Below, piece after piece: positions 1 through 49,017 of a stretch of DNA of 49,017 nucleotides (positions are counted from its first letter, which is position 1; each line of letters opens with the position of its first letter). Position numbers and translations under genes: made by a program. This DNA is from a virus: the IMG/VR virus record IMGVR_UViG_3300021197_001223, positions 1 through 49,017 of that record. One strand, written 5' to 3'. The notes under the pieces are model-generated. The model saw nothing but the letters and a program-made list of their open reading frames with translations, did not search any database and was not told where the DNA came from.

Positions 1-2
1 CA

Positions 3-176
3 GTCATGCATAGCTTTAAGAAGAAAGACGCATCAGATGGAAAAGAACAATATGAAAAAATGAATTCTGGTCACAAAACTTTTGTCAAGAAGTTAGGCAG
101 AAACAAACGCGCTTTCGAACAAATGTTGAAAAACCATTCAGCAGAAAATTTTAGAGTAAGATTTCGCGGACTTTAA
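3..176 (+). CDS. 3' end of an unrecognised small basic protein (partial)
   Basis: The frame is open from the left edge of the window to TAA at 174-176. An ATG at 6-8 could be the true start, giving about 56 residues, but the frame is still open before it, so the gene may begin outside the window. The product is rich in Lys, Arg and Asn and ends in a basic segment (RVRFRGL). I recognise no family. It abuts the next gene exactly, because its stop is followed at once by that gene's ATG, which suggests co-translation. The position just left of the prohead core genes would suit a small head-assembly protein, but this is only a guess from context. Confidence 0.5.
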   Translation, partial: VMHSFKKKDASDGKEQYEKMNSGHKTFVKKLGRNKRAFEQMLKNHSAENFRVRFRGL

Positions 177-506
177 ATGGAAACATTACATTTTATTCTT
201 GCCTGTTACGGCATGACTTTTATCATTGTATACGGAAAGATATTCGAAGACATTCGACCTCCTAAGGACTATACCAAGAAGTGGAACACCTTATGGCATT
301 GCCCTCTTTGTATGGGGTTTTGGGTTGGAGTCTTTATTTCGTGTCTTTCTCCGTATACGGAACTATTTAGTTTCGAGCGTTCATTCGTGAATGCGTTCTT
401 GCTTGGCTGTTTGTCTGCAGGGACATCTTATTTAATTTCGGTCTTGGTCGATGATTTCGGCTTAAGACTATCATCAAGATCAGGGGGTGAGCATGTTGGT
501 GATTAA
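177..506 (+). CDS. small membrane protein with a CPLC-x-GFWxG motif
   Basis: This 109-residue protein has about three hydrophobic segments (roughly residues 4-22, 44-60 and 71-92), so it should sit in the host inner membrane. Between the first two lies W-x-CPLCMGFWVG, a motif I associate with small phage and bacterial membrane proteins of the DUF1360 type; this family link is from memory and tentative. The ATG directly follows the previous stop. The tail after residue 95 is polar (RSGGEH). A strong terminator lies 50 bases downstream, so this gene probably ends a transcription unit. Function is unknown; superinfection exclusion or envelope modification are possible but unsupported. Confidence 0.7.
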   Translation: METLHFILACYGMTFIIVYGKIFEDIRPPKDYTKKWNTLWHCPLCMGFWVGVFISCLSPYTELFSFERSFVNAFLLGCLSAGTSYLISVLVDDFGLRLSSRSGGEHVGD

Positions 507-552
507 GCGTTGGGTTTTACAACCCGTCCGTCGCTGTTGCAGCGGATCCTAG
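493..552 (+). CDS. possible 19-residue cationic micropeptide
   Basis: A short frame starts with ATG at 493 inside the 3' end of the membrane protein gene, in another frame, and stops with TAG at 550-552 just before the terminator stem. A purine run (AGGGGG at 482-487) is well placed as a ribosome binding site. The peptide would hold several Arg/Lys residues and a Cys pair. Nothing but the site and placement supports it, and it may be chance. Confidence 0.2.
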   Translation: MLVIKRWVLQPVRRCCSGS

Positions 553-555
553 CTC

Positions 556-582
556 GGGCGGGTAGCGCCCGCCCACCTTTTT
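556..582 (+). terminator. rho-independent terminator
   Basis: A perfect 7 bp GC-only stem (GGGCGGG at 556-562 and CCCGCCC at 568-574) with a five-base loop is followed by T5 at 578-582. A weaker hairpin (GGGTT/AACCC, 512-525) lies upstream. It separates the membrane-protein unit from the prohead cluster. Confidence 0.85.
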
Positions 583-584
583 AT

Positions 585-649
585 AATATTGGAGAATATC
601 AATGAAGATTACAAATGCACAACTAAAGCAAATCATCAAAGAAGAACTT
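585..649 (+). repeat. RBS plus N-terminal tag cassette, copy 1
   Basis: This 65 bp segment contains AATATTGGAGAATA, the start codon and the first 16 codons of the following gene. It matches 1247-1311 at 58 of 65 positions by my count, without gaps. Identity covers both the ribosome binding site and the coding part and stops soon after, so the unit looks like a duplicated 5' cassette attached to two otherwise different genes. Confidence 0.8.
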
Positions 650-1246
650 CGTAGCGTTCTTGCTGAAGCAAATTTTTCGCCGGATGCTAGCGATATGAAC
701 ATCCCCGAAGAACACATTCCCAAAATATTAGACATAATATCTTCCGGAACACAAGAGGGCTATAATCAGGCTAAAATGTTTATAGATGCTCTTGGCGGAG
801 ATCTGTATTGGATTGATGACTATATTGAGTACGAAAACCAAAAGATTTTTGATGGAGACGACGGTAGCCTTAAATGGCTATCTCATGTTAAGTTGGAACT
901 CATGATAGAAAAAGATTGCGACAGTTCCTCGAAAAGTTGCTTTGTAAGTATTAAAGATTTAGACAAGATCTTGGGCAGAAGTGCTTACGTAGTGCTTGGT
1001 GATGCAGACGATGCAGGGTTCTTTGACTCAAGCGGATACGATGATGAGTATAGGAATGTAGATCTGATGAAGTTATTTTCCGGTAGATTCACCCCGGATG
1101 AACTACCTATCTTTGACACAAATGATGACGATTATTATAGTGATCAAAATATCAGAGCATTGGCTAGAAAAGGCTATACAGAGGATTGGGATATGTATCA
1201 ACTAACCCCCTTAGGTCAGAGAATTAAAAAATTATTAGGCGTTTAA
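602..1246 (+). CDS. acidic 214-residue protein with shared N-terminal tag; probable prohead core or internal head protein
   Basis: The first 16 residues (MKITNAQLKQIIKEEL) are almost the same as those of the next gene, while the rest is unrelated. The tag is a predicted amphipathic helix and is followed by VLAE-A (residues 19-23), which fits the (I/L)xE cleavage rule of the T4 gp21 prohead protease. The body is strongly acidic, with Asp-rich stretches near residues 90-150 and 175-185. The start is fixed by GGAG at 591-594. The gene lies two genes before the protease, where T4 keeps its small core proteins gp67 and gp68. No sequence similarity to those was recognised; the role as a packaged or core protein is an inference from tag and context. 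Confidence 0.6.
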   Translation: MKITNAQLKQIIKEELRSVLAEANFSPDASDMNIPEEHIPKILDIISSGTQEGYNQAKMFIDALGGDLYWIDDYIEYENQKIFDGDDGSLKWLSHVKLELMIEKDCDSSSKSCFVSIKDLDKILGRSAYVVLGDADDAGFFDSSGYDDEYRNVDLMKLFSGRFTPDELPIFDTNDDDYYSDQNIRALARKGYTEDWDMYQLTPLGQRIKKLLGV

Positions 1247-1311
1247 AATATTGGAGAATAATAATGAAGATTACAAATGAACAACTAAAACAAATTATCA
1301 AAGAAGAGCTA
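1247..1311 (+). repeat. RBS plus N-terminal tag cassette, copy 2
   Basis: This is the second copy of the 65 bp unit described at 585-649. It again runs from AATATTGGAGAATA through the first 16 codons. Most coding differences are third-position changes, so the peptide is better conserved than the DNA (15 of 16 residues identical). Confidence 0.8.
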
Positions 1312-1827
1312 CAATCAGTTATGAATGAGTCCGAAGCGCTTTTGGGATTAGCCGCTCTAGCAGCTATGAGAAAGCGACGAGCCGCAGCTGCGAAGAAAAA
1401 AGCTGCTCAAGGACCTCTACCTCGTGGTGGATATAAACGAGGCTATGGCGGACCTTCTTCTTCTAGTTCTGATTCTGGGACTGCATCGGACATTGAGAAC
1501 ATAATGCAACAAAGAGCAGCAGAAGACGCAGCTAAAGAAGAAAAGCAAAAACAATACAGAGCAAATATAAGCCCATCACTCGAAGCTCTTGGTCAAGCAA
1601 AGCTGAAAGCTTTTCAGGCATTGGGGCGCGATGAAGATGGTGACTTGCCCTACATGAATGCATGGAGTGGTGACGAAGAATGGTTGGGCACTTATTATGA
1701 TGGTCCTCTGAGTTATTTTGAAGCCCTTGCTGAGGCTAAGAGAAATGGTCATATATCATATAGTGCGATTGATGATGAATCTGGTGGATTCCATTTGGAC
1801 GAATTGTTCCCCGGTAAATATATTTAG
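1264..1827 (+). CDS. tagged basic/alanine-rich protein; probable internal head or core protein
   Basis: A 187-residue protein starting with the same tag as the previous gene (MKITNEQLKQIIKEEL) followed by VMNE-S, another possible prohead-protease site. Residues 25-50 form an Ala/Arg/Lys-rich block (KRRAAAAKKKAA) that could touch DNA, then a Gly/Ser-rich linker (about 51-72), a charged helix, and an acidic C-terminal domain. The ATG follows GGAGAATA by a few bases. It sits immediately before the prohead protease gene (9 bases). The tag plus a basic region resembles the plan of T4 internal proteins, which are targeted to the prohead by a short N-terminal sequence that gp21 removes; whether this protein does the same is inferred. 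Confidence 0.6.
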   Translation: MKITNEQLKQIIKEELQSVMNESEALLGLAALAAMRKRRAAAAKKKAAQGPLPRGGYKRGYGGPSSSSSDSGTASDIENIMQQRAAEDAAKEEKQKQYRANISPSLEALGQAKLKAFQALGRDEDGDLPYMNAWSGDEEWLGTYYDGPLSYFEALAEAKRNGHISYSAIDDESGGFHLDELFPGKYI

Positions 1828-1836
1828 GAGTGACGA

Positions 1837-2460
1837 ATGTCTAAAAAATTACTAAGAGAATATCATGCATTATGCCCAGACGGCATGTGCCAAGATTTAT
1901 TGACTGAGCGTGAAAAGCGAGAGATAAAAGAAGACGGAGCTATGTATCTCACTGGTCGTATTCAAACTGCTGATAAGAAGAACGGCAATGGTCGTAAGTA
2001 CCCAGAGAAAGTTCTCAAGCGAGAAATGGACAACTACATAAGGATCGTCAACGACAATCGCGCATGTGGTGAACTTGACCATCCAGACGATTCAGTCATC
2101 AACCTTAAGAACGTATCTCACATGGTCACTAAGTGCTGGTGGGAAGGCAAGGATGTTATGGGCAAAATTAAAGTGCTCGACACTCCTTCTGGTCGCATCC
2201 TTAAGGACTTGATCAACGCTGGTGTTAAACTTGGGATATCATCTCGAGGACTTGGCTCAGTCAAAGAGTCAATGGGCGAGACTATCGTTGAAGACGACTT
2301 CCAACTTATTTGCTTTGATATCGTATCAGAGCCATCAACTCCCGATGCCTATGTGTATCCCGGAGAAGAATCGAAGAAAGCATTTAAGTTCTCGACAAGA
2401 TTGCGAGAACAAAAAGAAAATAATATTGACAATCTATTTAAGAAGATTCTTGGAGACTAA
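1837..2460 (+). CDS. 21: prohead core maturation protease (T4 gp21-like)
   Basis: This 207-residue protein has the pattern of the gp21-type serine protease that sits in the prohead core and trims scaffold and capsid proteins during head maturation. Visible landmarks are a G-R-x-Y-P segment (residues 53-56), the GELDHPD block with the likely catalytic His at 82, GISSRG with the likely nucleophile Ser at 135 or 136, and a downstream FDIVSEPSTPDAYV block (160-173). The length matches T4 gp21 (about 212). The start is supported by TTAGGAG just upstream. It lies between tagged candidate substrates on both sides and the capsid gene is some 11 kb downstream, unlike T4 where genes 21, 22 and 23 are adjacent. 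Confidence 0.9.
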   Translation: MSKKLLREYHALCPDGMCQDLLTEREKREIKEDGAMYLTGRIQTADKKNGNGRKYPEKVLKREMDNYIRIVNDNRACGELDHPDDSVINLKNVSHMVTKCWWEGKDVMGKIKVLDTPSGRILKDLINAGVKLGISSRGLGSVKESMGETIVEDDFQLICFDIVSEPSTPDAYVYPGEESKKAFKFSTRLREQKENNIDNLFKKILGD

Positions 2461-2886
2461 ATGAACAAAGAACAATTAAAGAAAACCCTTAAGCCACTTA
2501 TCAAAGAGTGCATCAAAGAAGTTATATTCGAAGAAGGGGTTCTCTCAGGAATCATTTCCGAAGTTGTTAAAGGAACAGGCGGCCAGCGTATCGTCGAGAC
2601 CAAGCAACCTCAACAATATCAAAAACCACAAATTGATCACGAATTAGAAGAACGAAAAAGAAAACAACGTCGAAAAAAGATGCTTGACTCAATCGGTCGA
2701 GACTCATACAATGGCGTTGATTTGTTTGAAGGCACAACCCCAATGTCGAATAGAGACAGTGGACGCTCATCAGGGCCTAGTGGCTCAAAGGCTCTAGAAG
2801 GTGTATCTCCAAGCGATCCCGGAGTTGATATTTCAGCATTCGGTTCTAGTTCGGCAATTTGGTCAAAATTAGCAAAGGGAAAATAA
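2461..2886 (+). CDS. small head-cluster protein with amphipathic N-terminal helix; possible prohead core protein
   Basis: A 141-residue protein whose ATG follows the protease stop directly. Its N-terminus (MNKEQLKKTLKPLIKECIKE) resembles the tag of the two proteins before the protease in pattern but not exactly, and contains several I/L-x-E steps (LIKE, IFEE) that a gp21-type protease might cut. The middle (about 60-75) is a very basic RKRKQRRKK helix, and the rest is Gly/Ser-rich and probably disordered, ending in FGSSSAIWSKLAKGK. I believe similar proteins accompany prohead proteases in other aquatic phages, but that is memory, not a search. Its stop overlaps the S21 start as TAATG. Confidence 0.6.
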   Translation: MNKEQLKKTLKPLIKECIKEVIFEEGVLSGIISEVVKGTGGQRIVETKQPQQYQKPQIDHELEERKRKQRRKKMLDSIGRDSYNGVDLFEGTTPMSNRDSGRSSGPSGSKALEGVSPSDPGVDISAFGSSSAIWSKLAKGK

Positions 2887-3080
2887 TGGCTACCAATTAT
2901 AAGATGAAGCCTCGCAAAGGCGAGACTATGGAACGGTTTATCAAAAGATTCACCAAGAAATGTAAGAAACTTGGAATCATCCAAGAGATGAGAGACAAAC
3001 GACACTTCACTTCTGACTCAGAGAAGAAGCGCCTCGCTCGGAAAAAATGGAGAGCAAACCTCAAGAAGAAGAAGCAATAA
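2886..3080 (+). CDS. rpsU: ribosomal protein bS21-like protein
   Basis: A 64-residue basic protein that matches the bS21 plan: a GETMERFIKRFTKKCKKLGI segment like the bacterial bS21 N-terminal helix, then EMRDKRHF (the E-V/M-R-x-R-x-F/Y signature), then a K/R-rich helix (EKKRLARKKWRANLKKKKQ). The frame is open further upstream, but the ATG at 2886 overlaps the previous stop as TAATG and gives the expected bS21 N-terminus, so I chose it. bS21 binds the 30S subunit near the anti-Shine-Dalgarno region. Phage-encoded bS21 is known from other aquatic phages, where it is thought to bias host ribosomes. Its place in the head cluster suggests late expression. Confidence 0.8.
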   Translation: MATNYKMKPRKGETMERFIKRFTKKCKKLGIIQEMRDKRHFTSDSEKKRLARKKWRANLKKKKQ

Positions 3081-3087
3081 CTATTTA
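3081..3087 (+). promoter_or_regulatory. candidate late promoter element CTATTTA
   Basis: The heptamer CTATTTA within AATAACTATTTAGTC lies in the only sizeable gap of the first cluster, 22 bases before the ATG at 3110. The same heptamer recurs before other virion genes (12452, 12461, 15548, 16581, 19159). Promoter function is inferred from this recurrence only. Confidence 0.45.
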
Positions 3088-3109
3088 GTCCTAAAGAGAG
3101 GGAAGAATT

Positions 3110-3529
3110 ATGAGTTCAAATATTTATACCGCAGGACTAAACCACGTCGGATCTTACCAAGTAAGTGGAGCACCTTACTTAAGTGGTTCAAATTTACCTG
3201 GAAACACGAACGACTCTTTGAAATTTGAGTTTCCAAAAGTAACAAAAAGCATTACTGTGAGATCAAACCATGATGAACCAATAAGAGTTCACTTCGCGCC
3301 TTATGTTGCTGGTGGAGGCTTAAAGGGAGCTCAAACACAAAACAACTTCGTTACAATCCCAGCCAGCGGTTCGCAAACATTTGATGTGAAGTGTAAAGAG
3401 ATTTTTATATCTATGGCTGCCGGCACAGCAGGAACTACAAACGATGACGTTCAGATATATGCAGAACTTACCACAATTCCAACAGAAAGAATGTTTAGTC
3501 TAGACAACGTTGTAGGAGTGGCGACCTAA
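3110..3529 (+). CDS. small virion protein, short paralogue of the LamG-bearing neighbour
   Basis: A 139-residue, mostly beta-type protein beginning MSSNIYTAGLNHVGSYQVSG and ending with a TTIPTERMFSLDNVVG block. The next gene starts and ends with the same blocks, so the two are paralogues; this one lacks the large insertion. The N-terminal YTAGLN-x-VGSYQVSG motif is one I have seen in other aquatic phage structural genes, though its exact role is not known to me. GAGGGA precedes the ATG. It begins the fibre region after a CTATTTA element and overlaps the next gene as TAATG. A head- or tail-surface role is likely from context. Confidence 0.6.
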   Translation: MSSNIYTAGLNHVGSYQVSGAPYLSGSNLPGNTNDSLKFEFPKVTKSITVRSNHDEPIRVHFAPYVAGGGLKGAQTQNNFVTIPASGSQTFDVKCKEIFISMAAGTAGTTNDDVQIYAELTTIPTERMFSLDNVVGVAT

Positions 3530-4569
3530 TGAGTTTTAATTATACAGCAGGTCTCAACAACGTTGGGTCGTTTCAAGTATCTGGTCGACCATGGCTTAAG
3601 ACTGTTGCTTTTTCTGGTGCAGAAGGCAAATTTTATGAATTTCCAAATGTTACCGACTACATTAAAATAATGAACGATGTTAATGGTAGCAAGAGTGCTA
3701 ATTTAGACATTGTGTTTTGCGAGCCAAGACGCTCGGCAAACATGCCGAACTCAAACGAACACTTGTCTGCATCAATAACCGCCACTCAAGAAGTGACTTT
3801 ATCAATGTGGGTTAAGTTTGATTCCATAACTAGTGGCGATAAAAGAATCGCTAATCTTACCGGGACTGGAGTGGATATCAGAGTACAAACGAGATCAAAT
3901 GACGAAGTTAGAACTTTTATAAATTCTGGTTCGGGCGCTAACACCGAGACCACAACAACAAGCCCTCTTGCTATAAACGAATGGTTCAATATGATATTTG
4001 TTGTTAAAAGCGGCGCCACAAAAGTCTACTTAAATGGCGCACTATTAACGGAAACAGTAAATACAGAAGCGATTACTGCTAACTTTGATACTCTAACTCT
4101 GGGATCTACAACCTTGAACCACGACGGATCATATTCAAACATATATTTGTTTAATCGTGCATTAACAGAAACAGAAATTACTAAAGTATACAGCGGGTCA
4201 TACAAGATATCTCCCGACACCGAAAATTCAATTGATGGACTTGTATCATGGTGGGCCTTCGAAGATAATCATTATAAGGCATTTTTCGCAACCCCAGACA
4301 CTACAACAACAATATTTGATAGAATATCATCCAACAATCTCGTAATCAATACTGGGACTTTAACTTTTGAAGATGGTTATCTAATAGGTAATGCGCTGGA
4401 TCGTCATACAATAACTCTTTATGACCAACAAGAAATAAAGTTAAATTGCAAAGTAAAACAAATCTTTCTTAAGTCTTCGGCGGATGCTGATGTTAGTATT
4501 TGCGCAGGCTTGACCAACATACCTAGTGAAAGAATGTATCAATTAATCGGAACGGGAATCGATGAGTAA
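3529..4569 (+). CDS. virion protein with LamG-like domain inserted in a duplicated scaffold domain
   Basis: Residues 1-65 and about 293-346 of this 346-residue protein correspond to the two ends of the 139-residue neighbour (YTAGLNNVGSFQVSG at the start, TNIPSERMYQL at the end). Between them sits a LamG/concanavalin-like jellyroll of about 220 residues, recognised by VTLSMWVKFDS (89-99), INEWFNMIFVV, KVYLNGALLTE (165-175), a SNIYLFNRALTETEI strand-helix and LVSWWAFED (238-246). LamG-like domains on virions commonly bind carbohydrate. The likely role is a surface adhesin or decoration. The gene overlaps both neighbours as TAATG, so all three are probably translated together. Confidence 0.7.
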   Translation: MSFNYTAGLNNVGSFQVSGRPWLKTVAFSGAEGKFYEFPNVTDYIKIMNDVNGSKSANLDIVFCEPRRSANMPNSNEHLSASITATQEVTLSMWVKFDSITSGDKRIANLTGTGVDIRVQTRSNDEVRTFINSGSGANTETTTTSPLAINEWFNMIFVVKSGATKVYLNGALLTETVNTEAITANFDTLTLGSTTLNHDGSYSNIYLFNRALTETEITKVYSGSYKISPDTENSIDGLVSWWAFEDNHYKAFFATPDTTTTIFDRISSNNLVINTGTLTFEDGYLIGNALDRHTITLYDQQEIKLNCKVKQIFLKSSADADVSICAGLTNIPSERMYQLIGTGIDE

Positions 4570-6878
4570 TGGCAAAAGAATTTGGATGGGCATATGTTGT
4601 AGGATCCCAAGCGTCAGGTCCTAAAGGCTCGATTCAAATATCGGGTGATGCGACCAAGTTGGATCACGATCCAAACTTGTTTTGGTCTGATGAAGACAAT
4701 GCACTCCTCATCTCGGGCGATATCATCGCGCACAACTTTGAAATCCAAAATCAAACAAAAACAGTCTTTAACTTTGAGGTCTCCGGATCATCAATATTTG
4801 GAGACACAGAAGACGACCTACATCAATTCACAGGGTCCCTCGACATTACAGGGAACGTTACTGCTGTAAACTTCTACGGTTGGGGTGGAGACCTCGACGG
4901 TGTACCAATCAACTATGCGACAAACTTCGCAGACAATCGAATCGTCACATCAGTTACCGGAGACACAGTTAACGCAGAAGAGAACCTTACCTTCGACGGA
5001 GCAATACTAAATGTCTCTGGTGATATAAATGCGATTGAAATTGATGCATCTCAATTCAGCGGAACCATCGCACTGTTTGATGAGATGGAAGCGGACACCG
5101 TAATTTCAACCACCCTTACGGCATCAGCCCTATCCTCATCCACAGCAATTGTTTCGAACTCGACCTTTGGAGATATTGTTCTCACAGGTCGCATTGTTGA
5201 CGCAAACGGAAATGTAATCTTGGGATCGACAACGGCTCAGTCCGAGGTCAACATCTCAAACACAAACTCCGGAGCCACAATCTCCTCTACCAGTTTTAAC
5301 TCGGTCAATTCCTCCAACGCTGTCGGTATGGACTTCGCCGTCATAAGCCAAGGGATAGAACTCGATACAAATGCATTCGTGGCTAAGATTGGAGGAGTTG
5401 GAGTTGGGACAAACCAACCAGCAAAGAAGATGGAAGTGTACGATAACACTGGTGCTCAACTGAGACTATCATCTCTTGGTTCGAACCAAATTATCAATGG
5501 CGGATTCCTGTTTAATCCAGTGCAGCATCATACTGACTTGGAGACCAACACGGAAGGAATGTTCTCAATTACTCCGACAGGTCAACGAGTTGGAATCAAC
5601 ACCACCACACCAGAGCATGCACTAGATGTATCCGGAGATGCAAGGATAACGGGCAACCTTATTATATCAGGGACACTATCAGCCCGAGTCACCGACTTCG
5701 CAGTATCCGCAGACACTCTGACTTTTGGAGATGAATCCTCAGACTCAATCATCATGAACGCTAAGACAATGTCTACTCCTAATGATCTCGAGATCAATAA
5801 CGTTCTTTTTGTCTCTGCATCAACAGTTGGAGTTGGATCATACTCCACAGCCAAATTTGGTGTAACATCTACATCAAATCAACTAGAACTTGGAAACGGT
5901 TCTCAAAACCTATCTATAAGCGTCACAAATGACTCCACAAGCATTTCAACAAACAATTCGACTATAGACATAGGCAACAATGTAAAAGTCCTTGGAGAGC
6001 TTGTGGTTGGCTCTAATGGCGATATAGTTCTTGATAACGCAGGTCAACTATCTTCATCTGTTTCTGTATCGTCACACACGGGACACTTTACCGACATTAC
6101 ATCAAGCAACATTGTAAATGGAGATACAACAATATCTAATGACAATGTAACCACCGATACTGTCGATGCGACAACCATGAATACTTATTGGCTAAACGCG
6201 GAGGCTATCTCTGGTCGTCTTACAACTGGGAATCAGACTAACATTTACGCCCTTGGTACTTTGTCATATCTCAATGTTGCGAACGCAACAAAACTGCAAG
6301 GATCGTTGGCCGTTGGAATTAACAATGCTTCCCGAAAGGTCGAGATCAAAGATAGCAATGCACAATTAAGACTTACAAATACAACACCAGTCTTCGGCTT
6401 ATCCGACTACACATATGCAGACATGCATGTTAATGATAGCGGAGACCTCTCTATTCAACCATCATCCGGAAAGGTTTATATTCCTAGCTTGAACTTGGCT
6501 AACGTTCCTGATGGTCATTCATCAAAGGTGTTATCAGTTGATGAAAACGGCAACATAATAAAAGTAATTAACCAACCCGGTATTGAAGTCAGAAATAGAA
6601 TCGAGACAACAACCAGTTACAACATGAAGACTGACGATTACTTCATTGCTCTCAAGGTTGACGAGCATGCTGTAATTACTTTACCAGATGCCTCTACTTT
6701 AGCAAATGGCCAGATCTTTGTTTTAACAGATGAAATCGGATCAGCAGAAAACTACACACTGACGATAAGGGCGAGAGAAAATCAGTCCATAGATGGCAAA
6801 AGTGAAATTGTCTTGGTCTCCCCTCGATCATCCGTAAGTCTGTACACCGATGGACAGTTAAACTTCTTCATATTCTAA
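4569..6878 (+). CDS. tail/virion fibre protein, 769 residues
   Basis: A long beta-rich protein with repeated DITGN / LNVSGD / DVSGDARITGN units (for example near residues 90, 150 and 355), a pattern typical of triple-stranded phage fibres, and VGVGT/VGIN-type turns between them. The N-terminus contains GSIQISGDATKLDHDPNLF followed by LLISGDIIAHNF, probably the attachment part. The last 90 residues form a small tip-like domain (VITLPDAS, GQIFVLTDEIG, TIRARENQSIDG, SLYTDGQLNFFIF). It probably recognises the host or links other fibres. It closes the three-gene overlapping unit begun at 3110. Which T4 fibre it corresponds to cannot be decided from sequence. Confidence 0.75.
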   Translation: MAKEFGWAYVVGSQASGPKGSIQISGDATKLDHDPNLFWSDEDNALLISGDIIAHNFEIQNQTKTVFNFEVSGSSIFGDTEDDLHQFTGSLDITGNVTAVNFYGWGGDLDGVPINYATNFADNRIVTSVTGDTVNAEENLTFDGAILNVSGDINAIEIDASQFSGTIALFDEMEADTVISTTLTASALSSSTAIVSNSTFGDIVLTGRIVDANGNVILGSTTAQSEVNISNTNSGATISSTSFNSVNSSNAVGMDFAVISQGIELDTNAFVAKIGGVGVGTNQPAKKMEVYDNTGAQLRLSSLGSNQIINGGFLFNPVQHHTDLETNTEGMFSITPTGQRVGINTTTPEHALDVSGDARITGNLIISGTLSARVTDFAVSADTLTFGDESSDSIIMNAKTMSTPNDLEINNVLFVSASTVGVGSYSTAKFGVTSTSNQLELGNGSQNLSISVTNDSTSISTNNSTIDIGNNVKVLGELVVGSNGDIVLDNAGQLSSSVSVSSHTGHFTDITSSNIVNGDTTISNDNVTTDTVDATTMNTYWLNAEAISGRLTTGNQTNIYALGTLSYLNVANATKLQGSLAVGINNASRKVEIKDSNAQLRLTNTTPVFGLSDYTYADMHVNDSGDLSIQPSSGKVYIPSLNLANVPDGHSSKVLSVDENGNIIKVINQPGIEVRNRIETTTSYNMKTDDYFIALKVDEHAVITLPDASTLANGQIFVLTDEIGSAENYTLTIRARENQSIDGKSEIVLVSPRSSVSLYTDGQLNFFIF

Positions 6879-6910
6879 TCTCTATAAGTCCGCTAGTACC
6901 GAAAGAATAG

Positions 6911-6930
6911 AAGTTTTTTAAACTTTTTTT
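6911..6930 (+). terminator. weak AT-rich terminator-like hairpin
   Basis: AAGTTT (6911-6916) pairs with AAACTT (6920-6925) and is followed by T5. The stem has a single GC pair, so termination would be weak. A second small hairpin (GTTTAG/CTAAAC, 6934-6956) follows. The rest of the 228-base gap holds the leader structure listed next. Confidence 0.4.
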
Positions 6931-7005
6931 AACGTTTAGAAAGTTGTTTCCTAAACTAGTAAAAATTTATTTACTTTTCGACTCTCTCGGGTGTAGTTAT
7001 GTGTA

Positions 7006-7040
7006 CCCTTGGACGACACAATTGTGTTTTTTGTCAAGGG
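7006..7040 (+). promoter_or_regulatory. long leader stem-loop before the alanine-rich fibre gene
   Basis: CCCTTG (7006-7011) pairs with CAAGGG (7035-7040), the stem continues with AC/GT after a one-base bulge, and the top holds the perfect 12 bp palindrome ACACAATTGTGT (7016-7027). It ends 66 bases before the ATG at 7107. It could stabilise the mRNA, be a processing site, or bind a regulator; only the base pairing is seen. Confidence 0.45.
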
Positions 7041-7106
7041 TTGCTTTTGGTACATATCATATCGTACTAAAGGTCACATTATTTTACTATTATGGAGGAA
7101 TAAATA

Positions 7107-10100
7107 ATGGCTAAACATTTTAATAATGGTGTAATCGTATATGACGCTCAAGTTGAGCTTCTTGATATGGTTGCCTTGCCTGCTGAGAACATCGAGTTCC
7201 CTCAAGGCGTAATGAAAAAATTAGATTACTTTTCTGATGAAGTTGTAATGCCTCTTGGCGTTTGGACCACTCAGACTGGTCTTCTTGCTGGTGAAGAATT
7301 TAAGATGGCTCGTATGGGTCACGTTCAAGCAACAGTTGACTTTGCTACAACTGGCTTTTCTGGTGCTACTGCTGATCGCGGAGCTATCCGTTCTGAGCTT
7401 GCTGCTGATAAGTCTGAGCTTGCTGATTTAATTTCTGATGAAGAAACTCGTGCAATGGGTGTTGAAGCAGGTCTTCAATCTTCAATTGACGTAAATGCTG
7501 CTGGAATCCTTTCTGTTGAGCAAGTTCACGATACATTCGTAGCTACTGTTAACGCTAAGAATGCTCAATTGGATGCTAAAGATGCTGAACTGGTAGCGGC
7601 TGATGCTACTGAAAAAGCTCGCGCTGAATTGGCTGAAGCTGGTCTTCAATCTTCAGTTGATACTAACGCTGCTGCAATCTTGACTGAAAAAGGTCGTGCA
7701 GAAGCTGCTGAAGCTGCAAACGCTGCTGCAATTTCTTCTGAAGCTGCAACTGCACGTGCTGCAGAACAAGCAAATGCTGCTGCAATCTTGACTGAAAAAG
7801 GTCGTGCTGAAGTTGCAGAAGCTGGTCTTCAAGGTTCTATTGACGGTGTTGCTGGTGATTTAGCTGCTGAAGCTACTACTGCTCGTGCTGCTGAAGCTGC
7901 AAACGCTGCTGCAATTTCTACTGAGCAATCTCGTGCTGAAGGTCAAGAAACTTTGATTCGTGGTGAGTTCGCTGCTGAAGATGCTGCGAAGCTTCAAGAA
8001 GCAAAAGGTTATGCTGATCAAGAAGTTCTTACTGAAAAGACTCGTGCTGAAGGTGCTGAGGCTGGTCTTCAAGCTGCTATCAACTCTGAAGCAGGTACTG
8101 CTCGTGCTGCAGAACAAGCTAACGCTGCTGCAATCACTGCAGAAAACGTTCGCGCTGTAGCTGCTGAAGGTTCTTTGGCTGATGCATTGCAACTTGAAGA
8201 AGATGCTCGCGTTGCTGCTGACTCTGGTCTTTCTGGTGAGATCGCTGGTGAACGTGCTCGTATCGACGCTATCTTGAATGCTTCTACTGCTGATGCTGAC
8301 TCATTCAAAGAAATCGTTGATTTGATCAACTCTGTTGACACTGAAAACGATCAAGCTTTTGCTTCTCACGTTTTGGACTTCAACGCTGCTAAGACTGCTT
8401 TGGAACAAGCTGATTCTGATGAACAAGCTGCACGTATTGCTGCTGTTTCTGGTGTTCAGTCTTCTTTGGATGCATACGTAGCTGCTAACGATGCTGCTCT
8501 TGCTGCTGAAGAAACTCGTGCTCTTGCTGCTGAAGCAGGTCTTCAATCTGGTTTGGATGCTGAAATTGCTTCTACCAACACTCGTTTTGCTTCTGCTACT
8601 AGTGATCGTGCTGCGATCCGTTCAGAGTTTGCTGCTGCAGACCTTGCAATGGAAACTGCTATGGTTGCTGAAATCGACGCTCTTAAAGTTCAAGATGGTA
8701 CTCACACTTCTGATATCGCTGCAAACGCATCTGCAATCTCTGCAGAGGCTTCTCGTGCTTCTACTGCAGAAGCTGGTTTGTCTGCTGATATTCTTACTGA
8801 AAAGAATCGCGCATTGGGTCAAGAAGCTGCAATTCGTAGCGAATTCGCTGCTGCTGATGTAGTTCTTAAAGGTCAAATGGAAGTTTACACCGATGGTGCT
8901 GTAGATGGTGAAAAAGTTCGCGCTGAAGCTGCTGAGCTTGCATTGTCTAATGCTATCGACGCTGAAGAAGCTGGACGTATCGCTGCTGTTTCTGCTGAAG
9001 CAACTGCTCGTTCTAACGCTGACGCTGGTTTGGCTGCAGACATCTTGACTGAACAGAATCGTGCATTGGGCCAAGAAGCTGCTATCCGCAGTGAATTTGC
9101 TGCTGCTGATGCTCAAGGTTTGCTTGATGCTAAAGCTTATGCTGATGGCGAAATTTCTACTTTGGAAGCTGCTGTTGAAGCTGCTGCTAATGCTGAATCT
9201 GCTGCTCGTATTTCTGAAGAAGGTCGTATCGAAGGTAAGCATGACGCTTATGTAATTTCTAACAATGCTGCTTTGGCTTCTGAAGCTTCTACAGCTCGCG
9301 CTGCTGAACTCGTAAATGCTAATGCTATCTCTGCTGAGCAACAACGTGCTACAGCTGCTGAAGGTGTATTGGACGGTAAGATTGATCAAGAAATCGCTGA
9401 TCGTACTGCTGCTGTAGGTGCAGAGCAATCTGCTCGTATCGCTGCTGTTGCTGGTCTTCAAGCTGGTTTGGATGCAGAAATTGCTGCTACCAACGCTGAC
9501 TTCGTTTCTGCTTCTGATGCTCGTGGTGTAATCGCTGCTGGTTTGGCTCAAGAACTTCTTGACCGTGCTGCTGGTGATGTTCAAGGTTTGGCTGACGCTA
9601 AAGCTTACACTGATGCTGAGATCACTTCAATGGAAACTGCTTTCACTGCTGCTCTTGACGCAGAGATTGCTGCTACCAATGCTGATTTCATCGCTGCTGA
9701 ACAAGCTCGTATCGGTATGAACACTCAGTTGACTGCTGATATCGCTACTGCTAAAGGTGAAGCTATCGCTCACACTGACTCTGCTGTTGCTGCTCTTGTA
9801 GATTCTGCACCTGCATTGTTGGATACTTTGAACGAATTGGCTGCTGCAATTGGTGACGATGAAAACTTCGCTGCTACTGTTGCTGGTGATATCGCTACTG
9901 CTAAAGCTGGTCTTGAAGCAGAAGTTGATGCTGTTGAAGCTGCATTGGCTGCACACGAAGCTTCTAACGTTGCTTCTTTCGCTGCTGCATCTACTGATCG
10001 TGGTGCTATTCGCTCTGAGTTGGCTTCTGAGAAGTCTACACTTCAAGGCGAAATGGCTGCTGCTGACGCTGTAGTAACTGCTGCATTCGAAGCTGCTGAC

Positions 10101-10640
10101 TTGGCTATGAAGAATGATCTTGAAGCAGAAGACGCACAATTGGCTTCTGACTTGGGTGACGAAATCGCTGCTCGTGTTGCTGGTGACTTGGCTGTAACTG
10201 CTGGTTACGAAGCTGCTGATGCTGCAATTGATGCTGCATACAAAGCTGCTGATACACAGTTGACTAACGACTTGTCTTCTGAAGTTGCTCGTGCGACTGC
10301 AAAAGAGAACGATATCGAAGCTAAGCAAGACCAAATGGTTGATGGTCAAGTAAAAGTTAACTTCATTTCTAATGCTGTTGCTTCTGCTGCTATCATGATG
10401 CCTGCTGGTTTTGAATACCAAATCTGCGAGAACAACGGTGCAAGCGCTTCTGCTACACTTCCAGTTCTTCAACCAAACTACAAAGTTACTGTTTCTTTGG
10501 CTGCTGCTTCATCTGAAGCAATGAACTTCTCTGCTCCTGCAGGAATGCTCATTGATGGTGAAGTTGATGGTGTTATCACCATGTACCCAGGATCTTCTGT
10601 TACTTTCGTAGAAGCAGGTGGTAAGTACTACATGATGTAA
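7107..10640 (+). CDS. 1177-residue alanine-rich coiled-coil fibre protein
   Basis: Residues 1-95 form a non-repetitive anchor. Then about 950 residues consist of degenerate repeats of the type TARAAEAANAAAI / EKGRAEAAEAGLQ / ADRGAIRSE, giving a very long coiled coil. Two blocks, DSFKEIVDLINSVDTENDQ (about 395) and APALLDTLNELAAAIGDDENF (about 905), match a motif familiar from phage tail-fibre proteins. The last 100 residues are a globular tip (GFEYQICENNGASA to GGKYYMM). Codons are extremely uniform (GCT for Ala, CGT for Arg, GAA for Glu), as in the major capsid gene, which suggests very high expression and many copies per virion. GGAGG precedes the ATG. It may be a long tail fibre or a head fibre. 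Confidence 0.75.
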   Translation: MAKHFNNGVIVYDAQVELLDMVALPAENIEFPQGVMKKLDYFSDEVVMPLGVWTTQTGLLAGEEFKMARMGHVQATVDFATTGFSGATADRGAIRSELAADKSELADLISDEETRAMGVEAGLQSSIDVNAAGILSVEQVHDTFVATVNAKNAQLDAKDAELVAADATEKARAELAEAGLQSSVDTNAAAILTEKGRAEAAEAANAAAISSEAATARAAEQANAAAILTEKGRAEVAEAGLQGSIDGVAGDLAAEATTARAAEAANAAAISTEQSRAEGQETLIRGEFAAEDAAKLQEAKGYADQEVLTEKTRAEGAEAGLQAAINSEAGTARAAEQANAAAITAENVRAVAAEGSLADALQLEEDARVAADSGLSGEIAGERARIDAILNASTADADSFKEIVDLINSVDTENDQAFASHVLDFNAAKTALEQADSDEQAARIAAVSGVQSSLDAYVAANDAALAAEETRALAAEAGLQSGLDAEIASTNTRFASATSDRAAIRSEFAAADLAMETAMVAEIDALKVQDGTHTSDIAANASAISAEASRASTAEAGLSADILTEKNRALGQEAAIRSEFAAADVVLKGQMEVYTDGAVDGEKVRAEAAELALSNAIDAEEAGRIAAVSAEATARSNADAGLAADILTEQNRALGQEAAIRSEFAAADAQGLLDAKAYADGEISTLEAAVEAAANAESAARISEEGRIEGKHDAYVISNNAALASEASTARAAELVNANAISAEQQRATAAEGVLDGKIDQEIADRTAAVGAEQSARIAAVAGLQAGLDAEIAATNADFVSASDARGVIAAGLAQELLDRAAGDVQGLADAKAYTDAEITSMETAFTAALDAEIAATNADFIAAEQARIGMNTQLTADIATAKGEAIAHTDSAVAALVDSAPALLDTLNELAAAIGDDENFAATVAGDIATAKAGLEAEVDAVEAALAAHEASNVASFAAASTDRGAIRSELASEKSTLQGEMAAADAVVTAAFEAADLAMKNDLEAEDAQLASDLGDEIAARVAGDLAVTAGYEAADAAIDAAYKAADTQLTNDLSSEVARATAKENDIEAKQDQMVDGQVKVNFISNAVASAAIMMPAGFEYQICENNGASASATLPVLQPNYKVTVSLAAASSEAMNFSAPAGMLIDGEVDGVITMYPGSSVTFVEAGGKYYMM

Positions 10641-10660
10641 TAACATCTTAGAGTAGTCCT

Positions 10661-10678
10661 CAATGCTATTGAGCATTG
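10661..10678 (+). other. perfect hairpin upstream of the fibre terminator
   Basis: CAATGCT (10661-10667), loop ATTG, AGCATTG (10672-10678). There is no T-run after it; the true terminator follows six bases later. A tandem hairpin of this kind often protects the 3' end of an abundant transcript. Confidence 0.55.
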
Positions 10679-10683
10679 CTCGT

Positions 10684-10717
10684 AAGGCCTCGGGGAGAAA
10701 TCTTCGGGGCCTTTTTT
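10684..10717 (+). terminator. rho-independent terminator after the alanine-rich fibre gene
   Basis: AAGGCCTC (10684-10691) pairs with GGGGCCTT (10706-10713) with one wobble pair, and T6 runs to 10717. It closes the fibre gene's transcript 44 bases after the stop codon. Confidence 0.85.
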
Positions 10718-10748
10718 ACAGACACTTATTAATAATGGAGGAAATAAA

Positions 10749-11216
10749 ATGTCTATGAAATTAAATAAATCTACCGCTGGTGTGACTGTACCTGATGCAG
10801 GTAGCACTGGTTTTGGAAGCGAAGGTAACGCTGCTTCCGCGAATGCTGTTATTGTCGTTGGTTTTTCTGAAATTGAAGTTTACGGCTTAAACGGCGGAAC
10901 ATGGTCTTTGATCGACACAGTTGAAGACTTCAATCAGGGCCTCAATCCAAATCACGATGGCTTCAAGCCTGACCATACTACTATTAATTTGGCTGACTAT
11001 GAAGACGTATTCTTTGTGTCAAAATCTGGACAAGAAGAGTCTGTTAGATACTTCTTTGTTGAAGATGCTGTTGTTGCACCACACTTGTTACCGGGACATT
11101 CACCAGATGCCCTAAAGTTTGAAGATGTATCTGATGTTCCAGCATTTACCGAAGTAGATGCGGGAAAAATTCTTTCTGTTGACGCTCAAGGAAACTTAGC
11201 CTGGATCACCAGATAG
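10749..11216 (+). CDS. virion protein, short paralogue of the following LamG-bearing gene
   Basis: A 155-residue beta-rich protein. From residue 40 (EIEVYGLNGGTWSLID) to the end (AGKILSVDAQGNLAWITR) it lines up with residues 40-140 of the next gene (DIRVYGFDGSQWNVIH to AGKFLTIRTDGSLAWL), so the two share a domain. AATGGAGGAAATAAAATG gives a strong ribosome binding site nearly the same as that of the fibre gene at 7107. It follows a terminator by only 31 bases and no CTATTTA is visible here, so how it is transcribed is unclear. The placement suggests a partner or tip of the neighbouring fibre. Confidence 0.6.
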   Translation: MSMKLNKSTAGVTVPDAGSTGFGSEGNAASANAVIVVGFSEIEVYGLNGGTWSLIDTVEDFNQGLNPNHDGFKPDHTTINLADYEDVFFVSKSGQEESVRYFFVEDAVVAPHLLPGHSPDALKFEDVSDVPAFTEVDAGKILSVDAQGNLAWITR

Positions 11217-11226
11217 GAGAAATAAA

Positions 11227-12363
11227 ATGAAACAATCTACATTAACAAGAGAGACAGCTTATCCCGCTGTTCCTCAAATGAGCAATGGCTTTGTTCCACC
11301 AACCAACTTTGATTTCAAAATCTCTGTTGATTTGCGTGGGCACGACATTAGAGTTTACGGCTTTGACGGCTCTCAGTGGAATGTAATACATGATGCTGAT
11401 GGTACTATTACTGAATTTATTGCTGATGTGACTCATCAAAAATATTACTTAGAATCTAAGACCGGTTCAAACCAAGAAGTTCGAGTAACATTCTTGTCTT
11501 CTTTGGCCCGACCAAATTTGCACTCTTTCGAATTCGGTGCTACACCAGCCACAACAAAACTTCATCACTTTGGAGACGTCCCTGTTTATCGCGGTGGCGA
11601 GGCTGGTAAATTCTTGACTATTAGAACTGATGGATCTTTGGCTTGGCTCGCTGCAGATGAATCGTTCACAGTAGAATCTGGTGGCGGAGAAGGAGGTGGC
11701 GGTTCTACACCTCCTCCAGCTAACTTCTTGGAGGATCTAGCAAGATTCAGTCTTCCTAATGGGATTTATACTGATAATAGCTCCGGACAAGGCCATAAGA
11801 TAGACTTCAACTTAAATGGAGACAACATTCTTTCCTACGGTTCTGATGGAGAGCATGTTGAAGAAGAGTTTACTATTTCTTGGTGGATGAATCTCAACAC
11901 AAGCCAAGACGCTGGGACTGTTGCCGTTCTTGGGAACTATAATCCTCCGGCGGACAGATTTGCGTTGAAAATTGGTGGTGCTATCACTTCTAATGCACAT
12001 ATCACAACTCAAATAGGTACCCAAACTATGTTCAACAATAATAGCGGAATTGCTGTTGCTGGTGATTGGGTTCACGGTACATACACGTGTAAGTCAGATG
12101 GGTCTAATCTCATATTAAGCCTTTACATAAATGGAACTAAGCTGTCGAGAACTAAAAGTTTTGCTTTAGGAACGAAGCTTCTTCCTTCTACTTCAAATGA
12201 AGTATTTGCCTTTGGTGGTAATGGAGCGAGCGGTAAGTCTGTTAAAGGACAATTCGATTCAATGCAAATTGAAGGTGGAATTGCTTTGACGGATGCTCAA
12301 GTTGCTGCTATTGCTGCTCAAACAGATCGTCAAATGGGAATCGAAGCTGCATCTCAGCTTTAA
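11227..12363 (+). CDS. virion protein with C-terminal LamG-like domain
   Basis: Residues 30-142 of this 378-residue protein repeat the domain of the preceding 155-residue gene. A linker GGGEGGGGSTPPP (152-164) joins it to a LamG/concanavalin-like domain (about 168-370), recognised by EEEFTISWWMNL (212-223), an internal FALKIGG strand, GDWVHGTYTCKSDG, LILSLYINGTKLS and the final FDSMQIEGGIALTDAQVAAI. That last segment is the usual LamG ending, with a strand, 'is lT-x-x-q' and a helix. The likely role is a glycan-binding adhesin on a fibre. TAGGAG precedes the start and the gap to the upstream gene is 10 bases. A terminator follows. Confidence 0.7.
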   Translation: MKQSTLTRETAYPAVPQMSNGFVPPTNFDFKISVDLRGHDIRVYGFDGSQWNVIHDADGTITEFIADVTHQKYYLESKTGSNQEVRVTFLSSLARPNLHSFEFGATPATTKLHHFGDVPVYRGGEAGKFLTIRTDGSLAWLAADESFTVESGGGEGGGGSTPPPANFLEDLARFSLPNGIYTDNSSGQGHKIDFNLNGDNILSYGSDGEHVEEEFTISWWMNLNTSQDAGTVAVLGNYNPPADRFALKIGGAITSNAHITTQIGTQTMFNNNSGIAVAGDWVHGTYTCKSDGSNLILSLYINGTKLSRTKSFALGTKLLPSTSNEVFAFGGNGASGKSVKGQFDSMQIEGGIALTDAQVAAIAAQTDRQMGIEAASQL

Positions 12364-12392
12364 TTTCGTTCAACTATCTGTTAACATCAACT

Positions 12393-12421
12393 CCTCGTCC
12401 CTTTGGGATGGGGGGTTTTTT
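12393..12421 (+). terminator. rho-independent terminator
   Basis: CCTCGTCCC (12393-12401), loop TTT, GGGATGGGG (12405-12413) pair with two wobble pairs and run into a T-rich tail from 12416. It ends the fibre/LamG transcript and is followed 30 bases on by two CTATTTA elements. Confidence 0.8.
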
Positions 12422-12451
12422 CTTTTTGAAGCCTGTTTTGGACTTTAAAAT

Positions 12452-12467
12452 CTATTTACACTATTTA
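12452..12467 (+). promoter_or_regulatory. two tandem CTATTTA elements, candidate late promoter
   Basis: CTATTTA occurs at 12452-12458 and again at 12461-12467, just after a terminator and 17-32 bases before the scaffold gene. This is the only place where the heptamer is doubled, and it drives the scaffold-capsid genes if it is a promoter. Confidence 0.5.
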
Positions 12468-12483
12468 TTGGAGAAAAACAAAT

Positions 12484-13665
12484 ATGGGAGATGATTTAAT
12501 GTCAAACATGCTAGAACAGGCAATCGCCGATGCAGCCGCACTTAGAGAGCAAGCGATCAAAAACGCAGAACAATCAGTTCTTGATCAGTATTCAAAGCAG
12601 ATCAAAGAAGCGGTTGATCAAATGCTTGAAATGGACGATGCTCCGACACGAGCAGAAGAGATGATTGCCGAAGCAGAAGATGAAATCATGCAAGAAGAGG
12701 AAACAGGAATGGCTGCTGCAGCTCCTGCAGGAGAATCTGCTACTATTGAAGCTCCTGCTGCTTATGATTCTCGACCGGGCTCTGAAGATGTTAATGTTAG
12801 AATATCTGCAATGCTTGCAAACCTTCCATTTGATGATAACGATGAAATTGAACTCGACTTCGGAGATCTTGATCCAGAACCAATCGACCTCTCACAAGGC
12901 GCAGAAGGCGCTCCAGACGCTCTTGGTAGCTTAGATATGGGCACACCCGATGATGGTGCCGGAGACGATCTCGGTGGAGATTTGGACCTCGGAGGAGATG
13001 ATTTGGGTGGAGATGATGACCTTGACCTTCAACTGCAAGAAGTCCTTAGCATGCTTAACGAAGAAGAAGACGAAGAAGTCATCGAAGAAAAAGTCCATTA
13101 TGACTATCGACCTGAAGATGATGCTCTTGGTGGAGTGTGGAGACACAACAAATCAAGAGAACAATTCAATGCAGATATGGCCGAACTACTTTACGGAGAA
13201 GAAGAATCCGAAGAAGAAGATGACGTAAACGAAGAATTAATGGGTCAAGTTAATGACCTACATGAGACAGTAGATTCTCTGACGCAACAAAACTCACAAT
13301 TAGAGCGCGTCCTTACCAAGTTGGAAGTCCACCTTGAGGAGTCTTTATTGTCAAACGCAAAACTTTTATATCAAAACCGCACACTAGCTGATGCCTCCCT
13401 GAATGAGCGACAAAAATCTAAAATTGTCGAAGCCATTGCTAATGCGGAGTCTCCGAAGGAAGCTAAAAAACTTCATGAGACACTCAAAGCTACAGTGGGA
13501 TCGACGCCTAACAGCAAAAGAGATCCACAATCACTTAGCGAGTCCGTCAATCGACGTTCGAACTTAAGTTCTATGTTGAATTCGAGACAAAACATTAACG
13601 AAAGCAAGCAAAGCTCTGACCCATTCTTGGCGAAGATGCAGAAGCTTGCAGGCATAAAAAAATAA
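12484..13665 (+). CDS. 22: prohead scaffold / capsid assembly core protein (gp22-like)
   Basis: A 393-residue, very acidic protein directly upstream of the major capsid gene. It starts with a helical segment (MLEQAIADAAALREQAIKNAE), continues with an Asp/Glu/Gly-rich low-complexity middle (LGGDLDLGGDDLGGDDDLD, about residues 165-185), and ends with a coiled coil (EELMGQVNDLHETVDSLTQQ, about 250-270; LLSNAKLLYQNRTLADASLN) and a C-terminal PFLAKMQKLAGIKK. Acidity, coiled coil and gene order are what is expected for the T4 gp22 core scaffold, which is removed by the gp21 protease. ATGs at 12484 and 12499 both have a GGAG upstream; I kept the first. Confidence 0.8.
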   Translation: MGDDLMSNMLEQAIADAAALREQAIKNAEQSVLDQYSKQIKEAVDQMLEMDDAPTRAEEMIAEAEDEIMQEEETGMAAAAPAGESATIEAPAAYDSRPGSEDVNVRISAMLANLPFDDNDEIELDFGDLDPEPIDLSQGAEGAPDALGSLDMGTPDDGAGDDLGGDLDLGGDDLGGDDDLDLQLQEVLSMLNEEEDEEVIEEKVHYDYRPEDDALGGVWRHNKSREQFNADMAELLYGEEESEEEDDVNEELMGQVNDLHETVDSLTQQNSQLERVLTKLEVHLEESLLSNAKLLYQNRTLADASLNERQKSKIVEAIANAESPKEAKKLHETLKATVGSTPNSKRDPQSLSESVNRRSNLSSMLNSRQNINESKQSSDPFLAKMQKLAGIKK

Positions 13666-13682
13666 TTTAAGGAGATTTTACA

Positions 13683-15464
13683 ATGTCTATTATCGAAACT
13701 CTTACAGAAGGGATGGTTAACCGCAACTTGCAAAAAGAAGGTGCCGCTCTTTTGAACAAGTGGACCGCAACCGGTCTTCTTGAAGGCTTGTCTAACGACA
13801 ATGACAAGCACAACATGGCTCGCTTGCTTGAAAACCAAGCAAAAGAATTACTTCGCGAGGCTACTGCAATGGGCGGTGGAGCACCTGGATCTGTTGAAGG
13901 TTTTGCCGCTGTTGCTTTCCCAATCGTTCGTCGTGTATTCGCCGGATTGATTGCAAACGACTTGGTTTCTGTTCAACCAATGTCTCTTCCATCTGGATTG
14001 ATCTTCTTCATGGATTTCACATATTCTAATGATATCGGATCATCTGCTGGGGGTATGGAAAACCGCTTTGGTAACGCCAAAGATGCATCTATCTACGGTA
14101 CTGATGCTGTTGGTTCTCAAGTAACTGGTGGTGTTAACTTGGTTGGAACATTGGGTGAAAACCTTTCTGGTCCTCGTGAAGCTGTTGGTTATGCTTATGC
14201 TTCTCCAACTGACTCTATTACTGCTGTAAATGGTTCTGGTGCCGCTCATCGCGATGTTGCTGATTCATTTACAATCTCAGCCGCTACAGAAGCTCAAAAG
14301 AAACTTTTGCAATACGACCCAGATCTTTTGGACCTCGCTGCTACAGATGCTTTTATCGTTGATATCGCTAAGAGTCTTTTTGATACTGGAAATGCTGACT
14401 TTAACAACTTGGCTGCTTTCAATATTTTGCCGGCTACATTAGGTGCTTTAACTGGTCTTACTACCGCCAGTACAATCGTACGTCGATTGACTTCAGTAGT
14501 TGAGTCAAGTTCATTGACTAGTAATGTTCCCGCAGTTCGCTTTGTAATTGTTGAAGCTAGCGCTACATCTGCTACTCTTAGTTTCGGCGCAGACATTGCA
14601 GTCGAGATTCCTGTTGCAGATACTGCTACTGCTGGTACTGCTGCGGCTGGTGCACTCAATGCATACACAATGTTGCTTGAGAATTCTGAAAATATCCCAG
14701 AGATCGACATCAAGGTTGACTCAATCGCTATCACAGCACAAACCAAGAAGTTGAAAGCAAAGTGGACTCCAGAATTGGGCCAAGACTTGAACGCTTACCA
14801 CAACTTGGACGCTGAGGTTGAATTGACTTCTATCCTTTCTGAGCAAATCGCTCTTGAATTGGATCGTGAAATCTTGGCTGACCTTGTAAACGGCGCAACT
14901 GCTGCGACTTTCTACTGGTCTCGTTCACCTGGTTTGTTTGTAAACCGTTCAACTGGTGCTGAGCTTGGTGCTACTTCTGCTGCTCCTGACTTCACTGGTA
15001 CTGTATCTGAATGGTACGAAACTTTGATCGAAACTATCAACGACGTTTCTGCACAAATCCACCGTAAGACTTTGCGTGGTGGTGCTAACTTCGTAGTTGT
15101 TTCTCCTGAAGTTGCAAACATCTTAGAATTCACTGCTGGTTTCCGTGCGAACGTAACTGCTGACGCTGATAAAGGCGACATCGGTGCAGTTAAGGTTGGT
15201 TCTTTGAACCGTAAGTTCGACATCATTGTTGATCCTTACTTCCCACGTAACGCTATCTTGGTTGGACGTAAAGGTTCTTCTTTCCTTGAGTCTGGTTATG
15301 TATATGCACCATACGTGCCTCTGCAAACAACTCCTACCATCTTTGGACCAGAAGACTTCGTTCCTCGCAAAGGTGTTATGACTCGTTACGCTAAGAAAAT
15401 GGTTCGTCCTGATATGTACGGTCTTGTTATCGTTCGTGGATTGTTGGGTGAATCTGGTTCCTAA
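13683..15464 (+). CDS. 23: major capsid protein (T4 gp23-like)
   Basis: A 593-residue protein with clear gp23 landmarks: KWTATGLLEGL (27-36), MARLLENQAKELLREA (45-60), FPIVRRVFAGLIANDLVSVQPM, SGLIFFMDFTY, TPELGQDLNAYHNLDAEVELTSILSEQIALELDREI, and the C-terminal GVMTRYAKK. LLRE-A at 56-60 fits the gp21 cleavage rule and sits close to where T4 gp23 is cut (after residue 65). It forms the capsid hexamers. AAGGAG lies well before the ATG, 17 bases after the scaffold stop. Codon choice is strongly biased (GCT, CGT, TTG, AAC), as expected for the most abundant virion protein. No separate vertex protein (gp24) is in the window. Confidence 0.95.
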   Translation: MSIIETLTEGMVNRNLQKEGAALLNKWTATGLLEGLSNDNDKHNMARLLENQAKELLREATAMGGGAPGSVEGFAAVAFPIVRRVFAGLIANDLVSVQPMSLPSGLIFFMDFTYSNDIGSSAGGMENRFGNAKDASIYGTDAVGSQVTGGVNLVGTLGENLSGPREAVGYAYASPTDSITAVNGSGAAHRDVADSFTISAATEAQKKLLQYDPDLLDLAATDAFIVDIAKSLFDTGNADFNNLAAFNILPATLGALTGLTTASTIVRRLTSVVESSSLTSNVPAVRFVIVEASATSATLSFGADIAVEIPVADTATAGTAAAGALNAYTMLLENSENIPEIDIKVDSIAITAQTKKLKAKWTPELGQDLNAYHNLDAEVELTSILSEQIALELDREILADLVNGATAATFYWSRSPGLFVNRSTGAELGATSAAPDFTGTVSEWYETLIETINDVSAQIHRKTLRGGANFVVVSPEVANILEFTAGFRANVTADADKGDIGAVKVGSLNRKFDIIVDPYFPRNAILVGRKGSSFLESGYVYAPYVPLQTTPTIFGPEDFVPRKGVMTRYAKKMVRPDMYGLVIVRGLLGESGS

Positions 15465-15469
15465 TTCGC

Positions 15470-15488
15470 AACTTTCATCTTGAAAGTT
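15470..15488 (+). other. perfect hairpin after the capsid gene
   Basis: AACTTTCA (15470-15477), loop TCT, TGAAAGTT (15481-15488). No T-run follows; it precedes a true terminator. As after the fibre gene, an extra hairpin stands before the terminator of a highly expressed gene. Confidence 0.5.
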
Positions 15489-15507
15489 AGAATGTTAACA
15501 AAAAGAG

Positions 15508-15534
15508 ACCCTCGGACTTCGGTTCGGGGGTTTT
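15508..15534 (+). terminator. rho-independent terminator with TTCG tetraloop
   Basis: A 10 bp stem (15508-15517 with 15522-15531, two G-T pairs) is capped by a C(TTCG)G tetraloop, an exceptionally stable RNA loop, followed by T4C. It ends the scaffold-capsid transcript and is followed by CTATTTA at 15548. Confidence 0.9.
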
Positions 15535-15547
15535 CTATTTTTAAAGA

Positions 15548-15554
15548 CTATTTA
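15548..15554 (+). promoter_or_regulatory. candidate late promoter element CTATTTA
   Basis: AAAGACTATTTACTATG lies 14 bases after the capsid terminator and 55 bases before the next ATG. The same heptamer is found at the other structural unit starts. Confidence 0.45.
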
Positions 15555-15609
15555 CTATGAAAACGGGCTCATGGCCCATGAACTTTATTATATCTAAGGA
15601 GATTATATT

Positions 15610-16095
15610 ATGGCTAAAGTAGCAAGAGCAGCGAGAAATGCCTCGCTTTTGAGAGTAGAGACTGTCTCTGCTGATAAAACTATAGGAGAAGCTGAAACTG
15701 GGGAACTATATTTTATTGACATTTCCGCAAATTCAGTTGTAGTAACGCTTCCAACACCTAAAGCAGGAATGTATTTTAAATTTATCATGGCGGTTGCATC
15801 ACACGCTGAAGCCACAAATGATTTCACCTTAACAACACACGCTTCTACATGCGATATTCAAGGACCTCTTGTTACCGCTAACTCTGCTCAAGTCGATGTT
15901 GGCGCCTATAGAGCAGGAATTGAACACGCTGGTACTTCTATCTCTAGAATCATCATCGACTCTTCTGAAGCAGCGGCGAATGCTGGTGATTACCTTGAAT
16001 GTGTTTCTGATGGAACTGATTGGTATGTTTCTGGAGTGATTACCGATGGTAACAAAACAGCCGGTGCGGTAACACCAAACGCTAGTGCAGTCTAG
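15610..16095 (+). CDS. small probable virion protein (capsid-associated), 161 residues
   Basis: A beta-rich protein with the sequence pattern seen in fibre tips and decoration domains: TGELYFIDISANSVVVTLPTP (residues 31-51), then DFTLTTHAST, and finally GDYLECVSDGTDWYVSG (about 127-143). It has no recognised catalytic residues. The start is fixed by AAGGAG. It stands alone behind its own candidate promoter directly after the major capsid gene, the position where many phages keep a capsid decoration protein, so that is my favoured but unproven idea. Confidence 0.55.
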   Translation: MAKVARAARNASLLRVETVSADKTIGEAETGELYFIDISANSVVVTLPTPKAGMYFKFIMAVASHAEATNDFTLTTHASTCDIQGPLVTANSAQVDVGAYRAGIEHAGTSISRIIIDSSEAAANAGDYLECVSDGTDWYVSGVITDGNKTAGAVTPNASAV

Positions 16096-16104
16096 AGGTA
16101 ACTA

Positions 16105-16509
16105 ATGGGTCGTAGATCAAAAAGAAAAAAGCTTCTATTACGCAAACACCGTCTTTTGGGGATCGAGTTAGATCCCCAAGAGGCTCGTCGTGTAGGGCTT
16201 GGTCATATTATTGACGAACAAGAAAGAATTAAAGCCGAAGCTGCAGAAGCAATCAAAGAAGTCGTTGAGACAATCGAAGAGGTTGCAGAAGCAGTTGAGG
16301 AAACAATCGAAGAAGCCGTCGAAGAGGTCAAAGAAGTTGCGAAGAAAACTAAGAAGACCGCTAAGAAAGTAGCCGAGGTTGTTGAAGAAGCAGTAGAAGA
16401 AGCAATTGAAACTGCTGCAGACATCGTTGAAGAAACAAAAGAAGCTGTTGTAGAGGTCAAGAAAAAGAAGACTACTCGCAGACGTTCTAGAAAATCCTCA
16501 ACAAAGTAA
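16105..16509 (+). CDS. Lys/Glu-rich amphipathic-helix protein with basic ends
   Basis: Residues 1-20 are basic (GRRSKRKKLLLRKHR), then come a short linker (DPQEARRVGLGHIID), about 80 residues of repeating EEAVEE/IEEVAE/AKKTKK helix, and a strongly basic tail (KKKKTTRRRSRKSS). The mixed charge pattern resembles histone-H1-like or LEA-like proteins. It follows the 161-residue gene by 9 bases with GAGG before the ATG and ends before a terminator, so the two form a late bicistronic unit. A role in packaging or neutralising DNA inside the head is possible; nothing catalytic is visible. Confidence 0.55.
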   Translation: MGRRSKRKKLLLRKHRLLGIELDPQEARRVGLGHIIDEQERIKAEAAEAIKEVVETIEEVAEAVEETIEEAVEEVKEVAKKTKKTAKKVAEVVEEAVEEAIETAADIVEETKEAVVEVKKKKTTRRRSRKSSTK

Positions 16510-16528
16510 AGTAATTAAGTTTCATTTT

Positions 16529-16573
16529 AACCTCCTTTCCTTCGAATGCCTTAGCATTCGGAGGTTTACTTTA
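16529..16573 (+). terminator. two-part stem terminator
   Basis: An outer stem AACCTCC (16529-16535) with GGAGGTT (16560-16566) encloses a perfect hairpin CGAATGC-CTTA-GCATTCG (16543-16560), with a seven-base bulge on the left. A broken T-run follows. A CTATTTA element begins 8 bases after it. Confidence 0.65.
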
Positions 16574-16580
16574 ATTTAAA

Positions 16581-16587
16581 CTATTTA
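16581..16587 (+). promoter_or_regulatory. candidate late promoter element CTATTTA
   Basis: TTAAACTATTTAGACTG lies right after a terminator and 19 bases before the neck gene's ATG at 16607. It shares the flank ACTATTTAG with the element at 3081. Confidence 0.5.
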
Positions 16588-16606
16588 GACTGACGGAGGG
16601 TTTCAT

Positions 16607-17851
16607 ATGTCATTTCCAGATTTAACGCCGACCTCAACGTTGTCGGCGATTACTTTACCCGAGACTTCAGCTGATACCGATGCTACCATCACAGGTTCGT
16701 TAGCTGTTGGATTTTATACAGATTCAGCTTTTATCGCAGGAGCAAAGGCTCAGGTCGCATACACATACAAACGATTGGGCGGAGATGTACTTGATATTGA
16801 AATCACAGCCAAGAACGTCTATAATCACTACGAGGAAGCGTGCTTAGAGTATAGCTATATCGTGAACCTCCATCAAGCTAGAAACTCCTTAGGAAGCGCC
16901 CTAGGAGGCCCTACAGGGTCTTTTGACCACAAAGGGACAGTCTCTGGTACAGATGACGTTGCATTGAAGTATCCGAAGTTCCAATTCGATTATGCATTCA
17001 GAAATGCAGACAAGTTCTCAACCGAAGCAACAGCTGGTGGAACCGAACCATTGTACTCGGCCTCTTTCGATGTTGTTAACGAACAGCAAGACTATGACCT
17101 TCAAAACATTGTCTCAGCTTCACAATCTGGTGCTGACTGGGATGGTATGGGCAACAAGCGAATTAAGATCAGACAAGTGTATTACATAACTCCTCGACAA
17201 ATGTGGAGATTCTATGGGTACTACGGTGGACTTAATGTTGTTGGAGACATGCACAACTATGGACAGTACGCTGATGACTCTACATTCAACGTTATACCTC
17301 CTTGGCAAAACAAACTTCAAGCGATCTCATATGAAGATCACCTTTATACACGAACATCTCACTACTCATACGAGATAAACGACAACAAGCTTAGATTGTA
17401 CCCTGCACCTGACTCAGTCAGTGAAAGAAAGTTCTGGTTTAGGTTCACAGTAGAAGATGGTAACAATGCATTCGACACAGGATCTTACGATTCAGGCGTG
17501 GATGGTATCAACAATATGAATACAATGCCGATGGAGAACATTCCATTTGCGAAAATCAACTCAATTGGACAACAATGGGTCCGAAGGTTCTCTCTAGCGC
17601 TCTCAAAAGAGACTCTAGGACAAGTTAGAGGCAAGTTTGGGGGTAACATACCCATACCGGGCGACAACGTCTCCTTGAACGCCTCAGACCTTCTCAGTCA
17701 AGCCTCTTCAGAGCAGCAAGCATTGCGTGAAGAACTCAATAAGCAACTCGACGAGATGTTATACTCCAAGATTGCGGAGACAGATAAGGGAATGGTTGAG
17801 AACATGGACGCAATTGTTCAGAAAGTTCCTTTAAAAATCTTCGTGGGGTAA
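16607..17851 (+). CDS. head-tail connector / neck protein (gp13-like position)
   Basis: A 414-residue protein. Residues 50-85 (YTYKRLGGDVLDIEITAKNVYNHYEEAC) follow the pattern of phage head-tail adaptor proteins, in which 'LG-x-x-x-x-DIE(L/I)T' is followed by a helix. The middle includes IKIRQVYYITPRQMWRFYGYYGG and the end is a coiled-coil-like EQQALREELNKQLDEML. It opens a run of neck, terminator and sheath genes, which is where T4-type phages keep gp13 and gp14. CGGAGGG precedes the ATG. I infer that it joins the portal to the tail; a direct match to T4 gp13 was not established. Confidence 0.55.
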   Translation: MSFPDLTPTSTLSAITLPETSADTDATITGSLAVGFYTDSAFIAGAKAQVAYTYKRLGGDVLDIEITAKNVYNHYEEACLEYSYIVNLHQARNSLGSALGGPTGSFDHKGTVSGTDDVALKYPKFQFDYAFRNADKFSTEATAGGTEPLYSASFDVVNEQQDYDLQNIVSASQSGADWDGMGNKRIKIRQVYYITPRQMWRFYGYYGGLNVVGDMHNYGQYADDSTFNVIPPWQNKLQAISYEDHLYTRTSHYSYEINDNKLRLYPAPDSVSERKFWFRFTVEDGNNAFDTGSYDSGVDGINNMNTMPMENIPFAKINSIGQQWVRRFSLALSKETLGQVRGKFGGNIPIPGDNVSLNASDLLSQASSEQQALREELNKQLDEMLYSKIAETDKGMVENMDAIVQKVPLKIFVG

Positions 17852-17855
17852 ATAA

Positions 17856-18341
17856 ATGTCTAAATGGGAAAGACCATCGCAGCCACCTGCCCCTCTGTTC
17901 CTCGGAGAGAAGGAAAAGAACCTTGTAAAGCAGGTAAATGACGAAATTATCGAGAGAGTCGTTGGACAACAGGTCCTCTACTTCCCGATTGATATCGAAA
18001 ACACAGATTTCCATCCATTATATGGAGAGGCAATCCAAAAAAACTTTATCCACCCGATCAGAGTCTATGCCCTTGTAACATATAACGGTGTGGAGACAGC
18101 AGACTTAGAAAATATCGCATTAGATAAGTCAACCAAGATTACCGTCAACTTCCACAAGAGAAGATTGACCGAAGACCAAAACTTATTCGTCCGAGAAGGT
18201 GACTTCGTAAGATTTGGATCTATCTATTATGAAATAGTAAAGTTAAATGAGCCAAAGCTTCTTTTTGGACAACCAGAAAGTCGTTTTGAAATCTCAGCTG
18301 ACTGTATAAGAGCAAGAGACGGACTATTCAATGCAGAATGA
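17856..18341 (+). CDS. neck / head-closure protein (gp14-like position)
   Basis: A 161-residue protein with QQVLYFPIDIENTDFHPLYGEA (about residues 39-60), a polar strand region (ITVNFHKRRLTEDQNLF) and VREGDFVRFGSIYYEIVKLNEPKLLFGQ near the end. The 'lyFpid...hplYGEA' and 'GDfvrfgs..YEIv' blocks are ones I connect with neck proteins of T4-related aquatic phages, from memory. It begins 4 bases after the previous stop with a GGGG-type ribosome site and overlaps the next gene by 11 bases. The role at the head-tail joint is inferred from order and these blocks. Confidence 0.55.
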   Translation: MSKWERPSQPPAPLFLGEKEKNLVKQVNDEIIERVVGQQVLYFPIDIENTDFHPLYGEAIQKNFIHPIRVYALVTYNGVETADLENIALDKSTKITVNFHKRRLTEDQNLFVREGDFVRFGSIYYEIVKLNEPKLLFGQPESRFEISADCIRARDGLFNAE

Positions 18342-19140
18342 TAACAAAGTACCTTCAACACCATCTACCCTAGAGAACATAGACACTGCGGTATTCCGCT
18401 TTGTTGATGAAACCCTCAATCCTTGTGTGACTACCAACAAAGGAATTGAGAAGGTAAATGTTTTATGGCTTGGTTCGGAGAGAGCCTTCCAAATAAAGAA
18501 CAACAAAGACTTGAGAGACGGTGTTGGAAAGTTAAGGCTTCCCTTGATCACAATCGCTCGTACTTCATTGTCAAAAGATGACGACTTTAAGGGCTCGGTT
18601 CAATCTGAACAATTAACCGATGATAGAATTCAAGTAAAGAGAGTTATCAAGCAGGACAAGACTCAAAACTTTCAGAATGCAGACCTCAGAAGAAAGACTG
18701 GTGATTTCACTGGACCATCTTCATCGAAAAAGGTTGTATATGAAACAATTAGCATTCCACGACCTGTTTATGTGTCTTGTACTTTTGAAGTGTTTATCCG
18801 TACCGAGTACCAGCAACAAATGAATCACATCCTTCCTCTCTTCATATCCGAGAGACGACGAAACTTTATCGTTGAGAACAATGGATATCGTTATGAAGCG
18901 TTTATTGACTCTAGTTATAACATCACAAGCTCCGGAAACCTCGGACAAGACGAAAGAATGTTCACAGCTAAAGCCACAATCAAAATCTTAGGCTATCTTA
19001 CAGGTAACGATCACAATGACGACGAACCCTTTATTCAAACAAAGGAGTCAATTGTGGAAGTGAAGATTTCTAGAGAACGGGTTATTGTAGGGGACTCTAA
19101 GCCTTGGGACAAGTCAGGTGAGAAATTCAGAGATTTGTGA
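18331..19140 (+). CDS. 15: tail terminator / sheath stabiliser (gp15-like)
   Basis: A 269-residue protein in the slot directly before the sheath gene. Its core, PRPVYVSCTFEVFIRTEYQQ followed by QMNHILPLFI and later a DERMFTAKATIKILGYL block, follows the pattern of T4 gp15 (a 'yELsifTRYeddm.qiveqIlPyF' core and a late 'rrieWsltFeVngW' strand). gp15 caps the tail tube and holds the sheath end. The start overlaps the preceding gene. A CTATTTA element follows 18 bases after the stop, so the sheath gene may be transcribed separately as well as by read-through. Confidence 0.65.
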   Translation: MQNDNKVPSTPSTLENIDTAVFRFVDETLNPCVTTNKGIEKVNVLWLGSERAFQIKNNKDLRDGVGKLRLPLITIARTSLSKDDDFKGSVQSEQLTDDRIQVKRVIKQDKTQNFQNADLRRKTGDFTGPSSSKKVVYETISIPRPVYVSCTFEVFIRTEYQQQMNHILPLFISERRRNFIVENNGYRYEAFIDSSYNITSSGNLGQDERMFTAKATIKILGYLTGNDHNDDEPFIQTKESIVEVKISRERVIVGDSKPWDKSGEKFRDL

Positions 19141-19158
19141 CTTTGGTCTTTTATTTAA

Positions 19159-19165
19159 CTATTTA
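19159..19165 (+). promoter_or_regulatory. candidate late promoter element CTATTTA
   Basis: ATTTAACTATTTACTAGG lies 34 bases before the sheath ATG at 19199, in the gap after the gp15-like gene. No terminator precedes this copy. Confidence 0.45.
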
Positions 19166-19198
19166 CTAGGAAAAATAAATTTTATTAGGAGAAAATTA

Positions 19199-21916
19199 AT
19201 GCCTACCAAGTTTGACTTTGTGTCTCCCGGTGTTCAACTGCGAGAGATCGACCAATCACAAGTAACCCCGGTACCGGAAGAAGATGGATTGCTTCTTATT
19301 GGTAGATCGAGGAAAGGTCCCGCTATGAAACCAATCAAGGTTAATAGCTTAGAAAACTTCATTGATGTGTTTGGGAAACCAATGGATGGTGTTAAGAGCC
19401 AAGACCCTTGGCGTGACGGAAATACCGGAGCTCCTTCATATGCTGGTTATGCTGCCCAAGCCTATTTGGCTGCTGGTGTTGGTCCAGTAAAGTTTGTTCG
19501 TTTGGCTGGACTCGAGAAGTCTGGTGCAACCGGTACAGACAAGGCTGGCTGGAATGTCCCACAAAATGCTTTTTCCGGTGATATTGCTAGCGTACCTGCT
19601 GTTGAATCTGCGGTTGGAATCTTTGTCGCAGAAAACAAATCCGCTGGTGGTACTTGCCCTGCTGTACTTGGCGCCATTCTCTACATGAGCGCAAGCAACA
19701 TCACATTATCTGGTGATGGTCGGAAAACCGGAACCACAATCACTAAAAAAGGTGCACACGCCATCGTTCAAGGAACAAATGGTTGGACTGCTTTTATTAG
19801 CGATGGTACAAATGACGAAGAATACGAATTTAATTTCGACCCATCTTCGCCGAACTTTATTAGAAACGTCTTTAACACAGACGCTACAGAATTTACAGAC
19901 GGTATCGGTCAATACAGCATGCACTACTTCTTGGGAGAATCCTTTGAACACGCAGTTAATCGCCTAGATGCTGATACGAATGGTCTTTTTGCATTCACAG
20001 CAGCTATCCGCAATGGAGCAAATGGCGAATTTACCGACTTTCAATCTGAGGCTACAGAAGCAAAATCTGGTTGGTTCTTCGGCAAGAAGCCAGCACAAAA
20101 GAAATTATTTAGATTGGTCGCACTAGAAACTGGTTCCGACTTCCACAAAAACTATGTTGTGAGAATCAAAGACCTTCGCCAAGGTACAGCTACAAAGCCA
20201 AACGCAACATTCTCTCTAGAGATTGCTAGCGTTGGAATGTCGGCTTCTCAATATGTCGAGAAGTTTTCAAACTTAACTTTGGACCCTAGCGATGTAAACT
20301 ATATTGAAAAAAGAATTGGAGACTTAAACCAATCTTGGAATGGAACAAAACTGATTACTACAGGTAAGTACAATAACAGCTCTGATTTGGTTAGAGTTGA
20401 GATGGCGACAGCTGTAGCAGTAATTGGATCTGACCTCCCTGTTGGTTTTGTCGGCCCAGCAAATACTCTCAATCGAGCTGATGTTGCCCATAATGAAGGT
20501 GGTCCAGCAGTGAACTGGGTTATTGGAAAAGAACGGCTACCAAGCGGTACTGGGACTGCAAACATGATTGAGGAGCTTAAAGCTTCTGATGACGTCCAGA
20601 TCTCATTCCCTGAGTACGGACTATCGACAACAGGTAGTAACGTTAGAGATGGAGACTATGGAGCCACTTCATTGCTCGGTCTCTCCTATGCTGCTCAAAA
20701 GGGTGATGAAAACTTTGGCGATTTGGGGTTGTTGAGAGCTGGTTCTGACTTCCAACCTCACTTAGCAGAAGGTTCTGCATTGACTGGTGCATCATTCGTA
20801 TTCACTTTGGACGAAGTTAAAAAATCCAATGGTAAATATTACTTTGAATCCGGATCAACCCCTTCAATCACGCTCGACACTCTTATCGACACCGATGGTG
20901 TTAAGCAATTTGTTGCACCATTCTTCGGTGGTTTTGACGGACTTGATATTAAGTTGCAAAACCCATTCAACAAAGCACGATTGAATGATGCAGACTCATC
21001 AGCTCAATTCTCAATGGAATCTGCGCTGAACATGGTTGCAGACAGAGACGTTATTCGTTACGACTTGATCTCTGTACCAGGCGTTACCAATCGCTCAGTA
21101 AATCAAGACTTGATTTCACAAACTGAGGCTCGCGGTGATGCACTCGCAATTATTGATGTTGAAGGAATCTATTCACCAGCTGTTGATAATGGTACTGCAA
21201 CCGACACCGACCAAACCATCACTGCTGTTGTTTCAGAAATTAACGCTGCTGGATTGGACAGCTCTTATGCTGCGACTTACTATCCAAATATTCGCTTGTC
21301 TGATACTTTGAACGGAAACGGAACTGTTATTATAGCCCCTCCTTCAGTTGCAGCCCTCGGCGCAATTGGTAAATCAGAAGCTGACTCTCAGCCTTGGTTT
21401 GCACCTGCTGGTTTCCAAAGAGGTGGCTTAAACCCTCTTGGTGGATCTGGTGGACCTGCAGTACTTGGAACAGTAGAACACCTCACCAAAGCTGACCGTG
21501 ACTCTCTATATGAAGTAAACATTAACCCAATCGCACGTTTCCCTGCAACAGGTGATACCGTGATCTTTGGTCAAAAAACTCTTCAACAATCAGCATCTGC
21601 TCTTGATCGAATCAATGTTCGTCGCTTGATGAACTATCTCAAGAAAGAGATTGGAGATATCGCTGATACAATCTTGTTTGATCAGAACGTTCAAGCAACT
21701 TGGAATCGTTTCAAGTCTAAAGCAGACATTGTTCTTTCACAAGTCAAGTCAGACTTTGGTGTTACAGAATACAAACTTGTTCTTGACGAGACAACAACAA
21801 CACCTGACCTTCAAGATCGCAATATCTTGTATGCGAAGGTATTTGTTAAACCAGCCCGTTCAATCGAGTTCATCGCAGTTGACTTTGTTATCACACAAAG
21901 CGGCATAGAACTATAA
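19199..21916 (+). CDS. 18: contractile tail sheath protein (gp18-like)
   Basis: A 905-residue protein beginning MPTKFDFVSPGVQLREIDQS, the SPGV-x-x-x-EID start typical of sheath proteins, followed by LLLIGRSRKGP and FIDVFGKP. The C-terminal domain shows RRLMNYLKKEIGDIADTILFDQN, WNRFKSKADIVLSQVK and VFVKPARSIEFIAVDFVITQSG, the conserved sheath core. It is longer than T4 gp18 (659), so extra surface domains are present in the middle. The frame is open for 27 codons upstream, but only the ATG at 19199 has a proper ribosome site (TTAGGAG). It polymerises around the tail tube and contracts at infection. Confidence 0.95.
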   Translation: MPTKFDFVSPGVQLREIDQSQVTPVPEEDGLLLIGRSRKGPAMKPIKVNSLENFIDVFGKPMDGVKSQDPWRDGNTGAPSYAGYAAQAYLAAGVGPVKFVRLAGLEKSGATGTDKAGWNVPQNAFSGDIASVPAVESAVGIFVAENKSAGGTCPAVLGAILYMSASNITLSGDGRKTGTTITKKGAHAIVQGTNGWTAFISDGTNDEEYEFNFDPSSPNFIRNVFNTDATEFTDGIGQYSMHYFLGESFEHAVNRLDADTNGLFAFTAAIRNGANGEFTDFQSEATEAKSGWFFGKKPAQKKLFRLVALETGSDFHKNYVVRIKDLRQGTATKPNATFSLEIASVGMSASQYVEKFSNLTLDPSDVNYIEKRIGDLNQSWNGTKLITTGKYNNSSDLVRVEMATAVAVIGSDLPVGFVGPANTLNRADVAHNEGGPAVNWVIGKERLPSGTGTANMIEELKASDDVQISFPEYGLSTTGSNVRDGDYGATSLLGLSYAAQKGDENFGDLGLLRAGSDFQPHLAEGSALTGASFVFTLDEVKKSNGKYYFESGSTPSITLDTLIDTDGVKQFVAPFFGGFDGLDIKLQNPFNKARLNDADSSAQFSMESALNMVADRDVIRYDLISVPGVTNRSVNQDLISQTEARGDALAIIDVEGIYSPAVDNGTATDTDQTITAVVSEINAAGLDSSYAATYYPNIRLSDTLNGNGTVIIAPPSVAALGAIGKSEADSQPWFAPAGFQRGGLNPLGGSGGPAVLGTVEHLTKADRDSLYEVNINPIARFPATGDTVIFGQKTLQQSASALDRINVRRLMNYLKKEIGDIADTILFDQNVQATWNRFKSKADIVLSQVKSDFGVTEYKLVLDETTTTPDLQDRNILYAKVFVKPARSIEFIAVDFVITQSGIEL

Positions 21917-21952
21917 TCAATACTAATTACAGATAAATAGGAGAATTACATT

Positions 21953-22516
21953 ATGTCATTTTGGACCGAAGCAACATCAGAGCCTAAAAGAAATTTTAGA
22001 TTTCAAGTATCCATCACCGGATTTGGAACTGAGAGTATCATTTGGTGGGCTAAAAACTTCAAGACCCCATCGTACGACGTTAGCGAGACACCTCACGACT
22101 TCATGGATAACAAATATTACTTTCCCGGACGTTTGACTTGGACTGATTGTACAATGACGTTAGTGGATCCTGCTACTCCAAACGCTGCAGCTCTAACAAA
22201 TCAAATCATTCTGAATTCAGGATATACCATTAAGGGCAAGAACAACTTGTCTGCTCCAAAGACCATGAGCAAAGCAGGAGCGGTTAACGCTCTTGGTTCT
22301 GTTATCACAACAATCTATAATGCTGACGGCGATGAAATTGAAAAGTGGACGCTTCAAAACGCCTTCCTTAAGGGAGTCTCTTATTCAACATTGGATTACT
22401 CTAGTGATGACTTGAGAACAATTGATATGACTTGGCGCTATGACTGGGCCGAGTGTGATCACCCAAGCGATTCCAATTTCAATAACCAATTTAGAGTTCC
22501 GCCGTCAACAACTTAA
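21953..22516 (+). CDS. 19: tail tube protein (gp19-like)
   Basis: A 187-residue protein just after the sheath gene with the tube pattern MSFWTEATSEPKRNFRFQVS, WWAKNFKTPSYDVS, PGRLTWTDCTMTLVDP, and a C-terminal LKGVSYSTLDYSSDDLRTIDMTWRYDWAE. These strands build the inner tube through which DNA passes. The length agrees with T4 gp19 (163). TAGGAG precedes the ATG. The next gene is a clear paralogue. Confidence 0.9.
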   Translation: MSFWTEATSEPKRNFRFQVSITGFGTESIIWWAKNFKTPSYDVSETPHDFMDNKYYFPGRLTWTDCTMTLVDPATPNAAALTNQIILNSGYTIKGKNNLSAPKTMSKAGAVNALGSVITTIYNADGDEIEKWTLQNAFLKGVSYSTLDYSSDDLRTIDMTWRYDWAECDHPSDSNFNNQFRVPPSTT

Positions 22517-22528
22517 TAGAGGTTAAGC

Positions 22529-23119
22529 ATGTCGTTTTGGACACAGTCAAATCTCGAACCTAAGAGAAGTTTTAGATTTAAAATAATTTCAGATGGATGG
22601 GGGAATGAAGCAACTTGGTGGTGGGCCAAGTCGGTTGATAAACCATCCTTTGATGTTTCAAACAGCGAATATCAACTGGTTAATCACAAGTTCAAATATC
22701 CCGGCATTGTTACTTGGAAGAATGTCTCATTAACAGTCGTAGATATTGCACACGGAGGCCCCTCGGCCACACATTCGCTTGAAAATGAGCTTGAAACCAT
22801 TGGATACGCTAGACCGGACAGTGAAAAGCCAATGAAAGGAATTGGAAAGACAGATCAGTCTACCATTGATGGTCTCCTCATTCAACAATTGGATGCCGAA
22901 GGAGAGGTTATAGATGAGTTTAAACTTGTTGGTGCCTTTATTGTATCTGTATCCTACAACAAACTAGACTACTCAGACGACGCATTAACGGAAGCGACCA
23001 TGGATATCGCATACGACTACGCTGAATTCCCTCTTTCAACCCAAGCCGGCGAAGAGAGACTTGATAGACTGAGATCAAGAAATCCTCAACCACAATCTAG
23101 TGTCCCGATTGAACTATAA
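22529..23119 (+). CDS. second tail-tube-fold protein (gp19 paralogue)
   Basis: A 196-residue protein that shares with its neighbour the start MSFWT-x-S-x-EPKR-FRF, the WWAKSVDKPSFDVS block, PGIVTWKNVSLTVVD and the ending VSVSYNKLDYSDDALTEATMDIAYDYAE. It is too diverged for a recent copy. In T4 the tube-fold proteins gp48 and gp54 sit at the baseplate end, so this may be a tube initiator or a second tube subunit. It follows the first tube gene by 12 bases with GAGG before the ATG. Confidence 0.8.
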   Translation: MSFWTQSNLEPKRSFRFKIISDGWGNEATWWWAKSVDKPSFDVSNSEYQLVNHKFKYPGIVTWKNVSLTVVDIAHGGPSATHSLENELETIGYARPDSEKPMKGIGKTDQSTIDGLLIQQLDAEGEVIDEFKLVGAFIVSVSYNKLDYSDDALTEATMDIAYDYAEFPLSTQAGEERLDRLRSRNPQPQSSVPIEL

Positions 23120-23137
23120 TAACATACTGGAGGTATG

Positions 23138-23971
23138 ATGGGAAGAAATTCCGACCGTCTTGGAAGAGACAACAAAGCAGAGCCAGCAGAGGCTCCACCA
23201 ATGATGAGTCCACTAAACTTTGTGGCTCCCACAGAACTCGTTGACCTCCCATCAAAGGGAATGGGCTATCCAGAGGACCACCCTCTAAACGGGAAAGATT
23301 ATATCGAGATTAGATACATGACGGCAAAGGACGAAGACACCTTGTCAAACCAATCTCTTCTCAAGAAAGGAATTGCACTCGAGAGAGTATTGGAAAACAT
23401 CATTATAGACGCCAATATTAGCCCTCTAAGCCTTCTTGTGTGTGACCGCAACGCAATAGTCATCCAAGCTCGTGCGACGGCTTACGGAGCGGATTACGAC
23501 GCCGTGGTGAGTTGTCCTAAATGTGCGACAAAGAACCAAATGTCTTTTGATTTGAGATCACCAAAGGTTGAAGGCGGACTTAAAGAAGATGACCCTGATG
23601 TTAAGTACATTGGAGATGGTTTGTTCGAGACCAAGATGCCCGGCACAAAGTTCACGGTTAAGTTCAGACTCGCAAATGGTGAAGACGAAAACAGAATTAT
23701 GGAAATGGCGGTGTCCGGTAAGACGGTTGACTTTGGAGCCGTTGAGCAATACAAGAAGATGATCAAGTCTGTTGAAGGATTCACAGAAGAAGAGGTCATC
23801 CACTCATACGTTGACAACATGATCGTTACAGATGCGTCACATCTAAAGAAGTCTCTCAAAGGCTGCACTACAAGCATTAGAATTACAGAAACTCTTAAAT
23901 GCAAGAATTGCTCAAACGAGCAGGAGGTAGACGTTCCTTTTGGAACGGACTTTTTTTGGCCTAACCTCTAA
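23138..23971 (+). CDS. 26: baseplate hub / tail assembly protein (gp26-like, PF12322 type)
   Basis: A protein of 277 residues with ELVDLPSKGMGYPEDHPL, EIRYMTAKDEDTLSNQSLLKKGIALERVL and LLVCDRNAIVIQARATAYGADY, the signature of the T4 baseplate (gp26) family. Two CxxC pairs (CPKC and, near the end, CKNC) suggest a zinc site. It lies directly before a short reading frame and the tape measure gene, where other phages encode tail assembly chaperones. ATGs occur at 23135 and 23138; GGAGG ends at 23133, leaving one base before the first and four before the second, so I chose the second. Confidence 0.7.
   Translation: MGRNSDRLGRDNKAEPAEAPPMMSPLNFVAPTELVDLPSKGMGYPEDHPLNGKDYIEIRYMTAKDEDTLSNQSLLKKGIALERVLENIIIDANISPLSLLVCDRNAIVIQARATAYGADYDAVVSCPKCATKNQMSFDLRSPKVEGGLKEDDPDVKYIGDGLFETKMPGTKFTVKFRLANGEDENRIMEMAVSGKTVDFGAVEQYKKMIKSVEGFTEEEVIHSYVDNMIVTDASHLKKSLKGCTTSIRITETLKCKNCSNEQEVDVPFGTDFFWPNL
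23951..23957 (+). other. T7 run, possible frameshift site
   Basis: Seven T residues lie five codons before the stop of the gp26-like gene, within a 41-base stretch (23931-23971) where the frame of the following short gene is also open. Joining the two needs a +1 or -2 shift. The run reads GAC TTT TTT TGG in the first frame. It is only a candidate. Confidence 0.35.
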
Positions 23972-23975
23972 ATTT

Positions 23976-24143
23976 ATGGAAGGTGTCTACGAACAATTCT
24001 TCATTCTCAAGCATTTTGGAGGGTGGTCGTTGACCGAAGCATATAGTCTCCCTGTTGGTTTGAGAAGCTGGTTTGTCGAAAGACTCAAAAAGCAGTTTGA
24101 AGAAGAAGCAAAAGAGATAAAGAAAGCCCAGAAGAAACGATGA
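23976..24143 (+). CDS. short helical tail-assembly protein or frameshift extension
   Basis: A 55-residue protein from ATG 23976 with FFILKHFGGWSLTEAYSLPVGLRSWF followed by a charged helix (ERLKKQFEEEAKEI). The 'W-s-x-x-E-a-x-x-L-P-x-x-x-R' pattern occurs in small phage tail-chaperone proteins that lie between the tube and the tape measure. No purine-rich ribosome site precedes this ATG (the upstream bases are pyrimidine-rich), so it is either translated by coupling to the previous stop four bases away or made as an extension of the gp26-like protein through a frameshift at 23951-23957. Confidence 0.6.
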   Translation: MEGVYEQFFILKHFGGWSLTEAYSLPVGLRSWFVERLKKQFEEEAKEIKKAQKKR

Positions 24144-24196
24144 GTCTTTTGGGTTTTTGTTTTTGGAGCTAATTAGGGAATAACGAGGGACAATAC

Positions 24197-26434
24197 ATGG
24201 CTGATTTGACAAAAGCAGAAATTAAGAAAATTATTGAACAAATCAAAGGCGACAAAGACTTGAAAAAAGCTTTTGATTCAGCCCTTGGACGAGAAGAAGG
24301 TACTAGCACCAGAACATATGAGTATGACGATACAGCAGACAAGATGGCTATCGATAATCTCAAAAAGAGAGCGCAGCTTCAAGGAGACATAGCCGAGAGC
24401 ACAAGGTTGGCGTATGAAGCAGAACTCGCATTCTTAAAGCAAAAAGCAGAAGCCGGAGAACTAGAAGAGCAACAGCAAAAGGACATATTGGGAATCATTA
24501 AGGACATCAGAGATGGCAAAGAAGTGTCTCTTGGTCGATTTGATATAAAAGAGATAGATGATGCTCTTGATAGAATCGACAAGATGGCTCAAAAGCAAAA
24601 TACAATCAACAAGGGATCAAAAGAGTTCGCCAACCAAGCAGAAAGAGCCGCTAGCGGGATGGCCGATCTTGTTGGAATAAAAACAAAATTTACTGAAACA
24701 AGAATAGGTAAGATGACCGACTTGTTCGCATCGATGGCTGGTACAACTGAGGAAGCTCGTGGTAATGCGATGAGGTTTGGACAAGAACTTGCTACAGCAT
24801 TCAGTCCTCAAAATATTGGAGCGTCCATATTTACAAAGATATTTGATGAATCAATGAAAACGCTTCGTGCATACGATAATGCAGTAGCGGATCTTTCAAA
24901 GACAACCGGTACCGTTGATAAATTCAACAACGTCCTCTACGATGCTCAGAGAGCAGGAAACCTTCTTGGTGTCGAAATGCAAAATGTTGGAACGGCAATT
25001 GCTGCATTGAATGCTGGTACGTCACAATTCGCAAAACTAAACGAATCTACACAAACACAATTAGCAATCTCCACATCGCAATTTGAAAAGCTTGGCGTCA
25101 GCGCTCAAGATACAGCTACATTTATGGAGAATGCGTTCAAAATCATGAACATGGGAGCAACCGAAGCAATTCAAGTTCAAAAAGAACTAGCGATGGCTGG
25201 TGTTGAATTGGGTATTGGCGCAGATAAGATCGTAAAAGACTTTAATTCTGCTTCGAAGACTCTTGCCGTCTATGGTAAAGGATCCGTTAAGATATTTAAA
25301 GACCTTGCGGCACAAGCTAAGGCTGCTGGTGTTGAGGTGGGAACGCTCTTGGGCATCGTCCAGAAGTTTGATACATTCTCCGGTGCTGCTGAAGGTGCTG
25401 CGAAGTTCAATGCCCTATTAGGAACGCAGTTGTCAACAACTCAAATGCTGATGATGACTGAAGATGAAAGAATGAAGACTCTCGTGGAGTCCGTCCAAGC
25501 ACAAGGCATTGCATTTGGAGATATGGATCGTTTCACTCAAAAGGCAATTGCATCTGCTGCTGGTATTAGCGACATGAACGAGGCCAACAAAATATTCTCA
25601 ATGAGTCTTTCGGATTATGAAGCAAACGCTCGAGAAATGGAAAACAATGCAGCGGCTCAAAAGAAGTTTGACGCTGCAGTTCAGGCAACCGTTCCAACGA
25701 TGAAAAAATTCCAAAAGCTCGCAACAGAATTAATTACACTAGTTCAACCTGCTTTGGAGATGCTTGGAGATGTAGCAGATTATCTAACAGACATGTTCCA
25801 AGGAATGAGCAAAGAAACAAAAGAGACAATCAGTATGATTGCTTTGTTTGTCTCAGGCATCATGGTTCTGGTTCCACTATTTGCTGTCGGTGGTGGCTTC
25901 ATGGCTGGACTGGCTGCGATTGGACCTGCGATTGCTGGTGTTGGTACAGGGATAGCCACAGCAATAGCTGCGATATCTGGTGTTACAATGACTGGTGTGG
26001 GTGCTGGTGTCTTAGCTGCACTTGTAGCAGCTGGTGGTGGGATTGCCGTAACAATGGCTGCGATGGCTGCAAGCGAAGCTGATATGGCTGAGTCGAATGC
26101 GAAGATGATGAGCCAAGGATCTGCAACGATTGCTTCAATGGCCGAGATAGGAAGAGCAGACTTCTCAGGAATCGCAACAAAATTCAGAGGTGTTGTCGAA
26201 GAACTCAATTCAATGGGTACAGACGTGAAAGTAACGTCAATGATGCAGAACCTGTCTTTAATTAGCGCTGGGACAGCCATAGACATCACTGGAGCGAAGA
26301 TCGCAGGCTCAGCGACCAATGTAACCGCTAACGTTCAAAACATCTTTGACGGCATGAAGATGACGCTAGAAGCTGGTGGTAGAGATTTTGAGCTATATGT
26401 TGCTGAAGTGGCGGCTTCGGCATCGATTCAATAG
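24197..26434 (+). CDS. tail tape measure protein
   Basis: A 745-residue protein: charged helices at the N-terminus (AEIKKIIEQIKGDKDLKKAF), a long helical region rich in Ala/Gln/Lys, then a hydrophobic Gly/Ala-rich stretch around residues 535-620 (FVSGIMVLVPLFAVGGGFMAGL and following) that looks like membrane-inserting segments, and a short C-terminal domain. This plan, the length and the place after the tube and chaperone genes fit a tape measure, which sets tail length and is ejected first. At about 0.15 nm per residue it would correspond to a tail of roughly 110 nm. No lytic transglycosylase motif was noticed. GAGGGA precedes the ATG. Confidence 0.8.
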   Translation: MADLTKAEIKKIIEQIKGDKDLKKAFDSALGREEGTSTRTYEYDDTADKMAIDNLKKRAQLQGDIAESTRLAYEAELAFLKQKAEAGELEEQQQKDILGIIKDIRDGKEVSLGRFDIKEIDDALDRIDKMAQKQNTINKGSKEFANQAERAASGMADLVGIKTKFTETRIGKMTDLFASMAGTTEEARGNAMRFGQELATAFSPQNIGASIFTKIFDESMKTLRAYDNAVADLSKTTGTVDKFNNVLYDAQRAGNLLGVEMQNVGTAIAALNAGTSQFAKLNESTQTQLAISTSQFEKLGVSAQDTATFMENAFKIMNMGATEAIQVQKELAMAGVELGIGADKIVKDFNSASKTLAVYGKGSVKIFKDLAAQAKAAGVEVGTLLGIVQKFDTFSGAAEGAAKFNALLGTQLSTTQMLMMTEDERMKTLVESVQAQGIAFGDMDRFTQKAIASAAGISDMNEANKIFSMSLSDYEANAREMENNAAAQKKFDAAVQATVPTMKKFQKLATELITLVQPALEMLGDVADYLTDMFQGMSKETKETISMIALFVSGIMVLVPLFAVGGGFMAGLAAIGPAIAGVGTGIATAIAAISGVTMTGVGAGVLAALVAAGGGIAVTMAAMAASEADMAESNAKMMSQGSATIASMAEIGRADFSGIATKFRGVVEELNSMGTDVKVTSMMQNLSLISAGTAIDITGAKIAGSATNVTANVQNIFDGMKMTLEAGGRDFELYVAEVAASASIQ

Positions 26435-26443
26435 GAGAAATAA

Positions 26444-27109
26444 ATGACGAGTTATATAAATAATTATGCAACAAAATCAGGCGCTCAAATCAAGATTAGC
26501 CCTGCTTCTCGTAAAGTTGGCGAGGTGATTTTTAATGCATTCCTCACTTCTTTCTCGGATAATATGACTTCGAATTGGAATGAAGAGCAGGTGTATGGAC
26601 GACCTGATCCAATTGGAACATTTCAAAATACCACTAGAAAAATTTCTTTGGCTTTTGACGCCCCAGCAGCGAACCTAGAAGAAGCCAAAGAAAACTTGCT
26701 AGCAATCAACGAACTGAAGCAGTACTTGTATCCAACTTACTCTTCAAATACGGAAAATAATACTAGCACAAATGCCTTATCTCTTGCTAAGTCTCCACTG
26801 GTACGTATCAAATTTGCAAACCTCATGCAAAATCACCTAGGTGATGGACTACTTGGATGGATTGGTTCTTTCTCAGCCACACCCGTCATTGATATGGGAA
26901 TGTTTAACGAGGGCATAATGGATGCAGCAAAGTTCTATCCAAAAGTATATAATATTTCGATCGACTTCACGCCCCAGCATGAATTTGATTTGGGATACAA
27001 GACGGAAACCACGGTTAATGAGGCTGACGATGGGACGACCACGTCAAGTACGACCACTAAAGTAATAGACAGTAACTTTACTAAATTCCCATACGATGGA
27101 GGTCAATAA
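26444..27109 (+). CDS. baseplate / tube-end protein
   Basis: A 221-residue protein with a polar N-terminus, VGEVIFNAFLTSFSDNMTSNW, then EEQVYGRPDPIGTFQNTTRKISLAFDAPA and LLAINELKQYLYPTY, and a later SPLVRIKFANLMQ and VYNISIDFTPQHEF. The 'yGR-x-DPI-x-tf-x-x-T-R-x-i' block is found in proteins joining the tail tube to the baseplate hub. It starts 10 bases after the tape measure with TAGGAG and overlaps the next gene as TAATG. I place it in the baseplate with fair confidence; the exact T4 equivalent (gp48 or gp54 type) is uncertain. Confidence 0.6.
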   Translation: MTSYINNYATKSGAQIKISPASRKVGEVIFNAFLTSFSDNMTSNWNEEQVYGRPDPIGTFQNTTRKISLAFDAPAANLEEAKENLLAINELKQYLYPTYSSNTENNTSTNALSLAKSPLVRIKFANLMQNHLGDGLLGWIGSFSATPVIDMGMFNEGIMDAAKFYPKVYNISIDFTPQHEFDLGYKTETTVNEADDGTTTSSTTTKVIDSNFTKFPYDGGQ

Positions 27110-27441
27110 TGTCGAGATTAAAATCAAGAAGAATAGCAAAAAATAGAAACGAAATGTATGAGAAGACCTTTGAAGAACGGGGAGTCAAAGAGGTTGAGCA
27201 ATTCGCCACACCTGTTTTCAAAAATCCATCTCAAGAAGAAATCGACAGAATACCGACCATTGAGCACACATGGTCAAATGGTGATCGATTTTGGTTTCTT
27301 GCTTCGAAACACATGGGAGATCAAGCATTGTGGTGGGTCATTGCCAAACTGAACAACAAGCCAACCGAGGCTCATTGCACAGAAGGAGACAAGATTAAGA
27401 TCCCAACAAACGTTGCGGTCGCTCTTGAGGTGTTAGCATGA
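27109..27441 (+). CDS. 53: LysM-like baseplate protein (gp53-like)
   Basis: A 110-residue protein with a basic N-terminus and a C-terminal core HTWSNGDRFWFLASKHMGDQALWWVIAKLN followed by GDKIKIPT. This is the LysM-like arrangement seen in T4 gp53 and in small tail proteins of contractile systems ('W-x-x-G-D-x-x-W-x-I-A-x-x-x-x-G-D-x-x-L-W-W-V-I-A-x-x-N', then a 'G-x-x-I-x-I-P' strand). gp53 helps build and join baseplate wedges. It is bound by a TAATG overlap upstream and an ATGA overlap downstream. Confidence 0.7.
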   Translation: MSRLKSRRIAKNRNEMYEKTFEERGVKEVEQFATPVFKNPSQEEIDRIPTIEHTWSNGDRFWFLASKHMGDQALWWVIAKLNNKPTEAHCTEGDKIKIPTNVAVALEVLA

Positions 27442-27908
27442 GTTCAGGTTGGGAGGATATATATCGGCAAATTACAGAATTGCAGGCTGATTTTTATGAA
27501 CTGCGAGGTGCGCCCTTAGGTGGACCTGTGCGTAATTCAAATAAATTAATAATTAATTTTTTAACACGTCTTACTTTCATTACAACAAAAGACGAAGAAA
27601 GACAAAAATTTTCAACCGAGAAAATGCTTCGTAGTTTATTGAATTATCGTGATGGAAGATTCTTTCATGATCCAAACACGGGCGAGTCCGACTTCCTTTT
27701 TGGTGAAATTGGAGATTTTGATCAAAATACAATAAGCGAACAAACAGTGGATGGAGAAGATCAATCAACATACTCAATTGAAAACAATGAGTACCAACTA
27801 ATGGTAGCTACTGCTCAACAATACACCAACATAGAGTTCGAAAGTTTAAAGTTTTCTTCTCAAGGATTTGAGATCTCAAAACAGAACAAATCTCCGATTA
27901 TGAATTAG
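27438..27908 (+). CDS. baseplate-region protein of unknown function
   Basis: A 156-residue protein overlapping the gp53-like gene by four bases. It has no recognised motif: an N-terminal helix (DIYRQITELQADFYEL), a helical KMLRSLLNYRDGRFF segment, an acidic middle and a final FESLKFSSQGFEIS strand. The frame stays open after its TAG stop at 27906-27908 and runs straight into the next, 1149-residue gene. It may be a separate small baseplate protein or the N-terminal part of one large protein interrupted by an amber codon. Confidence 0.6.
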   Translation: MSSGWEDIYRQITELQADFYELRGAPLGGPVRNSNKLIINFLTRLTFITTKDEERQKFSTEKMLRSLLNYRDGRFFHDPNTGESDFLFGEIGDFDQNTISEQTVDGEDQSTYSIENNEYQLMVATAQQYTNIEFESLKFSSQGFEISKQNKSPIMN

Positions 27909-27923
27909 GCTTTAAAAAACAAA

Positions 27924-30900
27924 GTGTTGAATTTAGCCAAAAAGAATGATTTTTCTGATTTAGGTTTTTCTAGAACAATCAATTATGTTCTAGAAAATGG
28001 ATTCTCCATGGACGTTGTCGGAGGTAAAGTATCTTCTAAAATACAAACACTCATTAATCAACTAGTTGATATAGAAATACCAGTCAATACCGTAGATCCA
28101 GAGTTATTTCTATTCTCTATAAATAAAATTACCAAAAACTCTGAGCTTTATTTAAAAATTGCTCAACCAAATCTCGATCAAGGTAAAGAGATTCGAGTAA
28201 AATCTATTGGTTCATTAGACAAAGTAGAACAATTAATTTTAGATAAAGGAATAGTGACATTTCCATCGGAGGTTTTTGGTAACAATCTAGATGCCTTGAA
28301 GGTATTGGAGGAAAGCACGGAATTGGACAACATTGATATACGCTCATATCAATTTAAATATTATAACGAAATTCCCATGAGCTATCTAGAAGGGTGGCGA
28401 CGGTGGTATGAAGATGAGCCAACATCTCCAAGCGGTGTGCTTGTTAGTGATTTCAATTCAAGATATGCAGACTTCATAATTCAAATTCTTGCAGACTACA
28501 CATCAGACGGCTCTATTGATTCTACCATCACATCATCTTTTAACAAAATTTTTAATGATGATGTTGTAAAAAGACTCTACAGACTAATAGCAACAGATAA
28601 AGAAGTAGCCAGAAGGATTGACTTCTTTAATCAGCTATCTGATGCGTCTCAACAGGTCGATGTAGACTCGGGCGACACACTATCTGATGAGGAAATCAAG
28701 AAAATACAAACAAATGCAGCGAAAGCTTTTGTCAAAACAGAGGCAGATACTGTACGAAAACCACTTACCGACGAACAAATTGAAAGTCGACAAAGATTCT
28801 ACAAACAATGCGCTCTAATGCTGAACATTCACCGACTATCCCCAAGTTTTGATGATGTAATTATAGATCGACAGACTGTATATGAAAACTACGATGGACC
28901 AGATAAGACGAAGCCTTTTGGCGGAAGATTTTGGAGAGCAAAGTCTGAGAACACTGAGCAACTAATGACCAATCTTGTGTCTTCAGAGGACTCTAGCTAC
29001 ATGTTCGAGATTCCTACGCACATCATGACTCAATTGACTCCCAAGTTTAGACTATACAAAGTGATGAACGATCAAGATGGAAACCTCAAGCAAACAGAAT
29101 TCATATTTCCAATGTATGCCGACATTGATAGAAAGAAAAACTTTAAAACACAACAAAACAGCACTCAAGAATCTACTATACCGACGTTCCTTGCTGCCCA
29201 ATTTGATAAAGGTGATGGTATAGGTCTAAAATCGTTTTCTCTAGACTTCAACGGAACAAACCCGGCAGAGGCACGGAACGATGTTAAAGGTTCGATGTCT
29301 CTATTTTTCCAATCATTCGCAGACTTCACAAGAACACGAATTGACCCAAACGGCAACGAATATAGATTTGTAGATCTAATCATACAACCAACACCAGATA
29401 AGAACAACAGAGTAGATGGAATCAAATTGGTTAGCCTCAAGCAATATGAGCCAACCTTCTACAGAATCAGAGTCGATATGGGTTACAATATTCCAGATAG
29501 TCTAGAAGGCATATCAGATACTGACCTTGTGAGACTCAAGAACGCATTGAGATCAATGAACAAGTCTTATTATCTTTGCATGATCGACCATAGCTTCAAC
29601 ATAAAGAATGACGGTACGGTTGAGATGAATTTTACCTACAGGGCGTATTTGGAAACAGCCCTGAAGAGTCTCAGGTTCGATGCCCTAACAACTCCGGAGT
29701 TGGCTCGCAGGAGAATTCAGAACGAAAACAAAATGCACAAAGTCGCATCATCGAAAAAATGCACCAAGGATGAACTAAGAGAATTACAATTAGCAATCGC
29801 TGGTGTCGAAGAAGAGATGATCTTAAATTCTTTAAACTCAATCATGAGAAGACTAAACCAGAGAAAGAAAGTCTTTACAACTACAATTGACAATGAAGAC
29901 AGAAAATACTTTTTAAAAAATGGATTCTATAGAACTTGTGACCTGATAAATGGAGTCTCTCTAGATGATAATCCAGACTCTGCTTCAGATGGTGACTTAG
30001 GTGTTGTTTTAAACTCCCTATTCCTATCAGATGAGCCATGCAAGAATTTTGAAAGAGACATTAGTGATACCAATATTCAGTTCTTCTTCTTTGGAGATTT
30101 ATTGCATACCATTTTGGACGCCATGTACGACCCAGACGACAAAACTAGGAAGAAAGTAGCTGTGGGTATGGAGAACACCAAGATGGTTCTAGGGCATTTT
30201 GAGTTCGACCCCTATCAAGGGCATGGTTCCGCTGGTAAATACAATATTTCCAACATACCAATCTCCGTTGACTTTTTTGGAGAGTGGTTTAAGCAAAATA
30301 TTTTAAATCAAAAATCAACAAGGCGTACTTTCCCTATTTTAAATTTCATTCGCAACTTGAGCAATCACCTTGTTAACAATGCACTGCTTGAAGCCTGCGT
30401 CAATAGAAATATAGATAAGGCTATACGATTTCAAACCGGTCAGATATCTGCTTTGTCTAGCGATGGTGTTGACCCACTTGGATCGATGACGGGGCTCTTA
30501 GGTGGACCAATTGATACAGATGAAATGAGGAATGACCCGCCAATGCTGCCTTTAAACGGAGATGTCGAAGGAAGCTCGGATATTAAAAATTTCTATCATT
30601 ACATAGTGCTTAGTTGCAACGGGTCAGCACTGACTTACGCAGGGACAGGCAAATACGAAGACGATATAAAGGCAGGACGATTTCATGTTGAAATTGGATC
30701 CAACAGGGGAATTGTCAAGACGGTCAATTTCGCTAAGACAGATATGCAATATCTTCGAGAGGCTAGATTCTTCCGAAATGGAATTGATGGACTCCTACAA
30801 CTATCTTCAGTGTACACAGCAACAGTTGAGATGTTCGGAAACACGCTTTTCTATCCCGGTATGGACCTTTGGATCAATCCATATGGATTTGGAGGAACTC

Positions 30901-31373
30901 ACCTAGGTAGACCTTCTCAGGGAGGCGGTGAGAGTAAGTCAATATCCAGCAGAAGCCTTGCGAACATCTTAGGCATTGGAGGCTACCACACAATCACTGG
31001 TGTGTCCACTACTCTTACGCCTCAAGGCTTTAAGACTTCCATAAAATCACAACACTACTATTCCGGAGACGGTGAAAACCCAGATACAACAACCCTCAAA
31101 GGATCCGAGGATTCCACAGAAGATGAGTTGATCGAAATGGGAGTGAATGAGCATCCCGACAAAGAAGCGGCAGCTTATTGCAAAAATGAAATTTTAGATC
31201 AAATTAATTTCAATGTTACGGGTGCACCTCGAGGTCCATTCATAGAGGATCGCACTGATCCTCCGACACCGGCTGCTCCACCAACTGTGGAGGTTCCGGG
31301 AATCAACGAAGAATTAGGAGAGTCAGATGTTTCTGATGAACTTGATTCTGGATTTGGGGAGAGCGAAGTATAA
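27924..31373 (+). CDS. large baseplate hub protein, 1149 residues
   Basis: The product has FSLDFNGTNPAEARNDVKGS (about residues 437-456), a repeat-like strand pattern (YEPTFYRIRVDMGYNIP), and near residue 1000 VEMFGNTLFYPGMDLWINP followed by LANILGIGGYHTITGVSTTLTPQGFKTSI. The last is the pattern of hub proteins of the gp27 / late-control type, in which a 'G-N-x-x-x-x-P-G' strand and an 'lgiGGYy-vt-V' strand form the tube-like ring. The acidic tail is Pro-rich. The first start is GTG at 27924, with only a weak TTAGG 14 bases upstream; no better start is visible. It overlaps the next gene as TAATG. Confidence 0.6.
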   Translation: MLNLAKKNDFSDLGFSRTINYVLENGFSMDVVGGKVSSKIQTLINQLVDIEIPVNTVDPELFLFSINKITKNSELYLKIAQPNLDQGKEIRVKSIGSLDKVEQLILDKGIVTFPSEVFGNNLDALKVLEESTELDNIDIRSYQFKYYNEIPMSYLEGWRRWYEDEPTSPSGVLVSDFNSRYADFIIQILADYTSDGSIDSTITSSFNKIFNDDVVKRLYRLIATDKEVARRIDFFNQLSDASQQVDVDSGDTLSDEEIKKIQTNAAKAFVKTEADTVRKPLTDEQIESRQRFYKQCALMLNIHRLSPSFDDVIIDRQTVYENYDGPDKTKPFGGRFWRAKSENTEQLMTNLVSSEDSSYMFEIPTHIMTQLTPKFRLYKVMNDQDGNLKQTEFIFPMYADIDRKKNFKTQQNSTQESTIPTFLAAQFDKGDGIGLKSFSLDFNGTNPAEARNDVKGSMSLFFQSFADFTRTRIDPNGNEYRFVDLIIQPTPDKNNRVDGIKLVSLKQYEPTFYRIRVDMGYNIPDSLEGISDTDLVRLKNALRSMNKSYYLCMIDHSFNIKNDGTVEMNFTYRAYLETALKSLRFDALTTPELARRRIQNENKMHKVASSKKCTKDELRELQLAIAGVEEEMILNSLNSIMRRLNQRKKVFTTTIDNEDRKYFLKNGFYRTCDLINGVSLDDNPDSASDGDLGVVLNSLFLSDEPCKNFERDISDTNIQFFFFGDLLHTILDAMYDPDDKTRKKVAVGMENTKMVLGHFEFDPYQGHGSAGKYNISNIPISVDFFGEWFKQNILNQKSTRRTFPILNFIRNLSNHLVNNALLEACVNRNIDKAIRFQTGQISALSSDGVDPLGSMTGLLGGPIDTDEMRNDPPMLPLNGDVEGSSDIKNFYHYIVLSCNGSALTYAGTGKYEDDIKAGRFHVEIGSNRGIVKTVNFAKTDMQYLREARFFRNGIDGLLQLSSVYTATVEMFGNTLFYPGMDLWINPYGFGGTHLGRPSQGGGESKSISSRSLANILGIGGYHTITGVSTTLTPQGFKTSIKSQHYYSGDGENPDTTTLKGSEDSTEDELIEMGVNEHPDKEAAAYCKNEILDQINFNVTGAPRGPFIEDRTDPPTPAAPPTVEVPGINEELGESDVSDELDSGFGESEV

Positions 31374-32524
31374 TGTCTAAATTTAACGGAAACAACAATT
31401 CAAAAACTCTTAAGACCGCATTCGAGAGAGCAAACTACAAACTGAATGCTTTTAGTGACTCAGAGATTCAAGTCGTTGATTTCAACTTTGCTGAGAGGAC
31501 ATTCTATGGAAGAGTCAATCGACAAATCGATCCCGTCATTCCAAACGAAAACTTCATTCGCAACTTTCATAATCAAGATTTTAGAATCATGAACTTTGTC
31601 GGAGACCAATTTAAAGAGATGTACGTTAGATACAGCAACGCGTTAAACCTCAGCCTTATAAATAATGAAGATCCAAACCTATCAGAACTGAGTGTTATTC
31701 GCGGTTGGGAAGACCCAATAAACTTATATTCTAATTTCATGGCCTCATTTATGGACTCTTTCTTGCTAGAAAAAATGATTCCCAATGAGAAGAAGATTCA
31801 TTCCTTCGATGACTTTCTGAATATATTTGAAGCGCATGTTCTCGAGAACGATATAAACTCAAAAATCACCCTCTCGGGCTTCATGAAGTCTAGACAGTCT
31901 TCTATCTTTAACACAGGCTTAGCATTGCAACTAGCCCCTGTTGGATTCGCAGATGATTCTGCTAAAGAAAACACTATCCTTAATTCTCCGAACTATGCAT
32001 TCTTTATGAATATGGCCAAACAATTTGGATTTTCCGTCAATCTCCAAAATCCCAGTGTACTGGTGTCTGACTTGGCTCATCCAACTACAACAAAGTTTCG
32101 AGAAAGATATGAATTATTTAACGTCACTAGGATATTCGAGAGGCAATACCTTAGAACATATAATTATGATTTTGATCTATTATCACAGTACCTTATGGAT
32201 ACATACAACTCATTTGTTTATTTAAAACCAAATTTAAAAGAAGTATATGTATGTAATAATAAAACTAAATCTAATATATCTAAAAGAAACAATATTAATA
32301 GTATAGATTATATTATTATATTATTATTATATATTAAAATAAGAAATATGGAAGAAGTTTTTCCTTTTTCTGATTCTGAAATGAAATCTATGCACAGTAC
32401 CTCCGTAAGATTGTTTGATATCACACCAGAAAGATCCATGCAATTCATTGAAGCTCAGTTTCGAAGCAGATACAACACCAAGGAAGGGTCTCTAACCTAC
32501 TACAAAAAAAAGTTTCAAAAATAA
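31373..32524 (+). CDS. baseplate/tail structural protein of unknown role, 383 residues
   Basis: The last gene of the tail block, joined to the hub gene by TAATG. It contains FNFAERTFYGRVNRQIDPVIP (about 39-59), a long helical middle (ENDINSKITLSGFMKSRQSS) and RYELFNVTRIFERQYLRTYN. I do not recognise a family. Between about residues 283 and 323 the codons become almost purely A/T (see the AT-rich tract at 32221-32340), giving the unusual peptide NNKTKSNISKRNNINSIDY and a run of Ile/Leu. Flanking parts use ordinary codons, so the patch looks inserted or selected at the DNA level. Confidence 0.6.
   Translation: MSKFNGNNNSKTLKTAFERANYKLNAFSDSEIQVVDFNFAERTFYGRVNRQIDPVIPNENFIRNFHNQDFRIMNFVGDQFKEMYVRYSNALNLSLINNEDPNLSELSVIRGWEDPINLYSNFMASFMDSFLLEKMIPNEKKIHSFDDFLNIFEAHVLENDINSKITLSGFMKSRQSSIFNTGLALQLAPVGFADDSAKENTILNSPNYAFFMNMAKQFGFSVNLQNPSVLVSDLAHPTTTKFRERYELFNVTRIFERQYLRTYNYDFDLLSQYLMDTYNSFVYLKPNLKEVYVCNNKTKSNISKRNNINSIDYIIILLLYIKIRNMEEVFPFSDSEMKSMHSTSVRLFDITPERSMQFIEAQFRSRYNTKEGSLTYYKKKFQK
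32221..32340 (+). other. very AT-rich tract inside a structural gene
   Basis: I count 13 G/C in these 120 bases (about 11%), and only 4 in the second 60, against roughly 40% in the surrounding genes. It contains runs of TAT/ATT repeats yet keeps the reading frame. It lies 260 bases before the switch from tail genes to the replication region. A replication origin, an easily melted entry site or an acquired segment are all possible. Confidence 0.6.
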
Positions 32525-32525
32525 C

Positions 32526-32554
32526 TTGACAACCTCGTCTGGATATGTTATTCT
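32526..32554 (+). promoter_or_regulatory. sigma70-type promoter
   Basis: TTGACA at 32526-32531, 17 bases, TATTCT at 32549-32554, within ACTTGACAACC and TATGTTATTCT. It is the first of seven promoters of this type and stands 49 bases before the PolA-like gene, presumably driving the cluster up to 35583. Confidence 0.8.
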
Positions 32555-32602
32555 ATTATTAACCGTCACACTTATTATAACACATTTCGGAGGACCCTGC
32601 AA

Positions 32603-33790
32603 ATGTTTTTTCAACTTTTAGACAATAAAATGGATTGCGCTGGTACATACATCGATGGCCAGTTCATTTGGGAGAAAATCCCATCCGGTATTTCCAAGAC
32701 ATGGAGCTACTCAGACCATCTACACGGCAGAGACATTGATTATGCTCAATTGCTGGTGGCTGGTAAGTCACTCAGCGCTGTTTGTCCAGACCACCTAGCA
32801 GAGAGGTGGACCGAAGCAAACAACTTGCTTAGGAGCCATTACACGGCGATACACACATCCCTAATTAATATTGATGATGTATGCTTTTACGATCTCATAC
32901 CTCGAAAGCATCTCCAACATTACTTCGATGCGAAGAATGAAATTACCAAATGGGTTTTCGAGAATGTCGAGAAGCCTGAACACTACGGCTTACTGAAGAG
33001 AGCCCAAGCCGCAGTCAAAGAGTTGAAGCAACACCCAGTGAACCTCAACTCTTTCGCAGTCTACGTCAGTGGTGCTGACTGCATGAAGGCGAAACAACTT
33101 TATGATCAATTCGGCGAGAGCACACCTTATGTTGATTACGACATATTTGGAACGGTGACTGGTCGAGTTACCACAAAGAAGAATTCATTTCCAATCTTGA
33201 ATCTCAAGAAAGAATTGAAGAAACATGTTCGACCAAACAACGATGTATTTCTGGAACTTGATTTCAATGCAGCCGAAGTACGAACAATGCTAGCACTACA
33301 AAACCATGAACAACCAGAGGAGGATATACATGAGTGGAATATCAAAAACATTTTTAAACAAGACCTTAGCCGAGAAAAAGCTAAAGAAAAATTATTTGCT
33401 TGGCTCTATAATGACGAGTCCCAAGCAATCAAATCAAGCTTCTACGATCGGGAGAGCCTTAGAGAAAGATATTATGACGGAGAAAAGATTCAAACCCCTT
33501 TCGGTAGATCAATCAATGCTCCCTTTCGCAAGGCACTCAACTACCTATTACAATCAAGCTCCTCGGACAACACCCTTGACCGATTTTGCAAAATTTCTAA
33601 CTTTCTTAAGTCAACGAGATCCCATGTTGCTTTCTTTGTTCATGATAGCGTTATCATCGACCTACACAAAGATGACCGGAGAATGATTCCGGAACTCGTC
33701 GCAATGTTTGAAGACACCCGACTTGGAAAATTCAAGGTTAATTGCTCTATTGGTAAGAATCTTGGTACCATGAGGGAGTTTTCATGGTAG
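32603..33790 (+). CDS. compact family-A (PolA-like) DNA polymerase
   Basis: A 395-residue protein carrying the family-A polymerase motifs in order: TGRV (186-189), motif A ELDFNAAEVR with Asp220 and Glu225, motif B as R257-K261-F265-Y269 (the R-x3-K-x3-F-x3-Y spacing of the O-helix, but lacking the usual NFG-x-x-YG glycines), INAPFRKALNYLLQSSSSDN (like the Pol I Q-helix), and motif C FVHDSV with His347-Asp348. The acidic residue after the HD pair of Pol I is replaced by Ser. There is no 3'-5' exonuclease or 5' nuclease domain; a separate 5' nuclease lies at 40446. GGAGG precedes the ATG. It may be the replicative polymerase or an accessory one. Confidence 0.85.
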   Translation: MFFQLLDNKMDCAGTYIDGQFIWEKIPSGISKTWSYSDHLHGRDIDYAQLLVAGKSLSAVCPDHLAERWTEANNLLRSHYTAIHTSLINIDDVCFYDLIPRKHLQHYFDAKNEITKWVFENVEKPEHYGLLKRAQAAVKELKQHPVNLNSFAVYVSGADCMKAKQLYDQFGESTPYVDYDIFGTVTGRVTTKKNSFPILNLKKELKKHVRPNNDVFLELDFNAAEVRTMLALQNHEQPEEDIHEWNIKNIFKQDLSREKAKEKLFAWLYNDESQAIKSSFYDRESLRERYYDGEKIQTPFGRSINAPFRKALNYLLQSSSSDNTLDRFCKISNFLKSTRSHVAFFVHDSVIIDLHKDDRRMIPELVAMFEDTRLGKFKVNCSIGKNLGTMREFSW

Positions 33791-33987
33791 GGGACCTTGT
33801 AGTTCTCAATGATTGTCAAACTTCCGGCTATGAGGATGGGATGATCGGCTTGCTTGTAAAGGTTGAACCCCTCGGAGCACTATATACTATATACTGGATC
33901 TTGATGCCTGATGGTGTTGAGGTCCCAATGTGGGATAGTGAATTCGAGGTGCTAAATGAAAGTCGGAGACCTGATAATCGTAGTTGA
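33784..33987 (+). CDS. small GDL-type protein, tandem copy 1
   Basis: A 67-residue protein starting MVGDLVVLND, with GMIGLLVKVEPLG, YWILMPDGVEVPMWDSEFEVL. The start 'GDLV', a central 'G-x-x-(V/I)' turn and a final short strand suggest a small SH3-like beta barrel. Two further overlapping genes and one at 46563 share this plan. It overlaps the polymerase stop by 7 bases. Function unknown. Confidence 0.65.
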   Translation: MVGDLVVLNDCQTSGYEDGMIGLLVKVEPLGALYTIYWILMPDGVEVPMWDSEFEVLNESRRPDNRS

Positions 33988-34174
33988 ATCCCTTCCAGAT
34001 TGGCACTGGTTAACATACACCACGGGTCATATAGGAATATTCATGAGAATAAGAGACACCACATTGGACGCAACAGATCCCGTTTGCGAAATATTTTTTA
34101 TCCACAACGAAGAAATACACCCAGTACCATCAAGCTTCATAAGAACTTTGAGCGCCATACATGAAGCCCGGTGA
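33956..34174 (+). CDS. small GDL-type protein, tandem copy 2
   Basis: A 72-residue protein: MKVGDLIIVVES, GHIGIFMRIRDT, CEIFFIHNEEIHPVPSSFIRTL. It shares the GDL start, the central Gly-x-Ile/Val turn and a final P-x-SFIRTL block, which also occurs as PESFLRRL in the protein at 46563. It overlaps the previous gene by 32 bases and the next by 14, an unusually tight packing that suggests coupled translation. Confidence 0.65.
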   Translation: MKVGDLIIVVESLPDWHWLTYTTGHIGIFMRIRDTTLDATDPVCEIFFIHNEEIHPVPSSFIRTLSAIHEAR

Positions 34175-34367
34175 CTTAATTACGATTGGGGCTTGCCCAT
34201 GGGACGTTAGATCGATGTTCGGATACAGAAATGGAGACATCGCAATGGTTTTAGAAGTATTTCCATATCCTTCAGAAATCACCCTACCATCAGTAAGAGT
34301 TTTTATTTTTATCTCAGAAAAAATAGTTATAATACCAATGCTATATGCAACAAAAACAGGAGAATAG
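34161..34367 (+). CDS. small GDL-type protein, tandem copy 3
   Basis: A 68-residue protein: MKPGDLITIGACPW, then RNGDIAMVLEVFPYPS, VRVFIFISEKIVIIPM. The start and the central 'G-D-I-A-M-V-L-E-V' turn fit the family, but the final SF(I/L)R block is replaced by an AT-rich coding end, so this copy is the most diverged. It is followed one base later by the FtsZ/tubulin-like gene, whose ribosome site (AGGAG) lies within this gene's last codons. Confidence 0.6.
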   Translation: MKPGDLITIGACPWDVRSMFGYRNGDIAMVLEVFPYPSEITLPSVRVFIFISEKIVIIPMLYATKTGE

Positions 34368-34368
34368 A

Positions 34369-35205
34369 ATGATCTTAGTAGGATTAGGAGAAGCAGGAAA
34401 GAACATAGCCAACCTCTTCAAGCCTCACACCAAGAATTACAAAATAATAATTCTTGACGAAAACAACGGTATAGATAAAAAGGATTCCGTTGAGCAATAT
34501 GACGAAGATGCAATCAAATTTAAACAGAGAGGCCTCAAATCTCACGATGAAGCCATCTTATTTGTTTGTGGGAGTGGTAAGGTAGCCGGAGCATCTCTGC
34601 GCGTCCTAGAGGCTCTGAAGGGCTATAGAACAACTGTTTGTTATATCGTTCCTGACCTTGAATTCGCATCCAAACTGGAAAGTCGGAGACACAGAGTACA
34701 CTTTGGAGTACTACAGGAGTACACCCGCTCAGGTATGTTACATGAGATGATTGTTTTAGACAACAAAACACTACTCAATGTCGCTGGTCACGGTACAGCA
34801 TCGAACTACTACGAAAAAGTCAATTTTTTTATTTATAGTACAATTCAAAACCTGATGTACATGAAGCACGTCGATCCTGTGTTTGGTAAGTTGCATGAGA
34901 AGAAAGAGATCTCAAGAATATCAACCATTGGACTTGGATCACTTGATGCAGATGACGAGAAGTTGATATACGATCTGCAAAACATTACAGAGTCAACTTA
35001 TATGATGAATGTAGATGAGGAAGATTTGGACAATGACCAAAACCTTATTCCAACTTGTCAACAAATTGTTCGAGAAAACAAAAACAAGGAACGAGACACT
35101 TCATTTGCTATATGGCTAACCGATACCGACAATCACCTCTATTCAATACATTACACCCATTATATACAGGAAGAAAATAAAACTGCTTCCGGGAGTTCCG
35201 AATGA
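34369..35205 (+). CDS. divergent FtsZ/tubulin-like protein
   Basis: A 278-residue protein. MILVGLGEAGKNIANLF resembles the N-terminal nucleotide loop of FtsZ (GVGGAGGNAVN). ILFVCGSGKVAGASLRVLEAL (residues 63-83) corresponds to the GGGTGTGAAP signature loop and helix, and is followed by TTVCYIVPD like the FtsZ 'tvaVVTkPF' strand. EMIVLDNKTLLNVAG (126-140) lines up with FtsZ 'DSLITIPNDKLLKVLG', then a helix and HVDPVFG (167-173) at the place of the catalytic NVDFADV loop. The signature glycines and the second loop Asp are changed, so GTP binding or hydrolysis may be altered. AGGAG fixes this ATG. It may form intracellular filaments, as PhuZ does in giant phages. Confidence 0.65.
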   Translation: MILVGLGEAGKNIANLFKPHTKNYKIIILDENNGIDKKDSVEQYDEDAIKFKQRGLKSHDEAILFVCGSGKVAGASLRVLEALKGYRTTVCYIVPDLEFASKLESRRHRVHFGVLQEYTRSGMLHEMIVLDNKTLLNVAGHGTASNYYEKVNFFIYSTIQNLMYMKHVDPVFGKLHEKKEISRISTIGLGSLDADDEKLIYDLQNITESTYMMNVDEEDLDNDQNLIPTCQQIVRENKNKERDTSFAIWLTDTDNHLYSIHYTHYIQEENKTASGSSE

Positions 35206-35426
35206 TAGTTACTAAAGACAGGGAGTTCGTCATGGATAGAATGAAAATTAAATCTGAAATAAACAAGTTGTTGAATATCGAAGAAGGGATCCTTCTTAAG
35301 CTCACATATGAATCAAGCCATTGTTCTGAAGAGCAATTAAGGTATGTATCTAAAAAGATTTTTGAGATAAGCGATATGATACTCAGACTGAAGAAAGCCC
35401 TGCTCGAGTTTGATAATGAAAGGTGA
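35202..35426 (+). CDS. small helical protein coupled to the tubulin-like gene
   Basis: A 74-residue, mostly helical protein (SEINKLLNIEEGILLKLTYES, KIFEISDMILRLKKALLEF) that probably forms a coiled-coil dimer. Its ATG overlaps the tubulin-like gene's stop as ATGA, with GGGAG upstream. A second ATG at 35232 also has AGGGAG before it and would give 64 residues. No family recognised. Tight coupling makes a partner role for the filament protein possible, as small adaptor proteins accompany TubZ in plasmids. Confidence 0.6.
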   Translation: MIVTKDREFVMDRMKIKSEINKLLNIEEGILLKLTYESSHCSEEQLRYVSKKIFEISDMILRLKKALLEFDNER

Positions 35427-35583
35427 TCAGATTGAAGTCGTAGACCGACTTGGCGAAATTGTTAGAATCGTTTATAGCACCTTTGCTCGAACAACAACTG
35501 TGATGTTTTTTGATGCAACTCGAACAAACGTCGATCTCAACGAGTATGTTTGGGACAATGAAAAAAAAGTTTGGAAAAAGTAG
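35416..35583 (+). CDS. 55-residue protein starting KGDQIEVVD
   Basis: From ATG 35416 to TAG 35581-35583 this frame encodes MKGDQIEVVDRLGEIVRIVY followed by a TTTVMFFDATRTNVDL strand region and a YVWDNEKKVWKK end. The beginning and strand pattern are similar in style to the GDL-type small proteins, and the ending resembles phage proteins with a 'v-d-l-n-e-Y-v-W-D' block. It overlaps the previous gene by 11 bases. The next promoter begins 10 bases after the stop, so it ends the operon that started at 32603. Confidence 0.6.
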   Translation: MKGDQIEVVDRLGEIVRIVYSTFARTTTVMFFDATRTNVDLNEYVWDNEKKVWKK

Positions 35584-35592
35584 CCATTTAAC

Positions 35593-35621
35593 TTGACAAC
35601 CCCTTTTGGATATGTTATAAT
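35593..35621 (+). promoter_or_regulatory. consensus sigma70 promoter for a 25-residue peptide
   Basis: TTGACA (35593-35598), 17 bases, TATAAT (35616-35621): a perfect match to the bacterial consensus at ideal spacing. It starts 10 bases after the previous stop and 57 bases before the small membrane peptide gene. Confidence 0.9.
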
Positions 35622-35649
35622 AATAGTATAAAGAAAAAGGAGTTACACA

Positions 35650-35727
35650 ATGGAACTTGTTCTTGGAACTACAATCTTCATATTTGGCTTTACCTGGTTT
35701 TGGTATTGGCTTCATGAAAGATTTTAA
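35650..35727 (+). CDS. 25-residue single-span membrane micropeptide
   Basis: ATG 35650 with AAGGAG 7 bases upstream opens a 25-codon frame (MELVLGTTIFIFGFTWF, then three further aromatic residues and LHERF) ending TAA 35725-35727. Residues 3-21 are hydrophobic with an aromatic cluster at 16-20, enough for one membrane span, and the C-terminus is charged. The gene sits alone between two consensus promoters, so it has its own transcript. Such placement argues that it is real in spite of its size. Function is unknown; acting on a host membrane protein early in infection is a reasonable guess. Confidence 0.6.
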   Translation: MELVLGTTIFIFGFTWFWYWLHERF

Positions 35728-35746
35728 AAAAACTTTACAAAAATAC

Positions 35747-35775
35747 TTGACAAGGTATCAAAACTATGTTATAAT
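35747..35775 (+). promoter_or_regulatory. consensus sigma70 promoter
   Basis: TTGACA (35747-35752), 17 bases, TATAAT (35770-35775), in the shared context ACTTGACAA and ATGTTATAAT. It lies 32 bases before the ATG at 35807 and 20 bases after the micropeptide stop. Confidence 0.9.
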
Positions 35776-35806
35776 ATAATAGTCACACAACATTCTTGGA
35801 GGAATT

Positions 35807-36064
35807 ATGACAAACACAAATACTATGACCGTATATACTGCAACTTTCACTACTCAACGCGGAGAGCAACGAGCAATGAATTTCATTCGACCATCTGAGG
35901 CACCGAAGGGAGTATTTCCAACTTACTTTCGAACTCGAAAACTGCAGCCGGGCTATGAAACTGTATGGGATATTGATCGTCAACAATACCGAACATTCAA
36001 TAATAACACCGTGATCGGATCTGTTGTTTCAAACAGCCGAAACGTAATGATTGAATTATTCTAA
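35807..36064 (+). CDS. 85-residue small beta protein, possibly WYL_2/Sm-like
   Basis: The protein reads TVYTATFTTQRGEQRAMNFIRP, GYETVWDIDRQQYRTFNNNTVIG. The 'G-x-x-R-x-M-N-F' strand and the 'E-T-V-W-D-x-D-x-x-x-y-R-x-F-N' strand are in the style of small phage proteins of the DUF2693 / WYL_2 Sm-like family; this link is tentative. It is a monocistronic gene between a consensus promoter (35747) and a terminator (36085), with GGAGG before the start. Strong, separate expression suggests an early regulatory or host-takeover protein. Confidence 0.6.
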   Translation: MTNTNTMTVYTATFTTQRGEQRAMNFIRPSEAPKGVFPTYFRTRKLQPGYETVWDIDRQQYRTFNNNTVIGSVVSNSRNVMIELF

Positions 36065-36084
36065 GTACCTCCCGCTGAAAGGCT

Positions 36085-36114
36085 TGCGCCCTGCCTGAAA
36101 AGGGCGCACTTTTT
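36085..36114 (+). terminator. rho-independent terminator
   Basis: TGCGCCCT (36085-36092) pairs perfectly with AGGGCGCA (36101-36108) and is followed by CTTTTTT-like bases. A second, AT-rich inverted repeat (CTCGAAA/TTTCGAG, 36130-36158) lies just downstream and before the next promoter. Confidence 0.85.
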
Positions 36115-36165
36115 ACAAAACTCAAGATCCTCGAAATTTTTTTTGACCTTTTTTCGAGATTATAC

Positions 36166-36194
36166 TTGACAAACCATTTTGAATATGTTATAAT
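36166..36194 (+). promoter_or_regulatory. consensus sigma70 promoter of the ssb gene
   Basis: TTGACA (36166-36171), 17 bases, TATAAT (36189-36194). It is 101 bases before the gp32-like ATG, leaving an untranslated leader of about 95 bases, the longest leader among the promoters of this type. Confidence 0.9.
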
Positions 36195-36221
36195 ATTATA
36201 TAACGAAACGACTTTAACCGG

Positions 36222-36247
36222 GGACGGGATGAAAAACTAGCCTGTCC
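36222..36247 (+). promoter_or_regulatory. leader hairpin upstream of the gp32-like gene, candidate autoregulatory site
   Basis: GGACGGG (36222-36228) pairs with CCTGTCC (36241-36247, one wobble). The loop contains ATG AAA AAC TAG, a three-codon frame. It is followed by an A-rich, structure-poor stretch reaching the ribosome site at 36285. In T4, gp32 represses its own mRNA by binding a folded element and then unstructured leader RNA; this layout is similar. Confidence 0.45.
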
Positions 36248-36295
36248 ACCTTAGTGATAACACACAAAAAAAATAACCAAACTTAGGAGTAAATT

Positions 36296-37069
36296 ATGGC
36301 TATTAATATAGAAGCAATGCGAGCGAAGCTCGAACAATCAAAGAACGGAAAGAAGGCATCTGGTAAGAATTCTACCATGTGGAAGCCCCAAGCTGGAGCA
36401 CAACACATTCGAATCCTTCCCACAGCAGATGGCGACCCGTTCCGTGAATTCCACTTTCACTACAATGTAGGAAAGAACCCTGGAATCTACTGCAATAAGC
36501 GAAATGATGGTGGCGAATGCCCTATCTGTGACTTCGCATCTAAACTTTGGCGAGAAGGTACTGAAACTGACGATCAAAACCTCAAAAATGAAGCTAAAAA
36601 ATTGTTCGCCCGAAAGCGATACTATTCACCAGTACTGGTTCGTGGAAATGAATCACAAGGTGTAAAAATCTGGGCTTATGGAAAGACCGCATATGAAACT
36701 TTGCTGGGCTACGTGCTTGATCCTGACTATGGAGATATCACAGACCCTCAAACAGGGACAGACATCAAGTTAACTTATACACTTGCATCTGGACCCGGCG
36801 CTTTCCCTAAAACTGGCCTACAACCTCGTCGTCGCCCATCAATCTTGTGCGATGATAGTGTTGGAAACTGCGAGGAGTTACTTGACTCTGTACCAGTTAT
36901 CGACAACCTGTTTGATGTTAAGACAGTTGATGAAGTACGGTCTCTGCTGGATGGTTACCTGTCCTCCGACTCTTCAGCAGAAGCCTCATCTAATGAGACT
37001 CAACGTGGAAAACCTCAAACAGGTCAGGATGTAGACAAAGCTTTCGCAGCGTTCATGAATGATGAATAA
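36296..37069 (+). CDS. 32: single-stranded DNA-binding protein (T4 gp32-like)
   Basis: A 257-residue protein with the gp32 plan: a basic N-terminal segment (AMRAKLEQSKNGKK) for cooperative binding, a core with the zinc-site residues (HFHYNVGKNPGIYC, then CPICDF: His53 or His55, Cys66, Cys75, Cys78), the aromatic-rich RKRYYSPVLVRG strand, and a Ser/Glu-rich linker ending in the acidic FAAFMNDE tail that in T4 recruits replication partners. It coats single-stranded DNA during replication and recombination. It has its own promoter and terminator; TTAGGAG precedes the start. Confidence 0.9.
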   Translation: MAINIEAMRAKLEQSKNGKKASGKNSTMWKPQAGAQHIRILPTADGDPFREFHFHYNVGKNPGIYCNKRNDGGECPICDFASKLWREGTETDDQNLKNEAKKLFARKRYYSPVLVRGNESQGVKIWAYGKTAYETLLGYVLDPDYGDITDPQTGTDIKLTYTLASGPGAFPKTGLQPRRRPSILCDDSVGNCEELLDSVPVIDNLFDVKTVDEVRSLLDGYLSSDSSAEASSNETQRGKPQTGQDVDKAFAAFMNDE

Positions 37070-37098
37070 GTCGTAGACCTCCTGTGTTGTAGGGAATT

Positions 37099-37135
37099 GC
37101 CGCTCGCCCTTGGTTATAAAGGAGCGGCCTTTTTT
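37099..37135 (+). terminator. rho-independent terminator after ssb
   Basis: GCCGCTC (37099-37105) pairs perfectly with GAGCGGC (37122-37128), followed by CTTTTTT to 37135. No promoter of the common type follows, so the next genes may depend on read-through or another promoter. Confidence 0.85.
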
Positions 37136-37193
37136 ATATAATTTCATTAGATTCGTTTAGAATCGTTAATAGCCGTTTAGGCAAGGAGAAAAA

Positions 37194-38216
37194 ATGAAAT
37201 ACTCAAAAACAATCTCTGAGGAGACAAAAGATTTAATTCTAGAAAACAATGGTGAGGTGATTAATGAAGACTTGCAACTTCTTCCAAGCCAAATCAACTG
37301 GATTTACAAAGACAACCAAACAAGATCTGGAGATCTAGACTTGGGTCATAAAGCAGCCTTATCAGCAGACATTAAATCTAGAGGGCTAATCGAAAAGCCT
37401 CTTGTGATGTTTGATCCCAAAACTAAAATGTATGTTCCGATTGTTGGACACCACAGATTATCTGTTTTAAGATCTCATATTGAAAGCGAAAAAATATTGG
37501 AAAGAATCCCATGCGGAGAGGTTAAGTTTGAAAACGAAATAGACAAGCAACTCTTTATGCAAGGCGACAATGATCATCGTCCAGCGAAGCCACATACTCG
37601 GCAGGATGCTATTAGGTTTATCAAAAATATGAGAAAATATGGATATTTTGATGATGCAGAAGGCGACGAAAAAAATCTGAAAGAAATGTGTTTTTGTTTG
37701 CTTGAAAAACATTATTGTCGATTAAACACGTCACGCAAAGAGGATGTGTTTCACGAATCTTTTAGTGATAAGAAGATGACCCGTGTTCTCAAACATACAA
37801 AAGAAGATGTAAAATCTTTTATTGAGTCTTCTTTCAAGTCACAAAAAGGTTTTGTATGGAGCGCGAACAAGTATTTAGCTTGGGGCGATACTAACAGTGC
37901 TAGAAAAGCAGTTGCCGTTGCTTTAGAAAAAAGAGTCCATGACTTGGACAAAGGCAAGGTCAAAACATCAGGCCGCAGAGGAAAGATTTCAGTTGTAACT
38001 CACTTCTCTTCCAAGGCGACCGTGGACCTAGATCAACTGAGAAAAGATTTTCTCAAAACAGAAGAGCTGCTTAACAAGCATGCTTATGGACCTGGGAAGG
38101 TTATCATTATTGATCGAGTATCTTTTCTTCCTCAAGTAGATGGTAAGAGAGGAATCAAAGAAACGAAACTGATAACCTACAAATGGGACTATGAAACAGA
38201 ACAATTTAAAAAATAA
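37194..38216 (+). CDS. ParB/Srx-like domain protein
   Basis: A 340-residue protein. Residues 50-90 show LGHKAALSADIKSRGLIEKPLVMF followed by YVPIVGHHRLSVLRS, matching the ParB N-terminal fold ('I-x-x-x-G-l-x-x-P-l-x-V' then 'y-x-i-x-G-H-x-R-x-x-A'). ParB-type domains bind nucleotides (CTP in ParB) or act as nucleases in relatives. The rest is helical and basic, including SGRRGKISVVTHFSS and no recognisable centromere-binding helix-turn-helix. The gene is followed within 10 bases by a lipoprotein gene and then uvsX. A role in DNA processing is likely, segregation less so in a lytic phage. Confidence 0.6.
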   Translation: MKYSKTISEETKDLILENNGEVINEDLQLLPSQINWIYKDNQTRSGDLDLGHKAALSADIKSRGLIEKPLVMFDPKTKMYVPIVGHHRLSVLRSHIESEKILERIPCGEVKFENEIDKQLFMQGDNDHRPAKPHTRQDAIRFIKNMRKYGYFDDAEGDEKNLKEMCFCLLEKHYCRLNTSRKEDVFHESFSDKKMTRVLKHTKEDVKSFIESSFKSQKGFVWSANKYLAWGDTNSARKAVAVALEKRVHDLDKGKVKTSGRRGKISVVTHFSSKATVDLDQLRKDFLKTEELLNKHAYGPGKVIIIDRVSFLPQVDGKRGIKETKLITYKWDYETEQFKK

Positions 38217-38225
38217 GGAGTAAAA

Positions 38226-38372
38226 ATGACTACATTACTATTAACACTACTCTTCGCTTGCGGAGAGAAAGAAGAAGAAACTGATACAGCACCAGCCGAA
38301 GAGGTTGAGGAAGCTGTTGAAGAAACCACCGAAGAAGAAGCTGAAGATACAGCGGCTTCCGAGGAGGAGTAA
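38226..38372 (+). CDS. 48-residue acidic lipoprotein
   Basis: ATG 38226 with AAGGAG 8 bases before it encodes MTTLLLTLLFACGEKEEE and then a tail of almost only Glu, Thr, Ala and Asp. LFAC (residues 9-12) is a good lipobox, so Cys12 should be lipidated after Sec export; Gly at +2 would, by the E. coli rule, send it to the outer membrane. The signal segment lacks the usual N-terminal Lys/Arg. It is placed between the ParB-like gene and uvsX, whose ATG follows this stop directly. Phage lipoproteins such as T5 Llp block receptors; that role here is only a possibility. Confidence 0.65.
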   Translation: MTTLLLTLLFACGEKEEETDTAPAEEVEEAVEETTEEEAEDTAASEEE

Positions 38373-39479
38373 ATGACTAAGGCAGGAAAGATCGACATTA
38401 ACTCGATGAAGAAATTCGTCAACAAAAAAGTTGGGCTAGATATTGCTCATGATTTAAATGAAGACAATCCTACCGAAGTCAAAGAATGGATTCCAACTGG
38501 TTCGCGCTGGTTGGACTCTATTATCTGCCGAGGTCAAATGGCTGGTATTCCCGTTGGGAAGATCACAGAACTAGCCGGACTGTCTTCGGCCGGTAAGTCT
38601 TACATGGCTTGTCAAATCGCCACTCAAGCACAAAAGAAAGGACATTGCGTTGTTTACTTTGATGCAGAGTCGGCAATCGATCCAACTTTTCTTACAAGTA
38701 CTGGTATCGACATCAACAATGACTTCTTGTACATTCAAGCAGTCTCAGTTGAGAAAACATTGGAGACAATTGAAGATCTCATGACCGAATATCCAGAAAC
38801 ACAGTTTCTATTTATTTGGGATTCCATCGCAGCAACTTCCTCAGAGAAGGACCTCGAAGGAGACTTCAACCCTCAATCATCAATGGCTGTGAAGCCCCGC
38901 ATCTTCGCAAAAGCTTTCCCAAAGCTTGCTATTCCATTGGCGAATCAACAATGTACACTGTTGCTTATCAACCAACTAAAGAGTAATATTGGTGCACAAG
39001 GCTGGGAAGCTCTGGTGACTCCATATATCGCTCCCGGCGGTAAAGCAATTGAATACTTTAGTTCTTTGAGGATTTGGCTTACAAAACCAAAATCCAAGAA
39101 GTACTTCATCACTGATGAGAATGGTCTTCGCGAAGGATCGTCAGTAAAAGTTAAGATTGAAAAATCTCGCTTTGGATCTGAAGGTCGGACATGTGCATTT
39201 CAAATTACATGGGGTAAGAGCGTAGGCATTCAAGATGAAGAATCATGGTTTGAAGCACTGAAGGCATCTGGCTCTCCTCGCTTTAAAACATCCGCATGGA
39301 ACAAGATGTATGACCGTAAAGGTAAGGAGTTCAAGTTTCAACGCTCCAGTTGGATCAAGAGACTCCAAGACAAGGACTTCCGAGCATGCGTGTTCGACAT
39401 CATGGATGAGCAAATCATCAAACTCTTTGAGTCCGAAGGCAAAAGCTTTGGCCTTGAAGGCGAGAGCGAAGAAGGTTAA
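38373..39479 (+). CDS. uvsX: UvsX/RecA-like recombinase
   Basis: A 368-residue RecA-fold protein. Walker A is GLSSAGKS (69-76), the RecA catalytic Glu lies in YFDAES (Glu99), Walker B is FLFIWDS (146-151), and LLLINQLKSN with AKAFPKLAIPLANQQ covers the loop regions. The C-terminal tail is acidic (ESEEG). It forms filaments on single-stranded DNA and drives strand exchange and recombination-dependent replication. Its ATG directly follows the lipoprotein stop, so it is translated in the same unit as the ParB-like protein and the lipoprotein. A terminator follows. Confidence 0.9.
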   Translation: MTKAGKIDINSMKKFVNKKVGLDIAHDLNEDNPTEVKEWIPTGSRWLDSIICRGQMAGIPVGKITELAGLSSAGKSYMACQIATQAQKKGHCVVYFDAESAIDPTFLTSTGIDINNDFLYIQAVSVEKTLETIEDLMTEYPETQFLFIWDSIAATSSEKDLEGDFNPQSSMAVKPRIFAKAFPKLAIPLANQQCTLLLINQLKSNIGAQGWEALVTPYIAPGGKAIEYFSSLRIWLTKPKSKKYFITDENGLREGSSVKVKIEKSRFGSEGRTCAFQITWGKSVGIQDEESWFEALKASGSPRFKTSAWNKMYDRKGKEFKFQRSSWIKRLQDKDFRACVFDIMDEQIIKLFESEGKSFGLEGESEEG

Positions 39480-39499
39480 ATCCTGAAGTTACTCTAAAG

Positions 39500-39528
39500 C
39501 CCCGTTGGTTCGCCTTCGGGGTTTTTTT
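39500..39528 (+). terminator. rho-independent terminator after uvsX
   Basis: CCCCG (39500-39504) pairs with CGGGG (39517-39521), followed by T7. The next promoter's -35 box begins 12 bases later. Confidence 0.8.
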
Positions 39529-39539
39529 ATACTTTCTAT

Positions 39540-39568
39540 TTGACAAAACTACCTAAAAGTGTTATAAT
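39540..39568 (+). promoter_or_regulatory. consensus sigma70 promoter
   Basis: TTGACA (39540-39545), 17 bases, TATAAT (39563-39568). It drives the AlaRS-like gene and the overlapping 5' nuclease gene. Confidence 0.9.
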
Positions 39569-39588
39569 ATTAAACAGGAGGATTTATA

Positions 39589-40449
39589 ATGGACGTAATC
39601 GATTCATACGAACAATTTTGCAAAGAGAAGGGGGTGCATTTTCAATTAGATGATAATGTTCGACCCTATGATAACTCAACTCTTTTCTGCCCAGCAGGAA
39701 TGCAGCAGTTCAAAGACAAATTTAAGTCAGACGAAACTGGGACGTTAGCAAATGTCCAGTCTTGTATTCGATTAAATGACTTGGAAGAGATCGGAGATGG
39801 AACACACTATCTCTACTTCGACATGATCGGTCTATTCTCCTTTAGAACATTAACGGTTCAAGAAGCGGTTGACTTTTGGATGGAGTTTGTAGAGGAAGTC
39901 CTACAGATCAAGGTTGACTACGTAACAGTCCACCCAGACAAGTTCGAAGACTGGAAGAGTCTATACGACAATTACGATGTAGAAGTCAGACCAGATGAAG
40001 AGTGTAAGTGGACCGATGGACAAATCGGTGGCTACTGCACGGAGTTCTTCAAGGACGACGTCGAGATTGGAAACATCGTAAACCCACTTGGAACGTGCAT
40101 TGACGTTGGGTTCGGCTTGCAAAGACTTAACATGTTTGTGAACGGAGTAAACGAAGAGACCAAAGAAGAGATTTTAATTCAGGCTTGTGAGAAGCTTCTC
40201 TACTCTGGTTATTACCCAAGCAACAAGGAACAGGGTTATGTGTTCCGTAAACTTCTCAGAGAACTCTACAGATTAGGTTCGGAGTGGGATAATGAGCATT
40301 ATCTCAAAGAGAAAAAACGCCAAGACAAGGTTATAGAAAATTACAACAGAAATAAAAATAAAGCAAAATACCAAAACAAGTCCAAAGAGTGGTGGTTCGA
40401 CACCATGGGCGTGGACTTAGATTTCATTAAAAGTTTGGAGGATAAATGA
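39589..40449 (+). CDS. compact alanyl-tRNA-synthetase-like protein
   Basis: This 286-residue protein follows the N-terminal half of AlaRS: YEQFCKEKG at the start, DNSTLFCPAGMQQFKDKF (28-45, like NDPTLLFTNAGMNQFKDVF of E. coli), class II motif 2 with CIRLNDLEEIG...FDMIGLFSF (59-85), CTEFF (150-154), NIV (162-164), motif 3 DVGFGLQRL (172-180) and PSNKEQGYVFRKLLRELYRLG (210-230, like [21 protein letters not shown]). The AlaRS region between motif 3 and PSN is nearly gone, and there is no editing or C-Ala domain. The motif 2 HH pair is changed. It may activate alanine or another amino acid, and may act on something other than tRNA. GGAGG precedes the ATG. Confidence 0.8.
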   Translation: MDVIDSYEQFCKEKGVHFQLDDNVRPYDNSTLFCPAGMQQFKDKFKSDETGTLANVQSCIRLNDLEEIGDGTHYLYFDMIGLFSFRTLTVQEAVDFWMEFVEEVLQIKVDYVTVHPDKFEDWKSLYDNYDVEVRPDEECKWTDGQIGGYCTEFFKDDVEIGNIVNPLGTCIDVGFGLQRLNMFVNGVNEETKEEILIQACEKLLYSGYYPSNKEQGYVFRKLLRELYRLGSEWDNEHYLKEKKRQDKVIENYNRNKNKAKYQNKSKEWWFDTMGVDLDFIKSLEDK

Positions 40450-41396
40450 AAAATGTTATTATTATTGACGCGCTGAACATGTTCTTGCGCTCTTATGTGA
40501 TTAGCCCTCACTTAAATAAAAAAGGGTGGCCTGTAGGAGGCACCATTGGCTTCCTAAAGTCTTTACAGAAGGTGGCTAGGGACTTTGCCGCTGATGAAGT
40601 GATCGTCGCTTGGGATGGCCATGAAGGCTCTGCAAGACGACGTTCAATGAACAAGGACTACAAAGGTGGTCGCAAACCGGTGAGGTTCAATCGTCGAATG
40701 GTTGACTTGCCGGAGGATAAGCAGGAAGCCAACAAGGGCTTCCAACAAGTAAGACTGATGGAGTACCTTAACGAGATGCCCGTTATTCAACTCGTAGCAG
40801 ACTTTACAGAAGCAGACGACATCATCGCATTGGTAATTAACCACGAGAGATATGCCGGCTGGAAGAAGACAATCATATCTTCAGACAAAGACTTCTTTCA
40901 ATTGTGTCGAGAAGACGTACAGATCTACCGACCGATACAAAAGAAGATCGTCACAAGACAATCGGTCATCGATGAGTTCAAGATTCATCCAAACAACTTC
41001 GCATTGGCTCGAGCAATTGCTGGAGACTCCTCAGACAATCTACCCGGAATCAAAGGTGCAGGTCTCAAGACCATTGCGAAAAGATTCCCATTCTTGGCTA
41101 GAGAGGATGAATACACAACGGCAGACATAGTTAGAGACTGCGCCATGAAGGGAAAGAAGTTGAAGATACATGAGAACATCGAAAATAATGAGAAACTTAT
41201 TAAAGATAACTACGCTATCATGCAACTACAATATCCCAACATCAGACCAATGAACAGAGAGATAATCAAGAAAGCCATCGTAGACTTTGAGCCTACATTT
41301 AATAAAATAAAATTTACTCAAATGCTTTTCGAAGATGACGCCGCTACTCTCAACTTTAATGACTTACAGCAAGTCTTTAGAAAAATAAAAAGATAG
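40446..41396 (+). CDS. rnh: 5'-3' exonuclease / flap endonuclease (T4 RNase H-like)
   Basis: A 316-residue PIN/FEN protein. Metal-binding acidic residues appear in IIIDALN (6-12), VAWDGHEGSARR (54-65), FTEADDIIAL (119-128) and SSDKDFFQL, and GDSSDNLPGIKGAGLKT (203-219) is the helix-hairpin-helix that grips DNA. Such enzymes remove RNA primers and flaps at the replication fork. It complements the polymerase at 32603, which lacks a 5' nuclease domain. The start overlaps the AlaRS-like stop as ATGA, so the two are co-translated, an odd pairing of functions. Confidence 0.85.
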   Translation: MKNVIIIDALNMFLRSYVISPHLNKKGWPVGGTIGFLKSLQKVARDFAADEVIVAWDGHEGSARRRSMNKDYKGGRKPVRFNRRMVDLPEDKQEANKGFQQVRLMEYLNEMPVIQLVADFTEADDIIALVINHERYAGWKKTIISSDKDFFQLCREDVQIYRPIQKKIVTRQSVIDEFKIHPNNFALARAIAGDSSDNLPGIKGAGLKTIAKRFPFLAREDEYTTADIVRDCAMKGKKLKIHENIENNEKLIKDNYAIMQLQYPNIRPMNREIIKKAIVDFEPTFNKIKFTQMLFEDDAATLNFNDLQQVFRKIKR

Positions 41397-41404
41397 CTTT
41401 TTAC

Positions 41405-41433
41405 TTGACAAGTTGGCTTAGATAGGTTATATT
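41405..41433 (+). promoter_or_regulatory. sigma70-type promoter
   Basis: TTGACA (41405-41410), 17 bases, TATATT (41428-41433), in the context CTTTTTACTTGACAA also found at 44951-44965. It drives the helicase, RNR and Hc1-like genes. Confidence 0.8.
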
Positions 41434-41462
41434 TAAGCATACACAAAAATTCAGGAGGACAT

Positions 41463-42815
41463 ATGAATAACGACAGACAAGAAACTTTTATGCGCTTTGG
41501 AAAGAACTTCCAAGAGAACCTTTGCCAACTTATGTTGGAGGACCGCCCATTCTTCGATCAAATTACGGAAGTACTTGATATCACATTCTTCGAGAAGAGA
41601 TATCTCCAAGTATTCGCAGAGACGCTAATAAACTATAGAGACAAATATAACACTCACCCCAATGCGGAAGTGATGATGACTCTATTGAGAACAGAACTCA
41701 ACCACCACGACAAGGCAACAGCCAAAGACGTCCGTGAGTTCTATGCTCGCATCCACACATCGGACGGTGTAGAGGAAGCAGCCTTTATTAAGGATAAGGC
41801 TATCGACTTTTGTCGAAAGCAAGTATTAAAGGGAGCCATGATCAAATCAGCATCCCTACTCAAGTCATCTTCGTTCGAAGAGATTGAGAAAGTAATCAAG
41901 GAAGCCTTAGTTCTTGGTACAGACAATAACTTCGGTCATGATTTTCGCAAAGATTTACTTAAACGTTTTGAACTCATTTCAAGAGATCCAACTTCAACTG
42001 GTTGGGCTCGAATGGATGAGATTATTAAGGGAGGTCTAGGGAAATCCGAGTTGGGAGTTGTCGTTGCTCCTACTGGTGCCGGTAAGTCTATGGTGCTCGT
42101 TCACTTGGCTGCTCAAGCGATACTTGCAGGAAAGACTGTTGTCTATTATACTCTCGAACTTAAAGACACGGTTGTCGGGCAAAGGTTTGACTGTTGCATC
42201 TCCGATGTTCCACTACAAGAACATAGAGAAAGACAAAAAGATATTGTCGCGAGAGTAAAAGACTTAGAGGGAACTCTAATTATCAAAGAATACCCAACCA
42301 AATCGGCTTCCGTTCAAACTCTCAAGAATCACATTGAGAAGTTGCGAAAGCGAGGGATCGATCCCGACATGATCATGGTTGATTATGCTGACTTGCTAAG
42401 ACCTGTTCGTTCTTCTTCGGAAAAGCGACATGAGTTGGAAGAAACTTATGAAGGCCTGCGTGGCTTGGCTCAAACTTACGAGATCCCTTGTTGGACCGCA
42501 TCACAAACTAACCGTGGAGGCCTCAATGCAGAGGTTATTACAATGGAAGCAATCTCTGAAGCATTCAACAAATGCTTTGTTGCTGACTTTATCTTCTCAC
42601 TCTCGAGAACTGTTCAAGATAAGCAGGCTAATAAAGGTCGCTTATTTGTCGCAAAGAATCGTAATGGTCCCGATGGACTTGTATTTGATGCCTTTGTTGA
42701 TTGGTCAGATGTTACTATTAAAATACTAGACCGAGACGAAACAGCCGAGAAGATGCAATCAACGAGCGATGCCCTTCAAATGTTGAAAGACAAGTATGCG
42801 AAGGAGGGCAAGTAG
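41463..42815 (+). CDS. 41: replicative DNA helicase (DnaB / T4 gp41-like)
   Basis: A 450-residue RecA-fold helicase. The N-terminal 160 residues form the helical primase-binding part; then come TGWARMDEIIKGGLGKSELGVV, Walker A APTGAGKS (202-209), a YYTLEL catalytic-Glu strand, Walker B MIMVDYADLL (about 305-314) and the ASQTNR sensor strand. It forms the hexamer that unwinds DNA at the fork. A primase gene is not in the window. GGAGG precedes the ATG; the RNR gene starts 1 base after its stop. Confidence 0.9.
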   Translation: MNNDRQETFMRFGKNFQENLCQLMLEDRPFFDQITEVLDITFFEKRYLQVFAETLINYRDKYNTHPNAEVMMTLLRTELNHHDKATAKDVREFYARIHTSDGVEEAAFIKDKAIDFCRKQVLKGAMIKSASLLKSSSFEEIEKVIKEALVLGTDNNFGHDFRKDLLKRFELISRDPTSTGWARMDEIIKGGLGKSELGVVVAPTGAGKSMVLVHLAAQAILAGKTVVYYTLELKDTVVGQRFDCCISDVPLQEHRERQKDIVARVKDLEGTLIIKEYPTKSASVQTLKNHIEKLRKRGIDPDMIMVDYADLLRPVRSSSEKRHELEETYEGLRGLAQTYEIPCWTASQTNRGGLNAEVITMEAISEAFNKCFVADFIFSLSRTVQDKQANKGRLFVAKNRNGPDGLVFDAFVDWSDVTIKILDRDETAEKMQSTSDALQMLKDKYAKEGK

Positions 42816-42816
42816 C

Positions 42817-44742
42817 ATGGATATATCGCAAGTATACACAGACATAGAAAGAGAATTATACAAAAGAAAACAACAGGAGCCTAGAATGGATTTGGAGAAA
42901 AAGATTCTGTCGGACATAACAGTCCACATGAAGTACGCTCGTTACATCGAAGACGAGCAGCGTAGAGAGAATTGGGACGAGTTGGTAACTCGCAACATGG
43001 ATATGCACATCAAGAAGTTTCCGAGCCTTGAACAAGAGATTCGAGAAAACTACAAGTATGTGTTTCAAAAGAAGGTGTTGCCTTCAATGCGAAGTATGCA
43101 ATTTGGAGGAAAGCCGATTGAGGTATCTCCAAATCGTATATTTAATTGTGCGTTCGCACCTGCGGACGACCCACGAGTATTTGGCGAGATCATGTTCTTG
43201 CTTCTCGGAGGAACCGGTGTTGGATATTCAGTGCAACATCACCATGTAGATAAACTACCAGAGATTCGTAGACCTTCCTCCAAGAGGACACGAAGATTTT
43301 TAATTGGAGATTCAATTGAGGGGTGGGCTGATGCTGTTAAGGCACTAGTTACATCGTATTTCAAGGGAACGTCAAAACTTAGATTTGACTTCTCGGATAT
43401 CCGCCCTAAAGGCGCAAGGCTAGTAACGTCCGGTGGTAAGGCACCGGGGCCACAACCACTAAGAGAATGCTTAGTAAAAATAGAGGGAATCTTAGATGCT
43501 AAAGAAAATGGTGACAAACTCACTCCTATTGAGGTGCATGATATCATCTGCTACATCGCTGATGCGGTTTTGGCCGGGGGTATTCGTAGGGCTGCTCTTA
43601 TATCTCTTTTCAGCGCTGACGACGAGAATATGCTCAGTGCAAAAGCAGGTGCATGGTGGGAACTTAACCCGCAGAGAGGACGAGCAAACAATTCAGTAGT
43701 CGTAATGCGACACAGAATCGACGAGCCAACATTCAAACGCTTATGGAAGCGAGTTGAAGAGTCTCGATCAGGTGAGCCCGGATTCTATTTCTCAAATGAT
43801 AAAGACTGGGGTTGCAATCCTTGTTGTGAAATTGGTCTCCGACCTTATCAGTTCTGTAACTTGGTCGAGATCAATGTATCCGACGTTTCATCGCAATCAG
43901 AACTGAATGCTAGATCGAAAGCAGCATCATTCATTGGAACACTCCAAGCATCTTACACAGACTTCCACTATCTCCGACCAGTATGGCAACGTACTACAGA
44001 GAAGGATGCCTTGATCGGCGTCTCAATGACTGGTATCGCATCCGGTGGTGTTCTCAACTTGAACATGACTGAAGCATCCTTGGAAGTCTCGAAGGAGAAC
44101 CGCAGAGTCGCATCTGAGATTGGTATCAATCAAGCAGCACGACAAACTTGTGTAAAACCAGCCGGTACAACTTCGCTTACTCTTGGAACGTCAAGTGGTA
44201 TCCACGCTTGGCACAATGACTATTACATTCGCCGTTTGCGCGTTGGAAAGAATGAGGCTATCTACTCATATCTCGTCAATAACCTGCCTGAGTTGATCGA
44301 GGACGACCGTTTCCGACCACACGACACTGCTATCCTATCTGTTCCTCAAAAAGCTCCTGAAGGGGCAATAACGCGCCACGAGAGCGCTCTTGATTTGCTC
44401 GAGAGAGTAAAGAAAGTTTCTGGAGAATGGATCAAGCCCGGTCACAAGAAAGGAAACAACACTCACAACGTTTCAGCAACCGTAACCATCAAAGATGATG
44501 AGTGGGAAACAGTTGGAGAGTGGATGTGGAATAATCGAGGTGTATACAATGGTTTGAGCGTTCTACCGTTTTCAGATCACAGCTATGTGCAAGCTCCATA
44601 CGAGGATTGTGATGAGGAAACTTATGAAAAGATGCTCTCTTTGGTCAAAAACGTGGACTTGAACCTAGTTATTGAGACAACAGACGAAACTGATTTATCA
44701 GGCGAAATAGCCTGCGGTGGCGGTTCTTGTGAAATCTTTTAA
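42817..44742 (+). CDS. nrdJ: class II (adenosylcobalamin-dependent) ribonucleotide reductase
   Basis: A 641-residue enzyme of the monomeric RTPR type. IFNCAFAPADDPRVFGE holds the first redox Cys (Cys111), LLLGGTGVGYSVQ is the finger-loop region, NPCCEIGLRPYQFCNLVEIN carries the Asn-Cys-Glu active-site triplet, KPAGTTSLTLGTSSGIH is the late phosphate/substrate loop, and CGGGSCEIF at the end is the Cys pair passing electrons. It makes deoxynucleotides without oxygen or a second subunit but needs vitamin B12 from the host. The frame extends upstream, but AAGGAGGGC is correctly spaced only for ATG 42817. Confidence 0.9.
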   Translation: MDISQVYTDIERELYKRKQQEPRMDLEKKILSDITVHMKYARYIEDEQRRENWDELVTRNMDMHIKKFPSLEQEIRENYKYVFQKKVLPSMRSMQFGGKPIEVSPNRIFNCAFAPADDPRVFGEIMFLLLGGTGVGYSVQHHHVDKLPEIRRPSSKRTRRFLIGDSIEGWADAVKALVTSYFKGTSKLRFDFSDIRPKGARLVTSGGKAPGPQPLRECLVKIEGILDAKENGDKLTPIEVHDIICYIADAVLAGGIRRAALISLFSADDENMLSAKAGAWWELNPQRGRANNSVVVMRHRIDEPTFKRLWKRVEESRSGEPGFYFSNDKDWGCNPCCEIGLRPYQFCNLVEINVSDVSSQSELNARSKAASFIGTLQASYTDFHYLRPVWQRTTEKDALIGVSMTGIASGGVLNLNMTEASLEVSKENRRVASEIGINQAARQTCVKPAGTTSLTLGTSSGIHAWHNDYYIRRLRVGKNEAIYSYLVNNLPELIEDDRFRPHDTAILSVPQKAPEGAITRHESALDLLERVKKVSGEWIKPGHKKGNNTHNVSATVTIKDDEWETVGEWMWNNRGVYNGLSVLPFSDHSYVQAPYEDCDEETYEKMLSLVKNVDLNLVIETTDETDLSGEIACGGGSCEIF

Positions 44743-44754
44743 CAGGAGAGATAT

Positions 44755-44949
44755 ATGAGAGATCAATTAGAAAAAATTATTCATAGCTTGAAAGAAGTAA
44801 TGGAAGACCTCGACAAAGTCGAAGCTGGTGCTTATGGTTACAAATCTGCAGCCCCTCGTGCTCGAAAGGCATTAATGGAAGCTTCAAAAGAACTCAGAGA
44901 TGTTCGTACCGTTATTCAAGAAGTGAAGAATTCTCACGAAGAAAAGTAA
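44755..44949 (+). CDS. small Hc1 (histone H1)-like helical protein
   Basis: A 64-residue protein, MRDQLEKIIHSLKEVMEDLDK followed by AGAYGYKSAAPRARKALMEA and a final charged helix. The 'e-x-l-x-D-L-D-K-x-E-x-G-x-x-x-A-A-x-R-x-R' arrangement is like the N-terminal half of chlamydial Hc1 and similar small bacterial proteins, without the Lys-rich tail. It may bind DNA or simply be a helical hairpin. AGGAG precedes the ATG, 12 bases after the RNR stop; the next promoter begins directly after it. Confidence 0.5.
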   Translation: MRDQLEKIIHSLKEVMEDLDKVEAGAYGYKSAAPRARKALMEASKELRDVRTVIQEVKNSHEEK

Positions 44950-44958
44950 ACTTTTTAC

Positions 44959-44987
44959 TTGACAATTAGCTAAGGACGTGTTATACT
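44959..44987 (+). promoter_or_regulatory. sigma70-type promoter
   Basis: TTGACA (44959-44964), 17 bases, TATACT (44982-44987). It starts the run of overlapping genes from the co-chaperonin to the right edge of the window. Confidence 0.85.
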
Positions 44988-45023
44988 GTAAGGGTATAGC
45001 ACGTTTTTTTATTAGGAGGCAAC

Positions 45024-45323
45024 ATGCAATTCAAACCATTTAACAAACATTTATTAATCAAGCCAAGAGAGCAAGAGCAAACCAAAGAAGACTCCCTGTT
45101 GGTAATGCCTGACGAGTATCGTCCGCCCAAATCCCCATATGTAATCGCTGACGTCATTGGAATGTCCGAAGACTGCACGATTGCATTAGACCTTGGAGAC
45201 ACCATCGTAGTGGAAAGAACCACAGTTCAGGAGATAAAAGCCGATTCTCAAACTATTTATGTGGTCAAAGAGAACTACGTCTATGGGAGAACTGGTAATG
45301 AAATTAAAGATCAAACTGACTGA
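45024..45323 (+). CDS. GroES/gp31-like co-chaperonin
   Basis: A 99-residue protein: FKPFNKHLLIKPREQEQ (like 'irPL-x-DRVlVKr'), a mobile-loop region EDSLLVMPDEYRPPKSPYVIADVIG, then LDLGDTIVVERTTVQEI and YVVKENYVYGRTG, in the order of Cpn10 proteins. T4 gp31 is the co-chaperonin that lets host GroEL fold the capsid protein, and a similar role is expected here. The hydrophobic GroEL-binding tripeptide would be LLV (residues 25-27). GGAGG precedes the ATG; the next gene overlaps the end. Confidence 0.65.
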   Translation: MQFKPFNKHLLIKPREQEQTKEDSLLVMPDEYRPPKSPYVIADVIGMSEDCTIALDLGDTIVVERTTVQEIKADSQTIYVVKENYVYGRTGNEIKDQTD

Positions 45324-45891
45324 GGCAAAACAGTCAAAGTACATGAAAGTGCTCGAGATGCTAAGAGGTAAGGACCCAAGTGTTAAGTCGATAACCATCA
45401 TGTCCGGACAAAATCCGAATGCACAACAAATGATTGAACCAATCAATACACAATTGAAAGGCGATCTAGAAAGTAGACTCAAAGAAATGGGCCTTAAATA
45501 TGTTAGGGTTGGCGGAAAGTTCTTCGGTGTATTTGAGCAATCAGTGATTGTTATTAATCCAGAGATCAAGCAGATAGCCAAACTCAATAAAGAGTTTGGA
45601 CAATGGGGCTTCTTGTATGGAGAGAAATTCACCATCGAAGCAGGCAACGACACGATGCTCTTTACCATGTATCAGATTGACTATGAGGGAGATTCCCTGT
45701 TCTTTAGAGCAAGTGGATCACACAAGGTTTCTGATGTATATGACCACTCTCAATTAGCACAACAAGGTGACGACTTCACATTTATTCCGAAGTCTCAACA
45801 GGGCGATGATCCAGAGACAAGAGTAGGAAAGAAATTTAATATCCCAGTATACGAAGGATATAAGCGCAGAGGTATTGATGAAAGAGATTGA
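45298..45891 (+). CDS. DUF3293-like protein of unknown function
   Basis: A 197-residue protein from ATG 45298, which overlaps the previous gene by 26 bases and has GGGAG upstream. SITIMSGQNPNAQQM, INTQLKGDLESRLKEMG, VGGKFFGVFEQSVIVINP and LNKEFGQWGFLYGE follow the DUF3293 pattern ('isA-x-NP-x-x', N-x-x-L-x-x-x-L, 'E-x-S-x-l-v', 'LA-x-x-fgQ-x-a'). The C-terminal half ends FNIPVYEGYKRRGID. Its function is not known to me. The end overlaps the ThyX gene by 14 bases. Confidence 0.55.
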   Translation: MKLKIKLTEAKQSKYMKVLEMLRGKDPSVKSITIMSGQNPNAQQMIEPINTQLKGDLESRLKEMGLKYVRVGGKFFGVFEQSVIVINPEIKQIAKLNKEFGQWGFLYGEKFTIEAGNDTMLFTMYQIDYEGDSLFFRASGSHKVSDVYDHSQLAQQGDDFTFIPKSQQGDDPETRVGKKFNIPVYEGYKRRGIDERD

Positions 45892-46582
45892 ACTGTACGG
45901 CGATGGGATAGGTAAGGTCTCCTATGTGCAACACGTAGGTGACGACAAGATGATCGCTAATGCCGCTCGTGTTTCTTTTGGTCAAGACAATACAAAACCA
46001 CTTACCAAGCGAGACAAGGGTTTGATCAAGTATTTGATCGAACACAAGCATACCTCTCCATTTGAGCATAACTCGATTACATTCATGTTCGAGGTTCCAA
46101 TGTTTGTGAGGTCTCAACACATGAGACACCGAACATGGGCTTACAACGAGATATCCAGACGCTATACGGAAGTGCACCTTAGGTTCTATGAACCAGACAC
46201 TTTCCGTACTCAACACGAGAGCAACAGACAAGCGTCAAATGTTAAAGACCAGCAAGACCCGACAATTGCTCCAATATTTCTCGACACTTATTCAAAGTCA
46301 TCCGATGCTGTTGCTAAATGGCACGATTACTCGCTTGACTTGTTTGATAAGTTGATTGAAGCAGGAGTTTGTCGAGAACAGGCAAGAGGTGTGCTGCCGC
46401 AAAATCTCTACGCTAAGTACTACGGCACAGTCAACCTCTCAAATCTGCTGAAATTCATAGACTTGAGAATGCACGAAGGTGCCCAGTGGGAAATACAAAA
46501 AGTAGCTGAAGCATGCTTGGAAATAGCAGAAGAAATTTGGCCATATTCAGTAGGTGCATATCGTGAATTGCGGAGATCCTAA
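45878..46582 (+). CDS. thyX: flavin-dependent thymidylate synthase ThyX
   Basis: A 234-residue protein with the ThyX motif RHRTWAYNEISRRY (83-96, consensus RHRxxSxNExSxRY; the Ser is replaced by Ala here), SPFEHNSITFMFEVPMFVRSQ before it and FIDLRMHEGAQWEIQKVAE near the end. It makes dTMP from dUMP using FAD, NADPH and methylenetetrahydrofolate, so it complements the RNR. A TTG precedes the ATG at 45878; I chose ATG. It overlaps genes on both sides. Confidence 0.9.
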   Translation: MKEIELYGDGIGKVSYVQHVGDDKMIANAARVSFGQDNTKPLTKRDKGLIKYLIEHKHTSPFEHNSITFMFEVPMFVRSQHMRHRTWAYNEISRRYTEVHLRFYEPDTFRTQHESNRQASNVKDQQDPTIAPIFLDTYSKSSDAVAKWHDYSLDLFDKLIEAGVCREQARGVLPQNLYAKYYGTVNLSNLLKFIDLRMHEGAQWEIQKVAEACLEIAEEIWPYSVGAYRELRRS

Positions 46583-46817
46583 GTTCGAGAGAGGAGATCT
46601 CGTTATGTTTTGTCAAGAAACAGTTGGTGAGATGGTTTCTAGCCTAGGTATCGTAGTGTCTGAGCCGGTGCTGATGTTCAGCCATAAATGGCCAAACGAA
46701 GAACACGATGAGAACTATTGGTGTTATGAGGTCAAAGTGGACAACGCCCTATTTAAAATGATACCAGAGTCATTCCTAAGGAGATTGAAAGATGAAGATG
46801 AAACTGAAAATACTTAA
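46563..46817 (+). CDS. small GDL-type protein, distant fourth member
   Basis: An 84-residue protein from GTG 46563: DPKFERGDLVMFCQE, SSLGIVVSEPVLMF, CYEVKVDNALFKMIPESFLRRL. The GDLV start, central LGIVV turn and final PESFLRRL match the tandem GDL proteins at 33784-34367, especially the PSSFIRTL end of the second. The GTG has a weak AGTAGG upstream and keeps the segment before GDLV; an ATG at 46605 has a better GAGGAG but would cut off GDLV. It overlaps thyX by 20 bases. Confidence 0.6.
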   Translation: MNCGDPKFERGDLVMFCQETVGEMVSSLGIVVSEPVLMFSHKWPNEEHDENYWCYEVKVDNALFKMIPESFLRRLKDEDETENT

Positions 46818-47439
46818 AGAAAGCAGGTACCAAGGCTTATATGATATGGTTGACGTACACCCCGGCTCTATCGACTTGTTTATCAAGCATTTCGTAGACA
46901 TAAGTATGGACGTTCAAACCGCAAGGCGAGACTTCTTTACTAGTACATTCGGAAGCCAAATTGATGCTTTGACTGATGCAGATATCCCGAGAACATCATC
47001 AAGAGGATATCCCGATGCTCTAACAAAAGTACAAGTCCAACTCCGAGTAGGAATTTCCCATTGGTACAACCAAGTTTTTGGATCGGACATGGCTGACTTT
47101 GTTATCGAAGCAAAGGCTCTCATGTACCTAACTGAACTCGCAGAAGGGCTGGAGAGAATTGGATACGAAACCATAACAGGTGATGAGTTTAATTCCCTTT
47201 CTACAGCAGACAAAAGTCTGGTATTCGAGAAGCATTTCCTCGAGGACTATCTAGATAGCTTCATCAAAGACCACGTAAAGATGAGTTCAATGAACACCAC
47301 TGGATTCTTAGATAATCCGGGTGTTGGTGCTGGACTATACGGTCAAATGAAAGACTGGTATATGTCGACAGCCGGTGCTGATGTATTGGGTCAAAAAATC
47401 AAAGAGTTGCTTCCAATGTTACCACAGAGGGCAGCTTGA
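46792..47439 (+). CDS. unrecognised 215-residue protein
   Basis: A mostly helical protein starting at ATG 46792 with AAGGAG upstream. Visible features are an N-terminal basic segment (MKMKLKILKESRYQG), RGYPDALTKVQVQLRVGISHWY (about 77-98), an acidic helical middle and a Pro-containing C-terminus (ELLPMLPQRAA). No catalytic motif or membrane span is visible. It overlaps the gene before by 26 bases and the one after as TTGA, so it belongs to the same translationally coupled run as thyX. Confidence 0.6.
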   Translation: MKMKLKILKESRYQGLYDMVDVHPGSIDLFIKHFVDISMDVQTARRDFFTSTFGSQIDALTDADIPRTSSRGYPDALTKVQVQLRVGISHWYNQVFGSDMADFVIEAKALMYLTELAEGLERIGYETITGDEFNSLSTADKSLVFEKHFLEDYLDSFIKDHVKMSSMNTTGFLDNPGVGAGLYGQMKDWYMSTAGADVLGQKIKELLPMLPQRAA

Positions 47440-48212
47440 AACAAAGACTCTCTAAGGTAATAATCGGAGGGTCTATTGAAGCCATGCTGTACGCTTGGCG
47501 CACACAGACGAAAATCCTCGTTCAAGAAAAGAAGTACGTTTTCCGATTTGACGGAAAATTTTTTCCGACCACTTTCCCAGATTTCGATTGCTCCAACCCT
47601 AAGCATCTGTCCTCAAACCTAGCGTTTGCGCTGTCGCTTGGGGGACTTATGCCCTATGGCGGAAACATAGAGAATATCCGGATAGAGAACAAGGATATAA
47701 GGGTAATTTCGAAAGGTAACAGAAGGGTCGAGATAGAAGCAGGTGAGATCCTGCACTTTGACAAACGCTTGAATGACTATGAGGTATATGACTTCTTCGA
47801 CTCTCGGATAATGCGCTCACATGACGTTAGTGAGATATTAGATGATACCCACGATTTCATCAAAAAAATTAATTTCTATTTGTCTCCAAGAGCCTCCAAT
47901 GGCGTAACAAAAGACTTCATAGGAAGCTCAAACTTGAGCCACAAGCAACTTTTGGACCCTGACTATGGCCCTGGTATCGCAAAGATTAAAGTCATGCGTA
48001 TGCTCAAGGAGGCGGGCCTCAAAGGGTCTCTGTCTCAAGTCTACAAGGGCAAAGAGTACTACAAGAATCCAAAGATAGAATTCCATAAAAGAGTGGTCAC
48101 TCAGAGATACGAGCCTATATATAGCTTCAATACAATATACAACATGAATCAACAAGAGGGGAAAGCATGGAAGACGTTCGAGACCTTGAAGAAGAAGGGA
48201 GAAACCTTGTAG
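47436..48212 (+). CDS. unrecognised 258-residue protein with Rossmann-like start
   Basis: The frame starts at TTG 47436 within the stop of the previous gene; AGAGGG lies just upstream and no ATG is nearby, so a TTG start is likely. SKVIIGGSIEAMLYAWRTQTKILVQEKK (5-33) reads as a strand, Gly-rich turn, helix and second strand, as in dinucleotide- or flavin-binding folds, though the classical GxGxxG is reduced to GGS. YDFFDSRIMRSHDVSEILDD and a basic C-terminus follow. The function is unknown. A sequence start of this type next to a nucleotidyltransferase-like gene could mean a small metabolic pair. Confidence 0.5.
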   Translation: MKQRLSKVIIGGSIEAMLYAWRTQTKILVQEKKYVFRFDGKFFPTTFPDFDCSNPKHLSSNLAFALSLGGLMPYGGNIENIRIENKDIRVISKGNRRVEIEAGEILHFDKRLNDYEVYDFFDSRIMRSHDVSEILDDTHDFIKKINFYLSPRASNGVTKDFIGSSNLSHKQLLDPDYGPGIAKIKVMRMLKEAGLKGSLSQVYKGKEYYKNPKIEFHKRVVTQRYEPIYSFNTIYNMNQQEGKAWKTFETLKKKGETL

Positions 48213-49017
48213 GGATCATTCCCATAGCCGGACATGAATCTTTTGACTTCGGTCAACCTTGGCCCGATTGCATGATGCCAATCGCACCCAATTTCAACCT
48301 AATCGAAGCCGCAGTGGCTGAGTGTGCATGGGCTGGATGCAAAAGCATTTGGATCACAGTAAACCACGACTTTTGCAAGTATATACGTAAGAGACTTGGA
48401 GACTGGTGTTTTGACCCCGTATGGTCACATAGGACCTTCGACAGAAACATGGGAGAGTCAAAGAGACGAATTCCAATATATTACGTTGGAGTCAACCCGA
48501 AAGACCGTCACAAGAGAGACTGCACCTCATGGTCGGTCATACACGGCGCTCTGTGCGCCTTCAAGACGTTGCAGGCCTTATCTAAGTACATGATACCCTC
48601 AAAGTACTACGTGTCGTTCCCGCACGGATTCTTCCCCGCATTTCAACTCCGAGAACATAGAAAGATGATCAATTCCAAACAGAACTGCTATATCACATCT
48701 CACGGTATGTCGGTAAAGGATGGGCACTTTTCTTCGTTTACATTTGGTAAAGACGAGTGGCTAGAGTTCAGGAGGGTCATACGCACCGGCACAGGTTCGA
48801 GAGTCCCCGGAACCAAACCTATCGACAACATGTTCTTAGATCCATCAGAGATGTGGTCAGCAAGGTACTTTGGAGTTGAGAAGGTGTTCGCACCCTTGGA
48901 CCTAGAGCCGGCACACGAGATCAAAGTTGAGAACTATTTCAACATAAGAAGTTGGGAAGAATACTTAGACTTCCTGAATGCTTCGAGGAGATTCACTATC
49001 AAGAGACCATCTAAATC
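48167..49017 (+). CDS. nucleotidyltransferase-like protein (3' end outside window)
   Basis: From ATG 48167, inside the end of the previous gene, the frame is open to the right edge (283 codons). GIIPIAGHESFDFG, DCMMPIAPNFNLIEAAVAECAWAGCKSIWITVNHDF and YIRKRLGDW follow the GT-A/NTP-transferase plan ('g-I-P-x-A-G', 'P-l-x-x-x-p-l-i-x-x-x-v-x-x-a-x-x-a-G-c-x-x-I-x-i-v-x-n'), seen in sugar-nucleotide-forming enzymes, but the metal-binding Asp is not certain. GAGGGG precedes the ATG. Further on, PSKYYVSFPHGFFPAF and FGKDEWLEFRRVI are unrecognised. The gene could modify a sugar or base; confidence in the family is moderate. Confidence 0.5.
   Translation, partial: MEDVRDLEEEGRNLVGIIPIAGHESFDFGQPWPDCMMPIAPNFNLIEAAVAECAWAGCKSIWITVNHDFCKYIRKRLGDWCFDPVWSHRTFDRNMGESKRRIPIYYVGVNPKDRHKRDCTSWSVIHGALCAFKTLQALSKYMIPSKYYVSFPHGFFPAFQLREHRKMINSKQNCYITSHGMSVKDGHFSSFTFGKDEWLEFRRVIRTGTGSRVPGTKPIDNMFLDPSEMWSARYFGVEKVFAPLDLEPAHEIKVENYFNIRSWEEYLDFLNASRRFTIKRPSK

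Follow-up and report, generated by a model that had tools for sequence, protein, structure and literature searches.

The 22-residue front shared by two neighbouring proteins of an uncultured phage is probably a cleavable capsid-targeting propeptide, which would function like the CTS of bacteriophage T4 and is unrelated to it in sequence. This front, here called the class 1 tag, is attached to many unrelated proteins (cargos), is encoded in the proximity of a prohead protease gene and often ends as expected for cleavage, and for these reasons it probably acts as a swappable head-loading signal. It also appears rather likely that at least three unrelated and interchangeable N-terminal signals, each removed by the protease, load dozens of accessory proteins into the heads of a large group of uncultured phages related to T4. 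The window, i.e. the whole stretch of DNA analysed, comprises 49,017 nucleotides; this 49-kb virus record is probably a fragment.

The two tagged genes, ORFs 602-1246 and 1264-1827 (both on the + strand), encode proteins of 214 and 187 amino acids with the N-termini MKITNAQLKQIIKEEL and MKITNEQLKQIIKEEL, respectively. Fifteen of these 16 residues are the same and one differs, the common start being MKITN[A/E]QLKQIIKEEL; otherwise the proteins are unrelated. The DNA at 585-649 is identical to that at 1247-1311 in 58 of 65 positions, including the leaders with their GGAG ribosome-binding site (585..601 and 1247..1263), and the similarity drops beyond the tag. Direct reading of the first 16 codons reveals five codon differences, four of which are synonymous. 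The near-identical starts and the DNA identity that extends over the ribosome-binding site had both been claimed in the original prediction and were reproduced. With a 22-column tag profile, built from 149 relatives that had been collected by a degenerate codon pattern, copy 1 (MKITNAQLKQIIKEELRSVLAE, 602..667) scored 48.7 bits and copy 2 (MKITNEQLKQIIKEELQSVMNE, 1264..1329) 45.1 bits; the next-highest start peptide of the window reached 6.9 bits. An (I/L/M)xE step after the shared start, as originally noted, is present in both tags in the form of VLAE↓A (copy 1) and VMNE↓S (copy 2), in which the arrow marks the predicted cleavage after Glu22. The T4 CTS pattern of [LI]xE and a small residue is found as LAE↓A in copy 1; copy 2 has M at the first position (MNE↓S). 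Beyond the predicted cleavage point the product of ORF 602 begins with ANFSPDASDMNIPEEHIPK. Cargos similar to this cargo 1 (668..1246) carry class 1 tags in three other loci (L128, L139 and L140), and cargo 2 (1330..1827) has a basic, low-complexity front. A hairpin resembling an intrinsic terminator (556..574, + strand; 8-bp stem with seven GC pairs, T-run) precedes the tagged genes; its fold z is only -1.56, and it is kept in the related loci L122 and L031. Structure modelling predicted tag copy 1 as one helix (residues 5-23) at low confidence, and the mean pLDDT of the models was 48.5 for cargo 1 and 57 for the L122 cargo.

The tagged genes are followed by the gene of a prohead core protease of the T4 gp21 type (1837..2460, + strand; Peptidase_S77, Pfam 5.5e-33, PHROG 6e-61). 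It passes the curated cut-off of 27 bits for Peptidase_S77 with 114.5 bits, and a similarity search with this protease returned 2562 phage records. An arrangement of two tags, protease and a third, looser tag had been proposed for this region, of which the two tags and the S77 protease stand and the third tag falls. The gene that adjoins the protease on its 3' side (2461..2886, + strand) scored 2.5 bits with the tag profile, below the shuffled background of 12 bits, and given the scores of the two true copies the third one is not confirmed. Its N-terminus is the conserved front (MNKxELKKxLKPLIKECIKEVIFEEGxLS...) of an orthologue that immediately follows the protease gene in 56 of the 72 loci scored; by this conservation, 2461 is a fixed core gene and its front is not a transferable tag. 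In loci that have another gene at this position, that gene often has a class 1 start or the start of a second tag type (class 2, see below).

Two genes past the protease, ribosomal protein S21 is encoded (2886-3080, + strand; Pfam 1.7e-10), and the gene order of the related isolate Microcystis phage Mel-JY01 is terminase, a gene at the portal position, protease, S21 (RpsU) and capsid. The major capsid protein gp23 is encoded at 13683..15464 (+ strand; PF07068, 4.1e-76), and its propeptide is predicted to be cleaved at 13859/13860 (ELLRE↓A). The gene in front of it (12484..13665, + strand) had no useful match in Pfam and PHROG searches and, by its position corresponding to T4 gp22, probably encodes the scaffold or core protein; its relatives show an LKE↓A or LRE↓A step at residue 17. 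A 1177-residue protein (7107-10640, + strand) without a Pfam match contains degenerate coiled-coil repeats of the type AEQANAAAIxxEKxRAE and is perhaps a fibre or whisker protein. Two further proteins of the window (45298-45891 and 46792-47439, + strand), the former a DUF3293 protein (3e-5), start with MKLKIKLTE↓AKQ and MKMKLKILKE↓SRY and thus have an LxE step after 9-10 residues, as in the CTS of T4. Both were rejected as tagged proteins, as they gave background scores with the models of all three tag types.

The association of the tag with the prohead protease was followed in 45 long contigs, 27 of which had been picked by tag and 18 by protease. S77 is present in 38 of them, and in six of the seven contigs lacking it the sequence ends close to the tag cluster, in the direction in which the protease gene would be expected. 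The true exception is a contig of 76 kb (G017) that has six tags and no match to S77, portal or gp23. In the contigs with S77 all 125 strong tags lie on the strand of the protease, 103 of them up to 30 kb upstream of it, where a uniform distribution would give 46, and only one at +2.5 to +30 kb, where it would give 27. Tagged genes of relatives are mostly located upstream of the portal gene, others between portal and protease. In one contig (G006), with no end repeats in 400 bases, the majority of the tags are ≈80 kb away from the protease. Among 80 loci picked only by similarity to the protease, class 1 tags were found in 41 and class 2 tags in 33, within the DNA available for these loci. The clustering of tagged starts near prohead proteases, the check suggested with the original prediction, is thus well borne out. 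In a 245-kb phage contig (G020, locus L475), the S77 and portal domains are embedded in very long ORFs with intein-like insertions.

A [LIM]xE motif starting at residues 19-25 was detected in 187 of 352 family representatives, compared with 23-33 in equal control windows (p=2e-38). [LIM]xE ends are about six-fold enriched over chance among class 1 tags, ≈47% of which are without the motif at residues 19-25. Conceivably, the tag could be an assembly or localisation helix that is not cleaved and docks to the core, the portal, the membrane or a phage compartment, with [LIM]xE representing the last turn of a glutamate-rich amphipathic helix. The single predicted helix (residues 5-23, low confidence) and the half of the tags that lack an exact [LIM]xE are in agreement with such a function, and the clustering with head genes would suit any head-docking role. 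However, L, I or M at position 20 is coupled to Glu at position 22 (49/73 versus 10/76, p=7e-12), the L/I/M-x-E unit can move by one residue, and the residue following Glu is preferentially G, then A, E, Q or S, the preference for the small residues G, A and S being a further point that speaks against a mere helix end. Moreover, an [LIM]xE end is likewise seen in 57 of 79 families (4-9 in controls) of class 3, an unrelated tag type whose model took no account of this motif, and in one pair of swapped tags the homology of the cargos begins directly past Glu. An uncleaved helix is therefore unlikely in our view, and we favour the cleavable propeptide. The corresponding statistic for class 2 is biased, since the class 2 seeds required the final Glu. 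T4 gp23 is cut at the place that corresponds to an LL[RK]E step. This step precedes the shell domain in the major capsid proteins of 24 of 24 relatives aligned, mostly followed by A, S or N, and the same motif hence stands where T4 gp23 is cut. The T4 protease gp21 cleaves after L/I-x-E (PMC9026906). When gene starts were scanned for [LIM]xE[ASG], peaks were obtained for protease, capsid and scaffold proteins and for two further shared N-termini.

In IMG/VR, a search for the first 15 tag residues that allowed for codon degeneracy identified at least 119 stretches, of which many contain two to five copies; the same pattern had zero matches in the genomes of 84,980 bacterial and archaeal species (one genome per species). 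No N-terminal match of the tag was present in phage isolates, and full-length searches with the two tagged proteins of the window found no relative there. With the short tag as query, isolates yielded nothing but the C-terminal part of a protein from a Microcystis phage and a jumbo phage without annotation (E=2). Sequence searches of the PDB gave nothing usable, PADLOC gave two weak matches, and IIKEEL had no relevant mention in phage papers of open-access PubMed Central, an earlier description elsewhere being possible. The hypothetical Mel-JY01 protein WWT39336 (L203:10792-12078) starts with MQFKQYILGE↓S and has a tag-like C-terminus, GMKITREQLKEKIRIIVKRVLNEAMK, which is possibly a targeting propeptide by analogy to the C-terminal processing of T4 Alt.

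In the loci fetched, 697 start peptides scored above 12 bits as opposed to none after shuffling, and the shared start is therefore not due to chance. An enlarged set of 424 loci (4.07 Mb) contained 978 start peptides at ≥12 bits (three after shuffling). In a separate search for internal and C-terminal tags, 438 matches were located at start codons and 20 elsewhere, many of the latter being short or open ORFs. The 424 loci encode 583 non-identical proteins with a class 1 tag, which fall into 375 cargo families by BLASTP at 1e-4, a threshold at which distantly related cargos may be split. None of the tagged phages has been cultured, and the majority of the contigs are incomplete. Tandem tagged genes, as in the window, and the many members of some cargo families would be expected if all tagged proteins formed a single, fast-diverging paralogous family. 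This is the least probable of the explanations considered, given 375 families with unrelated Pfam folds such as L,D-transpeptidase, AAA_33 kinase-like protein and DEDD exonuclease. In the first survey most class 1 cargo families were singletons and a few had many members; the majority of class 1 cargos had no Pfam assignment. Cargo domains overall include kinase-like, exonuclease, L,D-transpeptidase, protein-kinase and zeta-toxin-like domains. A jumbo phage contig of 242 kb (G002, loci L472 and L473) has 22 tag matches in two dense arrays and includes K/R-rich tag variants such as MKITKRQLRRIIKEE.

Two other tag types, class 2 (MKLLLENWRKFLNE↓S) and class 3 (MARRKNTKRFDPRYFMDEKTDxINE↓S), occur in the same neighbourhoods and are, by sequence, unrelated to class 1. 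The enlarged set contains 448 non-identical class 2 proteins in 177 families and 147 non-identical class 3 proteins in 80 families, and 168 loci have two or more tag classes. The class 2 codon pattern was absent from the bacterial and archaeal species genomes, and neither class 2 nor class 3 tags had a meaningful match among phage isolates. The tag types can replace each other on the same cargo. Two AAA_33 kinase-like proteins that are 66% identical carry a class 1 and a class 2 tag, respectively, and in a second pair a class 3 protein (...EALSE↓ATDPHDQPAGG) and a class 1 protein (...AAVLE↓ATDPHDQPAGG) become identical right after Glu. Conversely, cargo is exchanged behind the tag. The loci L122 and L031 are ≈86-88% identical to the window at the DNA level through the end of the tag and again from the start codon of the protease (leader and tag of the second tagged gene are 95.7% identical to L031). 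Between these points one protein of 165 amino acids replaces both window cargos, with identity lost just past the tag. Tagged cargos at L122:9504-9998, L031:2115-2609 and L112:8663-9235 carry a pair of H-x-[TS] motifs and in this resemble 2H phosphoesterases, a reading with weak Pfam support (E=0.005 for the H-x-T cargo); they are candidates for counter-defence against cyclic-nucleotide signalling. For 322 of 387 pairs of tagged genes with homologous upstream DNA, no nucleotide similarity was detectable in the cargo.

The shared front could also be a by-product of DNA duplication and recombination, or an element of translation initiation, without any function of the peptide. In the window, leader and ribosome-binding site have indeed been copied along with the tag, and third codon positions of tags are more alike within a locus (0.73 identical) than between loci (0.61), as determined for tags found with the degenerate codon pattern. 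Between loci, however, the protein is conserved at only 61% identity of third positions, and three unrelated tags on overlapping cargo all have a [LIM]xE end. This explanation is thus very improbable, and we maintain that the tag is conserved at the protein level, with some local copying, as the codon comparison indicates.

Encapsulin cargo-loading peptides are a known case of a short terminal peptide that brings varied cargo into a shell of the HK97 fold. To our knowledge they are not removed by a prohead protease, and of encapsulins none was seen in the 49-kb window. The closer parallel is the T4 CTS, the propeptide of IPI, IPII, IPIII and Alt. Common features are a short N-terminal sequence on otherwise unrelated proteins, a gp21-type S77 protease in the same genome (the window and the 38 long contigs mentioned above), an [LI]xE↓ end (MKTYQEFIAE↓A in T4 IPIII) and cargo that varies at hot spots (PMC9026906, PMC12373910). 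The window-type tag has ≈22 residues, compared with 10-19 in T4; the tagged genes cluster with the portal-protease block, whereas the ip genes of T4 lie elsewhere; and at least three tag types, with 22 tag matches in the 242-kb contig, distinguish these phages from T4. The T4 CTS (MKTYQEFIAE) was rejected as a homologue of the tag, ipI, ipII, ipIII and alt being at background with all three tag profiles; the tag accordingly may be said to work like a CTS, not to be the T4 CTS. Phages phiKZ and SPN3US likewise have a gp21-related protease (gp175/gp245) and many internal head proteins with cleaved propeptides, and the available portions of PMC9026906 and PMC10052503 describe no shared N-terminal tag of this kind there. 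The cleavage motif of phiKZ differs, being S/A-x-E.

We assume that the tag forms an amphipathic helix that would bind to the prohead core and thereby draw the protein linked to it into the head during assembly. The S77 protease would then cut after [L/I/M]-x-E at residue 22, and the cargo would stay inside the head and be delivered together with the DNA. Core binding, cleavage, presence in the virion and injection are proposed here by analogy to T4 (PMC9026906, PMC3012670, PMC12373910). Leader, ribosome-binding site and tag would constitute a portable 5' module, and recombination in or beside the tag would swap the cargo while the tag remains. The original prediction of a modular, T4 CTS-like entry signal that is copied onto cargo holds insofar as sequence comparison points to reuse on unrelated cargos, clustering with S77 and other head genes, a [LIM]xE junction, cargo swaps and the exchange of tag types; it had to be corrected for 2461, which is not a member, and for the T4 CTS, to which no sequence relation was found. 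Counted against the propeptide are the tags without [LIM]xE, the M of copy 2, contigs G017 and G006, the background scores of the T4 CTS and the low confidence of the helix.

T4 internal proteins act as soon as infection starts, with IPI, IPII and IPIII each blocking different type IV restriction enzymes (PMC12373910). Proteins of this type are difficult to detect, as they have nothing in common but the short targeting sequence. Should the tag have this role, hundreds of proteins of uncultured phages become candidates for injection, and a single jumbo phage would load about 20 accessory proteins. The tags would furthermore be of use as short, portable signals by which proteins can be brought into phage heads. 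Tagged phages would then possess a large and as yet unexplored set of proteins that are injected for takeover and counter-defence, and sequence alone would suffice to recognise them.
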